Assembly: GCA_903813345.2 (NCBI GenBank)
Contig: CAIIXF020000006.1
Coordinates: forward strand, 17,610,348-17,674,347
Source of the DNA: Owenia fusiformis
Lineage: Eukaryota; Annelida; Polychaeta; Sabellida; Oweniidae
Reading direction: 5' to 3'
DNA length: 64,000 bases
Shown: one piece after another, positions 1 to 64,000 of the stretch
How positions within the stretch are numbered: position 1 is the first letter of the stretch
How the letters are laid out: every line of letters begins with the position of its first letter
The notes under the pieces: model-generated
Databases searched by the model: none
Told to the model about the DNA's origin: nothing
What the model saw: only the letters and a program-made list of their open reading frames with translations
Position numbers and translations under genes: made by a program

Positions 1-518
1 AGTGCAGCTGTGGTATTGACATGTATGAGTTAACTCACCTTGGGTGCAGCTGTGGTATTGACATGCATATGAGTTAACTCACCTTGAGTGCAGCTGTGGT
101 ATTGACATGTATGAGTTAACTCACCTTGAGTGCAGCTGTGGTATTGACATGCATATTAGTTAACTCCCCTTGAGTGCAGCTGTGGTATTGACATGTATGA
201 GTTAACTCCCCTTGAGTGCAGCTGTAGTTTTGACATGCATATGAGTTAACTCACCTTGAGTGCAGCTGTGGTATTGACGTGTATGAGTTAACTCACCTTG
301 AGTACAGCTGTGGTATTGACATGCATATGAGTTTACTCACCTTGAGTGCAGCTGTGGTATTGACATGCATATGAGTTAACTCCCCTTGAGTGCAGCTGTG
401 GTATTGACATGCATATGAGTTAACTCCCCTTGAGTGCAGCTGTGGTATTGACATGTATGATTTAACTCATCTTGAGTGCAGCTGTTGTATTGAAATGCAT
501 ATGAGTTAACTCACCTTG
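1..518 (-). repeat. Minisatellite made of the POMT1 exon-intron junction
   Basis: Twelve head-to-tail units of 42 or 44 bp fill the left edge and probably continue beyond it. On the minus strand each unit carries a copy of the last roughly 26-28 exon bases (ending CAGCTGCACTCAAG), the splice donor and about 14-16 intron bases (GTGAGTTAACTCAT). The exon at 515-704 supplies the thirteenth and authentic copy. Seven of the twelve downstream junctions keep GTGAGT; four read GGGGAGT and one reads ATGAGT, so those donors are broken. Length differences come from an AT dinucleotide (TATG versus CATATG). Confidence 0.93.
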
Positions 519-3500
519 AGTGCAGCTGTTGTATTGACATGTATAAGCCTAACATGTGACTTGATTGTATGCCACACCTCTCCTTCAGTGTTTGCATTAA
601 CAATCTCAACTCTCCAGAGATTCTGTGCAGGGGTAGATATGTTGTAGTCTATATAGCAGCTAACCTCTTGACACTGGGGAGTCAAAGGTGCTGCCACATC
701 ATGACTGCAGAAAATAGTCATAGAGTTAGAATAATTTTCACGAAGTACGCAGACCTGACTGTTTTGCTCATTTTGGTTTGTTCACCCTTTTTTCAATTGT
801 GATAGAAAATTATGCTCCTTTTTAGTGATGCTGCAGTTGCAAAGAAAACTGGACTCGACTACTGTAGATTATGAAAAATTGAGCAAGACAATAAAAAAGT
901 CTTTTGATGTGTTTATTGTTTAAAAATGATTAAAGGAAATTGCATGAATTTTTTGACAAAACAGTTAATTAATTATTCTAATTAACACAAAGATCTCTCA
1001 GATCATATTGTTGACATTTATTTTACATAAACTGCTCCATTTCGCTTATTTAATAATTCCTACATCTACATTTATTGTAATTATGTTCACTGACTATAAT
1101 GGCTTAAAACAGCCTTCAGAAAGAAGTAATCATTGACACCGGAGTGGAAATGATTATTCGAGGCCCTCATTGCAACAATAATGAGACTATATGACTATTT
1201 ACTGTACCTTCCTCTAAGACATAGTTACCTATTTAGGCCCCTACTGGACATGCCATGAACTAACTGTACAATGTCTCCATCTTGTACAGGTTCCCTTGGC
1301 TCATCCACTACCAGTGAGTTCCTACAATAAAAACATAGCATTATTAATAAGTAAGCCTACATAAATTACATAAAACTTTAGCTGAGTTACCCCTGACATA
1401 GTTATCTGCCCTACGAAATCATCAGTGTCTGGATTGTTCCATGGTACATAGACTATTGTTTTATTTCTGTGAAAAATTTCGTTTCTTGCTGGATCATCAT
1501 ATTGCAACATTTTGTGCCATCGAGTGGTATCTATCTAAATATTTCAAACCTGCTTGGATGCTTTACAATCCACCAGTTATTGACATCTTTAAAAGTGTAA
1601 CATGTCACTTGTTGTTGATGACTGCTCCCCCTATTGTCAGAGTAGCGAACTGGATAGACATGGTTGTGGGAATGAATCCAACATGGCTTCCCGTGGGTAC
1701 TGCGTAGGGTCACTTGGGAACCATAGGAGATCTCTAGGGGCTGTCCCTTTGTAATGGCTGCTAGTCCTCCCTACATCAAATGTACAGCAAGATTATAGGA
1801 TGTGACACATGATATTTACTTCACTTATAACATTTTTTGAACTGGTATATTGTTAGGGTGGTATTTTGAATTTGAGGCTCATTGAGACTTTGAAACGTAA
1901 GAATCACGATCTAAACATGAATGTGTACTGTGCATCAAATATCATATTCTGAGTAACTGTTCAAAAATGAATATCACATAAATAATGTAAATTATACAAA
2001 ATATTGTTTCAAAATTAGCAATTAAAGATTTAAGGAAGAATTTCCAATTTTACACAAAGTCAAATGAAGTCTGTATTATGATTTAGCTCTTTATATTATC
2101 TGTTTAATACCATCATGATATATCTATCCATACAACTCTATAAGTCATACATAAATGAAGCATTATGTCATCTTCATATGATACAGCATCAAATAACATG
2201 GCTTTCATATGCTGCTCTTACAGGTAGGTTTCATCGTTGAAATATAATATAGAGGTACCTCTAAACTAGCTTGAAATGCACTTGTCATAATATCGTCATG
2301 TGGGCCTGCCTTCGTTAGAATCCCAAGATGGAGGCCAAATACAGTCATATACAGAAGACATGGTAGCATTATTAAGCATGCAGCTCTTGCACTACACAGC
2401 TTCAGCAGATCTTTCTAGAAAAGTAATTTGTTAATGTGTGTTACATTCAATTCAGGAAAGAACTACACACAAAGCATTAACATTCAAATGTCACCATTTT
2501 TTTAATTTTTTTTATTAAGTTATTCATTTGTACAAAGAATACAATACAAAAATACAGTGTGAGTGGCTGTGCTTTTAGCATTATTAGCCACGTTCTACAA
2601 TTACAATATACAATGTATTCAATCAATACTATTGATTAAAATAAATGAGATACAATAAGATAAAAATTGTTTTGTGGAGGATGTCACCATCTGCCATTTG
2701 TTACAGATGCTGAACTCATGTATATCAGATCATTATTTGGTGTGTTGGGGATATTTTCCAAATCTATATTCTATATCCTACCTCAGTGAGTGACTTGTCA
2801 GACACCAGGCTCCAGTTATCTCTAAGCACAACACCAAGAGCCAGAAGTCCAGTGAATACTCCAATATACTTCACACTGAAATATTAAATGTATGTACGAG
2901 GGGTGATCATTAAGTAATGGACATTTTATACACAGCCGCATTTAACACATCAATTGCTTTGACCTTTATGAACTTTATGAAGTGATTATGAACCCTTGAA
3001 ATTTCAAGATAATATGTAATTTTAGTATAAATAATTAAAATTACACCAATAGTCTAAGACTAATAAATGAGTTTGAAAAATACATGAAAAGACACGATTT
3101 TCAATAACTTTTATTCCTTTAAGTGGGTTGGGCAAAAAACCATTTCCTGTAATACACTATAATCATTATAAAAATCAGGATGATTTACCTGGATAAAGGA
3201 TGAAGATGACCCAAAAATTCATCTACATTTTTGGAACTTTCTCAATCATGGTGGAATATTTTCTTTTGTACATAGGGTGTAAATGGGACAAACAATGATA
3301 TAGCTACATTCTATCTATGACAAATATTTAATTAAATCATGTTTTCTGTCAAAGCATATTTACCTCATTGTGGCAGCTATAGAGATTCCTAATAAGGCGA
3401 GCCAAGTCATAGATGAGATTCTGAGTTCTCTGGAATAACAATACAAAATAAAAATAACATTTGAATTCCTTGGAATAATGGCGCATTGTAGTGAATCAAC

Positions 3501-6500
3501 ACCTCCTGATTGAAACTGGATTATAAAGAAAATAATGTAATATTTGGTTTTTATACTTTCAAGACAAATTAACTGTTTACCAGATAAATGTTAATTTTCA
3601 AAATCTCAAAGAAACCATCACCAAAATATGCTAACATTAGGTGTTACACTACATAGAGGCAATTTCATACAGAAGTAAGAGGAGTATGGGATTAGATGGG
3701 GTGTTCACTAGAGAGAGGTGTTCACTAATACATGTTTAACTGGCACTGTATAAAAATGTCTACTTCACAAACCTTTGATTCTGTTTCCTGAACTTCAAGA
3801 GACAGAGTATGGAGATTGATATGAAGAATACAAGGATTCCTTCCATGAGGACAAATCTTGACTGAGTAAGCATGGCATTGTCTGGAAAATAAAGATACAT
3901 CTATTCATTTTGTTATCAATTTCATTACTTGTATGCTCCTTCATCGTCATGTAATGTACATATAAACTTCATAACTTTTCATCAGTGTATTCTGAGCTGA
4001 ATCAATCATGGCTTTTTTAATCAAACATGGCCATTAACATTACTGGGCAGTTCAAAAAGCACTGGCAGATCCAGGGGGGGGGGAGGGGGGCAAAATCTTT
4101 TTCATGACTCAAAATTGCCCCCCCCCCCCCCAGCCCTCTTTAGCTTCTGGATCCGCCAGTGAAAAGGATATATTTGATCATGGCAAACTAACCAAATATG
4201 ATGAGGAAGGCAGCCAAAGATGCTGCATATCTGGAGAGGCCCATCTCTACTATGATCTGGTATGTCACTGGGACAGTTAGACTGCCTAACATTGCAGGAA
4301 GAGCTCTCAAGTGCCAGATTGGGACATTTGACATATACTCTGAAAAGAATTAAGATTATGTATATAATGCTTGACTTAATATTGAATAGATGAAAAATCA
4401 CATTTTGTAAGAGTATCACAATGTAATACTAGAAAAACAGCAACTCCACAGAGTAGCAAATTCCACCGAACAAAACATGTTTTGCATAAATAGCAGCCAT
4501 ATAATATTTTGAGCCAAATCCATCCACTGGTATTTAAATTATTAAAGATTATGTTTTTATGAAACATGGTTGCGATTTTGAAATTCAGCTGTCATCTTTA
4601 GATTTCTTCTTTAGCAGAGGTCCTATGTCCCAAGGCATCAGCATATAGAATTTAATCCAAATCAGGTATTTGAGTTATCAATGATTACCATGGTGGCCAT
4701 TTTGAAATTCAGAGGCCATCTTGAAAATGTCTTCTTGAGCAGAACTTCTTTGTCTCTAGGCATCAGCATATATAATTTGAACCAAATCCATCAACTGGTA
4801 TTTGAGTTATCAAAGGTTACGTTCTTTTATAAAAAATGGCGGCCATTTTGAAATTTAGCTGCCATCTTAAAAATTCCTTCTCGAGCAGAGCTCCTATGTT
4901 CCTAGGCATCAGCATGTAAAATTTAAACCAAATCCATTCAATGGTATTTGAGTTATCAAAGTAATGTTGGAATATGGATTTTGGAATATGGCGGCCATCT
5001 TGAAAATGTCTTCTTGAGCAAGGCTCTTTCGTACCCAGGCAACAGCATATAAAATTTGAATCAAATCCATTCACTAGTATTGAAGTTATCAAAGATCATA
5101 TTTTTTCGGAAAAATGGCCGCCATTTTGAATTTAGTGGCCATTTTGAAAATTCCTTCTTGAGCGGAGGTCCTACACCCATTAGACATTTAAAGCCTATAA
5201 AATTTGAGTGAAATCCGTCAACCGGTATTTGAGTTATTGCCCGGACACACTTCGTTCGGTGGAATTAAGCCATTTATCAGAAAACATTTTAGGTGAAGCA
5301 GAGTTGTGCAAAAAGTCAATGTAACAGGAAAAGCAAATGTGAAAAGAAAAGGCATTCTAGGAAAATGACAAGATTAAATCATATATTCCAATTACTCACT
5401 AAAATGTTTTAGAAACGATGTATGCCAATGTTTTTAAAGTTTCATTGAATCTGAATACAATAATGATATTATATTTGTATAGATCACATTTATATACATC
5501 CTATAGTAAAATTAGCTTATATTCTAATACACAAACCTTGTCCTATTTTCTCAAACTTAAAGAGTCCATCAAAACCTGCTAGATAAGCGCAGCCAGCAAT
5601 AAGCAATTTGCCAAGTGGAGGATGGACATCAAAGAAAAATACTCTGTTCATATACATCCCAGCAAAACGATTAAAATGTAGTTCATCAAACCTATAAAAT
5701 AGTTTGAATCCAAATTTTTAAAGTTCTTTATAACATCAGATTTTAAGATTCAACGATGCAATGTTGAATTGTTTTTTAAAAGAGGTAAAACATAACTATG
5801 TAAAATTCATGTTCCTTTTTGGATACAAAATACATTGTATCCTTTGCAAGGCCAATCCACAACAATGAATGGACATATATGCATTAAAAATCAATTAATA
5901 GAATCTAAAGAGAAAATAATTAACACCATCAACTTACACTACTGCTTTAGGATGCTCTATCATCCAGAATCTTGACACCAAAGCAACGATGAAAAGATTC
6001 AATTGCATAAGATCAACCTCCATATTGACCGAGAAAGGCTTCACTCTGTATGGATCAGATCGACTCTCCACAATTATATATTCCCTAGAGCTTTCACCGT
6101 CTCCCTGAAAATAAAATCAATTTATTTCCCATATCAGTATATAGGTTGCTAGTATTTCAGTTTTTTATTTAGTTTCCTGATTATTCACTTTATTTCTACC
6201 TAGAGCCTTGGAAATTCGATAACTTTTATTTCACTATATACAATCTTGTGTCTCAAATCTACAAAAGATTATACCATATTATTATTTGCCGAAAAAGGAA
6301 ATCTTTTGCATGTGGATCTATATCGCATGTATTGTATCTTTCACTTCAACATATAAGTAAACAATGGGAATGGGAATAGCACACAATATTCAAACCCATG
6401 AAGATTAGTGTTGTCGCGATGTGCCATAATCGTACATCGGCAATTTTCAGTAAAACATTGATGCACATCACGATGTACATCGAGAAAAAGTCAGAGAAAA

Positions 6501-6976
6501 GTGCACTGAAATACCGAACGCTAATGCACTAAAATACTGAACAGAACATAATTAATAAGAGTAAGCTTAATTGTACATCCGGGAACTTCTAGTAACGGGA
6601 AATGAAAGTAAAGTAAATTTTTTTTAGATTAATGGTTCATTTCGACTGGCTAAAACAGTTTTAAAGCGAAAGAATATCAGAAAACATTGGAAAATGAAAT
6701 AAGACATGAGAAAGGTAAGCGATTTGCGTCAAAATAAGATAAGAAAGGGTGATTTTTACCAAATTAAATTTTTTTAAAAACATCTATGTTTTGTTTCAGA
6801 TATCGGTGCATCGCCAGAATCAGCTTTGGCGATGTATATCGCGATGTTTCGATTAATCGCGACAACACTAATGAAGATACATGATGCTTGCTTTAATCGA
6901 CGATTAAATGCTATACCTGGTGTCTAACTTCAGATACTGGATCGATGGTATCATTATCTCTATCAGTCGCCATCAT
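515..6976 (-). CDS. POMT1: Protein O-mannosyltransferase 1 (partial, 11 exons)
   Basis: The enzyme is an ER multi-pass protein that transfers mannose from dolichyl-phosphate-mannose to Ser/Thr (the first step of O-mannosyl glycans on alpha-dystroglycan), normally as a POMT1-POMT2 complex. Coding exons, 5' to 3' on the minus strand: 6976-6917, 6104-5938, 5691-5537, 4339-4193, 3881-3773, 3429-3364, 2875-2782, 2414-2259, 1770-1550, 1321-1229, 704-515. All have GT-AG borders and phases join without a stop (1458 nt, 486 codons). The start is an ATGATG pair opening a 20-residue first exon. Visible hallmarks are the Asp-Glu catalytic pair in VFDELHF (about residue 78), DVHPPLGK (97-104), repeated hydrophobic segments, and MIR-domain blocks [11 protein letters not shown] and SQEV-type sequence in the last exons. 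QQQVTCY and VNTTAALK favour POMT1 over POMT2. The C-terminal membrane part is outside the window. Confidence 0.95.
2893..2940 (+). mobile_element. Possible mariner-type terminal fragment
   Basis: The stretch TACGAGGGGTGATCATTAAG resembles the ends of mariner elements, which typically begin ACGAGGGNTGATC followed by an AAAGT-like block. A similar end lies at 13127. No partner inverted repeat and no transposase were seen, so this is at most a solo end in a POMT1 intron. Confidence 0.3.
4060..4161. mobile_element. Short MITE with CACTGG...CCAGTG ends
   Basis: A 102-bp non-coding element with inverted ends CACTGGCAGATCC and GGATCCGCCAGTG. It is flanked by the direct repeat AAAAG at 4055-4059 and 4162-4166, fitting a 5-bp target-site duplication. 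The interior is G-runs and C-runs. It lies in the POMT1 intron beside exon 4193-4339. Related copies lie at 12477, 42565 and 53897. Confidence 0.8.
4420..5270 (-). repeat. Composite element with about 125-bp internal tandem repeats
   Basis: Diverged repeats alternate 'GGCGGCCATTTTGAAATT', a CTTGAGCAGAGCTCCTATG-like block, a CATCAGCATATAAAATTTG-like block and 'GTATTTGAGTTATCAAAG'. The outer parts at about 4425-4490 and 5240-5265 carry TTCCACCGAA and its inverse TTCGGTGGAA. The same components occur in opposite orientation at 22588-23625. Open frames here are repeat translations. The element sits in the POMT1 intron between exons 4193-4339 and 5537-5691. Confidence 0.8.
6406..6870. mobile_element. 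hAT-type MITE with 8-bp target duplication
   Basis: The element begins TAGTGTTGTCGCGAT and ends with the exact inverse ATCGCGACAACACTA. It is flanked by an identical 8-bp direct repeat ATGAAGAT at 6398-6405 and 6871-6878. An 8-bp duplication with T/CAG-type ends is characteristic of the hAT superfamily. The 465-bp interior has no transposase-like frame, so it is non-autonomous. It lies in POMT1 intron 1, between the first exon (6917-6976) and exon 5938-6104. Confidence 0.9.
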
Positions 6977-7844
6977 TTATTTGCAGGATTGTTTCCATAA
7001 CAATAGTCTAATTCAATTAATTAATCTCTCCTGAGAATTGTAATATTCCATTCCAATCTCAATACATCCGGCATGATTACATATACAAATGTACATGTAA
7101 ATGTCTCTGAATTGTCTTATACATAGTTCATATCCTTTGAGGTGCTTTTTTGTCACTTTATACTCTCTCTACTTGCTGTACTCTTTGTTACTCACAATAC
7201 AAAATCAGAAATTAGTCTATTCTAGATCTAGATGTCTAGGCCTAGTCTAGGTCTAGTCTATTGAAAAAATAAGAAATAAAAAAAAAGTTTTGCAAAATTT
7301 ATTGTCCGTGCGATTTTATAGCTATCCTATGTTTCTCAGTCAACTATGCGGTTTCAAACTGAGATATGTTATAGTTTGCCTCAGTTTTATTAAGTATATC
7401 GATATCCCATCACCACAACTGGAATTATTAGGCTAATATTCCGCTAATATTCTTGAAATGCAGGTGTTTTTCAGGGTTATCTCTAAAACTGACAACATCC
7501 GGTTAGGCTAGTGAAACGAAAAAGTAAAGCGACATACAGAAACGATTTGGTAAGTAATATTCGCATATATTGCACAAATTGCGCATTATCTTATGTACCT
7601 AGGTGTCCTAAAATATACATATTTATACAGATATGATTTATGGTCATGAAAGATGTAAAAATAATCTGTAAATTAGTGTAAATTGTACTAAATATGCTAA
7701 AAACCAAAGCCAAAAATGTTTGTTTTGATTTCCAATTTCTTGGAAAAATAAAATAATTCATTCTGACACATTATCACCCTCACTTTTTATTCAACATGGG
7801 TCTAAAGCAAGCCACAACTTGATTAGCATACTGTATACATACAA
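6977..7844. other. POMT1 5' flank, no gene seen
   Basis: AT-rich sequence upstream of the POMT1 start codon. It should hold the 5' UTR and promoter, but I see no clear TATA box, CpG-rich block or coding frame. A short run of CTAGATCTAGATGTCTAGGC-type repeats lies near 7215-7260. Confidence 0.4.
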
Positions 7845-8196
7845 CTGGCACGGGATAAGTGTAGGGATTGTGAACTTACATCCTACGCTATATTACATTT
7901 TCATGTAGATTTATCGAAAACTAAGTTCAGGGTTTACAAGAAGACCAGTCACTCTCCGAAACTTACCAAACCCGTCTGGCCCAGTTATCTACTCTCGATA
8001 TCGTAGATCTGGGCCAGACTCGATCCAATGCAAAAAATGGGGTATTTACTCCGGAAAAAACACACTGGATTTTCAATGTATAATACGTGCTGATAAATGA
8101 ATAAACATCATAAAAATCACTTACGTGTTTGTTCCTTGTATCAAACTTTGTATTTACATTAGGTTTCCATCGCTGGATGACGGCTAATAAATAAGA

Positions 8197-8382
8197 ATGA
8201 AACGTCTAAACGCAGCAAAAAGAAAAATTCTTCTGCAATCTGTTCGTGATCTTGTAGAATATCGAGAAGTCTCGGCTGCTTATTTCGTTCAGTACTACAT
8301 TCCGTCAGTTCAACAAATTGAAAAATCATATTTAAAGCTGGACTTCGCTCCGAAACGCAATCTTGGGTTGTTTCGGGGGTGA
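8197..8382 (+). CDS. Hypothetical 61-aa frame inside fold-back element
   Basis: An ATG-started frame beginning MKRLNAAKRKILLQ and ending in LGLFRG. Composition is protein-like (basic N-terminus, then a mixed helix-like segment). I do not recognise a family. It could be a first exon, a captured gene fragment or chance. No clear donor follows before the stop. It lies inside an inverted-repeat element, which argues for element-borne or captured sequence. Confidence 0.25.
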   Translation: MKRLNAAKRKILLQSVRDLVEYREVSAAYFVQYYIPSVQQIEKSYLKLDFAPKRNLGLFRG

Positions 8383-8742
8383 ACTTTCCAGTTTAAATAC
8401 AACACAGACACGTCTGTTTTATAAAGTAATCTACATTTTGATAACAAATCTGCTGAACAAATCGTAATATTTGGAATGTATTGATTCCCGGGAAATGTAT
8501 TTTCGTTCCATGAAAGTTTAAAAATTATCGCGTCACACTTGTGTTACGTCACATCACGTGACTTTATTCGGTGCGGAGAACTGACGAAATATTGACGAAA
8601 TGTTGTGCCCATTTCAACATCAATATAACAAACAAAACACCACATTTACGCGTAAGTTATGTTCTCTTTATTTCAAATAAATACTTGGGTTTACATGGTA
8701 CCCGATGTTTTGGTTGGATGGCTAATAGGGAATGAATAATAA

Positions 8743-9921
8743 GCAGAGCTGTCAAGTGTCCCGCGAATGGCGGGATTATCCCGCAAATTTGACCAAAATT
8801 TGGCTTATTCGCGTGTCCCGCAATGTCCCGCAAATGATGGCTTTGACCTCCGCAAATTTTCAAAATTGTAACAATCCCCGAGGCTAAATAATTGTGATTA
8901 TATTGTGATATAAGAAGCTAAGCTTTTTGCACTTTTGAGGAGTCAAGTTTACCTAATTTGAAAAGTGCTGCCGAACTCCCAGTGCATCAGATCATCGAAG
9001 ACTGCTTTTGGAAGGAGCATACAGTACACTTATAAAACTATGATTTTGATCCAAATAACACCATAGTTGGCTTCTAGCATGCCGTTTGGTATCAAAATAA
9101 AGAGGAAGAGTGCAAATTTCATTTTAATTACGGAAAAGGGGATGTATGTCACGATTAGTTCCAACGTTGGCCTTTTTACTACGCGTGTCACGGCCTTCAT
9201 CTCAGAACTGAACAAATGTTAGCAAACGCGAGTTCCAATAAATGGACACTGATATCTCGAAAAGAAACCTGACTCCCCATAATTTGATGTAGAATAATCG
9301 AACCCCTATACGAATAGGTACATTTTGATATATAACACTATGGGGGTAAATGTTTCATAGTTGGTCACGAACGCCATAAGTGCAAAGTATTCACAAGAAT
9401 TTTTAAATTTCGTGTCGGATTACGGTACTCACACCTAAAGCGTGGTTTTTGATAGTTTAATAATAGTTCTATGCGTATTGTGTGGAATTGTGTGGAATTG
9501 TGTTGACGTTTACTTAAGTTAAGTGCATTATATTTGATAAATCAGTATCTGAAAGTTTGATTCAAGAGTACTTTTACATTAAAAATCCCTTGAATGTCCT
9601 GCGACATCCCGCAAAAGGTTGATGTCCCGCAAAATCCCGCGAATTTAGGGCACTTTGTCTCGAAAAATTATCCCTCTCTGAAGTCTTTGGTGGTTACCCT
9701 GTTAATTGTCCCGCAAGTAGCGTGTTTGTCCCTCGAATGGTCCCGCGAAATCCCGCGAATTTGATCAAAATTTGACCTTTTAGCGCAATCACGCAAATCC
9801 CTTAAATGTCCCGCGAAATCCCGCGAATTTAGGTGGATGTCCCGCAAAATCCCGTGAATTTTTGGAACTGGGTCTAAAAAATCTGTCCCGCTAGAAAATC
9901 TTTGGGGGTTGACAGTACTGA
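8743..9921. mobile_element. Nested element rich in TCCCGCGAA repeats
   Basis: The left end CAGAGCTGTCAA and right end TTGACAGTACTG are inverted matches. AATAAG lies directly outside both ends and may be a 6-bp target duplication. Many short copies of TCCCGC(G)AAT and CCCGCAAAAT lie at both ends, in the same strand sense at 8758-8830 and 9600-9890. The middle is ordinary AT-rich sequence. Open frames at 8657-8863 and 9668-9976 on the minus strand are translations of these repeats. Confidence 0.6.
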
Positions 9922-10201
9922 ATAAGTGATGATTCAGCGACATGTTTTTCCGGAGTAAATCCCCCCTTTTTAGCATTGGACCTTGTCTGGCCCAGATCTA
10001 CGACGTCAAGAGTAGATAACTGGGCCAGACGGGTTTGGTTATTTCCATACCCTACAGTTATCCCGTGCCAGGACTATAGTCATAGTCCTGGATAGCCCTA
10101 CAGTAGTTGAACCCACATCGTCAGTGGTCATGGCTGTTGATCTTCTACTCAAAGATGAATGGATGCAAAATTAGAGGAATATAATGAATAAAAGTAAAGT
10201 C

Positions 10202-10622
10202 TAAAGCTAGCCGTACACCAATAGGACATTGTCCGACTTTTTCTGTTTGTCCCAGCTTATCCACTCTTGTTCCCCGGCCCTGACATCATGGGTCAATGTC
10301 CCACTCAGTCCCATTTTGTCTGATGATGTCTGGAATGTAGCACCAGTTTGTCAGAAAATATATGATCACCACATGATAAATGGCTTTCATTTGTCCGGTA
10401 ATGGCCTTCGAAAATAATCAAAATGTTCATTCTTCTCATGGAACATAAAGGGATAAAATTGAACAATGTCCCAGGGACATAAAGAGACAACAAGGGACGA
10501 TGTCTATACTCTATAGATATCCCATTGGAATGTCCAAACTTGTCCCTTATTGTCCCATGAAAATATTTTACTCAATAACTCCCTTGATGTCCCAACATGA
10601 CCCATTGGTTCACAGCTAGCTT
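10202..10622. mobile_element. MITE with AAGCTAGC ends and internal TGTCCC repeats
   Basis: Inverted ends: AAGCTAGCCGTACACCAATA at the left, and CATTGGTTCACAGCTAGCTT at the right. The inside is packed with TGTCCC / GGGACA words. No coding capacity was seen. A related GGGACT-rich block lies at 41790-42120. Confidence 0.7.
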
Positions 10623-12476
10623 AGAAATTCAATTGCAACAGATTATCTCATACAAAAAGATGGTCTTGATACAAGATTAAGCAACAGTCACTTTACAAGG
10701 TTGTGATTATGCATGTTGTTGTTTTACCATTTTAAATCACAATGAAAATTGCACACAGAGAGTGAAAAGCTTTTCCACATCAACATTGCATAGCATTGCT
10801 GTCATATCTTACATGCCCAGTTTTCTGGACCCCATATAAGTTACCTGTCTTTCCAGGTTGCCAATCATTCTATTCATGATGTCATGTAGACTTTCCCACG
10901 GGCCATTCCCCCAAAGTTTGCATGCTATATTGACGTAATTTATGACAGGCCTGTCTGGATTATGATTATAATTTCCATCACTTGGGGATATGACTAAAAT
11001 GAGCTTTGCAGGTTTGTAGGAGAATATGAGACATGAGTGATCGAGAGGTTTAATTTAGAGGTTCAATTGACAGGTTCAGTTTCCCCATGTGGCGCACGCT
11101 GTATGAATCACGCTTTTTGCTAGATTTTGAATTAAAAGTTGATATGAAGTGGAGAGCAGTGTTTTTATTGGCTAAGCTATAGTATTCAGAGATTGAAAGT
11201 GTGAATTTGAATTCTAATTTTAATTTTTGCAATTAAAAGGCTGATCAGTTTTGAAATTTATTATTTCAGGACTCATTGGGATCATAGAAGGGCAATTACT
11301 ATAAGCTACTCGATTTGGGCTAAAAAAGGTCAATGTCTTTTTGCCCATCTCTCGAGTTTGTACTTTGTAGGAGGTCAGTCAACTTCACCTAAGTGGAGGT
11401 CATCGTATTGGGGCTGTTGTAGATCAAGGTCACCCTGCTTGACTCATGGAAGGTCAAGTCAACCTATCAGTTTATTGAAGGTCAAGGTCACCATTTTGGG
11501 CTCAATGGAGGTCATTGTTACTATGTTGGAGCTCAATTAAAGTTGCACACAGTTCACACACCAGACCATCTATGTATAGTACATGATTAAGTATTTGTAT
11601 ACAAAACAATAATTAAACTAAATTAGATGTACATGTATCTTACCTTTTATTTTTTAAGCTGGTATCAGAAGACTGAGAATTTGTGAGGTATAAATGTAAT
11701 TTACTTTCTTCCTATCCATTAACGTCTTTTTGCAGTAGTTCAACTTTTATATTTCATAAAATACTTTCTTAATTCATTTCAATTCACTGTAACTCTCTGT
11801 CTCTGATGTATCAATTGAATATTGCAGATGTCTACACTTTTTAAAATTCAATAACACCTGCATCCTCACATCTGAATATTTTCTACATATAAGCCAATTA
11901 TTACTTCAACTTAATTAATATTAAGTATCATTTAGTAGCAATGAATTAATATTTCAAATTGGCCATATTAGAAACTCATAGCTTAAACTGTATAAGGAGG
12001 TTGACTTGACAATACTTGTATGTGGGTTTTCAGCTAGCATGTTTGTATACTAAGGTTGTCTACTAAAGTGTCTCAAGATATGAATCTACCAGATGCCAGA
12101 TGTATGTATATATGTTGCTTTGAACACTCAAAACATTATCTAAAGGTGACTCCAGAACTTGCCTTTAAAATGTTATGTTACATTTCTGAATTATCTACAT
12201 GTACTTGAAATTTTGCTCATCCAATAAAAAATGTTTCATATCATTGTGAAATCATACGACGAAATTAAAACAAATATATTTGTTGATTTAACATAATACT
12301 TCACATAAGACAGTTTTGAACTGTTTTAAAAGTATATACCATAGTTGTGTAAATGTCCTCATAAAATGTAAAAACATTACCCCTTAAATTGATCTGTGGA
12401 ATAACCATGAGAATTACTTAACAGTCCAATCATGCAGATGCAAATCTACCTAAGAGTATTGGAAACTTGTAGATTC
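10623..12476. other. No gene; short AAGGTCA-rich repeat near 11370-11535
   Basis: No supported exon was found. About 11370-11535 holds degenerate units around 'AAGGTCAAGGTCACC' and 'GGAGGTCAT'. The remainder is unstructured AT-rich sequence. Confidence 0.45.
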
Positions 12477-12732
12477 CCAGGGGCGGATCTGGGAACCGAT
12501 AAGGAGGGGGGCCAAATTTCAGGTCAGAGAAAAAACTTCAGCAATAATTTTGGGGCCCTAAACCCCAAAGTGGGCCCAAATTTCGAAATTTTGAGGCCCA
12601 TTGTCTTCAAATTTTGGCATGAAATTAAAAAATAGGGCCTTAAAAGGCCAAGTAATAACCAAAGAGCCCCACTTTTTGGGGCCTTAGGCCTTTTTTGGCC
12701 CAAAATCCCCCCCCCCCCCCAGATCCGCCAGT
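12477..12732. mobile_element. MITE of the CACTGGCGGATCC family
   Basis: The left end (CCAGGGGCGGATCTGGG) and right end (CCCAGATCCGCCAGT) are inverted matches with GATTC on both sides (12472-12476 and 12733-12737), fitting a 5-bp duplication. The interior contains GGCCCAAATTT and AGGCC repeats plus a C-run. Confidence 0.75.
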
Positions 12733-15149
12733 GATTCTTTATCTGTATGTTTGGAATATGTTAGGTTTGAGGCTTGATAAGACAATTTAGAGGTAGGAAG
12801 ACTTCAAATAATTATTTGCTTGTAAATCAAGCATTTCTACTGTAGATATCTCTTTGATCAAATATTAGCAGTAGAATTGAAAAATGTAACATCCCTCACT
12901 AGTTGCACATGGCAATTCTAGATGTGATAAAGCGCATTGTGTACCATCAGGTGATGTTTCCATGCTTATTATTACAATTTTGTTGTTCTACAGTATAAGT
13001 GCAGGTGAATTTATTGTTATTCATGAATATTAGAAATGAAATACTATACCTTTATAAATGATGAAACACTTTATTGTAGCACCTTATTCCCATTGTCATG
13101 CCAAACAATCAATTCAAACAAAACATATACGAGGGTTGATCCAAAAGTTCTCTACCGTTTTATCTAAAAAAATTATTCCTTTGTGAATTTTGTTCAAACT
13201 TGGTCAGGAGCAACATGTATATGATAGCTTGGTATTGTATCAATATCGTTGAAAATATATTCATTATTAAATCAATCTACAAACATCACTGAGGCTAAAT
13301 ATTAAAATGTTATCTAATGCATCCCTGCAGCCCTGAGGCTGAATATTAAAATGTTGTTCAATGCAAACAATTAAATCTGCAAAACGCTCAACACCTAAGA
13401 GGTATATTCAATTTATTAATTATAAGTGAATCAAACATTTTACAGTGTTTCATTAAAAACTGAAAAATATAATCTCAAATACATGTATATTATTAAGCAT
13501 ACTATAATGACAACAGGCCACCATACCATTAAACTGAGCTGAAATGTTTACTGAATTTTAACAAGTGATTTAATATCTTATATAACATGAGAGAACCAAA
13601 AAGAACCATTGAAATTCCAGTAGTGATTTCACCTTCAAACTAAACACAATAAAAAATCTGCAATTTGATATAAAAAACATGGAGAATACAAATTAATCAT
13701 GCAGACATCTTGCCAAATTCTGAAGCTCACTTCCTGGAGTGGAATCCAGTAATTTAATTTGATTTTCTCATGATTACTGTTGATTGATGTTGTCATTTCC
13801 ACTACTGACTAGTTTGTTAACATTGTGATCAATACTGTGAACCATGTTTATGTTGTGGATGTTCCATGGATGCCTCTTTGACAGTTTTTGTTGATGAATG
13901 TCAAAGTAACGGGCAGTCGATGAGTTGTAAAGCACGTTTTCACAATTACTTCATACTGCTTCCTTGCACTGTTTGCAAATTATGAATGACATGGTAACAT
14001 TGCAATCAGTTTGTATTACATGTATTGTTTACAAGTATCATGGTAAGAGTGAAATCAACTTTTACTCAATTTATTTTTTTATTTTTACACAAAGAATAAA
14101 ATTACTGAACACATTTGTTTCTTGTTAAATGATATGCAACTTAAAAATGAGAAAAATCATGAAAAATAGGCATATTTTGACCAATTTCTGTCTGAATTGT
14201 GAAAATGAGAATTTTGCACCCACGTGAGAAAATATTCTGGTGAGAAAGCTGAGAAGCCTTTCCCAGCATTCTTAAAAGCAAAATGTAGAGTTCCATTATA
14301 CTCTAGTCTAATCATGGGAAAGTATAAAACACGAGTGAGTTAAGTGAAATCTGAATACTCTGTGAGAGTAAGTGAATTCAACATGACATAAGATTTCCCT
14401 TGAGCAAAATACAAATGATGAATGAAGAATGGGCTCACTACATTGTCATATTGTTGCGCTTTATATGATTAAAATAGACACATCCTTGTAATAATATACT
14501 TACTGTTTTTAGGTTGTGCCTGCTAGGAGATGGGTTCACATGTATGAATTATTATTCAATAGAGGATAGCAGGATAATATGATACATGGGCAGATTTCAT
14601 TAAAAAACGCTGGTCTTTAGTTAGTACGAATCCCTTAGTGCTATAACGGTTCATGTAGACAGAATAGATAATGAAGCAGCAGAGACTTCCTGGAATAGAC
14701 GTACCATGAAGTATTTAACAAATCATTGTAAATACCATAATGTGGCACCTAATGCTCCCTCTTGAGGGTCATAGCCTCTAAAACCTATAAATATGTTACA
14801 TTGATTTTAATAAATAAAAATAAATAAAAAAAAGTACTCATATTTGAAAATGTAAAATAGCATGGAAAAGAGTGGAATCGATGAGGAATAAAATATACAG
14901 ACATGTAGTCAACACTTGTTTAGAAAGGTCAGAATAAAGGAAGCCAATAGCCATAAAAAGTATGCTGTTGTTAAACCATGGGTACTTTGATATTAGATAC
15001 CAACTTTGTGACTCAAATGGAAATCTTAGATTCCCATAGAAGCTCTACACTTGTATGAGTCTATTATATTATTGCAATAGACTGACTATTGAAGGTAGTT
15101 GGCTGATGATGAAGACTAGGCAGGCCTGTATAGGCAGATATAAAAGCCA
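12733..15149. other. No gene; isolated repeat fragments
   Basis: No supported coding exon. At 13127 a mariner-like end reads ACGAGGGTTGATCCAAAAGT. At about 14776-14835 lies a T(A)-rich 3' tail ('ATGTTACATTGATTTTAATA' followed by AATAAA units), whose inverse recurs at about 19870-19940; this looks like a retroelement tail. Confidence 0.4.
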
Positions 15150-15565
15150 AGATACAAGCAATTTCAAATTAAAGATGCAAGACAAGTCAAATTGAGATGT
15201 TAGACCAATTCAAATCAGATGCAAAATAAATTCAAATAAAGCATCAGCATTTAAAACATGGAACAAAGTTTCAAATTATGGAAAAAATTGAGAATTCAAG
15301 GTGATAAGGAAGACAAGATAGAATATTTGAATGGTGGGGCAATATTTGGAACAAGAGGCAACATTTCAAATTAGGAGACAAAACTATCAAATTAGGACAA
15401 TTTTTTAAAAAGAGACAATGATTATAAAATAAGGGACAAAATCTAAACAAGGAATAACACAAGCGGCAACATTTGAAAAATGAGTCACAGGTGTTGGAAA
15501 TCAGGGCATTTACAATATAATAAAAAGGACAGCATTTGGAAAAGATGAGACTAAAGATAATCATG
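15150..15565. repeat. Degenerate short tandem repeat
   Basis: Loose repeats of roughly 20-35 bp built on 'GACAA..TTTCAAATTA' and 'AAAGATGCAAGACAA'. Divergence is high. The long minus-strand frame at 15271-15564 is Phe/Cys/Leu-rich because it reads this repeat. Confidence 0.5.
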
Positions 15566-15678
15566 GGTCAAAAGGTGAAGCAAGCTGCTGCAACGGAACT
15601 ATGTATGTTAGTTTCTATTTTAATCACTTCATATATATAGATACTAAAAATTTCTTAACAGGATGTTTTTATTTCCAG

Positions 15679-15778
15679 TCTGACTGTTAGTGGTTCCATA
15701 GTACAACCTGGCCAGTAGAAAACTGGAGATGAGGTTTTTGGCTTTTTGCATGCCTAATAATGCTACTGCATTTGGGAA
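15679..15778 (+). other. Candidate small exon
   Basis: A polypyrimidine tract and AG (TTTTTATTTCCAG) precede about 100 bp that end in a consensus donor (GGGAAG|GTAAGT). An internal ATG opens MRFLAFCMPNNATAFGK up to the donor. This could be a 5' exon of the transporter gene that starts at 26436, or chance. No partner exon is proven. Confidence 0.25.
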
Positions 15779-17154
15779 GGTAAGTCAATGTGACTATGAA
15801 CTCAGTATTTTAAAATGATTTCAATAGGGAAAACATTTTAATCAGATCATCTATATGTTTCAAGTCATTTATAATTATATTTTGCCAATGTTTTACTTTT
15901 AAATTAATTTGTTGATTAAAGTATTTGTTACCATTTTAGATTATACTTAGAATATAAACTGTTCTGAGAACTTAATATAATGTTATGATTAGTCTGACAC
16001 AATTTCCACAGATGTGGTTCAAGGCTATACCAGTATACAGTGATGTTGATGTTGGATGAATTACTCAAACATAAAAACATCATGCCATAAAATATAATAA
16101 AATGTGACACATGTAAACGCGACTAAAATGCATTTTCTATGTATCAGTTATATTTTTTTTAAATAGACATATTCAACCTTTAAAAATAGAAAAAAAACTA
16201 TTTGAGTAAAAAACATGCTTTGAGATATGACATACAGTGTTTTCAGTAGGTTTGTCCAAGATTGCATCCCTGGGATGTAACGATTTTCAAAAAATGCGTC
16301 TCCCCTCAAAATTGCATCCCTTGAAAAAATGTTCCCGGGAAATCAAAGTCAAGCTTTTACACTAACCGAAATAAAATTGATGAAATTTTGTATCGGATTT
16401 GCTATTTATTGGTCTAAATCAGTGTTCTGGCTGGAGAGTCTAGTATGTCATTGAATGATACAGATACCATCACTTGTGAGGTATAACTTATATTCAACCA
16501 TTAGAAACACATTTTCTTTGCATATTTCGAAGCAATTAGCTACTGATTTTGCTTTAGTTTAGGGGCAATCTGCGCAAGGTTCAATTTTTGGGTTCAGTTT
16601 CTTGCGCATGCTCATTCTTAAATAATGATCTTGTGATCGCACTTGACCAATAGAAAATGGTTTAAATCAGGTCTTCAGCTAGCGGCCAATCGTAAGACTC
16701 GTACTGATTACTGCTCGGATATCGAGTATTGGATAACTATTTGTCCTATCACATGCCTCGTACTATTTCGATCAGAAATCAACTTCCGGGAAGGAAACTT
16801 CGAAAGAAAATTGTATTTCTTTTAGAAATAGAATTTCCTTCAATTATTAAGTGGATTCATGAAGTGATTTATGAAATTCAAATTGCGTACCAAAAACGTA
16901 ATTATTTTTTTAATTTGCGTCCACCCAATCTTGATTTACGTCCTCTCCATTGAAGGACGCCGTAATGGAATCACTGACATATATACGATTACCACTCAAT
17001 GCAAAATCAAGCCATGTAAATGAAGTAATGATATGATACATGGTGCCACATGAAAAATCAGATTTTACCCAAGATTGTTCACCACTTGATTTCCTGTTTA
17101 TAGTTAAATTCAAATATGTTGAATTTAGCTTAAAAATCTCTATACAATAATCAG
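15779..17154. other. No gene seen
   Basis: AT-rich sequence without a supported exon. Frames at 16643-16953 have no recognisable domain and no splice context. Confidence 0.35.
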
Positions 17155-18998
17155 AGCATTAAGATAGTCAAAGTATAATAATGCATATTAAGGTATTTAG
17201 AGTATGATAATGCATGTTAAGGTAGTCAGAGTAAGACAATGCATATTAAGGTAGTCAGAGTGTGACAATGCGTTTTAAGGTAGTTAGAGTAAGATGATGC
17301 ATGTTAAGGTATTCAGAATACGATAATGTATGTTAAGGTAGTCAGAGTAAGACAATGCATGTTTAGGTAGTCAGAGTGTGACAATGCGTTTTAAGGTAGT
17401 TAGAGTAAGATGATGCATGTTAAGGTAGTCAGAGTGTAACAATGCGTTTTAAGGTAGTTAGAGTAAGATGATTCATGTTAAGGTAGTCAGAGTAGGATAA
17501 TTATGTTAAGATAATCAGCGTAGGATAATGCATGTTAAGATATTTAGTAAGAGTATGATAATGCATAGTAAGGTATTCAGAATATGATAATGCATGTTAA
17601 GGTATTCAGAGTAGGACAGTGCATGTTAAGGTATTCAAAGTAAGATAATGCATGTTAATTGTAAAGGTATTCAGAGTATGATGATGCATGTTAAGGTATT
17701 CAGAGTATGATAATGCATGCTAAGGTAGTCAGAACAGGATGATAATGCATGTTAAGGTAGTCAGAGTATGATAATGCATGTTAAGGTAGTCAGAGTAGGA
17801 CAATGCATGTTAAGGTATTCAGAGTAAGATAATGTATATTAAGGTATTCAGAGTATGATAATGCATGTTAAGCTATTCAGCATATGATAATGTATGCTAA
17901 GATATTCAGAGTATGATAATGCATGTTAAGGTATTTAGAGTAAGACAATGCATGTTAAGGTATCCAGAGTATGATAATAATGCATGTTACGTTATTCAGA
18001 GTAGGACAATGCATGTTAAGGTATTTCAGAGTGTGATAATGCATGTTAAGGTATTCAGAGTATGATAATAATGCATGTTATGGTATTTAGAGTAGGACAA
18101 TGCATGTTAAGGTATTCAGAGTATGATAATAATGCATGTTACGTTATTCAGAGTAGGACAATGCATGTTAAGGTATTTCAGAGTGTGATAATGCATGTTA
18201 AGGTATTTAGAGTAAGACAATGCATGTTAAGGTATCCAGAGTATGATAATAATGCATGTTACGTTATTCAGAGTAGGACAATGCATGTTAAGGTATTTCA
18301 GAGTGTGATAATGCATGTTAAGGTATTCAGAGTATGATAATAATGCATGTTATGGTATTTAGAGTAGGACAATGCATGTTAAGGTATTCAGAGTATGATA
18401 ATAATGCATGTTACGTTATTCAGAGTAGGACAATGCATGTTAAGGTATTTCAGAGTGTGATAATGCATGTTAAGGTATTCAGAGTATGATAATAATGCAT
18501 GTTATGGTATTCAGAGTAGGACAATGCATGTTAAGGTATCCAGAGTATGATAATAATGCATGTTACGTTATTCAGAGTAGGACAATGCATGTTAAGGTAT
18601 TTCAGAGTGTGATAATGCATGTTAAGGTATTCAGAGTATGATAATAATGCATGTTATGGTATTTAGAGTAGGACAATGCATGTTAAGGTATTCAGAGTAT
18701 GATAATAATGCATGTTACGTTATTCAGAGTAGGACAATGCATGTTAAGGTATTTCAGAGTGTGATAATGCATGTTAAGGTATTCAGAGTATGATAATAAT
18801 GCATGTTATGGTATTTAGAGTAGGACAATGCATGTTAAGGTATTCAGAGTATGATAATAATGCATGTTACGGTATTTAGAGTAGGACAATATATGTTACA
18901 GTATTCAGAGTATGATAATGCATGCAAGATAGTCAGCGTAGGATAATGCATGTTAAGGCATTTAGAGTATGATGATGCATGTTAAGGTATTCAGAATG
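17155..18998. repeat. Satellite array, 29-32-bp monomer, with 152-bp higher-order repeat
   Basis: About 60 monomers on the pattern GGTATTCAGAGTATGATAAT then GCATGTTAA. The left part is monomeric and diverged. From about 17.98 to 18.85 kb, five monomer types (…AGTGTGATAATG, …ATGATAATAATG, …TAGGACAATG and so on) recur in fixed order. The marker CGTTATTCAG falls at 17990, 18142, 18262, 18414, 18566 and 18718, giving spacings of 152, 120, 152, 152 and 152 bp. The 120-bp case lacks one monomer. Confidence 0.95.
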
Positions 18999-21529
18999 AA
19001 AGCGAAGGAAAGCCTATTGTTCAAAATTTCCAGATGATTTTATACTTGAATCTCAATAAGAATCATTGTAAATTCTTCTGTTAACTATTTCTTTTGAAAA
19101 CAATTTTATTTTGGGAACCTTTCATTGATTGTCTTTTAATGGCAAACGGTAAAATATTATGACCAGTAAAAGAACATTCTGACCTGGAATATTGAGAAAA
19201 GATATAGTCTGAACTTGAACACATACGTACACGTAGAAAAACATTTCTGTCTTTGATAGTAGAACATGAATCTGCCATGAGATGGTTTTAATTTTCTGAT
19301 AGAGTATAAAATAGTCACATTGTTGAGATATAGTGGTCCTTCCATCATTTCCATTAGAAACAATAATCCATTATCATCATGGCATATTTGCTATAATTGA
19401 TATCGATATAGTTTGCTTAATGTTGCATGAAACGTAAGATTAGAGATACGAATATTAATTGCTTGCATAAATAAGTCCTAAAATAATGAAGAAAATATTG
19501 CTGGCATTAATGAATTTATTTTGCAAGTTGGGTTTCAAAACAGGTCGAATAATAAATCTTGGCATCTTGTTAATTTGGTAAATTGATCCAATACTCTTTC
19601 TAGTCAGTGAGTTGTGAGTCAGAGCCAATGATTCAAGCTAACACTTGAAAGACAGGTTCCCCAGAGGTCTGTAGTTGAAGGATCAATACTGGCCAATTTA
19701 GTAAAGAACCTCAGTTATTAAAAAGAAGAGGGAGTTATTTTTCTTCTACCAAAATCATTGAATTCATTTTCCTTTGCATTGTAAAGAACCTCAAGGGTAT
19801 AGTGTTACAAGAAGGGTTGTATTTGCAAGAAAGCTGCATGATGCTTGTGTCACTATACTATACTATTTTTTATTTATTTACTTTTATTTATTTTTTTATT
19901 TATTAAAATCAATGTAACATATTTACAGGTTTTAGTGGCCTAATAAGGCTGTGACAGTCTGATGTAATATGCCCTGTATATTTGCCCTGGTCTTGGCATC
20001 TATACATTGGCAGTCAAGTGAAATCTGCCCTAGTCTTTGCCCCGGGTCTTTGCATAATGAGGAATTGACAACATTTTTTACCCACTCTCTCCCGTTCCTT
20101 ACATATCTGCAAAACTTGACATGTTTTAAATGATTGATGTCATTTCCATATTTATTTCCCTTTACATATGGCAATCAGATTAATATATCTACTGCTAAAA
20201 CACAGCTCTTTACGAAATGTGTCTGAAATGTCAGCCTTTATTCATGTAATAAGTATTTTTACTGAAATAAGCTTGTATTCACGAATGCAATTAATGGCTG
20301 TTGGCTATCGGATGCAACAATCTTGTTACATAAGTCTCGGGATGGTAAACCACGGAATCAGAATAATTCAATCATTCAACAATTTTCTGTTCTTAGGTTT
20401 CCAGACAATAATTCAATGAAGGTGTAATGTGACCTTAACGTCTATTCAGTCTGATGAACAGTGTCAGAAAATGGCTCAAATTGGGGTCTGTGTACTGGAC
20501 TGTATTATAGCAGTAAATTGTCCTGGCATTTTTTGTCAGTTTCATTTTATAGATTTAAAATGAATTATTTTTATTTTGAAAAAAATAGAGTCAGGATTAA
20601 ATATTATGATCCTCAAGCTATTTCCAAATACCTACTTAAATGGGTGCCCTTATATGATGCAAGAACCATTGCCATTGCAATCAATTTACAAGCTACATTC
20701 TAATGTCTCAGAATCTCGTTACATAAGACATAGGGCACTTTTAGGTTAAAGAAGTGATTTCATTTGTGTTTTATTGAAGTCTTAAGTGGTTAAAGGGGAG
20801 ATAACTCAGTTCATGATTCTACTTTAGTGATTTCATTTGATAATAGGACAAGTTTATCTCTGAAAACATGAATGATTTTCCATTGATTAACATTTGATAG
20901 TTCATGATGTAGAAAGTCAGCTATTTTATTGCTTTTATTCACATGATTAATTAATATAAGTAGTGTTTATCACTGACATGTAACATTATAACTATGGTAT
21001 ACTTCATTGGTTAGACTATAATTTAGCTTCATATAACGGTAATCTATTGGACAACTACTTAAAAAGCTACAGATGTTAATGTTCACTCGAGTGTTTCAAT
21101 TTTCAATTTCTGTACATGTACTTCTTAAAAAATTTAAACAAAGCCAAATAGACGGAAATATAGTATAAAGTATGAAAAAATGTGAAATGAGTGCTTCGTC
21201 TTAAATGTCTATGAAAATTTGAAAATTAAAATTCAAGTGAATCAAAAACAGTGTGTTGGAAATTGCTTTTAGTTTGTCCATGTTAAGTTCATGATGATTC
21301 AATAAAGGGAAAGGGAGTTTTAAAGTTTGTGACTAATTTGTGTGTGGGGTACTACTTATTCTTACAGAAACGATAAATTTTGTTAATATCAACAAAGTTA
21401 GCTTCGAGATTTGGAAACATTTCCTAATGAACAAAGTACAACAATACACTGAACTTCCTGCTAAATGTACTAATACGTTGAACTTTACCTGCCAGCAAAA
21501 TATACTAAATATACTGCTGCATTAAACTT
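18999..21529. other. No gene seen
   Basis: AT-rich intergenic sequence. Open frames at 20168-20419 and 20461-20703 show no domain and no splice context. A retroelement-like A/T-rich tail lies at about 19870-19940 (inverse of 14776-14835). Confidence 0.35.
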
Positions 21530-22400
21530 TCCCTGTCTACTAGATATACTATTGCACCAGACATTACCTGCCTCCTATATATACAGGTACTATTGCACTA
21601 AACTTTGCTTGCTTAATAAATATACTTTTACACTAAACTTTACCTGTCTAATATATACTATTGCACTAAACTTTGCTTGCTTAATAAATATGCTATTGCA
21701 CTAAGCTTTACCTGTCTAATATATACTATTGCACTAAACTTTGCTTGCTTACTAAATATACAATTGCCCTAAACTTTACCTGTCTAATATATACTATTGC
21801 ACTAAACTTTACCTGCCTTCTAGATATACTATTGTACTAAACTTTACCCGTCTACTAGATATGCTATTGCACTAAACTTTACCTGTCTACTAGATATACT
21901 ATTGCACTAGATTTTACATGCCTTCTAGATATACTATGCACTAAACTTAACTTGCTTACTAAATATACTATTGCATTAAACTTTACCTGTCTAATATACA
22001 CTATTGCACTAAACTTTACTTGAATTGAACTAAACTTTACCTGTTTAATATATACTATGACACTAAACTTTACTTGCTTACTAAATATGCTATTGCACTA
22101 AACTTTACCTGTCTAATATATACTTTTGCACTAAACTTTACGTGCTTACTAAATATACTATTGCACTTAACTTTACCTGTTTAATATTTACTATTACACA
22201 AAACTTTACTTGTTTACTAAATATGCTATTGCACTAAGTTCTACCTGTCTAATATATACTATTGCACTACACTGTACTTGCTTACTAAATATGCTATTGC
22301 ACTAAACTTTACCTGTCTAATATATACTATTTCACTAAACTTTACTTGCTTACTAAATATACAACTGCACTAAACTTTATTTGCCTATTAAATGCCTACT
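21530..22400. repeat. Dimeric tandem repeat, about 68 bp
   Basis: Two alternating subunits share 'TATTGCACTAAACTTTACCT' and differ in the second half: GTCTAATATATAC in one, TGCTTACTAAATATG in the other. Roughly 25 subunits with moderate divergence. No coding meaning. Confidence 0.9.
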
Positions 22401-22587
22401 AAACTTGGTCTTTTGAGTTTCCTCATTGACACAATGTTAAAAATCTTTGTTCCTCTATGTTGATTTGCTCAATATAATCAAAATTTTTAAGTAAATCACA
22501 TTCTGAATTTCAATGATATCAACTAGTTTGGACAATCAGAGTTTTAGATTGATCCAATAGAAAATATTTGATAAACAATGAAATTAA

Positions 22588-23625
22588 CAACTTTTGCAAC
22601 GAAGTTCGAGGGGGATATAGAGAAGCCGTCCGTTCGTCCGTCCGTTTGTCCGTGTGTCCGGGCTATAACTCCAATACCGGTTGACGGATTTGGTTCAAAT
22701 TTTATAGGCTTATGCCTTATGAGTGTAGGACCTCTGCTCGAGAAGGAATTTTCAATATGGCCGCTCAATTCGAAATGGCCACCATTTTTCGTAAAAAATG
22801 TAATCGTTGATAACTCAAATAGTTGACAGATTTGGTTCAAATTTTATATGCTGATGCCTAGGGACAAAGGAGTTTTTAATTTCAAAATGGTGGCCATTTT
22901 TCGTAAAAATATATAATCTTTGATAACTCAAATACCAGTGAACGGATTTGGTTCAAATTTTATATGATGATGCTTAGGGACACAGTAGCTATGTTCGACA
23001 AAAAATTTCAAGATGGCCGCTGAATTTCAAAATGGCGGCAATTTTTCGTAAAAAACGTAGGACCTCTGCTCGAGAAGGAATTTTCAATATGGCCGCTCAA
23101 TTCGAAATGGCCACCATTTTTCGTAAAAAATGTAATCGTTGATAACTCAAATAGTTGACAGATTTGGTTCAAATTTTATATGCTGATGCCTAGGGACAAA
23201 GGAGTTTTTAATTTCAAAATGGTGGCCATTTTTCGTAAAAATATATAATCTTTGATAACTCAAATACCAGAGAGCAGATTTGGTTGAAATTTTATATGAT
23301 GATGCCTAGGGACACAGTAGCTCTGTTCAAGAAATAATTTTCAAGATGGCGGCTGAATGTCAAGATGGCGGCCAATTTTCGTAAAAAACGTAATCTTTGA
23401 TAACTCATATATCAGTGAACGGATATGGTTCAAATTTTATATGATGATGCCTAGTTCACAATGGTATAAACTAACTTTGTGCCAAATGTCATGCTTCTAT
23501 CACAAAGTGCACAAACATGTCAACATTTACACGAGCTATAATAAGAATAATATGTTTTGTTCGGTGGGACTTGCTACTCCGTGGAGTTGCTGTTTTTCTA
23601 GTATTTATATTACATTGAACTTAAC
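22588..23625 (+). repeat. Composite repeat (inverse copy of 4420-5270) with recent internal duplication
   Basis: It starts with a CCGTCCGTCCGT-rich head, then 'GGGCTATAACTCCAATACCG', then tandem units mixing 'GATAACTCAAATACCAG', 'TTTGGTTCAAATTTTATATG', 'GCCTAGGGACA' and 'AAAATGGCGGCCATTTTTCG'. The right part carries TTCGGTGGGACTTGCTACTC, matching the inverse of 4430-4470. Positions 22725-22938 and 23057-23270 appear identical over 214 bp, 332 bp apart. Protein frames here (for example the SVRPSVCPCV stretch) are repeat translations. Confidence 0.85.
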
Positions 23626-24212
23626 CTTCCTGCTACATGTACTATTGCGCAAAACTACCTGCCTAGTGTGTGTACTACATTTATTAGTTTAGAACTTCTT
23701 GTTCTTTCCTAGAAAAATAGAATGATGATAATGATAAATCGGCAAGGTTATGCTGACATAGCCCTAATGAATTCTTTGATTTATAACAAGACACAGCTGA
23801 ATAATTCACCACTTGAGAAAATACATACTAGAAGTGGGGAAGTACTGGAATAAGGTAGATGAACATCCTTTTATACTTATGCTAGGAGAGGTAATTCTAC
23901 AACATCATGAAAAATTCCTTTCTAGAGGGTAAATGCCAAATCAGCATTCTGAGACCCTTTCTTGGCCCCAAGCTAACATGAGTTGAGAGAGATGCAAATT
24001 GGTCAAATGACCATAATATTTTCAGGATAGTTCTATTGCACTCTTCAGACAGTTTTTAAGTCACAAGTGGTGATATATTGTTATAGTCTTAACTTAGTTG
24101 TGGATGGTGTTTGGCGGTTTGTGGTCTGTAACAAATGGCAGGTGGTGACATTTGGTGGTGACAATGCACAAGATTGACTTAATTTGTTGTTTGCACATAT
24201 ATATATTTGCGA
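23626..24212. other. Glycosyltransferase-like gene 3' flank with TGTCACC repeat
   Basis: No exon seen. About 24060-24170 is a copy of a dispersed repeat with 'GGTGGTGACA' and 'CTGTAACAAATGGCAGGTGG', also present near 39450-39560 and, inverted, 43573-43680. Confidence 0.5.
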
Positions 24213-25445
24213 TCATTTTGCTTTTGTCTCATCCAATATGTTTATCACTGGAATTTTTAAATGTGCAATACATTCTTTATTGAATTTTGGGTTCTTCACT
24301 ATATCAATCTTATTGTCCTTGTATACTGTCTTCCATTTACAGCATTTCACAGTTGCACCCTTATGTGATATAACAGACTCCTTCCACAACATGTTATTAT
24401 TTTTGTCGGCATTCAAATAGATTTTATCTTTGAGTTTCTTTGGTCCAGCTTGGTGCAAAGCTAGAGTTGTTTCTGTAATATCAAATGTTGCTATCCGAGC
24501 CTTGTTGCTATACATTAGCAACCAGTTGTCATATGCAGGCAAACTGACCACAAAATCTGGTACTGAGCACCAAGGGAAACTAGTCCTGCTTGTGATGAAA
24601 TAATCCTGGGCATTATCCTTACCCATTTTTGCACCTATAGAATGCTGGGTAATCTCCTCCTCTGAGCCAGATTTGATATGTTTATCTTGCTTAGAAAAGT
24701 TGGCCTCAAGTCTCAGTCCAAATACTATATAACTTTCGATTTTGTGAAGTTTTGTGAAGTTTTGAATTGCTTGTAGGGATGTGATTAGTTTTCCTATGTG
24801 GAACAGGATATCTCCATTGGAATACATGTAAAGGTCTGTGTTGAAACGTCTCTGGGACTCAAGGAACATTTGACGAAGAACAGGTCTGCTTCCTGCTGTC
24901 ATATTTGCCATCAATTCAATGATTCTCCAGTTTGAATTAAATACAGGTTTATTTCCAGAGATGCAAGCTCCATCTTTTACTGGTAGTTTAAAGTGCTTAC
25001 TTGAAAAGATAGCTATATTTGTTGTATTTTTTGGAAAGTTGTTATAGTTACATATTGTATTGTTCTGGATTGGGAAACGAGAAGGTTCCCTTTCTGAAAA
25101 TGTTGTAAAAATGGTAAGAAACTTACGATTCAAATTTCGATGTTTCATTGACTGTATATTAATCAAATGCAATTCCAGTTCTCTTAGATTCTTTATCATA
25201 GTCTTGTTGATACTAATTATATGCTTAGAGGTGTCCTTAATGTTGTTAATAGCCTCATTAATAGTTTTATGTGTGTCTTCAACGTGACTTTGTTCTTTAT
25301 ATCCCATATTATGATCTCCATGGGTGACATTATTTACTGCCCTTATAACCATATTGGGCAAACTGCTATATAAAACCAATCCAGTTAACAACATAGTCTG
25401 CATTACGAGAACAAATCCTAGAAATATCTGATACCGAGAAATCAT
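24213..25445 (-). CDS. Intronless type II membrane glycosyltransferase-like protein
   Basis: An uninterrupted 410-codon frame. The frame is open eight codons further upstream, but those begin at TTG; the first ATG is at 25445 (MISRYQIF). Residues about 6-28 form one hydrophobic segment, as in Golgi type II enzymes. A Lys/Asn-rich stem of about 90 residues follows. The C-terminal half carries blocks typical of GT-A nucleotide-sugar transferase-like proteins: YSNGDILF (about 208-215, in the place of a DxD metal motif), DYFIT (about 281), VPDFVVSLPAYDNWLL (about 295-310) and ALHQ (about 329-332). Several Asn-X-Ser/Thr sites are present. The order and spacing of blocks support the fold; donor and acceptor sugars cannot be told. 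A retrocopy origin is possible because neighbouring genes are intron-rich. Confidence 0.8.
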   Translation of the reverse strand: MISRYQIFLGFVLVMQTMLLTGLVLYSSLPNMVIRAVNNVTHGDHNMGYKEQSHVEDTHKTINEAINNIKDTSKHIISINKTMIKNLRELELHLINIQSMKHRNLNRKFLTIFTTFSEREPSRFPIQNNTICNYNNFPKNTTNIAIFSSKHFKLPVKDGACISGNKPVFNSNWRIIELMANMTAGSRPVLRQMFLESQRRFNTDLYMYSNGDILFHIGKLITSLQAIQNFTKLHKIESYIVFGLRLEANFSKQDKHIKSGSEEEITQHSIGAKMGKDNAQDYFITSRTSFPWCSVPDFVVSLPAYDNWLLMYSNKARIATFDITETTLALHQAGPKKLKDKIYLNADKNNNMLWKESVISHKGATVKCCKWKTVYKDNKIDIVKNPKFNKECIAHLKIPVINILDETKAK

Positions 25446-26435
25446 AATTTTTTTTAAATTGTTGAGCAATGTCGTGCTATAGTACTGATTATTGTATGGA
25501 CTATTAATCTACTAATTGCATTTGAAAAAATATTAATGCATCATTCAATCAATTAGATCAAGTTCAGTTCACTTACACTATAACATGCAAATATTAAAAT
25601 TGCAGGTTGAATGATTTCAATGTTTCCCAATATTGTATCCCTTTTATCATAATCATGAAAACATCTAATTATTTCAATTAATGAGTGTTAATGACAATTT
25701 GACAAGTGAATGTTTTTCAATAATCAAAAGGAAAACATGTTTTTAATAAACTTTTTTGTTTTTAGTGTGAAACTTTTCCGATGTCTGATTCTAATATTGT
25801 TGATATCTGTGATCATTCAATGATATCTGATTTGCATTGAGTGTCTCTTAGATTTGCCCTTATGGCACAACTGGCACCATTTTATCTTATACCAAAATGT
25901 TGTGTCTTTAAATTAGCTGCAATTTGACTTTGAGTGAGTAAATACAAAGGATTTCAAAATTCCTTCCTTCCTTTCAACAACAATTATTATGGGTTTATGA
26001 TCTGTTTTAGGACTTAGTTCTTCGATATAACATAGTAGGCAATGCCATCATGTATAATCTTACAACAAACATTTATATTAAATTATTGGTCTATCTTTTA
26101 TATTTATTGTTACTTTGATCATATTATTTTATATTATTATTCAAAAATATCTAATTTTTCCTACACTACATGTACCCGAAAAAATTACATAATTGACATT
26201 TCAGCAGCTTATGGATACCATCTTTGATTAATAGTTCTGAAATTATGTGAGTTTTTTGGGCGGTGGAGGGACAATTCAGTACTTCATGTTCATTTATAGT
26301 TCTTTCCTGTTTAATTATTTCCAGGAGCTGGGAGTTAATGTGTAAGTGCTGGACATATATCTGTTAAGCGAAACCGATGATTACTTAAAAACTGCAGTCA
26401 AGAAATGCCTTGAAAATTAAATCAAGCAACTCATC

Positions 26436-29400
26436 ATGTCAGTTGCTAAACGGGAAAATCTTACACTGCCTAACATCAGCAGCCATTTTGATTCTCCAAG
26501 TATTGACCTGCCATCTATCCATATCGAGAATGTTAATGACGAGAACACAACAACGGCAGTTACCACAGCAACAAGTCAGGCAACCACTGACACAGAGACT
26601 GAGCAGGAACCGGAAAGATGTGGATTTTATGGGAAGAGTCCTGATTGGTTACAGGCTTTAGCGAGGCCAAAATGTTTTCTTGCATGTATATCAGCTGCCG
26701 TCCTGACTCAGTCAATCTTGGTTTCTGGATACACAAGTAGCATTATCACCACCATTGAACGACGTTATAACTTGTGGAGTAGTAGATCTGGATTGATCGT
26801 CAGTAGCTATGAATTCACTAGCATAATTGCTGTCGTATTAGTTGGCCATTTTGGCGAACATTTTAATCGATCAAGATGGATTGGCTATGGATTACTCATC
26901 ATGGCTTTTGGAGGGTTTGTTTTCACACTTCCATTTTTCTTTGGTGGAACATACAATTATGTTGACCAATCAAATCAGACAAATCTGCTTAATAGGAATC
27001 TATGTAATAATACATTAAATCGTGGTGGTGATTGTGATATTGAGGTGACATCGATGGACACGTGGGCACTGGCAACATTCATGATTGCACAGATGATCAT
27101 TGGTCTTGGTGCATCTCCACTTTACACGCTGGGATCAACATATCTCTATGACAACTGCAAAAAGAAATTATACTCTGTTTATGCAGGTACGATATTTTAA
27201 ACATGGTGGCCCAAAACATTGATTGAAGGAATGAGAGCATCGGGAATGGCAACTTTTCAGATGCTTTTATAAGGAATTTTCTAGCATTTTTGATGAATTA
27301 CATATAAAGAGGTCAAAGAATTATAGTTTTGTTTTTAGTTCATGCATGAGATGCATTTGAGAGCATGTATGTGAAAGGTTTGAGTTAATGAATTGAGTAA
27401 TTCATATCATCAGCCAATATATCAAATAAATCAATTGTGCTCAAAGAAAACCACTTGAAGGATGGGGCTTTGGATATTAAAGTGAATCGGTACCTGCTGA
27501 AAATATTCATAGCACATGCTTATTCTCTCTAATAAACACACAGTACATCTCCCTAATTCTCCTCTAGGAGATATCTCAAATAACAAATCCTGATATAATG
27601 AACTAGATTAACTTATGCATCTGAAAATTGATTTCTTGACTCCATTCCTAATTATCCAGGCTTTAGATTAACTGATGCTATGATTGTCATTGTTAAACTA
27701 AATTATGGATGTAATAAACACAAGTGATGTTTTCCAAGCATGATTCTGCAATCTTTATTAATTGCAAAGATCTTAAAGCAAGTCAGCAGTGTATATTGTT
27801 GTGTCAGACATTTTTAATTACATAATCAAAGGGTTATATCATGTATTATACCCTCATAACATCATTCAAATCTTCTGGCATATTTTCCACCACCAGAGGA
27901 TTTTATATACTCTCATAACATCATTTAAATCTTCAGGCACATTAACCCCCACAGGCTCGTAGCCAGGGGGGGTTCGGGGGGTTCGGGCAGTTTTTCACCA
28001 TTCTGACTATTTTTTGAGGATTTTTTGGCCAAATTTGCCAAAGTGAACCCCCCTAGAATTTTTTGGAAAAGTGAACCCCCCCTTGGAAAATTCTGGCTAC
28101 GGGCCTGCCCCACAACCAAAGGGTAATTCCATAAACATTCTCATAACATGTAATGATTATTTTCAGGCATTATGTATGCAATGGCATCACATGGTCCTGC
28201 ATTGGGGTTTCTACTAGGAGCTGTATTTCTCTCATTCTACGTAGATCCTCAGTCCAATCCAGGCGATCTCACAGAATCTGACCCCAAATGGGTTGGTGCA
28301 TGGTGGGGTGGTACACTATTCTGTAGCACATTAGCTGCTGTATCAGCTTTGCCATTGTTATTGTTTCCAAGGAAACTGGATGTGCAAGATGAGGATGGTG
28401 CAGAATGTGAGGCTCCACAGATGATAGGCTTTGGGAGCAGTTTGAAAGGTACACAGCCAATATAATTCGGCGCCGTTTCGGCATCAAAAAAAATCGGCGC
28501 TGTTCCGGCACCGTTTCGACACCGTTCCGGCACCGAAACCTTTCAACACCAAAATTTGCCACCGGGCTAGTTAGTCCATTTGGTGGCGAAATTTTGCACT
28601 GAAACAGCATCGAAAATCAGATGGGATTTTGGGGGTGTACAGTATGAATAGTTATTTTATTTATCACGTCACCACCAAGATCTTGTTATTATTGAATATT
28701 GTAGTAGCTTCCATTTTTGTGACAGGAATTTGGCATTTCCATTTGTGTTATGTTATGTTCAGAAACATTGAAATTCATAAGTGATCATCTTTTGGTATAT
28801 GTTTAAAATACCTTCAGAGTAAGGCAATACTTATTTTTTAGTAGATAGAATTTATGCTAACCTAATTTGCCTATTTATTTAGGCTGAATGCTTGAGAGTT
28901 TATCTCCAATCTTTCCTAGATTAGTCTATTTATTGTATGAAATTTGTAATATATGGACAGTGCAGACTGTATGAATTGTATGCATATACCCAATTGAAAC
29001 ATTTGTTGTGACCGTATATCAAATTAACTTCGTACATTTGCATTACAGAAATTCCTGGAAGGACCAAGAGAATGTTTATGAATGGAACCTGGTTGTTTAT
29101 CAGTCTTTGTATTGTCATGGAGCAGTCCATCATTGCTGGCTTTGTAGTCTTCATGGCAAAATACCTTCAAGTTACCTTCTGGATTCAGGTCTCTCAAGCT
29201 AACATCATTACAGGTTTGTATAAAGAAGTTATTCACCAGGTGGGATTTGATATGGGGAATATGACAAGGATGATATCAATATTTACCGAGGGAATGCAGT
29301 GACCAAGGGAAATAATGACCTTATACCATGGTCAAGAGCAACATCTACCTGAAAATCATCTGCTGGATGAGAAAACAATAGATTAATTTTAATAGATGGC

Positions 29401-32400
29401 GTGAATATGAAAATATGGGAATGGAAATATATACTCGGGATCATGTAAGAATTAGTGGGATGATATGGATATCAAAGCCAATATCATCCCACTAATTCCA
29501 GTACCATACCGATATGTTGTTTTCAACCTGATGTTGCTCAGACCATGGTATGAATGCAAAGATAGACCATTCAGTGTATTTACGATGTTGAGTTCATGTT
29601 TGCATCACTATATGTTACTTTTATATAACTTTATATTCTTGATAAATAGATGTATTTTTCACATGTGCATTAATTTGTGAATGTTCTTCTTAAACATCCA
29701 ATAACGATTCCATGTCTTTTAGGTTCTGTAATAATCCCAGGAGCCTGTGCTGGCGTGGTAACAGGAGGATATGCCCTTAAACGTCTCCGGTTAGATCTTC
29801 TTGGGATGATACAGCTGCTGGGTTCTATCTCATTTGTCCCTGTCGTCTCGCTGATTGTCCTATTCTTCCTTGGATGTAATAGTATACAGCTTGCTGGTGT
29901 TACTATTCCATATGAACCACTCAGGTATTAGTTTGTTTTCTGCATAAATAGACCTGTTTATGACATAGTACAATTTATCCTTTGCCAAGTCGAGTTTTAG
30001 GGAGATAAGTTGGTAAGATATATACCCTATCATGATTTTGAGGTTTTCATATCTTGAACCTCCATATCTCCCACCATATCTCCTGCTCCAGGGCATATCT
30101 TCCCGCTTCGAAAAAAAAAATTGAAAAAATAAGAAAAAATTGAAAAATAAAAAAATTGTGAAAAAATTGAGCTGTGTTCTTGTAATATATGTAATGTGTA
30201 AGGGTGTTGTTTAATATTGTATTGTCTTTTTGTAATTTGTGCCTTTTTAATTAGAAATTCTGAAAAATCTCTAATGTATGTCTTTTTATATCGGCCAATC
30301 AATGGTGGAGTAGATGGTACATATTACATTGTGGAATATACAGATCCGTGAATATAGCGTTCGTTGGGATTTGCTTCTCATTGGAATTGCCGATTTTTAG
30401 TTACAATTTTGGTATTTCAGAACAGTGCAAAAAGTTCAAGAAATTGTCACATATCGTGAGAATCTCACATCAAATTGTAACCAGCTCTGTGAATGCAGTG
30501 ATATGTACTACCAGCCAGTGTGTGGCACAGACCAGAAAACATACTTCAGTCCTTGTCATGCTGGCTGTACTAGTCTACGCACCTACCTTAATGATGAGGG
30601 TTCTACAGTTAAGGTTGGTTTATGTCCCTACCATTGTAGGCCTATAGCTTTGGTTTATCCATCTATCTGAACAACACCTCTCACCTCTGGTATCATCTAC
30701 AACTTTGGGATTTCATGTTGGCAATGGCAGATTCTCACTTTTAATGAGGAAAATTCAAGTCAATTTTTATTTTTTATCATCCATTTTGAAATAAAGTTCT
30801 CAAATCCTGTCTGCATCTATTTCTGTGCATGTTTTTATAGTCTCCAACATTTTTGTGGCATCTGTAACAGTGTCCATCGTTAACATCATCATAACACCTT
30901 CTAATGTACAAGTATCAAGCACCTTCTAATGTACAAGTATCAAGTGGTACCAAAATTGTCCCTGATTTAAGACTAGCCCCTTTTAAAGAATTCTACTTTT
31001 CTGTAACTATATTAAATAATTTAAGATGTGTTTTGCAGAACTACTCTTCGTGTGGCTGTATTTACAAAGATATCATCCACAAAGAGTCTATTGCTAGCTC
31101 AGGGAGATGTGACAATGGCTGCTATAATCTTATACCATTCCTAGCGATATTATTCATCATCATTTTCATCACATGCTGTGGCCAAACTCCCTCCTTGCTG
31201 ATCACACTCAGGTAGCTACAGGTTAAAACATCAGGCTAAATCATTCAACAACATACAGATAGCAATTCAATTATTGAAAAACTTAAATATGTGTTGTAAT
31301 AACATACAAATGAGGGTTAAAAGATTTAAAACAGATAGGTGACCAGGCCCATAGCCAGGATTTGCCAATGGGGGTTCAGGGGGGTTCACTTGTGACAATT
31401 TTGGTCCAAAAATGGCCAAAATCACTTACAAAGTGCTCAGAATGGTGAAAAACTGCATGATTTTGAAAGATTTTTTGGACAGGGGGGAGTTCGCTCGAAC
31501 CCATCGAACCCCCCCCCCCTGGCTACGGGCCTGGTGAAAGTTAAAGCATTAACAATCGACAGGTGAGTGTTAAAAAATTAGCAACATAGTTTTAATTGAA
31601 GTTTGTTGATTTACAGGTCAGTGCCAGAGAATGATCGATCCCTAGCTCTTGGTTTGCAGTTCTTCTTGCTACGAGGCTTGGGTGAGTTAGGATCTCTTGC
31701 CATACATTAACTTGATACAGGGTGTTCTACAAATATTGAGACATGATAAACAGGCATTTAATACTTATTGACCCCCAATATCCTTGAATGAATTTAATCA
31801 TTCAGGAAATAGACTCCTTAATTTGCAAGATTGTAGTATTTTGTACTTATATAAATTAAAGATAATTAAATTCCCCATCCGCTGGTATGTAATATGACAT
31901 GTTTTCGTCAATAAAATCAATGTTTATTTTTGAAATATGAGTGTCCCATTTTTTTGGACCACCCTGTACCTGTCTATATTGTGGGTTCTGTCTGTTATTG
32001 AATTTATATTTCTCTAGTGCATGTGGTTCTGTATATTCACATTCTAAATCACACAGGATTGACCGAAGAGTCCATAGACATAGAGTTAGGAGATAATATG
32101 TCAAAGAAGTTTCTACTTGATTGCTATAACTTGAATTCAATCTTCACAAATTACGTATTAAAGTAAATGAAGAAAGGATTGGTGCCTCGTAAAATTCCCA
32201 AATCAAGCACCACATATTGAAGAAATATCTATACTAGTGGAATGTCAAAAACTGACAAAAACTGAAAAATCTAGATGGGTCCAACCCATTTTATCATTAT
32301 CCATTTATCTTTGTGTTACTGAATTGAAAGTAATAACTGATGTTTGTTATATTTCAGCATTCATCCCAGCTCCCATATACTTTGGTAAGTTGTTTGACTC

Positions 32401-32809
32401 CCAGTGTCTCCTAAGGGAGAATACCTGTGATGGGCCTGGATCATGTCTTGAATATAACACAGACCAACTCCCTTATGCCACATTCGGGATGGCTGTAGCT
32501 CTAAAGTTTCTCTCGATTTCATGCGTTGGGCTTTGTTATTTATGCTGTAGACGTAAAATGAACATCACAAAGAAGTTAGCTGTTGAGCAAACTGATGATG
32601 TCACAGTTAGGACCACACCACCATTCCAAAGCCAAAGTAATGACCTTACTTGCAGTAATATAGGTGTCACTCCATCCGAGAGTGTGTGCACTGACATCAC
32701 CGCTCTTTCAACAGTTGCTTCCACCCCCTGTGATATTCACGTTGATGGAAATGCCATTGGTGATAGCTGCACTGATGATGATCACCTTGGCAACAGTGCT
32801 AAATACTAA
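26436..32809 (+). CDS. SLCO: Organic anion transporter (OATP/SLCO family, SLCO4A-like)
   Basis: A 12-transmembrane, sodium-independent organic anion carrier of the plasma membrane. Exons 26436-27186, 28167-28448, 29049-29213, 29723-29924, 30421-30613, 31039-31211, 31617-31681 and 32358-32809 join in phase to 2283 nt (760 aa plus stop), all GT-AG. The start ATG precedes a Ser/Thr/Glu-rich cytosolic N-terminus; the CGFYGKSPDWLQ and ARPKCFL region then leads into TM1. Family landmarks are TTIERRYNLWSSRSGLI (TM1-TM2), SRWIGYG, GLGASPLYTLG, WVGAWWGG before TM6, and the large fifth extracellular loop with a Kazal-like Cys pattern (CNQLCECSD, PVCGTD, SPCHAGC, CGC, CDNGC). LAGVTIPY and the loop pattern are nearest SLCO4A-type proteins by memory. 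Length is typical. Tail residues 670-760 are hydrophilic. The substrate is unknown. Confidence 0.95.
27952..28107. mobile_element. MITE with GGCTCGTAGCC ends in transporter intron 1
   Basis: The left end CAGGCTCGTAGCCAGG and the right end CTGGCTACGGGCCTG are inverted matches. CCCCA lies outside both ends (27947-27951 and 28108-28112), fitting a 5-bp duplication. The inside is GGGGTTCGGGG-like sequence with inverted matches, giving a fold-back. A second copy is at 31344-31533. Confidence 0.8.
28466..28625. repeat. GGCACCGTTTCGGC-rich repeat in transporter intron 2
   Basis: A block of short repeats of CGGCACCGTTTCGACACC type with 'GCACTGAAACAGCATCGAAA' near its right end. It begins right after the exon 2 donor. 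The GC-rich composition contrasts with the flanking intron. Probably a non-autonomous element; no clean ends were resolved. Confidence 0.5.
29997..30115. repeat. Dispersed repeat shared with 48565-48725
   Basis: Both places share 'GAGATAAGTTGGTAAGATAT' or close variants, then 'CATATCTCCCACCATATCTC' and GGGCATATCTTCCCGCTTC. Here it lies in transporter intron 4; the other copy is inside the 5.2-kb inverted-repeat element. Confidence 0.65.
31344..31533. mobile_element. MITE with GGCCCATAGCC ends in transporter intron 6
   Basis: Ends CAGGCCCATAGCCAGG and CTGGCTACGGGCCTG. The inside has GGGGTTCAGGGGGGTTC and a C-run. Flanks GTGAC and GTGAA suggest a 5-bp duplication with one change. Same family as 27952-28107. 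Confidence 0.75.
31716..31968. mobile_element. Tc1/mariner-type MITE in transporter intron 7
   Basis: Ends TACAGGGTG and CACCCTGTA, with the outer TA acting as a presumed TA target duplication. The interior is AT-rich, with TGTCCCATTTTTTTGGACCA near the right end. No transposase. Confidence 0.7.
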
Positions 32810-34429
32810 TATTAATACCCATGATGAAACAGTCATGGAACAGTGACTGTTGAAACATAAACATTAATATCAGCTGCTATGGTGATAGTTACATTTAAGT
32901 ATGGTGATTGTATTCCTGGCAATAGTAACCATGATGATATTGAACAAGATGACAGTAACCATGGAAATGGTGAACACAATAATATTGGGGTGTTTTATCA
33001 GCTTACGGGAAGCAGGTGTGATATTGATAGAAATGCTGATGATACACCTTAAGATGATTCAGTTGCTATAGTTACCATGGATAATATCTTCATGGATGGC
33101 AATACAATATCAATTCGTCTGTGATAACATTTATTTTATATTTATATGACAAGAAAAAGTCAAAAGGATATTTTGTCAATAGGATATTATGTTGATGGTC
33201 ATGGGAGATTTTCTACACTTAAAATTTGGCGATATTTAAACCAAATAGTACAGATGTAATATGGATTTGGATTTTTCCTTTAAGTCCCTTTAGATGGGAG
33301 ACCCCATAATCGTGTGAATGTTGTTTATGCACCATACTGTTGAAGAGACAATCATGACCACCATATTTATCCCACATAACAGTATTTGAGTCACTACTTA
33401 CATGTACCAGGTATATGTATGTATTTTGAACTTATATATTCATATTTTGGTGCTCTCGGTTTAAAGGAATTCGAAGGGATAGAGACAAGTTGAGAATTTA
33501 ATGTTAAAAAATTGTCGCAATTTTATAATACAATGTACATTGTAAATGTATTTTTGCTCTCATTAGCCATTGCCATGTCTTTTTAATTGAAAGGTCCCAA
33601 GTCCAAGAAGTTCTGAATTTATTTCATTGAATCAGGATTAAATTAAAAGATTTGACATCTTCTTTTCAATTTTGATGAATACAGATATTTTTGTACCTTA
33701 ATTCATCAATAACTTTCATAATTGATCGTGTTTCTCAATTATTTTTCAGAAAATAAAATTAAGATTGTAAGGGAAATATTGGTATGATTTTTGAGAGGAT
33801 TGTTTCTCATATTTTACACTCTTCTAGTTCTTTTACATAAGGGCAGTGTTGTATATAATAGAAAATATATTGTATTTTATATTTAATTATTTCTATGTGT
33901 CATCACACAAACAGAATTGTACAGAAATATATAAAGTTTAATGGGTCAGTGAAAAAAAAACTGATGTAATGAATGACATTTTGACTCAACTCTCTCAAAA
34001 TGCAACCATATTAAAACTGTTGAAAAATAGAGGCAGAATGCAAAATATCATAACACAAAATAGCTTCTTGTTGGCTGACTTGTGTTTAAAGGTCATGATT
34101 CATATTTGGCAATATACCTTGGGATGTATTTTCACCAGGATTTTTTACGTACAATATTATTGTACAATCATTTGAAAGGATTATGAGAACAGCTTTAAAT
34201 TATAGAATAGCTTTTTTTGAAACATTAATGCAAAATGTTTCATTGTCTATGAATACTTACTGAGACTGAGACTGTTTGTCTCCCTTTTTAGTGTGAATAG
34301 TCAACTTTTCCATGTTTGAATTGTAGACTTTATGCCAGGTTTGAAAATTAGACCTTATACCCTGTTTCGATTGTAGAATTAATGTCATGTTTGAATAGTA
34401 GACTTTATGCCTGGCTGATTTGTGTTTAT
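32810..34429. other. Transporter 3' region and intergenic sequence
   Basis: Begins as the likely 3' UTR. Diverged trinucleotide-like repeats (GATGATGNT, 'AACCATGATGATA') occupy 32810-33080. AATAAA at 33752-33757 is a possible polyadenylation signal. Early degenerate copies of the 25-bp repeat that follows (TTGTAGACTTTATGCC) occur at 34310-34420. No further gene seen. Confidence 0.45.
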
Positions 34430-34439
34430 TAACATGGCA

Positions 34440-34770
34440 GGTATACAAGAAAGTTCCCTTAAACTTGAATATTATCAGTTAAAGTGGATCAATTTTCACA
34501 TAATCCTTATGTTTCTGATAATTATACAAACAAAAATATGTCCAGTAAAAGAAAATATTATCTGCCCAACACAAGAAAAGATATTTCACTTTTTGTGATT
34601 TAACATGGGGTCTATGGCGAATCTCCCTGACATAGAAGTCACATTTTCAAAAAAGATTAAATTGGTAAAGTTGGTAAATACTCTTTAAACCAAATTTTCT
34701 AGATGCAACATTACATGTAGACTTCATATTTGATATCCCTTTAACTAAATTTTGAGTATTTAATGAAATA
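34440..34770 (-). repeat. Dispersed repeat copy (with 57088-57275 and 62866-64000)
   Basis: On the minus strand this matches 63700-64000: 'CTACATGTAA' and 'CATCTAGAAA', then 'GTGACTTCT..GTC.GGGAGATTC' and 'TTTTCTTGTGTTGGGCAGAT', ending in 'GAATATTCAAGTTTAA'. The copy is diverged but colinear. No coding frame. Confidence 0.75.
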
Positions 34771-34799
34771 AATCAAGATTATTTCTACTTGCATCTAAG

Positions 34800-35240
34800 T
34801 ATATTGTAGACTTTTTGCCATGTGAGAATATTTTAGGCCATGTGTGAATGGTAGACTTTAAGCCATTTGTGAATAGTAGATTTTAGGCCATGTGTGAATG
34901 GTAGACTTTAAGCCACGTGTGAATAGTAGATTTTAGGCCATGTGTGAATGGTAGACTTTAAGCCATGTGTGAATAGTAGATTTTGGGCCATGTGTGAATG
35001 GTAGACTTTAAGCCATGTGTGAATAGTATATTTTAGGCCATGTGTGAATGGTAGACTTTAAGACATGTGTGAAAAGTAGATTTTAGGCCATGTGTGAATG
35101 GTAGACTTTAAGCCGTGTGTGAATAGTAGATTTTAGGCCATGTGTGAATGGTAGACTTTAAGCCGTGTGTGAATAGTAGATTTTAGGCCATGTGTGAATG
35201 GTAGACTTTAAGCCATGTGTGAATTGTAGGCTTATATGTC
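34800..35240. repeat. Dimeric tandem repeat, 50 bp (2 x 25)
   Basis: Two 25-bp subunits alternate strictly, each ending GCCATGTGT: one is GAATGGTAGACTTTAA plus that ending, the other GAATAGTAGATTTTAG plus that ending. About eight to nine dimers with few substitutions, flanked by older diverged units on the left. Confidence 0.92.
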
Positions 35241-35988
35241 ATATAATGTTTGTAATAAAATGCAAGCTTTGTGAGTTGCTGATGTTTTTATATTGAATTC
35301 TACATCATCAAACTCGGTATCTTTAATTCAGAAAGTTTATTGTTTTTTATCCTTTCTGAATTTCATATAAATGCGATGATTGAATAATTTATGATATATA
35401 ATTTAAATAATTTAAGATTTTATTCATAATGTACATAGATTAAATCCGAAAAGTTTTATATATTGCAATGACATGCTCAATTAAAGTGATGGAACATTTG
35501 CTTGAAACTCTTCGGTTCTATGGTACTTGGTGTCTGTATCAACACTCAATACACTCAAAACACATACTTTCGTTTATTGTTCCATTTATGTTGTCAATAC
35601 AGTTATTTTCTTCTGTCCCATCCCTAATTAACATATTATATCCTGCAGTGTGGTTTTTTGTATGCTCTAGTTATTGTGTTTGCCATGACGACCATTTACA
35701 AAAACTTCATCATTTTTTGTTTTTCTTTTTAAAAGATATGTTGGTGTTTTCTCAAGATATCAACCGATTAATAATAGTTTAAAAAGAATGTTGCGTTAGA
35801 AGGCATAGCAAGGCAACTGTCTCATCAAATGTTATAGAAAAATATAATTATAACAATTGTCATTTAAAACTGAAGAAAAAATAAGTCTAACATAGTCTAA
35901 TGTACCCCTTAACTTAAATTTGCTTTCTAAATTTATATTTGCCTCGTCTACTTTCATCATGTCCTTGCTATTCCCCAAGTTTGATATT

Positions 35989-36245
35989 ATAAGTTATTGA
36001 ATGATTTGAAGACCAATACAGGATATATTCTGCTCGAGAAATTCTGTATTAGAACGAGACGAAGTCGAGTACCAATAATGAATATCGAGACAATATATCC
36101 TGTATTGCATTTCAAATCATTCAATAACGTTTTTATTGTGTAATCCTCTGTATTGCTACTGAGATTATCCCCTCCGTACCAATATTTTCTGTATTGCGAT
36201 GGAGATGATCAATGGGGACAATCTCAGTAGCAATACAGATTGGTA
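35989..36245. mobile_element. Double fold-back element
   Basis: Two consecutive inverted-repeat pairs. The first pairs AAGTTATTGAATGATTTGAA and 'CAATACAGGATATAT' (about 35990-36030) with their inverses at 36090-36128. The second pairs CTCTGTATTGCTACTGAGAT (36147 onward) with its inverse ending 36239. 'GACCAATCAGA' follows. The arrangement resembles 56482-57060. Confidence 0.7.
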
Positions 36246-37956
36246 CAGCACAAGAACTGACCAATCAGAGGACGTCATTTTACAGATCATACGATAATAT
36301 AATGTATTATAAGTGTAAGATATAGACATTTTGTGTTTATTTAAGTGAAGGACTGCTGCTTATGAAAAATCAGTTTTATTATCAATAACATATTTAGCCC
36401 AACATATTAAAATACGCATTCACCAGATTTATGTGTAGTAGTTCATTTAAAATGAGATGCGGTTGCGGACTTCTAACTATAACTGCTTTGCGAAATCTCT
36501 ATTGTTACAGCTGTACTGTGCATCTGTGTGTAATTCAAGCTGTATCTATTGTCAGATGTATCTCATTTCAGCTGTGTCTGATGTTGGCTGTATCTCTTCA
36601 ATGCAATAGAGCTTTATTTATTTTATCATGGATATTTTATATATTTTCAATGTAACAAAATGAAGATAAATGATCTGAATTTAGGTTATCATACTTTTAC
36701 AGAATGTTCATCAACTGCATGTATTTGGTTTTAACTTTGTAAAATATTACAATACTGTGTACTTTTCCTTATGCATATACTTCTTGAATATTCCATATTT
36801 CACCATATTTTAGACACACTGCTGTCAAATCACTTGTTTAAAGTATTTATATTTTTATATATTTGAATCTAATGAATTTGAAATGACAAAAGTATTTGCA
36901 CTTCTAATTTAATAAAAATAAACATTATTTATATATTAGTACACCTCTAGCTGGTGGAATATTACTAAACATTGCTTTAATGTTGTGTAATATATACAAA
37001 AATCAAATTCTTTTGTGAAATATATGAACAAAAATCAAATTTTGTGAAGTGTTAATTCAACAGTTAAACTTTGTATATACAACAATCGAATGTGAAGTGT
37101 GGATTTGTTGTCACAAAAAAGCAAATATTGATCATAAAGCGATGTAATGTTAATATTAGGATTGTTTGCTTCTTTGAACAAAACCAAGTCTATACTAATT
37201 TGACTGTATTTTTATCTCACTTTGCATAATTTAATCATTGATGTGAATTTAATTGTCGAAAATGAATAAATATATTCACATATATATAATATATATAACT
37301 GTTATATTGACATTTGTACATGAACGCAGGTAGATGCTGCACGAAGGATATGAACACTGCATCTTGGATACTAGTGACCCACACTTTTCAATCATGGTTA
37401 TTTAAAATACTCCCATGTACTCAATAACCATCAATGCAATGTTATTGTGATGAAACACATTTAAAGTTAATATTCGCTAGACTGAAGTAAAGCATTACAT
37501 TGTATTTCTAATCAGGCCTGATTCATTTTGGTAAGACCCTACCCACCATAGGCCACGAGAACATGTATAAAAATGATACTATGTGAAGTGAACATCAAAA
37601 CAAGACGTAAATAACCATTAAAATCATAAGTCATTTCAACTTTATGATTGAACAGTTCACCTTATGCCAACTCCCACTTACATCTGTATGACAAACGCGC
37701 CTCTTAATTATGATGTGTGTATAAAAACAATAGAACATGCATATATGACGGTTATAGATAAAGAAAAATATGACAGGTATATAGTTGTCATAAATAAAAA
37801 AACATATGGTTATTTTCTTGAATATCATTGAATACACACAGTACTTTATGATTCCCTGGCGTTCAAATATAAACGCCTTGATAAAGGATATATGTGACAT
37901 ATAAGAAAAACACATTTTAGACCATTAAGTATTTTGTTTGATATAATTAAATCACT
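36246..37956. other. Intergenic, no gene seen
   Basis: AT-rich sequence up to the first protease start codon. It should include that promoter. No clear TATA box or repeat was identified. Confidence 0.35.
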
Positions 37957-40518
37957 ATGAAAATAAATGTTATTGTTCTTTTCCTTTCTGTAGGTAAGTA
38001 ATCTTTAAATTGATACATCATACCACAGGGGCTTGTCTGGAGGGTCGGGCAAGCCCTCCGATGAGTGTGTACTTCTTATTAAGAGTATAAGCATTCTTAA
38101 TAAGAAGTACACACTCATCCGAGGGCTTGCCCGACCCTCCAGACAAGCCCTTGTGCATCATACAAGAAATATTCCTTTCAGTGTTTAATTGAAGTATAGT
38201 TCTTTTTGTTTCTGAAATCGTCATTGTGTTAAACCCATCAGCAGATCCATTGTAACGCAGAATAATTTTTCAGACTACCTTACCGCATTTTTAGGGCGTA
38301 ATATGTTGACGTGGACTCGTTCATTTCAGTTGGGTACAGTTGCGCTAACCCACACAAGCGAATAGTTGGTGGTGAACCTGTTACTAATGGGGCATATCCT
38401 TACCAGGCGTCCCTTCAGAGGTTTGGTTCTGGGGGGTTCGCTCATTCGTGTGGAGTGGTGATCATCAACAGTGAATGGGTTCTCACAGCGGCCCATTGTA
38501 CAGTTGGCTCGTACGTATACTCAGAGTGGCTTGATTTACTTGTTCGGTCTCTGTCAACAGTAGTTTCTCGGTTTACAGTCTCGGTATACAATTTTGCCGG
38601 TTGACCTCTGGCGAGGTCAACAATTGTATACTGTTGATTCAGTAATCATTATAATAATTTATAAAGTTTTACTTGTTCGTTCAAACGATCCAAATTGACA
38701 ATTGCGTACTTCCGTATCACGTCCTCAGTTAGTGACTAAGTGTGTGTGCCATTTACCGCAGGTAAATCTGTCATACACCGCAAGTGAATATGCCATATTC
38801 GTTGCGGAATATGACATATTTTTATATCATGTTTACCGCGTAACATAGAAAACATATTTTGTAAAAGATTGCACCTCCAATCATCAAAACCATGTTGCAT
38901 GTTTTTGATAGATTACATTGCAATTCGATAATGGATTCTAATGTGCTATAAGTGTCTCTCATCGTTTTAGACAAGTAATGCGAATTTTGCGACAAACGGT
39001 TATATCTGTATCTCCCACGTTATTTTCAGAACAACCGGCGACTTCCGGATTCTTGCAGGTGTTGATGTGATCACAGACAACAATGGGCAACTTGTCACTG
39101 TTAGGGGAATACACGAGGTACGTTTATGTGATAACGGACAACAGACAACGATTATATCATATTTATATGTAATGCTTGTCATGCTTGTGTGTACTGTATT
39201 GATCACCTTCAAAGATACCTTTATACGCTTCCTTTCAGCACCCAGACTTTGTTAATGACCCTTCAATGGGCTACCCAAATGACATCAGTCTTTTGCAAAT
39301 TTCTCCTCTGACGCTGAACGCGGCAGTTGGAGTTATCCCTCTGGCTTCTGGGATAACGAACTTTGTTGGTAGCACTTGTACTATGACTGGATGGGGTGTT
39401 ACGGAGAGTAAGTTATTGTCCAAATACCACTAAACATTTTCGATTTTTATGTCACCACCAGAAGAGGTGACATATTGTTACAGTCTCCAACTTTTTTTGT
39501 GGACGGCGGTTGGCGTTCAACGTCTGTAACAAATGGCAAGTGGTGACAATTTGCATGTTAATGCCTTGTTTAGTATTTCTTGTTGTTTTCATACATAACA
39601 GTAGGCAGGTTCGTCCAGCTTGTGAATTGAGCATTGGGATATCTAACATTATTCTATCTGTACTTTTGCAAATTCGTAGATTATATTTTGACGTTCATGA
39701 AGTAAGTCATTTCAAATATATTTTTTGATTAATAAAATGATCCCTATACAATAAAGCACGTAACCAAACATGATCATTCAAGGCAAATTACTCCCGGGAA
39801 CGAGTCATCAAAACTTTCATATTTTGTATACGCTCACTCTTCAGGTGGGTGGGAATCAGAGAGACTCAGGGAGGCATCCGATATCGTCCTGTCCGGTATG
39901 GACTGCGATGCGATTTGGCTCAATCAAGCGATCGACGATGAATACCACGTATGTGTTGGATTAGGAGACAGAGGACCATGCCAGGTACTGGAACAAGTTG
40001 TTATCCATGATTGATATGATTAGCCGAGACAATCTATTATCGCACAAGCCAATGTTAAGTTAACTTCTGGCTAGTTCCGTCCACCCTCAGTCCCCTTATC
40101 ATGTCGTTCATAAATTGGTTAACTACCACCCAGAGCGATTACCGTTTGCAGGATTAGTGTTAGTCTTGCTTCAAGATCCTGGACTATCTACTCTAACAAC
40201 TGGGTCACAAGGACTTGTAGCCAGACTAGATTAGTGTTACAATATACAATAATAATATCTTCGAATATGGATGAATTTTGTTCTATCTAACTTCCTGCCT
40301 CAACATTCTTCTTGCTATTTTACCAAACTTGTCTGTATCAGTTATCTGTTTCCATTCACCAGGGTGATGATGGTGGGCCTTTGGTGTGTAGTGAGAATAA
40401 TTTTGTCCTGGCTGGATTAGCTTCATGGGGCCACGTTAGTTGTGCTGATTATCCGTTTGTATACACCAGAGTCAGCACATACAGAGCCTGGGTATGCAGC
40501 GTATCTGGAGTGTGCTGA
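37957..40518 (+). CDS. Chymotrypsin-family pseudoprotease (catalytic Ser replaced by Asp)
   Basis: A secreted S1-family protein of 256 aa. Exons 37957-37993, 38330-38510, 39030-39117, 39239-39407, 39845-39984 and 40363-40518 join in phase (771 nt). Residues 1-16 are a signal-like hydrophobic start. A short propeptide ends [10 protein letters not shown], a trypsin-type activation site. LTAAHC holds the triad His (68) and YPNDISLL the triad Asp (117). The serine motif reads GDDGGPL: codon 208 is GAT, so the nucleophile Ser195 (chymotrypsin numbering) is Asp. CGG near Cys42 is also CGV. The remaining fold residues (TMTGWG, ASWG, paired cysteines) are kept and no frame is broken, so a non-catalytic but folded protein is likely. 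AATAAA follows five bases after the stop. Confidence 0.93.
38024..38155. mobile_element. Near-perfect hairpin MITE with 8-bp target duplication
   Basis: A 132-bp palindrome: two 61-bp arms with two mismatches around a 10-bp loop (GTATAAGCAT). It begins CACAGGGGCTTG and ends CAAGCCCTTGTG. CATCATAC flanks it at 38016-38023 and 38156-38163. An 8-bp duplication points to hAT-type insertion. It lies in intron 1 of the pseudoprotease, so the pre-mRNA would fold into a long stem. Confidence 0.93.
39450..39560. repeat. Dispersed TGTCACC/TGTTACAG repeat in protease intron 4
   Basis: Begins GTCACCACCAGAAGAGGTGA and contains TTGTTACAGTCTCCAACTTT, GGACGGCGGTTGGCG and CTGTAACAAATGGCAAGTGG. The same pieces occur at 24060-24170 and, inverted, at 43573-43680 in the neighbouring protease gene. 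Fragments occur near 2683, 30838 and 46700-47060. Confidence 0.6.
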
Positions 40519-40522
40519 ACGA

Positions 40523-40528
40523 AATAAA
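40523..40528 (+). promoter_or_regulatory. Candidate polyadenylation signal of upstream protease
   Basis: AATAAA begins five bases after the stop codon, which would give a very short 3' UTR. Further AT-rich sequence follows. Not proven by the sequence. Confidence 0.4.
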
Positions 40529-41089
40529 AATGTATTAAATGAAATACAAATACTCGACCTTGTGTTTATCTCACATATTTCACACATATAGCAGTTGAAA
40601 ATGTCATGTCAATTAATTAAGAAATAATTCAATCACCAAATATAATATATGATATGTAATTTGAAACGACCATTGGTGATATATCCTATTAAATGTTACT
40701 ATCTAAGACTGATCAAATTATCAAAAATACATGTAGGCCTACATTCTGAAATTGAATTGTAAAAATGATTTTTTACCCCATTCTTTGTGAGAAATTTAGG
40801 TTTATTCCAGAATCAAATGATGATACAAGTTACGTATGATTTTATTGTGAATAAAATAATTGGGATTACTCAGAATGATTCAGAACCCTTTAGTAGACCT
40901 TACCTTCTTTTATCGACTTAGTTACGCTTGCAAACAGCGTCATTACATTTGACATCATTACATTTGATATCACGTCTGACATATTTCTATTGGCCTAGTT
41001 CCTGCGGTAAAATACACAAAAAATCATTTTAACATATGTTGATTCTCTAGTACGTTTCTGATAACCACCGTGAATAGGTGAACGATACC

Positions 41090-44000
41090 ATGAAGGCGCT
41101 CGTTTTCATGCAGTTGCTGATTTCATTCGGTAAGATACATGTATAATTAGTTCTAGGTGGACACTTCACCGTCCAATGTCTTTATTTCTAGACATTAATT
41201 TCTGAAATATTGTGTGAATCAAAATAAAAATGCTGCATGTGCCAGTTCGGATGGTATATGATATACGTGTCCATTTTTGTGTTAATTTGTCAAAACAAAA
41301 ATAATGGATGATCAAAGGCTGTCGAAATAATGATCAAAGGCTGTCGAAATATGTATCGAACGCAAAATAGTTGCGACAGCCTCGATATTCTTACTCTAGA
41401 ATAACATGGAATTATGCTGTTTTCAGTTGATCAAAGTATATGTGCAAAACTCCAAATCATTAATGGTAGAGTGTCCGTCCCAGGGGCACATCCCTACCAA
41501 GCGTCCCTCCAGCGGTATGGCGCATTCGGATATGCTCACATCTGTGGAGGAGTAATCATTAGCAGTGAATGGGTTCTTACAGCAGCGCATTGTACAATTG
41601 ACATGTAATTAATATATTTTCTGGTTAACGCTGTCCATCTAGTGACAGTATACCCTTCCTTTTCTTCCCCGCATTAAAGAATACTAAAGACGAAGCTCTC
41701 CTTTGAGAAGCGAAGTCGAACGAATGCAAAGGGTAAACACTCGTTAAAGTTGACCTATAAGACCTACAAGTCAGGATAAATACACAAATGGGGCACAGTG
41801 GGGAACCCATTCATAGACCATTGAATGAGACCTCGTGGGACTTAATGGGGTTCTGTCCTATGGGACTTTGTGGGATTTGCCTCATGAACCCATCGATGGT
41901 ACACGATGGCGCTTCATTGGGCAAAATCCCACGGAGTCCCATTGAGACTTTTGATCACGTGAAGGTAACTTCGAGCAACGTGTTGGATCAAAATGGCAAG
42001 CAGCGGTTAAAGCTTTCTAAACTTTTGATAGGGCACTGTGGGACTCGATTGGGTTCCATGGGACACAGTCAATGAGATGCAATGGGACTTCGTAGGACTC
42101 GATGGGACAAGTGGAAGTAACATTGATTTGTCATTCATAATTATATTCGTATTTCCTCAATCCATCACGTTTATATGTTCATTATTTTGTATAACTACCA
42201 TAGGTATATTATTTTATTCCTAGTCAGAGTACAGTCATTAATACTTCTCTATTCTCACTGTATGTTTCCGAATTATAGGACTCTTGGGTACTACAGAGTC
42301 CTTGCAGGCGTTCACAATGTTACAGGTGATGGTCAGCTTGGAGCTATCAGAGAAATACATCAGGTAATATTGATGGGCCCTAGTTCATAGTTCTACTTGG
42401 ATGTTGTTATGTTAAGCTTCAGTCACATTTCCTCTGCGGCGGCCGTATGGCGGTCATAGCTTCTGAAAATCTACATCGTACTGCTCAGGCATCGTCGGTT
42501 CCCACGCTCAATCACTACGTTCTGAGGATAGTTCCGAAGCTTGATGAAGCAAGATGCTGCTCAGGGGTGGATCTGGGAACCAACAAGGGGGGGGGGCCAA
42601 ATTTTCAAGTCTGATAAAAAACTTCAAAAAATTTCGAAATTTTGAGGCCCATTTTCTTCAAAATTTGGCCTGAAATTTTAGAAAAGGCCAAAAAGGCCCA
42701 CTATTTGGCGCCTTGAGGCAGAGCCTTTAATTGCATTATTGTATAGCTATCGTATTTTGTGCCTGGCGCTCGATTTCTCGATTATTTCAATATTTATATC
42801 TGAGCATCAAAAAGGGGAATAGTCCAAAAGTTATAGACGAACTTATCCTCTTTACATCAGGTTCATCTTCTTCAAGCATCCTGACTACGTGGACAACCAG
42901 GCGAGTGGCTACCCCAATGACATCAGTCTGCTTCGTGTTGAGCCATTTACTATGGATACACGTGTCCAGGCGTTACCTCTACCCAGTGGAAATTCAAATT
43001 TTGCTGGTCTGATATGTACCATGACAGGATGGGGTGTCACTGAAAGTAAATAGGAGAAGTTGAGGGAAACGGCATTTATCTTCCGATTAATATCATACAT
43101 TTGTTCAAACATTCTGGTTGAGAGATAAGGTGGACATGAATAGTATGCAAGCGAACCAGAAAAATGACCAAAAAGTAGCCTTTAAAATAAATTAAACGTC
43201 TTTATTCTTATTCATTTTCAATATTTTAAATATTCATCTGGAGGCCGTTGCTCGAAACGATTCGTTATTATCGTTAATGTAGGCCTACTTACGAGAGAAT
43301 GATATGTTCAAATATTGCCATACCAGCTGTACTTTTCCTCCCAGGTGGTTCTCCTTCGGGAGGCCTCAGAGAGACCAGCGACGTGGTCCTCACGGGAGCC
43401 CAGTGTCAAGTTGGGTGGACGGGCATTGATATCAGGGACGAGTATCACATATGTGTAGGGATCGGAGATACAGGCCCCTGCCAGGTAAGCCAACATGGGA
43501 ATTTCTTCTCCCCAGCACAAAAAGCTTAAGAAAACAAAAGAATTGACAAATGGCATTAAAAGACACTTTTACATGCCAAATGTCACCACCTGCCATTGTT
43601 ACAGCAACACCAACCGCCGAGCGCCTTAACACAAATCACCGACCGCCGTCACAAAAAGGATGATGTCACCAATTACAAAACAACCACGATACTCTAACTA
43701 TACGAAAAACCCCATCAATAGAGGAGTTTCTAAATAGCTTTCAAATCTCGCTAATTCTCGTTTTTACATGAGATTTTAAGAGATTTGCACTTTTTTACTC
43801 TAATGAATTACTTTTCTTTATTTTTGATAGCATATTTGGATTCAGTGACAATTTTTCCCCATTAAAGCTTTGATTTACACAGTTTTGTCATTTAAATCAT
43901 TTTCCATGACATTTAAAAAAACTTGGGCCAAATCTCCATTGGTGCATTGCTGAAATTCATTAAAACCTTGATTTATTTGTATGACAACCAATATGTTCAT

Positions 44001-44612
44001 GTTTAATCACAATATGTACATTGGCAAGGCCATCCAATAGAATTCCATTCGAGTTTCAGACAGATTCAACCAACACTTTTTGATAAATCATGAAATTAAG
44101 TGACTATTGCAAGTTTCTAGCATTAAAGTGAGTGGAGGTCTGGCCCTAGAAAATCAAAGACAAGCAAGGGTGACATCTATTATGTAAGCATTTTCAGCTA
44201 TTAAGAAATTTCAACTTCAATCAATTTCAACTGGGATCCTAGGTTTCAGTTCACGGATAATAAAATCAATGCAAGGTTATATAAAAAAAACAATGAAATG
44301 TGTTGTTCGCAAGATATGAAAATCTCTGAAAGGTCGCATATTAAATTGTTTGTGCATAAAACATGTTTTAATATTATCTTCTTTAAAAGATCGCAGCAGT
44401 GCAAAAGATTAAGCTAAACTACATGTACAGTGGTGCCATCTTTATGAATTCAGGGGGATAGTGGAGGACCGTTGATTTGTAGAGAAAATGGCAGCTCGGT
44501 GTTGGCGGGCTTAGCATCTTGGGCGTATGCAAGCTGTTCTGAGTTTCCCTTCGTCTACGCCAGAGTGAGCTCATACTTACCTTGGATTTGCAACACTTCC
44601 GGGGTGTGTTGA
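41090..44612 (+). CDS. Chymotrypsin-like serine protease (intact catalytic triad)
   Basis: A secreted S1-family endopeptidase of 256 aa. Exons 41090-41129, 41427-41604, 42279-42363, 42877-43045, 43345-43484 and 44454-44612 join in phase (771 nt), with the same intron phases as its upstream paralogue. A signal peptide ([13 protein letters not shown]) is followed by a short propeptide. The mature start is IING, but the residue before it is Gln (AKLQ|IING) rather than Lys/Arg, so activation by a trypsin-like enzyme at that bond is unlikely. The triad is His68 (LTAAHC), Asp116 (YPNDISLL) and Ser207 (GDSGGPL). The position-189 pocket residue appears to be Gly (GDTGPCQGDSGG), so trypsin specificity is unlikely. 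An inserted repeat fills intron 2, a truncated MITE lies in intron 3, and a TGTCACC repeat lies in intron 5. Confidence 0.94.
41790..42120. repeat. GGGACT-rich repeat in protease intron 2
   Basis: Short repeats of GATGGGACTT / AATGGGACTTCG / GTGGGACTCGATTGGG type over about 330 bp. Open frames 41788-42075 and 42038-42223 (Met/Gly/Trp-rich) read this repeat and are not genes. Related in word content to the TGTCCC-rich MITE at 10202-10622. Confidence 0.65.
42565..42726. mobile_element. Truncated CACTGGCGGATCC-family MITE in protease intron 3
   Basis: The left part (GGGGTGGATCTGGGAACC, G-run, then 'TTCGAAATTTTGAGGCCCAT') matches 12480-12660, but the right terminus is missing. It is therefore a truncated copy. 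Confidence 0.65.
43573..43680 (-). repeat. Inverted copy of TGTCACC/TGTTACAG repeat in protease intron 5
   Basis: Contains AAATGTCACCACCTGCCATT, GTTACAG and 'CCAACCGCCGA', the inverse of the copies at 24060 and 39450. It follows the exon 43345-43484 donor. Confidence 0.55.
43681..44453. other. Remainder of protease intron 5, nothing specific
   Basis: AT-rich intron sequence before the GAATTCAG acceptor of the last exon. No repeat or exon recognised. Confidence 0.4.
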
Positions 44613-44709
44613 TCCACGTGAAAGGTTGTGCACTTCCACGTTATCTAATTCTGAAACTGTTTAATTGCAATTACGGACTATTATTGAAGGCCTATTATTA
44701 GAGAGCGAT

Positions 44710-44715
44710 AATAAA
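44710..44715 (+). promoter_or_regulatory. Candidate polyadenylation signal of downstream protease
   Basis: AATAAA about 100 bases past the stop codon, a plausible 3' end distance. Confidence 0.45.
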
Positions 44716-46346
44716 TTGTTTGAGTTATTTTACGTTGTATCTTCATTTTATGTGCGGTCTCTACATGCTAATGAAAAAATGTACGATGTGATTTTAGTAT
44801 GAGTATTACGAAGATTATATTTTACGTAACACAGGCTTATATAAAAGATGTTGGTTGTCTGATACTCATTTTTTTTCAACTAGCTATATGAAATGAACTA
44901 AGGAGGCCATGATTTCTCATGAGAATCAATTGTAAGCCCATCCTAAATTACTACATGCTCATGGTATGCTACCGTAAATCGTTAATGCAATTTATTAGGC
45001 GAGTGTGTACAATTTAAAGTAACGTACTATTTCATACTCATTTCTTCAAACTTTATGCCAGACTCCTACATTTAGTAATAACATTAAAAATAAATTTGAT
45101 ATCTATTGGCAAAATGAATAACCGGAGGATATCGCCACCAATATCCGCTTGTTGATTTTATACATTTTTTTTATAGTTAGTAGACTTAGTGCAGGATATA
45201 TATTTTTCAGAATATCATTTTAATCTACATTGAAATTTAAGAACAAAATTATGGCCCTTATTTCAGAATTGATGAGTACACGATGAGAACATAACCAAAT
45301 ATGTATTCACATATATCAAAGACATGTGAATTTCCAAATAGACGTCATTTTAATCAGCCCGATATTTGAAGCTCGAAATTTTGACAAATAAAGGATAAAT
45401 ATGCATACTCTAAGTAAAATGTTAATCTAAAACGATATTCTATTGTAGCCTGATAGTTATAGATTCCCGTGGGAGGCCTAGGGGTAATTTGCATAAAGAG
45501 AGTGAAAAGTAGAATTACATCCTAGGCCTACGTAAGGCGAGGTGCTGCTAGGTTAGGCGGTCGAGAAGGTGGCGGAAATTTCAAAATTCGATTCATGTGA
45601 CTTTTGAAGAACCATCTTTTTTATGTTCAAAAGATATTTCGATGGGCCATTTTGCCCCACATAGCCGTTTTGCCCCATGTCCCAGTCACCCTAGAGAGAT
45701 TTGCCTAGGACAATACGGGGGTCCCACTATATTCTTTTTGCATACATTTCTTAAATTAAGGGACAATAAATTCTTTAATCAGGTGATTAAGTGGGGAGAA
45801 GCAAAACTTTTTAAAAACAGGAGAAATGGCGCAAAAAGCATGATATCTCTTGTTTTAGTGAATCGGTAGTTGGCAGGTATGTACTTGTCTAGCCCTACTA
45901 GAGAGGCCGCGAAGTTATCTCCGTTCAGCTTTCATGTTTATTCCCCAAAAGAAATATGTGGGTTTGTTTCACTGTAAAATTTGACAAAATACTTACCTCA
46001 ATGGCAACGGTCAAGCATGCAGTAAACCTGTTCCGAGTGTTCGGTCAGTAAAGCCGTGGAGATCAAAGGACTTGGCATATTGCACCTGCTAATTAACTCG
46101 AAAGGACCGGTAAATGGTCATTTTCGAGTAAGCGTCTGCTAAATCAATAAAATGGAGACACAAATTATTGTATTTTACAAAAATCAATTTAGATTTACGC
46201 TGTGAAGGATACGCCGCTTTATTTCTCACCGATACATCACAAATACGATTGAGCGGCTGTTCAACAGGTTTAGAATCAATTTTCGGAGTTGAGATCTACT
46301 GATCACTTTCGGGTCACAAAAAAGCTTCTGCTTCAAAACAGAAAAC
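44716..46346. other. Intergenic, no gene seen
   Basis: No supported exon. The frame at 45597-45869 (Cys/His/Pro-containing, 90 aa) has no domain I recognise, overlaps no splice signals and is left uncalled. The last few hundred bases should include the promoter and 5' UTR of the LRR-type gene. Confidence 0.35.
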
Positions 46347-46570
46347 ATGGCCATCACGTTGAAGTGGTGGACTTGGTCGCTCTGGATTTTTACGATGTTT
46401 TTAACAAGTTTACGTGTTTCTGGGAACGATACAGAGCTAACTAAACATTGCCCAACGATTTGTCATTGCAAGAAATCAGAAGCAAACCCTTCTGGTACAT
46501 GGATCGTCGACTGTCATGGATTGAATTTGACACAACTTCCGAGCAATCTCGATGCATTCACAACATCACT
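46347..46570 (+). CDS. First exon of a secreted or membrane LRR protein
   Basis: ATG in a good context (AACATGG) opens a signal peptide (about residues 1-26, Trp/Leu/Phe-rich). An LRR N-terminal cap follows: Cys35, Cys39, Cys41 and Cys56 in the pattern CPTICHC…DCHGLNLTQLPSNL, leading to the first leucine-rich strand. The exon ends at TCACT|GTGAGT, leaving two bases of an incomplete codon. No partner exon with LRR repeats was found in the remaining 17 kb, so either intron 1 is very long or the gene is broken. The exact family (slit-, Toll-, LINGO- or LRIG-like) cannot be told from this exon. Confidence 0.85.
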
Positions 46571-47364
46571 GTGAGTATGATTTTGTTTACGATATTGCAA
46601 AACAATCTAAAATGCTACTGCGTGTTAATATAGGATATGCATACTCATACTATATCAGTAGGCCTACATATTATGCAAATAATCAGTCTCAGCATTACGA
46701 ATTGTTACAGGGACATTTGTTACTGTGACACATGTTACACTAGCATTATAACAAGTGTCACCTGTGGAGAGTGGGATTACTCCCTACTTTTACATCATTC
46801 CACATTGAAGACTTCTTTACCAACTTTTTACATCTCACCAATCTAAACCATTCAAACTTTCAATGATGCCAATCTGTGACACCATATTGTTTCTCAAATC
46901 TGTAACACCAACACTTACAAGTATATCACTCATAACTGCAACACTTTATTATTATTTCTTGACCCACCAATCAGTGACACTAAGAACCTATCTTCATTAT
47001 CTGTGACATCATATTTTTATCACTCCAATCTGTAACAGCAACAATTTTAGGGGACTCATCATGTGACGCAAATGGCTATATAAAGTGAAATTAAATATTC
47101 AGACATACCGAGATATTAAAGTTAAACAAAAATGATTTAAGCATAATAGACTCAAACTTTAAGCATGTAGTCCCATGCTTAATTTGTAAATCATACATGG
47201 ATGGCCTGGTATAGTCAAATTAATCATGTAGTATTAGGTTTAGGGAGGTGTAGAGTAATGGAATAGTGGAACACAACACTTTAAAAAGAATATTATTATG
47301 TATTTGCTTAGTACAACCATGAGTCCCTTAGTTTTCACTTAGTAGATTTTACTGAAAGAGATAT
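46571..47364. other. LRR gene intron 1, CTGTGACAC-rich stretch
   Basis: From about 46690 to 47060 many short words of TGTTACA / CTGTGACACC / ATCTGTAACA type occur, likely a decayed copy of the dispersed TGTCACC family. No exon seen. Confidence 0.4.
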
Positions 47365-48065
47365 CACCCTTGGTATACGCAGCTAACGAAAATTGACCGG
47401 CACGGGTCAAAAGCTGGACCGGCACGGGTTAACGGTTTTATTTGAATTTAAAACAGCCATAACTTGCTCAATATTGACTTCCTCGTGTCTAATTTGAAAT
47501 ATATGATTCCTCCCGATGCTTTTAAGTACCCCAATTTTTTACAGATTTTTAAACGGACCAAGACTCTCTAAATGCGCATTTATGCTCTTTTCTCTCGAGA
47601 ACGACTGTCTCATTTTCACGATAACTTTTATTTAGTACTTCTAACATATAAGATCTATTTTTCCCCATCAAGGTATGATGTAAATGACATGCTTTTTACA
47701 TATTGTGAGTTTCAATGACGCGCGTTTGATTTTATAAAAAATGCCAAACTTTGTGACAAAGAATTTCATCCTGCCTGCAGCGAGAAGACGGACCGGTTCG
47801 GGGCAATAGCATGAACATCATTCAGGAATCTTTATACATGTGTGTTACATATATTATTACGAGGATCTAAAGTTTCAAATCTTCTCTTAGAACCTCTCCG
47901 ACAAACCGTTACATGTCCAACTTACCTTCGGTTGTTCCATCGCTTCTTGGGACACTTTTAATTAAAATATTTATTGTATAACAACATTTATCCCATTCTA
48001 CGACGCATTTGAGGTAAAAAATTAGGTTGGTAAAAAGCTCCAGAGCAAGTTGGATACAGCTGGAA

Positions 48066-48093
<28 letters not shown>
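48066..48093. repeat. (TA)n microsatellite
   Basis: An uninterrupted run of about 14 TA dinucleotides. It sits between pieces of a repeat with 'GATAAACCCTGTATCCAAAA'. Confidence 0.9.
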
Positions 48094-48097
<4 letters not shown>

Positions 48098-48564
48098 CGG
48101 TCACTGCGGTCCATTGGGAAATACACATATTTCCCTGAGGATAAACCCTGTATCCAAAAACCTCCAACATAATCCATATTCACATGCCGGTGTAAAAGGG
48201 TAGGAGGTCCTATCAAATTATGGTCCTACTCTCCATTGATTTATATGGTGACCTAAATACAAATCTTTCCCTCATTATCTTATACACAATCAGGGCCAGT
48301 AAGGGCCGTTAAGAAAGGGGACCATAATCCCTGGGAGACCATCATTTCTTTCACACCGGCTGAGCAGGCGGATGTATCTTCCCGCTTCACGTTAGACTCA
48401 GTTCTCATTATCTATCTAAGTGCCAAGTGCGCTGGAAAAATCAAGCCATTGAATATAAAGGGGCATGGGATAAACAGTTTTTCCTTTAGTAGGTTCTGAA
48501 TATTGGTATTATCCTAGGACCATATAATTTATCTGCCCTTGAAACCTAGAACCTTATATAAAGT

Positions 48565-48725
48565 AATCTCTATTTATCCTATGCCAAGTAGTTTTAGGAA
48601 GATAAGTTAGCAAGATATATTCTCATCTGTATCCCGACTCTTAAGTTTCCATATCCAGAACCTACGTATCTCCCGCCATATCTCCCGCTCCCGAGCATAC
48701 CTTTCCACTTTCGGCAATTCTAAAA
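48565..48725. repeat. Dispersed repeat shared with 29997-30115
   Basis: Contains GCCAAGTAGTTTTAGGAAGA, GTATCTCCCGCCATATCTCC and GAGCATACCTTTCC. Matches the transporter intron 4 copy with substitutions. Confidence 0.6.
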
Positions 48726-49689
48726 ATCTTCTGGGTATAGGATAAAGCAGTTATTTACGCTGGGTTTCGAAATGGGGTTTACTGCTCCGGAGATATGCAT
48801 TTCCTACCCCTATATAAACTCCATATTAAAATCTCCCCAATGCATAATCCCTTTGTACCCCATAACTAGGAAGGTAAATAGTATGTATAAGAGTAGGTGA
48901 ATAATTTGTATCACTGAACATAGCAATTTCTGTTTTGAAAAGTGCGATATGAAATATATATTCTTTAGTTCTCCTAGTATAGCTCGATAACCTCCAATCG
49001 CGTTTTTGTCTTTACAAAGTTTAATCACCACCATCTATTTTCTATCGAGAGTTAGCTTGAAATATCAAAACATTATAATATTCTCATACTTGTAGAACTA
49101 AAAATGCTTTCCTAATATCATTACTACAATGACGAATATTTGCTACATGGGTCACAAAAATATATTTTCAGTTTCCCAAATAATCGGATCTGGCATGAAA
49201 AACATCCCGAGATGTGTAAATGATGATAAGATTAGTAAATAATTAGAAACGTTGTTATCTTTTTAAATCTTTGAACCTCAGTAAATTGTTCACTGCACGG
49301 GGAAATTTCATTGCAACTGCAAGAGAAGTGTCCATGTAATATCTATGCTTCTAGCAAATATGCCTCTGAAGGTATGTGAAAATAGAAATTGAAAAAATCT
49401 AAATCGTATTATATGTTTTTTTTTCGTGAAATATGATATCTTGATCAACTTATCAAATATTTCTTCACGTATTCGATTATTCTCAGTCAACAGTACTTTC
49501 AAGGTTTACAGTATCGGTATATATATCGTATACTATATGATTTCTATTAGCAGAGAAACAATAACTCAAGACAGAAAATATTTTATTCAAAAATATTGCA
49601 AATACGATGTAACATTGAAATGTCATGAGAAAAAATAAAACAGGAACACTAAAATGAGAAACATATACAATAACATGCCCTTTAGTGAT

Positions 49690-50136
49690 AGTCTACATGT
49701 TGAAGTCACTTGTCGTTTTCCTGGTCTATAGGCCTACAAGCTTGTCCTCTTTTTTTACAATGCGCAAGAAGATTTCTTCTTTGTTTGAATTTTGCATGGC
49801 ATGTACAAATGTAATCCCTTCTTTTGCTGTGCACATCTAACTCATGTTGTTTTTTACTTTTTTACAAATCTTGCATTTCTCAGGCATCTTTTGGATGCAG
49901 TTTTCTTCGTGTCGTTTTCTGTTACTGTTATTTGCAAAAACCTTTTCGCAGCTACCGCATTTTATTTTACTTGTAGTTTTATTGTTATCGTGTTTTGCAA
50001 GGTGAGCTAAAAAATTATCCCTTCTTTGAAAATTTCGTCCACATTCTGAACAAAGAATTGTATTATCTTTTGTGTGCATATCGTTATTATGTCTGATGAG
50101 AGCAAAATACTGGCAGAAAAACGTGCAAATATTGTC
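49690..50136 (-). pseudogene. Frameshifted C2H2 zinc-finger gene in the 5.2-kb element
   Basis: The minus strand encodes consecutive fingers. Finger 1 is CTFFCQYFALIRH…H, finger 2 CSECGRNFQRRDNFLAH…H, finger 3 CGSCEKVFANNSNRKRH…C (C2HC type). Finger 4 starts CKICKK and is interrupted near 49855 by a one-base shift in an A-run, so the first frame stops as NNMS. The next frame continues as QHELDVH and then YICTCHAKF…NLLAHCKKR, and ends at a stop near 49690. A possible acceptor (TTGTGGTAG) lies just upstream at about 50137. The ATG-started part of the frame is 49837-50079. Zinc-finger arrays of this type can be DNA-binding regions of mobile-element proteins; that role is inference. Confidence 0.7.
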
Positions 50137-50449
50137 CTACCACAAGACCCATAGCCATTGATATTAGTGGGCATTTTACTGCTTTAAATTGTAAACTTGG
50201 TAACCCAGTAGACTTTTATTTCTTGGGATTAACTCCAGCAAGTAATTTAGAAAACATACGTTTTGTAACACTCATATTAGTGAGTTTTCGCAACTCCCAT
50301 ATAGCACTCCCTTATAACGTATTACTTATGATCGTGTGTATTAAAGTATAGGGCAGTATCTATACGCAAAAACATAAGTTATGCTATAAGTGAGTTGCGA
50401 TCACTCTCTATTTTATTGAGCTATCCGTATTATCGCCGATATTTTAGAG

Positions 50450-50990
50450 TCTCTAGAAGATTATATACCTGGCACACAGTCTGTACCACAGACATTGTCG
50501 AAAATATATACAGAATATCACATCATTTTGAGTGATATCATTTTTATCGCCGAGTTGATATCAAATATCAACACGAGTGAGCGAAGCGAATGAGTGTTGA
50601 TATTTGATATCTACGAAGCGATAAAATGATATCACGAGAAATTATGTGATATTGGGTTTATCCCATGATTACGATCACCTTGTGATATAGTTCGTCATAA
50701 ATACAATTTTTAATCGTTATTTAGCAGCCTTCTAATCAAATTATATACACAATCGTAATTTAATACACCAATGAAACTTAAAGAGAATAAATTAATGGAC
50801 CTTTTTTCTCAAAAGAGAATAAATTATCTGACCTAATTCCCAACAATATTGTGGCGCGAAATGCAAATGTGATATCACACGGATATGCGTGAGATAAACG
50901 ATATCACACGCATATGAGTTTGATAAACGATTTTCTGGAAAATATCACACGAATTTCAATGATATCAGAAATATCAATAGCTGTTATTGT
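50450..50990. repeat. Palindrome-headed repeat rich in GATATCA
   Basis: About 50533-50632 forms a fold-back. 'GATATCATTTTTATCGCC' and 'GATATCAAATATCAACAC' pair with inverse copies around a GAGCGAAGCG centre. It is followed by TTTATCCCATGATTACGATC and later ATATCACACG repeats. The layout resembles 35989 and 56482. Confidence 0.65.
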
Positions 50991-52577
50991 ACAGATAACA
51001 CATTAATCGTGGGATAATAAGATGTATTGTATTATTAAAAACAGTTTGCCAGAAGGTTTGAAAGTACGAATGCATAGCACACATCAAATTAGCATCGCAA
51101 GTGCGACCTCTTCATTGCAAATCACACAGTCTATCTTGAACAGCAAGGCGTTCATATCTTCCAGTTTCAATTTGGAAAACAATGGTATTATTGTTATCGC
51201 ATATTTTGTCTGGTGCATTTGTTCGAAAAAATCAAGGCACATAGTAAATGAAAGAGGATAATATCAGATGATATCGATATTAGTCATGTTGACTTTGCTG
51301 CTATAATACTTTTAACGCCAAGTTATATTTCATACCTCTATGTATCTAATTCAAAATAATATCCATCAAGAACTTAGGTCTTCAATGAGTTTTGATCGAA
51401 TGATACGCTGAAAACTTTTATTGAGAGCTGAACATTCAGCATCAATTGTATTGTGAAATAAAACATTTAAAAAAAACTAGATTTCATATGTTTTCCCATT
51501 GTAATTAGCTTGGTTTGTTCGTTATTTTCTCTTCAGTAACAATTTAATGTAATAAGTCTGTCAACTTGGATTTTATTTGTTCTGAAAGAGAAGTTCAATT
51601 GGTCCGACATTCACTCTGATGATATATTTTTTAGTCTTGGTCGCATTGCTGGTATAGCAGTATCAATGCAATTGTAAAATTCATAATCCATGGCTAGATA
51701 CTAGGTAGCAACCTCAGGTTTCATTTGGTATGGAAATTATGATTTGATATCAAGAATTAAAAAAGTTATAGCATATTTTGAAAAAGTGGCGTTTTTTTCT
51801 TACCTTGTATTACTTCCTAGATCTTCAATAATTACGGTAAAACTAAAAAGGGAAAGAAGAAGACACCGAGCTATGTCTAGCTCAAATAAGCCCCGATTCC
51901 TCTGCCAGCGCCCTGCCGATTGAGTATTTTGTTCAGAAATGAATGCAATTATGAACAAAAATAGAGCAATGACCTGATAGCATAGATGGGCAATATTCTA
52001 ACCATTGGAATTTACAACTGACATGTAACGGTCTATCGGAGACGTTTTAAGAGAAGATTTAAAACTTTAGATTCTTGTAATAATAGATGTAACACACATG
52101 TTTAAAGATTCCTGAATGATGTTCATGCTATTGCCCCGAACCGGTCCGTCTTCTCGCTGCAAGCAGGATGAAATTCTTTGTCACAAAGTTTGGCATTTTT
52201 TATAAAATCAAACGCGCGTCATTGAAACTCACAATATGTAAATAGCATGTCATTTACATCATACCTTGATGGGGAAAAATAGATCTTATATGTTAGAAGT
52301 ACTAAATAAAAGTTATCGTGAAAATGAGACAGTCGTTCTCGAGAGAAAAGAGCATTAATGCGCATTTAGAGAGTTTTGGTCCGTTTAAAAATCTGTAAAA
52401 AATTGGGGTACTTAAAAGCATCGGGAGGAATCATATATTTCAAATTAGACACGAGGAAGTCAATATTGAGCAAGTTATGGCTGTTTAAAATTCAAATAAA
52501 ACCGTTAACCCGTGCCGGTCCAGCTTTTGACCCGTGCCGGTCAATTTTCGTTAGCTGCGTATACCAAGGGTGGATAT

Positions 52578-53243
52578 GTTGATATTTAAACTGAAGTAGC
52601 TTTTAGTGAAGTGTTGATATCATCTGCAAAGTAAATAATCCATTAGGTTTCTTAATTGTAAAGGACAATCTGACAGTAATTTATAATAGATAGCCTGGCA
52701 CACTTATATTGAATAACCCAGTGTAGTTGTTTATGTTCAAAGAATTTAACACTTATCAGTGATGTTAAAGCAATTTATTAAGTATTCCAATATTTTTTTA
52801 TCCTGGAATATTTTTTCCTTGTACATAATAATATAGGATTTTTTCAAAATTCCCATAGATACCATTCGTTGACCAACTGAATTTTTAATGATCCAGATAA
52901 GTCATAAAATCAACAAATTCTGATATGCATCACATCTCCTTTCTTGGAACATTCTATTGGAAGAATGAAGACGTGATAAATACGAGATGGTACCTTAAGT
53001 GGGCATAATACTTGATATGCACCATACTTAGAATTTAAAGTATCGAGTATTCATGCTTTTAATGTATCATCTTTTTTTAAACCAATAAAAATGTAACATG
53101 ATAAGATCAAAATTTGTTTTGCATTAATACCCACCTTTGAGATGTGATGACCCAGGGACTGTTATGTTATATATATTATATGATGATTTACATATCAATG
53201 CCATTATCAAAGATGCAAATCAATTCTACAAAAATATAAAGTG
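52578..53243. other. No gene seen
   Basis: AT-rich sequence to the right of the 5.2-kb element. No exon or repeat structure recognised. Confidence 0.35.
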
Positions 53244-53408
53244 AAACCTGTAAAGTGGAACACCTCTAGAATTGGAACAACTCTCTTTTCAGAATCCCAA
53301 GACCAACTGAGATAATATTAAATAAACCTCTAAAGTAGAACACATCCCAAATAGAACACATTTTAGAAGTACCAAAGATGTTCTACTAAATCAGGTTTTA
53401 CTGTACAG
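53244..53408. mobile_element. MITE with AAACCTG...CAGGTTT ends
   Basis: Left end GTGAAACCTGTAAAGTGGAA and right end CTAAATCAGGTTTTACTGTA, with internal 'TAGAACACAT' and 'GGAACACCTC' words. Same family as 62032-62213. Confidence 0.6.
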
Positions 53409-53896
53409 GTATATGGTAATTAAAAATAGTGTGAAATTTACAATACAAATACATGAACAACTCTTGGGATAAACTCTATTTCCAAAACCTCCAAGATTTC
53501 AATGTGACACAAGCCCTATTTCAAAATTACCTCAGAAGTCTTGGCTGTTTTTAATAGCTGTCACGTATACGTATGTCTGAATGTAGACACTTTAGAAGGT
53601 TTGAAGAGGAAAGTTAAAAACCATTGTAATTGTCATTTACTGGTATTTATAGACTCATTTGTTGATCATTTTCCACATCAGAAATTTTTATGAAAACGAG
53701 GTAATTTATCAAAAGTCAGTTTTTTATACATATGATTTTAAATATAACTGAAACTTTAAATTGTGATAGAAATGAATTCAATGGTTTTTGGGGCATGACA
53801 ACATTTACGCCCTTAAATGATAGCAACAGTTCAAATGCCTTATATTCTTTCTAATGGTTGAATGATTCTAAGTTAAGAATCAGATCTGATCTGTCC

Positions 53897-54158
53897 CACT
53901 GGCATGCCCCCCCCCCCTTTTGTGGACCCAGAAAATTTTTTTAGGGCTCCAAAAATTTTGTTGGGCCTCAATAAATAAGTCTTTTAGGCATAATTTTGGC
54001 CTTTTTTGGACAAATTATCAAAAATGGGCCTTACTTTCATAATTTGGACGCAATTTTAGGTTTCAGGGGCCCTTAATTTTTTTCCGTGCAAGCGCAGACA
54101 TTTTTTTCCTGACTCAAAATTTGGGCGCCCCCTTTGGTAGCTTCTGGATCCGCCAATG
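53897..54158. mobile_element. MITE of the CACTGGCGGATCC family
   Basis: Begins CACTGGCATGCCC and ends GGATCCGCCAATG. TGTCC flanks both sides (53892-53896 and 54159-54163), a clean 5-bp duplication. The interior has a C-run and 'TTTTTTGGACAAATT'-like sequence. Confidence 0.85.
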
Positions 54159-55084
54159 TGTCCTATTACTCTAGGAGCTAGCAAACATTTATAAGACATC
54201 TCGAGTACAAAAGGTTTGAGGCCTGTAATTAGTAGATGGGTTTCTAACATCCCCAAAAAGGCAACTCTTAAGTGACAAATTTGGGGCTACCACCAGGGGG
54301 CGCTTTTTGAAATGCCCCTAAAATTAGTTTTAAATGACATCTCGAGTACATCAATGAAACCTTTGTCAAAATGTTCCTTTGGACCCTCTGAAACATTATG
54401 AGTCCTTAAGAGTAGCCAATTTTGGGGTTTAACCCATTTCTGAGTGAGTTAAAGGTCACCATGGATACAGCCACACACAATCAAAATGCTGTATCAGAGC
54501 CATGTGAAGTTGAATAAATTTGATATTCTGATATATCCATAAAATATGTAAGAAGACCTTTCTAACAAGTCATAATACATCAATATATGACAACTGAATC
54601 CAGAGATATTGAACTTTTTGCATCAATTTTGATCTGAAAATGAACATTTTCAAGTCTCGTCTAATTTGCATTCATAGCTTCAGGCAAAAGGTGACAACTT
54701 AAACAGCTCAAAATAGTATTCCAAGAACATTTCCAAGGTTTGTGTAATATTGTAATACAACTATATAATGCTGAATCACTATTTTGTAATTTAAATATGA
54801 CGTTATAGTGCCCTACCCCTTCAAAATAGAGGAAAGCAGGCACAGTCAATGTAATCATTTTGCAGCATTAAGTTGGAAACATGTAGCACTAGAAAGTGAA
54901 TCAATGCATCCAAAGCATCTTCATATGTTGCTTTACATTGTAATTTATGTCTTACTAGAATATTGGATTCTCCACATTTTATATGTAAGTTGTTGATATA
55001 GTGCCTCTCTTAAAATGAAATCAGTGAAATATTATGTAATCATGCAGTCTAAATATTATAGTTATAACAATGTTTATAAGAAAT

Positions 55085-55805
55085 CCTCACTCTCTGATGT
55101 GTCTATGTTTCTCACTCTCTGATAAGTCCATGTCCCACACGTGTCTAAAAATAACAAGCGATATTCAAAGGAAGTCATGTGACATCCGTTAAATATCAAA
55201 TGATATTCACTAGTCACGACTTTGTTCCATGTAATTTCAAGTTAATGTAGTTGTGGGAGTACATTGTTATGGTTAATCAGACATCAATAGTTTGTTGTTC
55301 CATTAATGTAAGTGAGGAATATATTAGTGAATAATAAAACAAATATTTAATTCTATTTTCAGTGAATACCTGTGACACTTTTACAAGATGATATTCCACT
55401 AGCCCTTAGGGATTTCTGGAATATTATTTGTGAAAGAGGTACAAATATTCACCTCAATAGAATTAAGTATTTGTATTTTACTATTTCACTGTCAGATTCT
55501 CCTTGTACTGGAAATAATAGGTGAAATCAACGGAAGTCCAAGACTAGCATCAAATATCAAATGATATTCACCAGTCACGACTTGGTCCCGTATTATTTCA
55601 ATTTTGTATAGCCCAGGAGCACATTGTTGTGATTGATTAGACATCAGTTATTATTCAAGGAATGTGAGTGAGGAATATAACAGTGAATAGTAAAACAAAT
55701 ATTTAATTCTATTGAGGTGAATAAATGTGGCACTTTCACAAGATGATATTCCATTAGCCCTTCGGGCTTCGTGGAATATCACTTGTGAAAGATATAAAGG
55801 TTATT
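55085..55805. repeat. Direct duplication with GATGATATTCCA palindromic core
   Basis: Two diverged copies (about 55190-55450 and 55550-55805) share CAAATATTTAATTCTATT, ACAAGATGATATTCCA and AGCCCTT.GGG, followed by TGGAATAT.A.TTGTGAAAG, so each core can fold back. The spacer of the large inverted repeat holds both. Confidence 0.6.
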
Positions 55806-55820
55806 TAATGGAATCGAAGG

Positions 55821-55930
55821 TTTTTGATACAGGGTATATCTGAGGGAAATACAATATATCTACCCAAGGGACAGGAGGAACCGAGGGTTGATATAATGTA
55901 TTCACCTAGGGATATACCCTGTATCAAAAA
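55821..55930. mobile_element. Short MITE with TTTTTGATACAGGGTATAT ends
   Basis: A 110-bp element. The left end TTTTTGATACAGGGTATATC is an exact inverse of the right end (GATATACCCTGTATCAAAAA). A related half appears near 48095-48165 (GGATAAACCCTGTATCCAAA). The plus-strand frame at 55824-56018 reads through it and is not a gene. Confidence 0.8.
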
Positions 55931-56391
55931 TGGAGCATTTAAAGGGGCAACAAGGCCTGTAGAGAGAAAATTCGAAATTTGTTACTTTTTTGATCTATCA
56001 GGTCAACATTTGGCTTAACACCTTCTTTGGCATACCTATTTTCTTGTAAAATGTATGGATAAACTATCAATTTCAGCATTAAGAAGTGTAAATTCAATTA
56101 AATGATTCTATAAAGGGAGTCCCACTTATAGATTTTTAAGATCTACTATGTTTCAAGAGGAATATCAGCTGAAATAGATTTCAAATAGTGTTCATCCAGG
56201 GGGTTTCTTTGTAGATAATAAAAATATAAGTAAGTCTTGATGAAATATCCAAACTTAAATATATTTTGACACTGGTTCATGATTGTTGAATTGCACTAAT
56301 TGTTTCACCTTTAAACTGAGATTATGAGGAATAAAAGCAAAGTCCCCTGGCTCAGTATCTACCCCCTGAATTTTTGATGTTGTAGATCAGA

Positions 56392-56420
56392 TGAGCGGGT
56401 GATATATATATCATCCGCTC
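56392..56420. repeat. Perfect short palindrome TGAGCGG(G)TGATATATATA
   Basis: TGAGCGGGTGATATA and TATATCATCCGCTCA pair around an AT-rich centre, a 29-bp cruciform-capable site. Confidence 0.7.
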
Positions 56421-56481
56421 ACATCACATATCAATTATATTCCTGCGTGTTATTTACCTATAACACTACTAAGGGTGGAAT

Positions 56482-57064
56482 AATATAAGTTATTCAATGA
56501 TTCGAGTGAAATACAGAAAATATTCTTCCCGAGAAGGTCGTATTTCACGATGCGCTAGCAGAGTGAAATACAGACGTTCAAGGGAAGAATATTTTCTGTA
56601 TTTGACAAGAAATCATTGAATAACGATTTTATTCCATGATTACCCATATGAAACTCGCCTAAATCAAGTCCGTTGGCTCGGGGCCGGAGAAACAGATCAA
56701 CCTTCTCACCTCAGAGATTTTTAATCGATATTCCTTCAAAATCTTTATGGCCTTGTTGTTTGCTTTTTGTTTGCGTGTTTTATCTTAAAATTATTGATTG
56801 TGGTGATCACAGTATACGTTTCTGATATTTGAATCAGATATTTATAGCAAAATTCAAAGATAAGCATGCGTTGGTGTAAAGTAATCGCCATTGATTTTTT
56901 TCAGTAACAGTCATATCCTGGATGGAAATCTGGGGCGTTGGGATACTGGACCGTATCCCAACGCTGACGTCATTGACACTGGAAAGTGCGTGTAAATACA
57001 GAATATATTTAAGTCACGTGGACCAATCAGATTGCAGGGAATTTCACCATCATGGAATAAAGAC
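56482..57064. mobile_element. Palindrome-headed element
   Basis: AAGTTATTCAATGATTCGAG and 'GAAATACAGAAAATATTCTT' at about 56485-56530 pair with inverse copies at about 56588-56625. TTTTATTCCATGATTACC follows. The right part has GACCAATCAGATTGC and CATCATGGAATAAAG. Same architecture as 35989 and 50450. Confidence 0.65.
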
Positions 57065-57087
57065 AGGTATTCACCTCAATAGAATAG

Positions 57088-57275
57088 ACTAAATGCGAGT
57101 AGAAATTATCTTGACTTACGACATTAAAGATTTAAAATTCAAAAATATCTTTCTTGTGTTGGGCAGATAATATTTTATTTTACTGGACATTTGTATAACT
57201 ATCAGACACATAAGGGTAATATGAAAAGTGAACCACTAAAACTAATGAATATTCAAGTTTACAAGAACTTTGTAA
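57088..57275 (+). repeat. Dispersed repeat, internally deleted copy
   Basis: Starts AATGCGAGTAGAAAT, continues ATCTTGACTTACGACATT and 'TTTCTTGTGTTGGGCAGATA', and ends TTCAAGTTTACAAGAACTTT. Matches 62866-64000 without the 62.88-63.65 kb insertion and without about 130 bp near 63700-63830. Confidence 0.75.
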
Positions 57276-58550
57276 TACCCTGCTATGTTATTTTCCCCAA
57301 ATTACCCACCTAGTGGCGAAACTGGTAACTACCTTCTCACATCTGAGTAATTAAATATTTGTAAAATATTTGACGGAACGAATTGTTGAAGAGGGCCCCT
57401 TAGTTCTCATCATCTTACCATATTGCAGTTCTCATTCCCGGTCCACATTAAGCCACAAAGCATCGGAGAAGAGAAGAACAGAATGCTTTTATTAAGATCG
57501 CACAAGCATACTGGAAACGGCCTTCACTATGTTAAGTTCACATTGATTGAAATACAGATCTCAACATTTAAGGTATATGCCTCAAATGACATGGGACACA
57601 ATTTAAATCTTGTTACTCAGATGAAAAATATTAATAGTTATATAATGTTTATAACATGCCTTTGTCTGGATTGCATGAAACATTAGTATTCTATTATAAT
57701 ACATGTACTATATTGAAAACTTATATATGTTATATAAAATGTGTATGAGTCCTATATTCTAGTAAAAGATAAATTACAATGTCAAACAACATATGAAGAT
57801 GCTTTGGATGCATTGATTCACTTTCTAGTGCTACATGTTTCCAACTTAATGCTGCAAAATGATTACATTGACTATGCCTGCTTTCCTCTATTTTGAAGGG
57901 GTAGGGCACTATAACGTCATATTTAAATTACAAAATAGTGATTCAGCATTATATAGTTGTATTACAATATTACACAAACCTTGGAAATGTTCTTGGAATA
58001 CTATTTTGAGCTGTTTAAGCTGTCACCTTTTGCCTGAAGCTACGAATGCAAATTAGACGAGACTTAAAAATGTTCATTTTTAGATCAAAATTGACGCAAA
58101 AAGTTCAATATCTCTGGATTCAGTTGTCATATATTGATGTATTATGACTTGTTAGAAAGGTCTTCTTACATATTTTATGGATATATCAGAATATCAAATA
58201 TATTCAAGTTCACAAGGCTCTGATACAGCATTTTGATTGTGTGTGGCTGTATCCATGGTGACCTTTAACTCACTCAGAAATGGGTTAAACCCCAAAATTG
58301 GCTACTCTTAAGGACTCATAATGTTTCAGAGGGTCCAAAGGAACATTTTGACAAAGGTTTCATTGATGTACTCGAGATGTCATTTAAAACTGATTTTAGG
58401 GGCATTTCAAAAAGTGCCCCCTGGTGGTAGCCCCAAATTTGTCACTTAAGAGTTGCCTTTTTGGGGATGTTAGACCCACATCTACTAATTACAGGCCTCA
58501 AACCTTTTGTACTCGAGATGTCTTATAAATGTTTGCTAGCTCCTAGAGTA

Positions 58551-61500
58551 TATTGTATATATCTAATTTACACTACTTGGACATACCTTTATCTAGAAAT
58601 CTAAGAATAATACCATGAAATTTATAGTTTGTTACTTTTTTCTATGAATGCGTATCTTTGAATATTATGATGTTCATAAAATATACATATTTATGGATCC
58701 AAGGTCTTAATAAATGCATTCTTTGATAATGCAGTCTGCAGATATCATTGATCATTTTGAGAAGGAAAACACATATTGTATTTGCATTCTCGCTTACCAG
58801 TTTCATACCTTGGTAATCTAAGACTTTGTATTGGTTTGGTTAATTAATTGTAAATAATGTTTGTAACTTTTAACGCCTTGTATAATTGATTTTACTCTTT
58901 ATTTCAAACAATACAAATTGGGCAATCTAAAGATAAATGAAATATTGAAGGAATGTCAGTCAAATTCTGTGGCTCTGAAATGTCTTCAAATTCAATCATA
59001 CTTTACTTATTTTACATGGTACATGAATTTATAAAGCACCAACCATGTTTTCCTAGGAATGCTAAGTGTCTTATAAAGTCGACTTGAAATGTTTTGAGGG
59101 GTTAGAAGCTCATTTTTCGATTTTGTTAATAGAGCTTTAATCTTGTGCCATTGTTGTTTGTCATATTTGTTTGTAAATGTAATATACACTTTTTAAATGC
59201 CATCGGGGCTTATTATTCCTGTATTTCTATTGTTTTTCATGAGGTGATTATACTAACATCATAATGAAAATAGAATTTCATTAATCCAGAGACACATAAA
59301 ACATGTTTATATGTCTCTGATTAATCATGATTTAAGATATGTTTGAGAAATATGCCAACGGATAATTTTAAGGTTGGCAGAGGGTTATGCTTTAGACCCC
59401 CCCTCCCTTTAGTCTAGGTATTTCACTTCTTTCCATGAATTGAGGCATAAATGAAATCCTTTGAATGGTGGATGTTTGGAACCATTTGCTTACATTCTGA
59501 TACTCATAGCATCTCTTTCTGTTGCATCGCAGAAGGATAGAGATGGAGAGGGTGTGGCTTACCACGATGATTTGCTTATGACTTTAGAATGAAAGCTTAC
59601 ATATGAAAGCCTATGGTGTTAATGATGCTAAGTATGAAAATGCTGCTAATGGATCATGCAGACTGAAAAAATAACATGACTCGATCAACAACAAAATAGT
59701 TTTGATTCAAGAAAATAAGAATGAAAAATATTAAAACTGAAATATCTGAAGGAATTTTGAAATATCAAAAAGGAATTCCTAAAATTATGGATTTGACCTC
59801 TAAGGACCTCTTACGTGGTTGAATATTAGCTCAAACCTGTTTGATTATACAATTCTAGGAGAGCTATTTTATGTCAAATATACATGCGTTGCTCATTAAT
59901 TTTGTTGCAATATATTGTTTTGACCATTTTCCAAAGTAACTGTCAATTTGCAATCACTGATCACAGGGCCTGGCTAAATGGAACCACAGGTGATATAATG
60001 ATTAGACGGGCCTAATGCATTTCACTTGTACATTACAAATTCCTGTATAACACAAAGTTGTTCTTTGTATTTTGTCAAAAATAGGTCATTGTTGCAGTGT
60101 TAATAATACTATGTTATTTTCATAAAAAACAACAAAAACATGTTGTTTCCATCAGTTTGTGACATAAGAAATATAAATATGTTATAGATTATAATTTGCT
60201 ATTTCTTTGTCTTTGTCTTTCTTTACATGAAATGTTTTGATTTATTTGGTAGATTTTGTTATATTACATGTTTCATTTATTAACATATTAGGAAAAAACA
60301 AATCATGGCTGGAGGCGTTGAATTCTCAATGTCTATTGCAAGAGGGAGTACTACAGTATCTGATGGACTTTCATTAATAGCCTATGATCATTTTGCCTCA
60401 AAAATGAGAAGATATTGGTTTCATTATTAATATTTGAATTTTAAATAGTATTCAATATTGACTTATGTCCTTGGTATGTTGTTTCAATATTATTGGTTTT
60501 CACACATTTGTATTCAATAAAAGTTATAATTTGAATTGTTCACATTTGTGTTCAATAAAAGTTATAATTTGAATCTTCACAAATCAATGATCCTGAAGAC
60601 TTTCCCCAAATGGCTTGCTCCTTTGGACTTCCTGAGACTCCTTAAGGTGAAGAGCCAGAACCAAAGAGTATTCCAAGGAAAAGGGATTGTACGATGTAAA
60701 TAATTGTATCAAGATTATTTTGCAAAAAACAGAGTGTTCAAGACTGATGACCCTTATCTCCTTCACCGACACATTACACAACACTTTTTTGGAAAATTGA
60801 TTGGAATATTGCAATGGGAAACTAATATTAAGTCATACCTGTATTTTATTTCAAATGTTTCAAAATATTTCAAATATTTCAAAATTTAGTAGTTGTATTA
60901 TGTTTATCATTTCTATTTCTAATTGATAAGCAAAAACAAAACTGAATTACAGGATGAAGTGTTGAATCCATTCAAGAAATGTCTTTCCTAATATTGCTGG
61001 TAAATTTTAGTTGACTTTTGTATAATTTTTTCATGCTATTAAGGTGAATATCTGTGCATCTTTTACAAATACTAATAGTCCACGAAATCTAAAGTCATGT
61101 CATGTGAGTCTGTTTTGACCAATCTTACTAGTGTAGTTTGATAGTGACATAATAATGTTTGGGATTCATATTCGGTATGCATCTTAGGTGACAAATTACA
61201 GCTAAAACATATGAAACAAAGGAATAAATGTTTTATCCTTCAAAATCTCATTGACAGTTTCCACGTCCATGTAGCTTCGAAGTCATCAAAAAAACTTTAT
61301 TGATTCTGAGAAGGATTCTATTTTCAAGAACCCTTCATTGAAGTCATCAAAGCAATTTATGATGACAGCATATTTTGATAATGGGAAGATTTCGATCATT
61401 TTCTTATTGAAATGATCTAAATGTATATTAACTAGAAAAATAACCATTTTTTATGTGGCTGCTACAGTTGAGTTTATGAGACTCTCTTAAGTTATCATCA

Positions 61501-62031
61501 CTTGTTGCCTATTCTTGAAATAACACAGATTTTGTCTATTTTATTTTTTATCTGTCATGAATGTAAAATTGACATTTTTGCTTCATTATTGCGATTTAGA
61601 TTTTAAGCTTATCTGTCTACCTAATTCATTGTTTTTTATTCAGAAAAAATGTTTTCCTCATTTTTGATGTTGAAACATCAATTTTATATTATTTTAGTCC
61701 TGGGACATCTGTTTTTCATGGCTCTGCCTCCCAGCAAGAAATATACTACTAACTGTCATTTTAATGAAATGATGTTATCGTAAAAAATTAACTGCATAAA
61801 CTTTATCTCCTATTTTGAAAATAAAAATCCTAATGGACAAAAATACGCTATGGGAGTTCAGCTAGTGTGATAACAAAGCAGGTTTCATTCAATGAAGTCC
61901 GGGAATGAAATGGGGAATTTATTCAACTCTGACTGCTTTGGAGACATGATTTGAGTATCTGACCCTATTATGGGTTCTACAGCCTATTTTATCCCATGAG
62001 GTTTAATATATGCTCATGGTACAGATAGATA
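58551..62031. other. No gene seen
   Basis: About 3.5 kb of AT-rich sequence. A short duplicated block TTCAATAAAAGTTATAATTT occurs twice near 60512 and 60552. Frames at 59007-59189, 60584-60814 and 60704-60889 have no domain or splice context. Confidence 0.35.
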
Positions 62032-62213
62032 TACAGTAAAACCTGTCTTAGTGAACACCTCTCTCTAGTGAACACCTGTCCCTAGTGGACACCCTTCCTA
62101 CGCACATAGTCCACTGACTTCTGTATAAATTACCCTCTCTCTAGTGAACACCTACCTACAGTGAACGTTTTTTCTTGGCAAAAAAATGTTCACTATACAC
62201 AAGTTTTACTGTA
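62032..62213. mobile_element. Tc1/mariner-type MITE with CAGTAAAACCTG ends
   Basis: TA|CAGTAAAACCTGTCTTAG at the left and AAGTTTTACTG|TA at the right. The interior repeats CTCTAGTGAACACCT-like units. TA at both borders fits a TA duplication. Confidence 0.75.
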
Positions 62214-62679
62214 GCTTCAATTGATTAATAATTGGTAAATAAGATTGAGCATTGACTAAATCTCATTATAAATAAACCATAAATCTTCAGTTTGAGGCAA
62301 TCCCTCCCCTCAATTTATTTTCTTGTAGATAGGGAATGTATCCAAATGTTGTTTGTGAATAAAGAAGATATTATTTTGTGATTCATATTTTAAGCTGCTC
62401 TCATTCATATAATAACAAAATTTGAAATGCTGATTTGTCATTCGCTTGAATTTTTCATCTCTACCTCTACAATCAACAAATCAAATATGAAGGCAAAATT
62501 GAAGAGTTCACCTGAAAACTGACTACCCTTAAAAATAAGAATTTCCTTATGAATGCTGGCTACAGGCCTGCTGTGGTATAATTAAGATGTTTTTGTTTTT
62601 GGTTGTTTACAATACTTTTATAACTAATGGAAGTATGGTATTTAAAGAATATGTATTTTAGGCCAAGTTATGAGGGCCA

Positions 62680-62725
62680 ACCAGAAAGTTTATCACAAAT
62701 TGCTGTCATCTTTTTTTGGAATTAT
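62680..62725 (+). mobile_element. Possible mariner-like end
   Basis: ATGAGGGCCAACCAGAAAGT has the form of a mariner terminal repeat. No partner end found. A solo CAGTGAAACCTG word follows at 62760. Confidence 0.3.
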
Positions 62726-62865
62726 GTCAATATCTCAACAGCATTAAATCACACTATACAGTGAAACCTGAAAATGAAAACTGATAGAACAGGTTTAAAG
62801 TATTCAAATGAGCTGATATCAATAGGGATTTAAAAATGGGATGTGTTCATATTAGTATGTAAAAG

Positions 62866-64000
62866 ACTAGATGCGAGTAGAAATAATTATTGGAATTACA
62901 CCTACGATGTAAAAGCGCTTTTTAAAATCCTATCGGGTTTCGACCCGCCTTTAGAGTCAGGTGTAATCACGATCGCGGATTTAGAAAAGCGCTTTTGTAA
63001 TCCTCCCAGACCCCTAGTCATTAAAAACCGCTTTCACACCCAAAGGCGGTTTAACGTGTAGGTGTAATACCGATTGGTTTTCAAGGCGCTTTAACTCGAT
63101 TTTACACTGAACGAAAACTATATTTGCTCATGAGCATCAAGCATGTTATTGATTTCCGGTGTGGAGGAAACTTCAAAAAACAAAATTCAAATATTCTGCA
63201 AAACTCAATCAAATCACCAAAATGTCGAAACAAAGTAGAATTTATTGGGACCACGTCAATACTGAGCGTATGCTAACGACCGAGCTTCTCTCTTTGCGCG
63301 CTTGTGCATTGTTTTCCATGCTTTCTTTAGCACATATTTGTTAACGCCAGAGGTAGATTGAATACGATTTAAGAAAAAAAGGAACATACAATATCGGATC
63401 ATTTTGAATCTCCAGAGATGGCGCTACGGTTGAAAGTGTATATCTAAATAGCAGATTTTGATGCAAATGCGATGGTTGATGGCAAATTTTTGTCTTAAAT
63501 CAGTCTAAAAGCGCTTTAGAAAAATCAAGTGTAATCACGAAAAGTTGTCTTCAAGGCGCTTTTAAAATTCTGGTGTAATCAGGATTGCAGTTTTCTAGCC
63601 TACGTTACCCAAAACGCCTTGAAAACGCCTTTAGCCATGAAATAGGTGTAATTCCACTAAATCTTGATTTTCGTCATTGAAAATTCAGTCAAACTGATGT
63701 CATATTTGGAATCTACATGTAAAATTACATCTAGAAATGTGGTTTTGAAAAGAGTTTATCAACTTTGAAAATTTAATTTTATTTGAAAATCTGACTTCTG
63801 GGTCGGGGAGATTCCCCATTATTGACCCCATATTGTAAAATCACAAAAAGTGAAATATCTTTTCTTGTGTTGGGCAGACAATATTTTCTTTTACTGGATA
63901 TATTTTAATTTGTATAACTATCGGATAAATAAGGGTAATATGAGAAACTACTAAAACCACTAAAACTGATGAATATTCAAGTTTAAAGGAACTTTGTAAT
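62866..64000 (+). repeat. Dispersed repeat, longest copy, interrupted and cut by the window edge
   Basis: Begins AGATGCGAGTAGAAAT, is interrupted at about 62880-63655 by another element, and resumes at AAATCTTGATTTTCGTCATT. It continues through 'TTTTCTTGTGTTGGGCAGAC' to the end of the window. Homologous to 57088-57275 and to the inverse of 34440-34770. Confidence 0.75.
62880..63655. mobile_element. Inserted element with TGGAATTACACCT ends
   Basis: TGGAATTACACCT near 62892 is answered by AGGTGTAATTCCA near 63645. The interior repeats AAGCGCTTTT, AAGGCG and GTGTAATCACGA words. Comparison with 57088-57275 shows the uninterrupted site, and AAAT at both edges suggests a short target duplication. 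Frames at 62843-63061 and 63159-63344 lie in it and have no recognisable domain. Confidence 0.7.

Follow-up and report, generated by a model that had tools for sequence, protein, structure and literature searches.

A minisatellite built on the exon-intron border of a POMT1-like gene in the annelid Owenia fusiformis, and similar splice-donor arrays elsewhere in the genome

Results

The locus and its authentic junction

The window analyzed here is a 64,000-nucleotide stretch of the genome of the annelid Owenia fusiformis (assembly GCA_903813345.2, contig CAIIXF020000006.1, here C6, positions 17,610,348 to 17,674,347), a species with 12 chromosomes (PMC9539403). All features of the gene under study lie on the minus strand. 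At window 515-704 there is a 190-base exon of a POMT1-like, PMT-family gene that encodes part of a MIR domain, with a CTGCAG acceptor before 704 and its end at AAG|GTGAGT at 515. We take the gene to be POMT1, rather than another PMT, from its likeness to the human sequence. The authentic splice donor GTGAGT occupies 509-514, and the next exon, which lies beyond the window edge, follows a TTTCAG acceptor at C6:17610226 and continues the frame with LTGRQLPEWGFNQYEV, which identifies the junction at 515 as authentic. The preceding exon, at 1229-1321 (acceptor TTGTAG|G and donor AG|GTAACT, both judged by eye), also joins exon 515-704 in frame; on its own it had no match in a Pfam search. Further upstream, an open reading frame at 5517-5717 matches the PMT catalytic domain (Pfam PMT, E 1.3e-16) and is taken as a putative upstream exon of the same gene.

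When four exons were spliced in silico, the peptide aligned across the joint at 515 to the MIR domains of PMT proteins in the PDB, exon 1229-1321 belonging to the aligned stretch. Thirteen distinct sequences matched at E ≤1e-5, the best being 9fd1 (E 4.3e-25), with PMT2 (6zqp) at E 5e-24. These matches do not settle which PMT the gene encodes, as PMT2 and unnumbered PMT chains outscore the PMT4 chains. Pfam MIR was matched by the spliced peptide with an E value of 7.3e-18, compared with 4.8e-4, below the cut-off, for the open reading frame of the single exon. The first-pass annotation had placed the exon end at AAG|GTGAGT at 515 and made its reading depend on that placement. The placement stands, with the next exon in frame after TTTCAG and the spliced peptide matching PMT MIR domains across the joint.

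The intron after exon 515-704 is 635 bases long. The same 8 bases, AGTTAACT, are found at both of its ends on the minus strand, at window 504-511 (GTG AGTTAACT) and at C6:17610221-17610228, where they lie across the intron end (TTTC AG|TTAACT); this could be due to chance.

Anatomy of the array

Tandem Repeats Finder reported an array at window 1-545 with periods of 44 and 86 bases and matches of 91 to 93%. The array consists of 44- and 42-base units on the minus strand, spans the exon-intron border, and continues 79 bases past the window edge to C6:17610269, where it ends in ACCACAG and gives way to other sequence. It occupies 593 of the 635 intron bases, and the TTTCAG acceptor follows 42 bases further on. 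The exonic share of the unit is the last 31 bases of the exon (515-545, TATACATGTCAATACAACAGCTGCACTCAAG), which differ at 2 of 31 positions from the next copy, so that a 44-base unit takes at most 31 bases from the exon and about 13 from the intron. There are 14 copies of the junction, the authentic one first, 12 within the window and 2 past its edge. Inside the window, the extra junction bases following the authentic one at 515 are at 471, 429, 385, 341, 297, 255, 211, 169, 125, 83, and 39, and the 13 spacings (44, 42, 44, 44, 44, 42, 44, 42, 44, 42, 44, 42, and 44 bases) mostly alternate. Thus, the splice donor and the exon tail are amplified in tandem past the junction, as first reported for this locus.

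Every one of the 14 copies ends in AAG, which is followed by GTGAGT in the authentic copy and in six of the 13 extra ones (6 of 11 within the window). An earlier count of seven intact donors among twelve extra junctions is not borne out and can be reached only by including the authentic donor. Numbered from the authentic donor, extra copies 4, 5, 6, 9, 10, and 11 keep GTGAGT, four others read GGGAGT, and three have an initial A. The three nearest the authentic donor, at 379-470, all lack GT (ATGAGT at junction base 471, GGGAGT at 429 and 385). The first intact extra donor lies at 335-340 (junction base 341), 174 bases past the authentic donor, and the five other intact ones (297, 255, 125, 83, and 39) lie within 33-296 together with two GGGAGT copies (211 and 169). 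The two copies closest to the acceptor also lack GT.

We compared 13 units, the first starting at the authentic donor and the partial 14th being left out, with the unit consensus. Only 20 of 562 letters are mismatched, and the variants are common to several copies, as expected of repeat turnover. In a search of the 498-Mb genome, the 31-base junction pattern, with up to 3 mismatches allowed, was found at 14 places, all of them in the POMT1 array, and the same pattern written backward was found at none. It is very unlikely that the array is an assembly artefact or has been collapsed or expanded in assembly. Array length may vary between haplotypes, which would favor such a reading, but the copies can be told apart from one another, the searches showed the sequence on either side to be unique, and the array is only about 620 bases inside a contig of 40.8 Mb.

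Reading frame and donor strength

Read in the exon frame, the authentic donor continues AAG GTG AGT TAA, i.e., valine, serine, and a stop after two codons. It had been proposed from the first reading that use of a later copy would add a stop, and the frame confirms this. With any intact later donor, the stop would lie clearly more than 50 bases upstream of the new joint, and decay of such transcripts is expected.

Pairing to the 5′ end of U1 was calculated at -10.7 kcal/mol for the authentic donor and also for the six intact extra donors, except for one of these at -12.3 kcal/mol; the dead copies gave -1.3 to -6.5 kcal/mol. In classic experiments with duplicated donors, the donor nearer the acceptor was often preferred. 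Given also that none of the intact extra donors is weaker than the authentic donor in U1 pairing, it cannot be taken for granted that the first one is used. One reading is that the array is a copy-number rheostat, with competition between the authentic donor and its intact copies, so that array length would set the share of stop-containing transcripts and hence the POMT1 dose. The six well-paired extra donors and the in-frame stop two codons past the donor speak for it. We consider this reading improbable, however, as GT is lost from the first three extra copies and from the last two, next to the acceptor, and as similar arrays in lancelets are reported to leave splicing undisturbed (PMC3087553). 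Some effect of the array on POMT1 gene dose is possible.

Over 13 units, departures from the consensus are more frequent at the GT dinucleotides (6 of 26 positions) than elsewhere (14 of 536 positions; Fisher p 1.3e-4). Selection against decoy donors was considered as the cause and rejected, because the GT changes are common to related copies and come down to about two events, with 2 distinct changes at GT and 11 across the remaining columns.

RNA structure and possible stepwise splicing

The consensus unit holds a 12-base palindrome, TGAGTTAACTCA, over the donor. Among 17 tandem-donor arrays from this genome (see below), only the POMT1 array has a 12-base palindrome at the donor; the array L041 has a 10-base one. 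In the predicted ensemble, the intact copies 5 and 6 and the intact copies 9 and 10 pair chiefly with each other. These observations would fit self-masking decoys, with the TGAGTTAACTCA palindromes letting neighboring copies pair in the RNA and hide their donors. The modelled structures nevertheless make this highly improbable. The intron folds no better than shuffled sequences (z -0.57, with 5 of 20 shuffles equal or better), and the authentic donor, which carries the same palindrome, is predicted to be hardly more open than the extra copies, with a mean unpaired probability of 0.26 compared with 0.23 to 0.25 for five intact extra copies and 0.32 for the remaining one. A second accessibility computation gave 0.0002 for the authentic donor and 0.0000 to 0.0002 for the intact extra copies. 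An Rfam search of positions 9100-10000 of the genome piece holding the array (L003) found no match. We therefore rejected RNA structure as what hides the extra donors, on the basis of the fold z score and the small difference in accessibility. Predicted RNA structure thus does not explain how the first donor would be favored over the six intact others, whose pairing with U1 is as strong or stronger.

The AAG at all 14 copy ends, with GTGAGT after it in the authentic and six extra copies, could also allow recursive splicing, in which copies would act as acceptor and then as donor and the array would be removed stepwise and without trace. To the eye, however, no pyrimidine tract precedes the AAG, and the copies are spaced 42 to 44 bases apart, which is below the usual intron length. 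Of all the readings considered here, this is the one to which we give the least credence.

Other tandem-donor arrays in the genome

We searched the genome for three tandem donors. The pattern AGGTRAGT x3 gave 605 + 451 = 1056 matches and its backward version 314 + 215, while a stricter pattern, AAGGTGAGT x3, gave 87 matches compared with 43 backward; these are counts of matches, not of arrays. About 100 of the 1056 AGGTRAGT matches were listed, all on C1 up to 12 Mb, and among them were 6 arrays. The 87 AAGGTGAGT matches were grouped genome-wide into 12 arrays, two of which each combine groups lying no more than about 2 kb apart. With L034 common to both sets and the POMT1 array among the 12, this gave the 17 arrays that were inspected. 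For the backward pattern there were 16 arrays among the matches listed (C1 and C2 to 27.4 Mb), 10 of which were retrieved, and one of these 10, L051, carries AGGTGAGT in its own unit. Donor arrays are commoner than backward arrays by length scaling but not by match scaling, and since the two disagree we claim no genome-wide excess in array number.

In 15 of the 17 arrays, the array starts at a junction that closes an open run of 93 to 269 bases in the frame presumed to be coding. Arrays were counted as lying at an exon end when an acceptor-like AG or an ATG was seen upstream by eye (L046 starts with ATG and has no acceptor); when AG behind a pyrimidine-rich stretch was looked for mechanically instead, the outcome was unselective, with a hit in L037 too. 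Two arrays were rejected as exon-end arrays: L042, with an open run of 32 bases before the junction, and L037, whose array starts ahead of the junction, with another donor-like site about 126 bases before the array start, its open run of 97 bases not setting it apart. The longest open run to the first motif was 10 to 110 codons in the 16 donor arrays other than POMT1 and 4 to 41 codons in the 10 backward arrays (one-sided p 7e-4), with the frame picked mechanically, so that it is not the presumed coding frame in L036, L040, and L041, and with the junctions of L036 and L037 placed by hand, skipping an earlier motif.

Homology supports a gene at 6 of the 17 arrays, namely POMT1, Muted (L033, E 5.9e-15), Rieske (L036, E 3.4e-8), Tudor (L038, E 1.1e-10), Reeler (L046, E 1.3e-4), and Son of sevenless (SOS; L044, E 6.1e-34). 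L032 is tetraspanin-like with a match below the cut-off (E 0.058). L034, L035, L039, L040, L041, L043, L045, and L047 have an open frame only, L047 with ten weak matches that are each below the cut-off. For the ten newer donor arrays, one chosen frame each was submitted to Pfam, the L042 peptide being faulty; of the backward controls, 4 of 10 peptides (those of at least 20 residues) were searched and gave one weak match below the cut-off. PDB searches with the L041 and L043 peptides found nothing.

The arrays differ in size and in exon overlap. The number of donor-motif copies reaches 29, in L033, and in L036, L041, and L043 just 7 to 9 exonic bases match the next copy, a thin overlap. L036, read past its donor in the right phase, gives V-S-stop. 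L032 (1507-2488, C1, donor strand) repeats a tetraspanin-like exon end in 54-base units that keep the frame, which stays free of stops for 332 codons beyond the donor, so that later donors could add 18-residue repeats; the acceptor side of this exon is likewise duplicated, as a 120-base unit in 2 copies. L035 (1471-1973, C1) has 33-base units that span the donor and keep the frame, with 160 codons free of stops and VSPNAHSFDTE repeats. L040 (916-1132 and 1236-1681, C2) is a probable single exon with tandem repeats at both borders, 62-base units with TTTTCAGGATATGGCA before the exon and 53-base donor units after it.

To gauge chance, we used about 106 kb that had not been selected for tandem donors. 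Six arrays with 3 or more copies occur in it, all in the 64-kb window and two of them adjoining; the other unselected loci in the about 106 kb (overlaps between loci kept) have no array of at least 3 copies. This crude density, multiplied by the genome share near donors under an assumed 150,000 to 250,000 introns, leads to several hundred donor-border arrays by chance, and thus no targeting or special mechanism is needed. An ADH3-like locus (L005 to L008 and L010, partly overlapping; matched to TIGR02818 below its cut-off), the counterpart of the classic case in lancelets, showed no array in the pieces examined.

Other repeats were seen in the window. An array at 21503-22393, whose 35/68-base units carry CAGGTAAAG when read on the minus strand, has no evident open exon before it, so by first look it is not a border array. 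Positions 17159-18995 hold 61 copies of a 29-base unit (TTAAGGTATTCAGAGTATGATAATGCATG). Diverged tandem repeats with ATGGCCGCCATTTTGAAATT-like stretches at 4498-5173 and 22782-23330 (periods of 279 and 116 bases) possibly belong to one dispersed family. Annelid erythrocruorin linker domains had three matches in the genome above the cut-off of 27 bits (best, 38.1 bits), and on the same contig as the window, at C6:27033687-27048438, there are matches to these domains on both strands. COX1, sought for a mitochondrial contig, had no match in the genome, and neither had the GFP family.

Discussion

The POMT1 array is real and its anatomy was correctly read. It belongs to a known type of repeat that, by the open-licence literature searched, has no earlier example in the phylum. 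Neither this array nor annelid arrays of the kind called mirages in lancelets turned up in that literature, with one passage search covering the Owenia genome papers. The array is probably a mirage-type minisatellite, in which ordinary minisatellite growth was seeded on the border and has been tolerated in the intron with the first donor intact. A tandem duplication would once have straddled the border, taking in the 3′ end of the exon together with the first intron bases, and the array would then have grown by unequal exchange or slippage, partly as an 86-base pair of 44- and 42-base units. Because the copies land in the intron and leave the exon and its first donor unchanged, the coding sequence is intact and the array can be tolerated, presumably as a neutral feature. 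The spliceosome would normally take the first donor and remove the whole array, and the extra donors would be tolerated decoys, a slip to one of them yielding the V-S-stop extension in a transcript that is expected to decay. In keeping with this reading, the array begins in the exon tail, and the same layout is seen in 14 other arrays of the genome.

A broader proposal is that donor amplification is a genome-wide habit, at about 60 to 250 places (a rough extrapolation from 6 arrays in about 100 of 1056 matches, or in the first 12 of 498 Mb), and that not all copies are silent. In-frame arrays such as L032 and L035 could add variable repeated peptides, out-of-frame ones such as POMT1 could feed stop-containing transcripts, and array length would be a heritable splicing dial and the arrays a source of new introns. 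We regard this as unlikely, though somewhat less so than the rheostat at POMT1 itself.

Border-spanning minisatellites, known from lancelets, are now seen in a distant phylum and are recurrent there, which suggests that they are a general by-product of minisatellite-rich genomes. Near-identical donor arrays in natural genes offer ready tests of spliceosome choice between 5′ sites of equal quality, and also of whether decoys get purged and whether arrays seed new introns or isoforms.

An array built on a border had been called unusual at first reading, but it is not unprecedented given the lancelet mirages, the human boundary repeats, and the 15 of 17 tandem-donor arrays in this same genome. 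Lancelet mirages are minisatellites spanning exon-intron borders in Adh3, the globins BflGb6 and BflGb9, troponin C, and PGBD5, with units of 10 to 160 bases, many but not all copies of which keep AG/GT (PMC3087553, PMC3902484). They form clusters of unstable length, for which a part in intron gain has been proposed (PMC3087553, PMC3902484); data on the globins and Adh3 point to splicing that proceeds normally (PMC3087553). The POMT1 array is like them in that its tandem unit spans the boundary, with up to 31 exonic bases next to about 13 intronic ones, and in that some copies, 6 of the 13 extra ones, keep AG|GTGAGT. The POMT1 frame across the splice joint is intact. Unlike in the lancelet mirages, it is the 3′ end of the exon, with the donor, that is present in 14 copies, as known here from the sequence of one assembly. 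The host is an annelid with 12 chromosome-size contigs, while the mirage hosts described are lancelets, which have 19 to 20 chromosomes; host group is not a defining trait of the structure. In an annelid setting, repeats are known in the first intron of earthworm metallothionein genes; the passages on these repeats do not describe them as donor-spanning.

Tandem duplication of AG/GT-containing sequence is the basis of the Rogers model of intron gain (as cited in PMC3087553), and human tandem repeats at exon-intron boundaries have been described that can form new introns (PMC2812944). The POMT1 array is like duplication-born introns in that its tandem copies carry AG|GT proto-splice sites. However, we rejected the idea that the POMT1 intron was itself newly gained in this way, as the acceptor, TTTCAG|TTAACTGG, lies 42 bases past the array. 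No new intron is seen, and the acceptor and the next exon, with its unique MIR code, are not copies of the unit.

The IFI6 (6-16) gene also has a minisatellite, two downstream repeats of which serve as donors and give isoforms (Turri 1995, as cited in PMC4526556). IFI6 and POMT1 are alike in having minisatellite copies with splice donors past an exon end. The later donors of IFI6 lead to isoforms, whereas a later donor in POMT1 would lead to a stop after V-S and so cannot yield a productive extension. L032, with its 54-base unit, and L035, with its 33-base unit, are in frame and open and are in this respect closer to IFI6 than the POMT1 array is.
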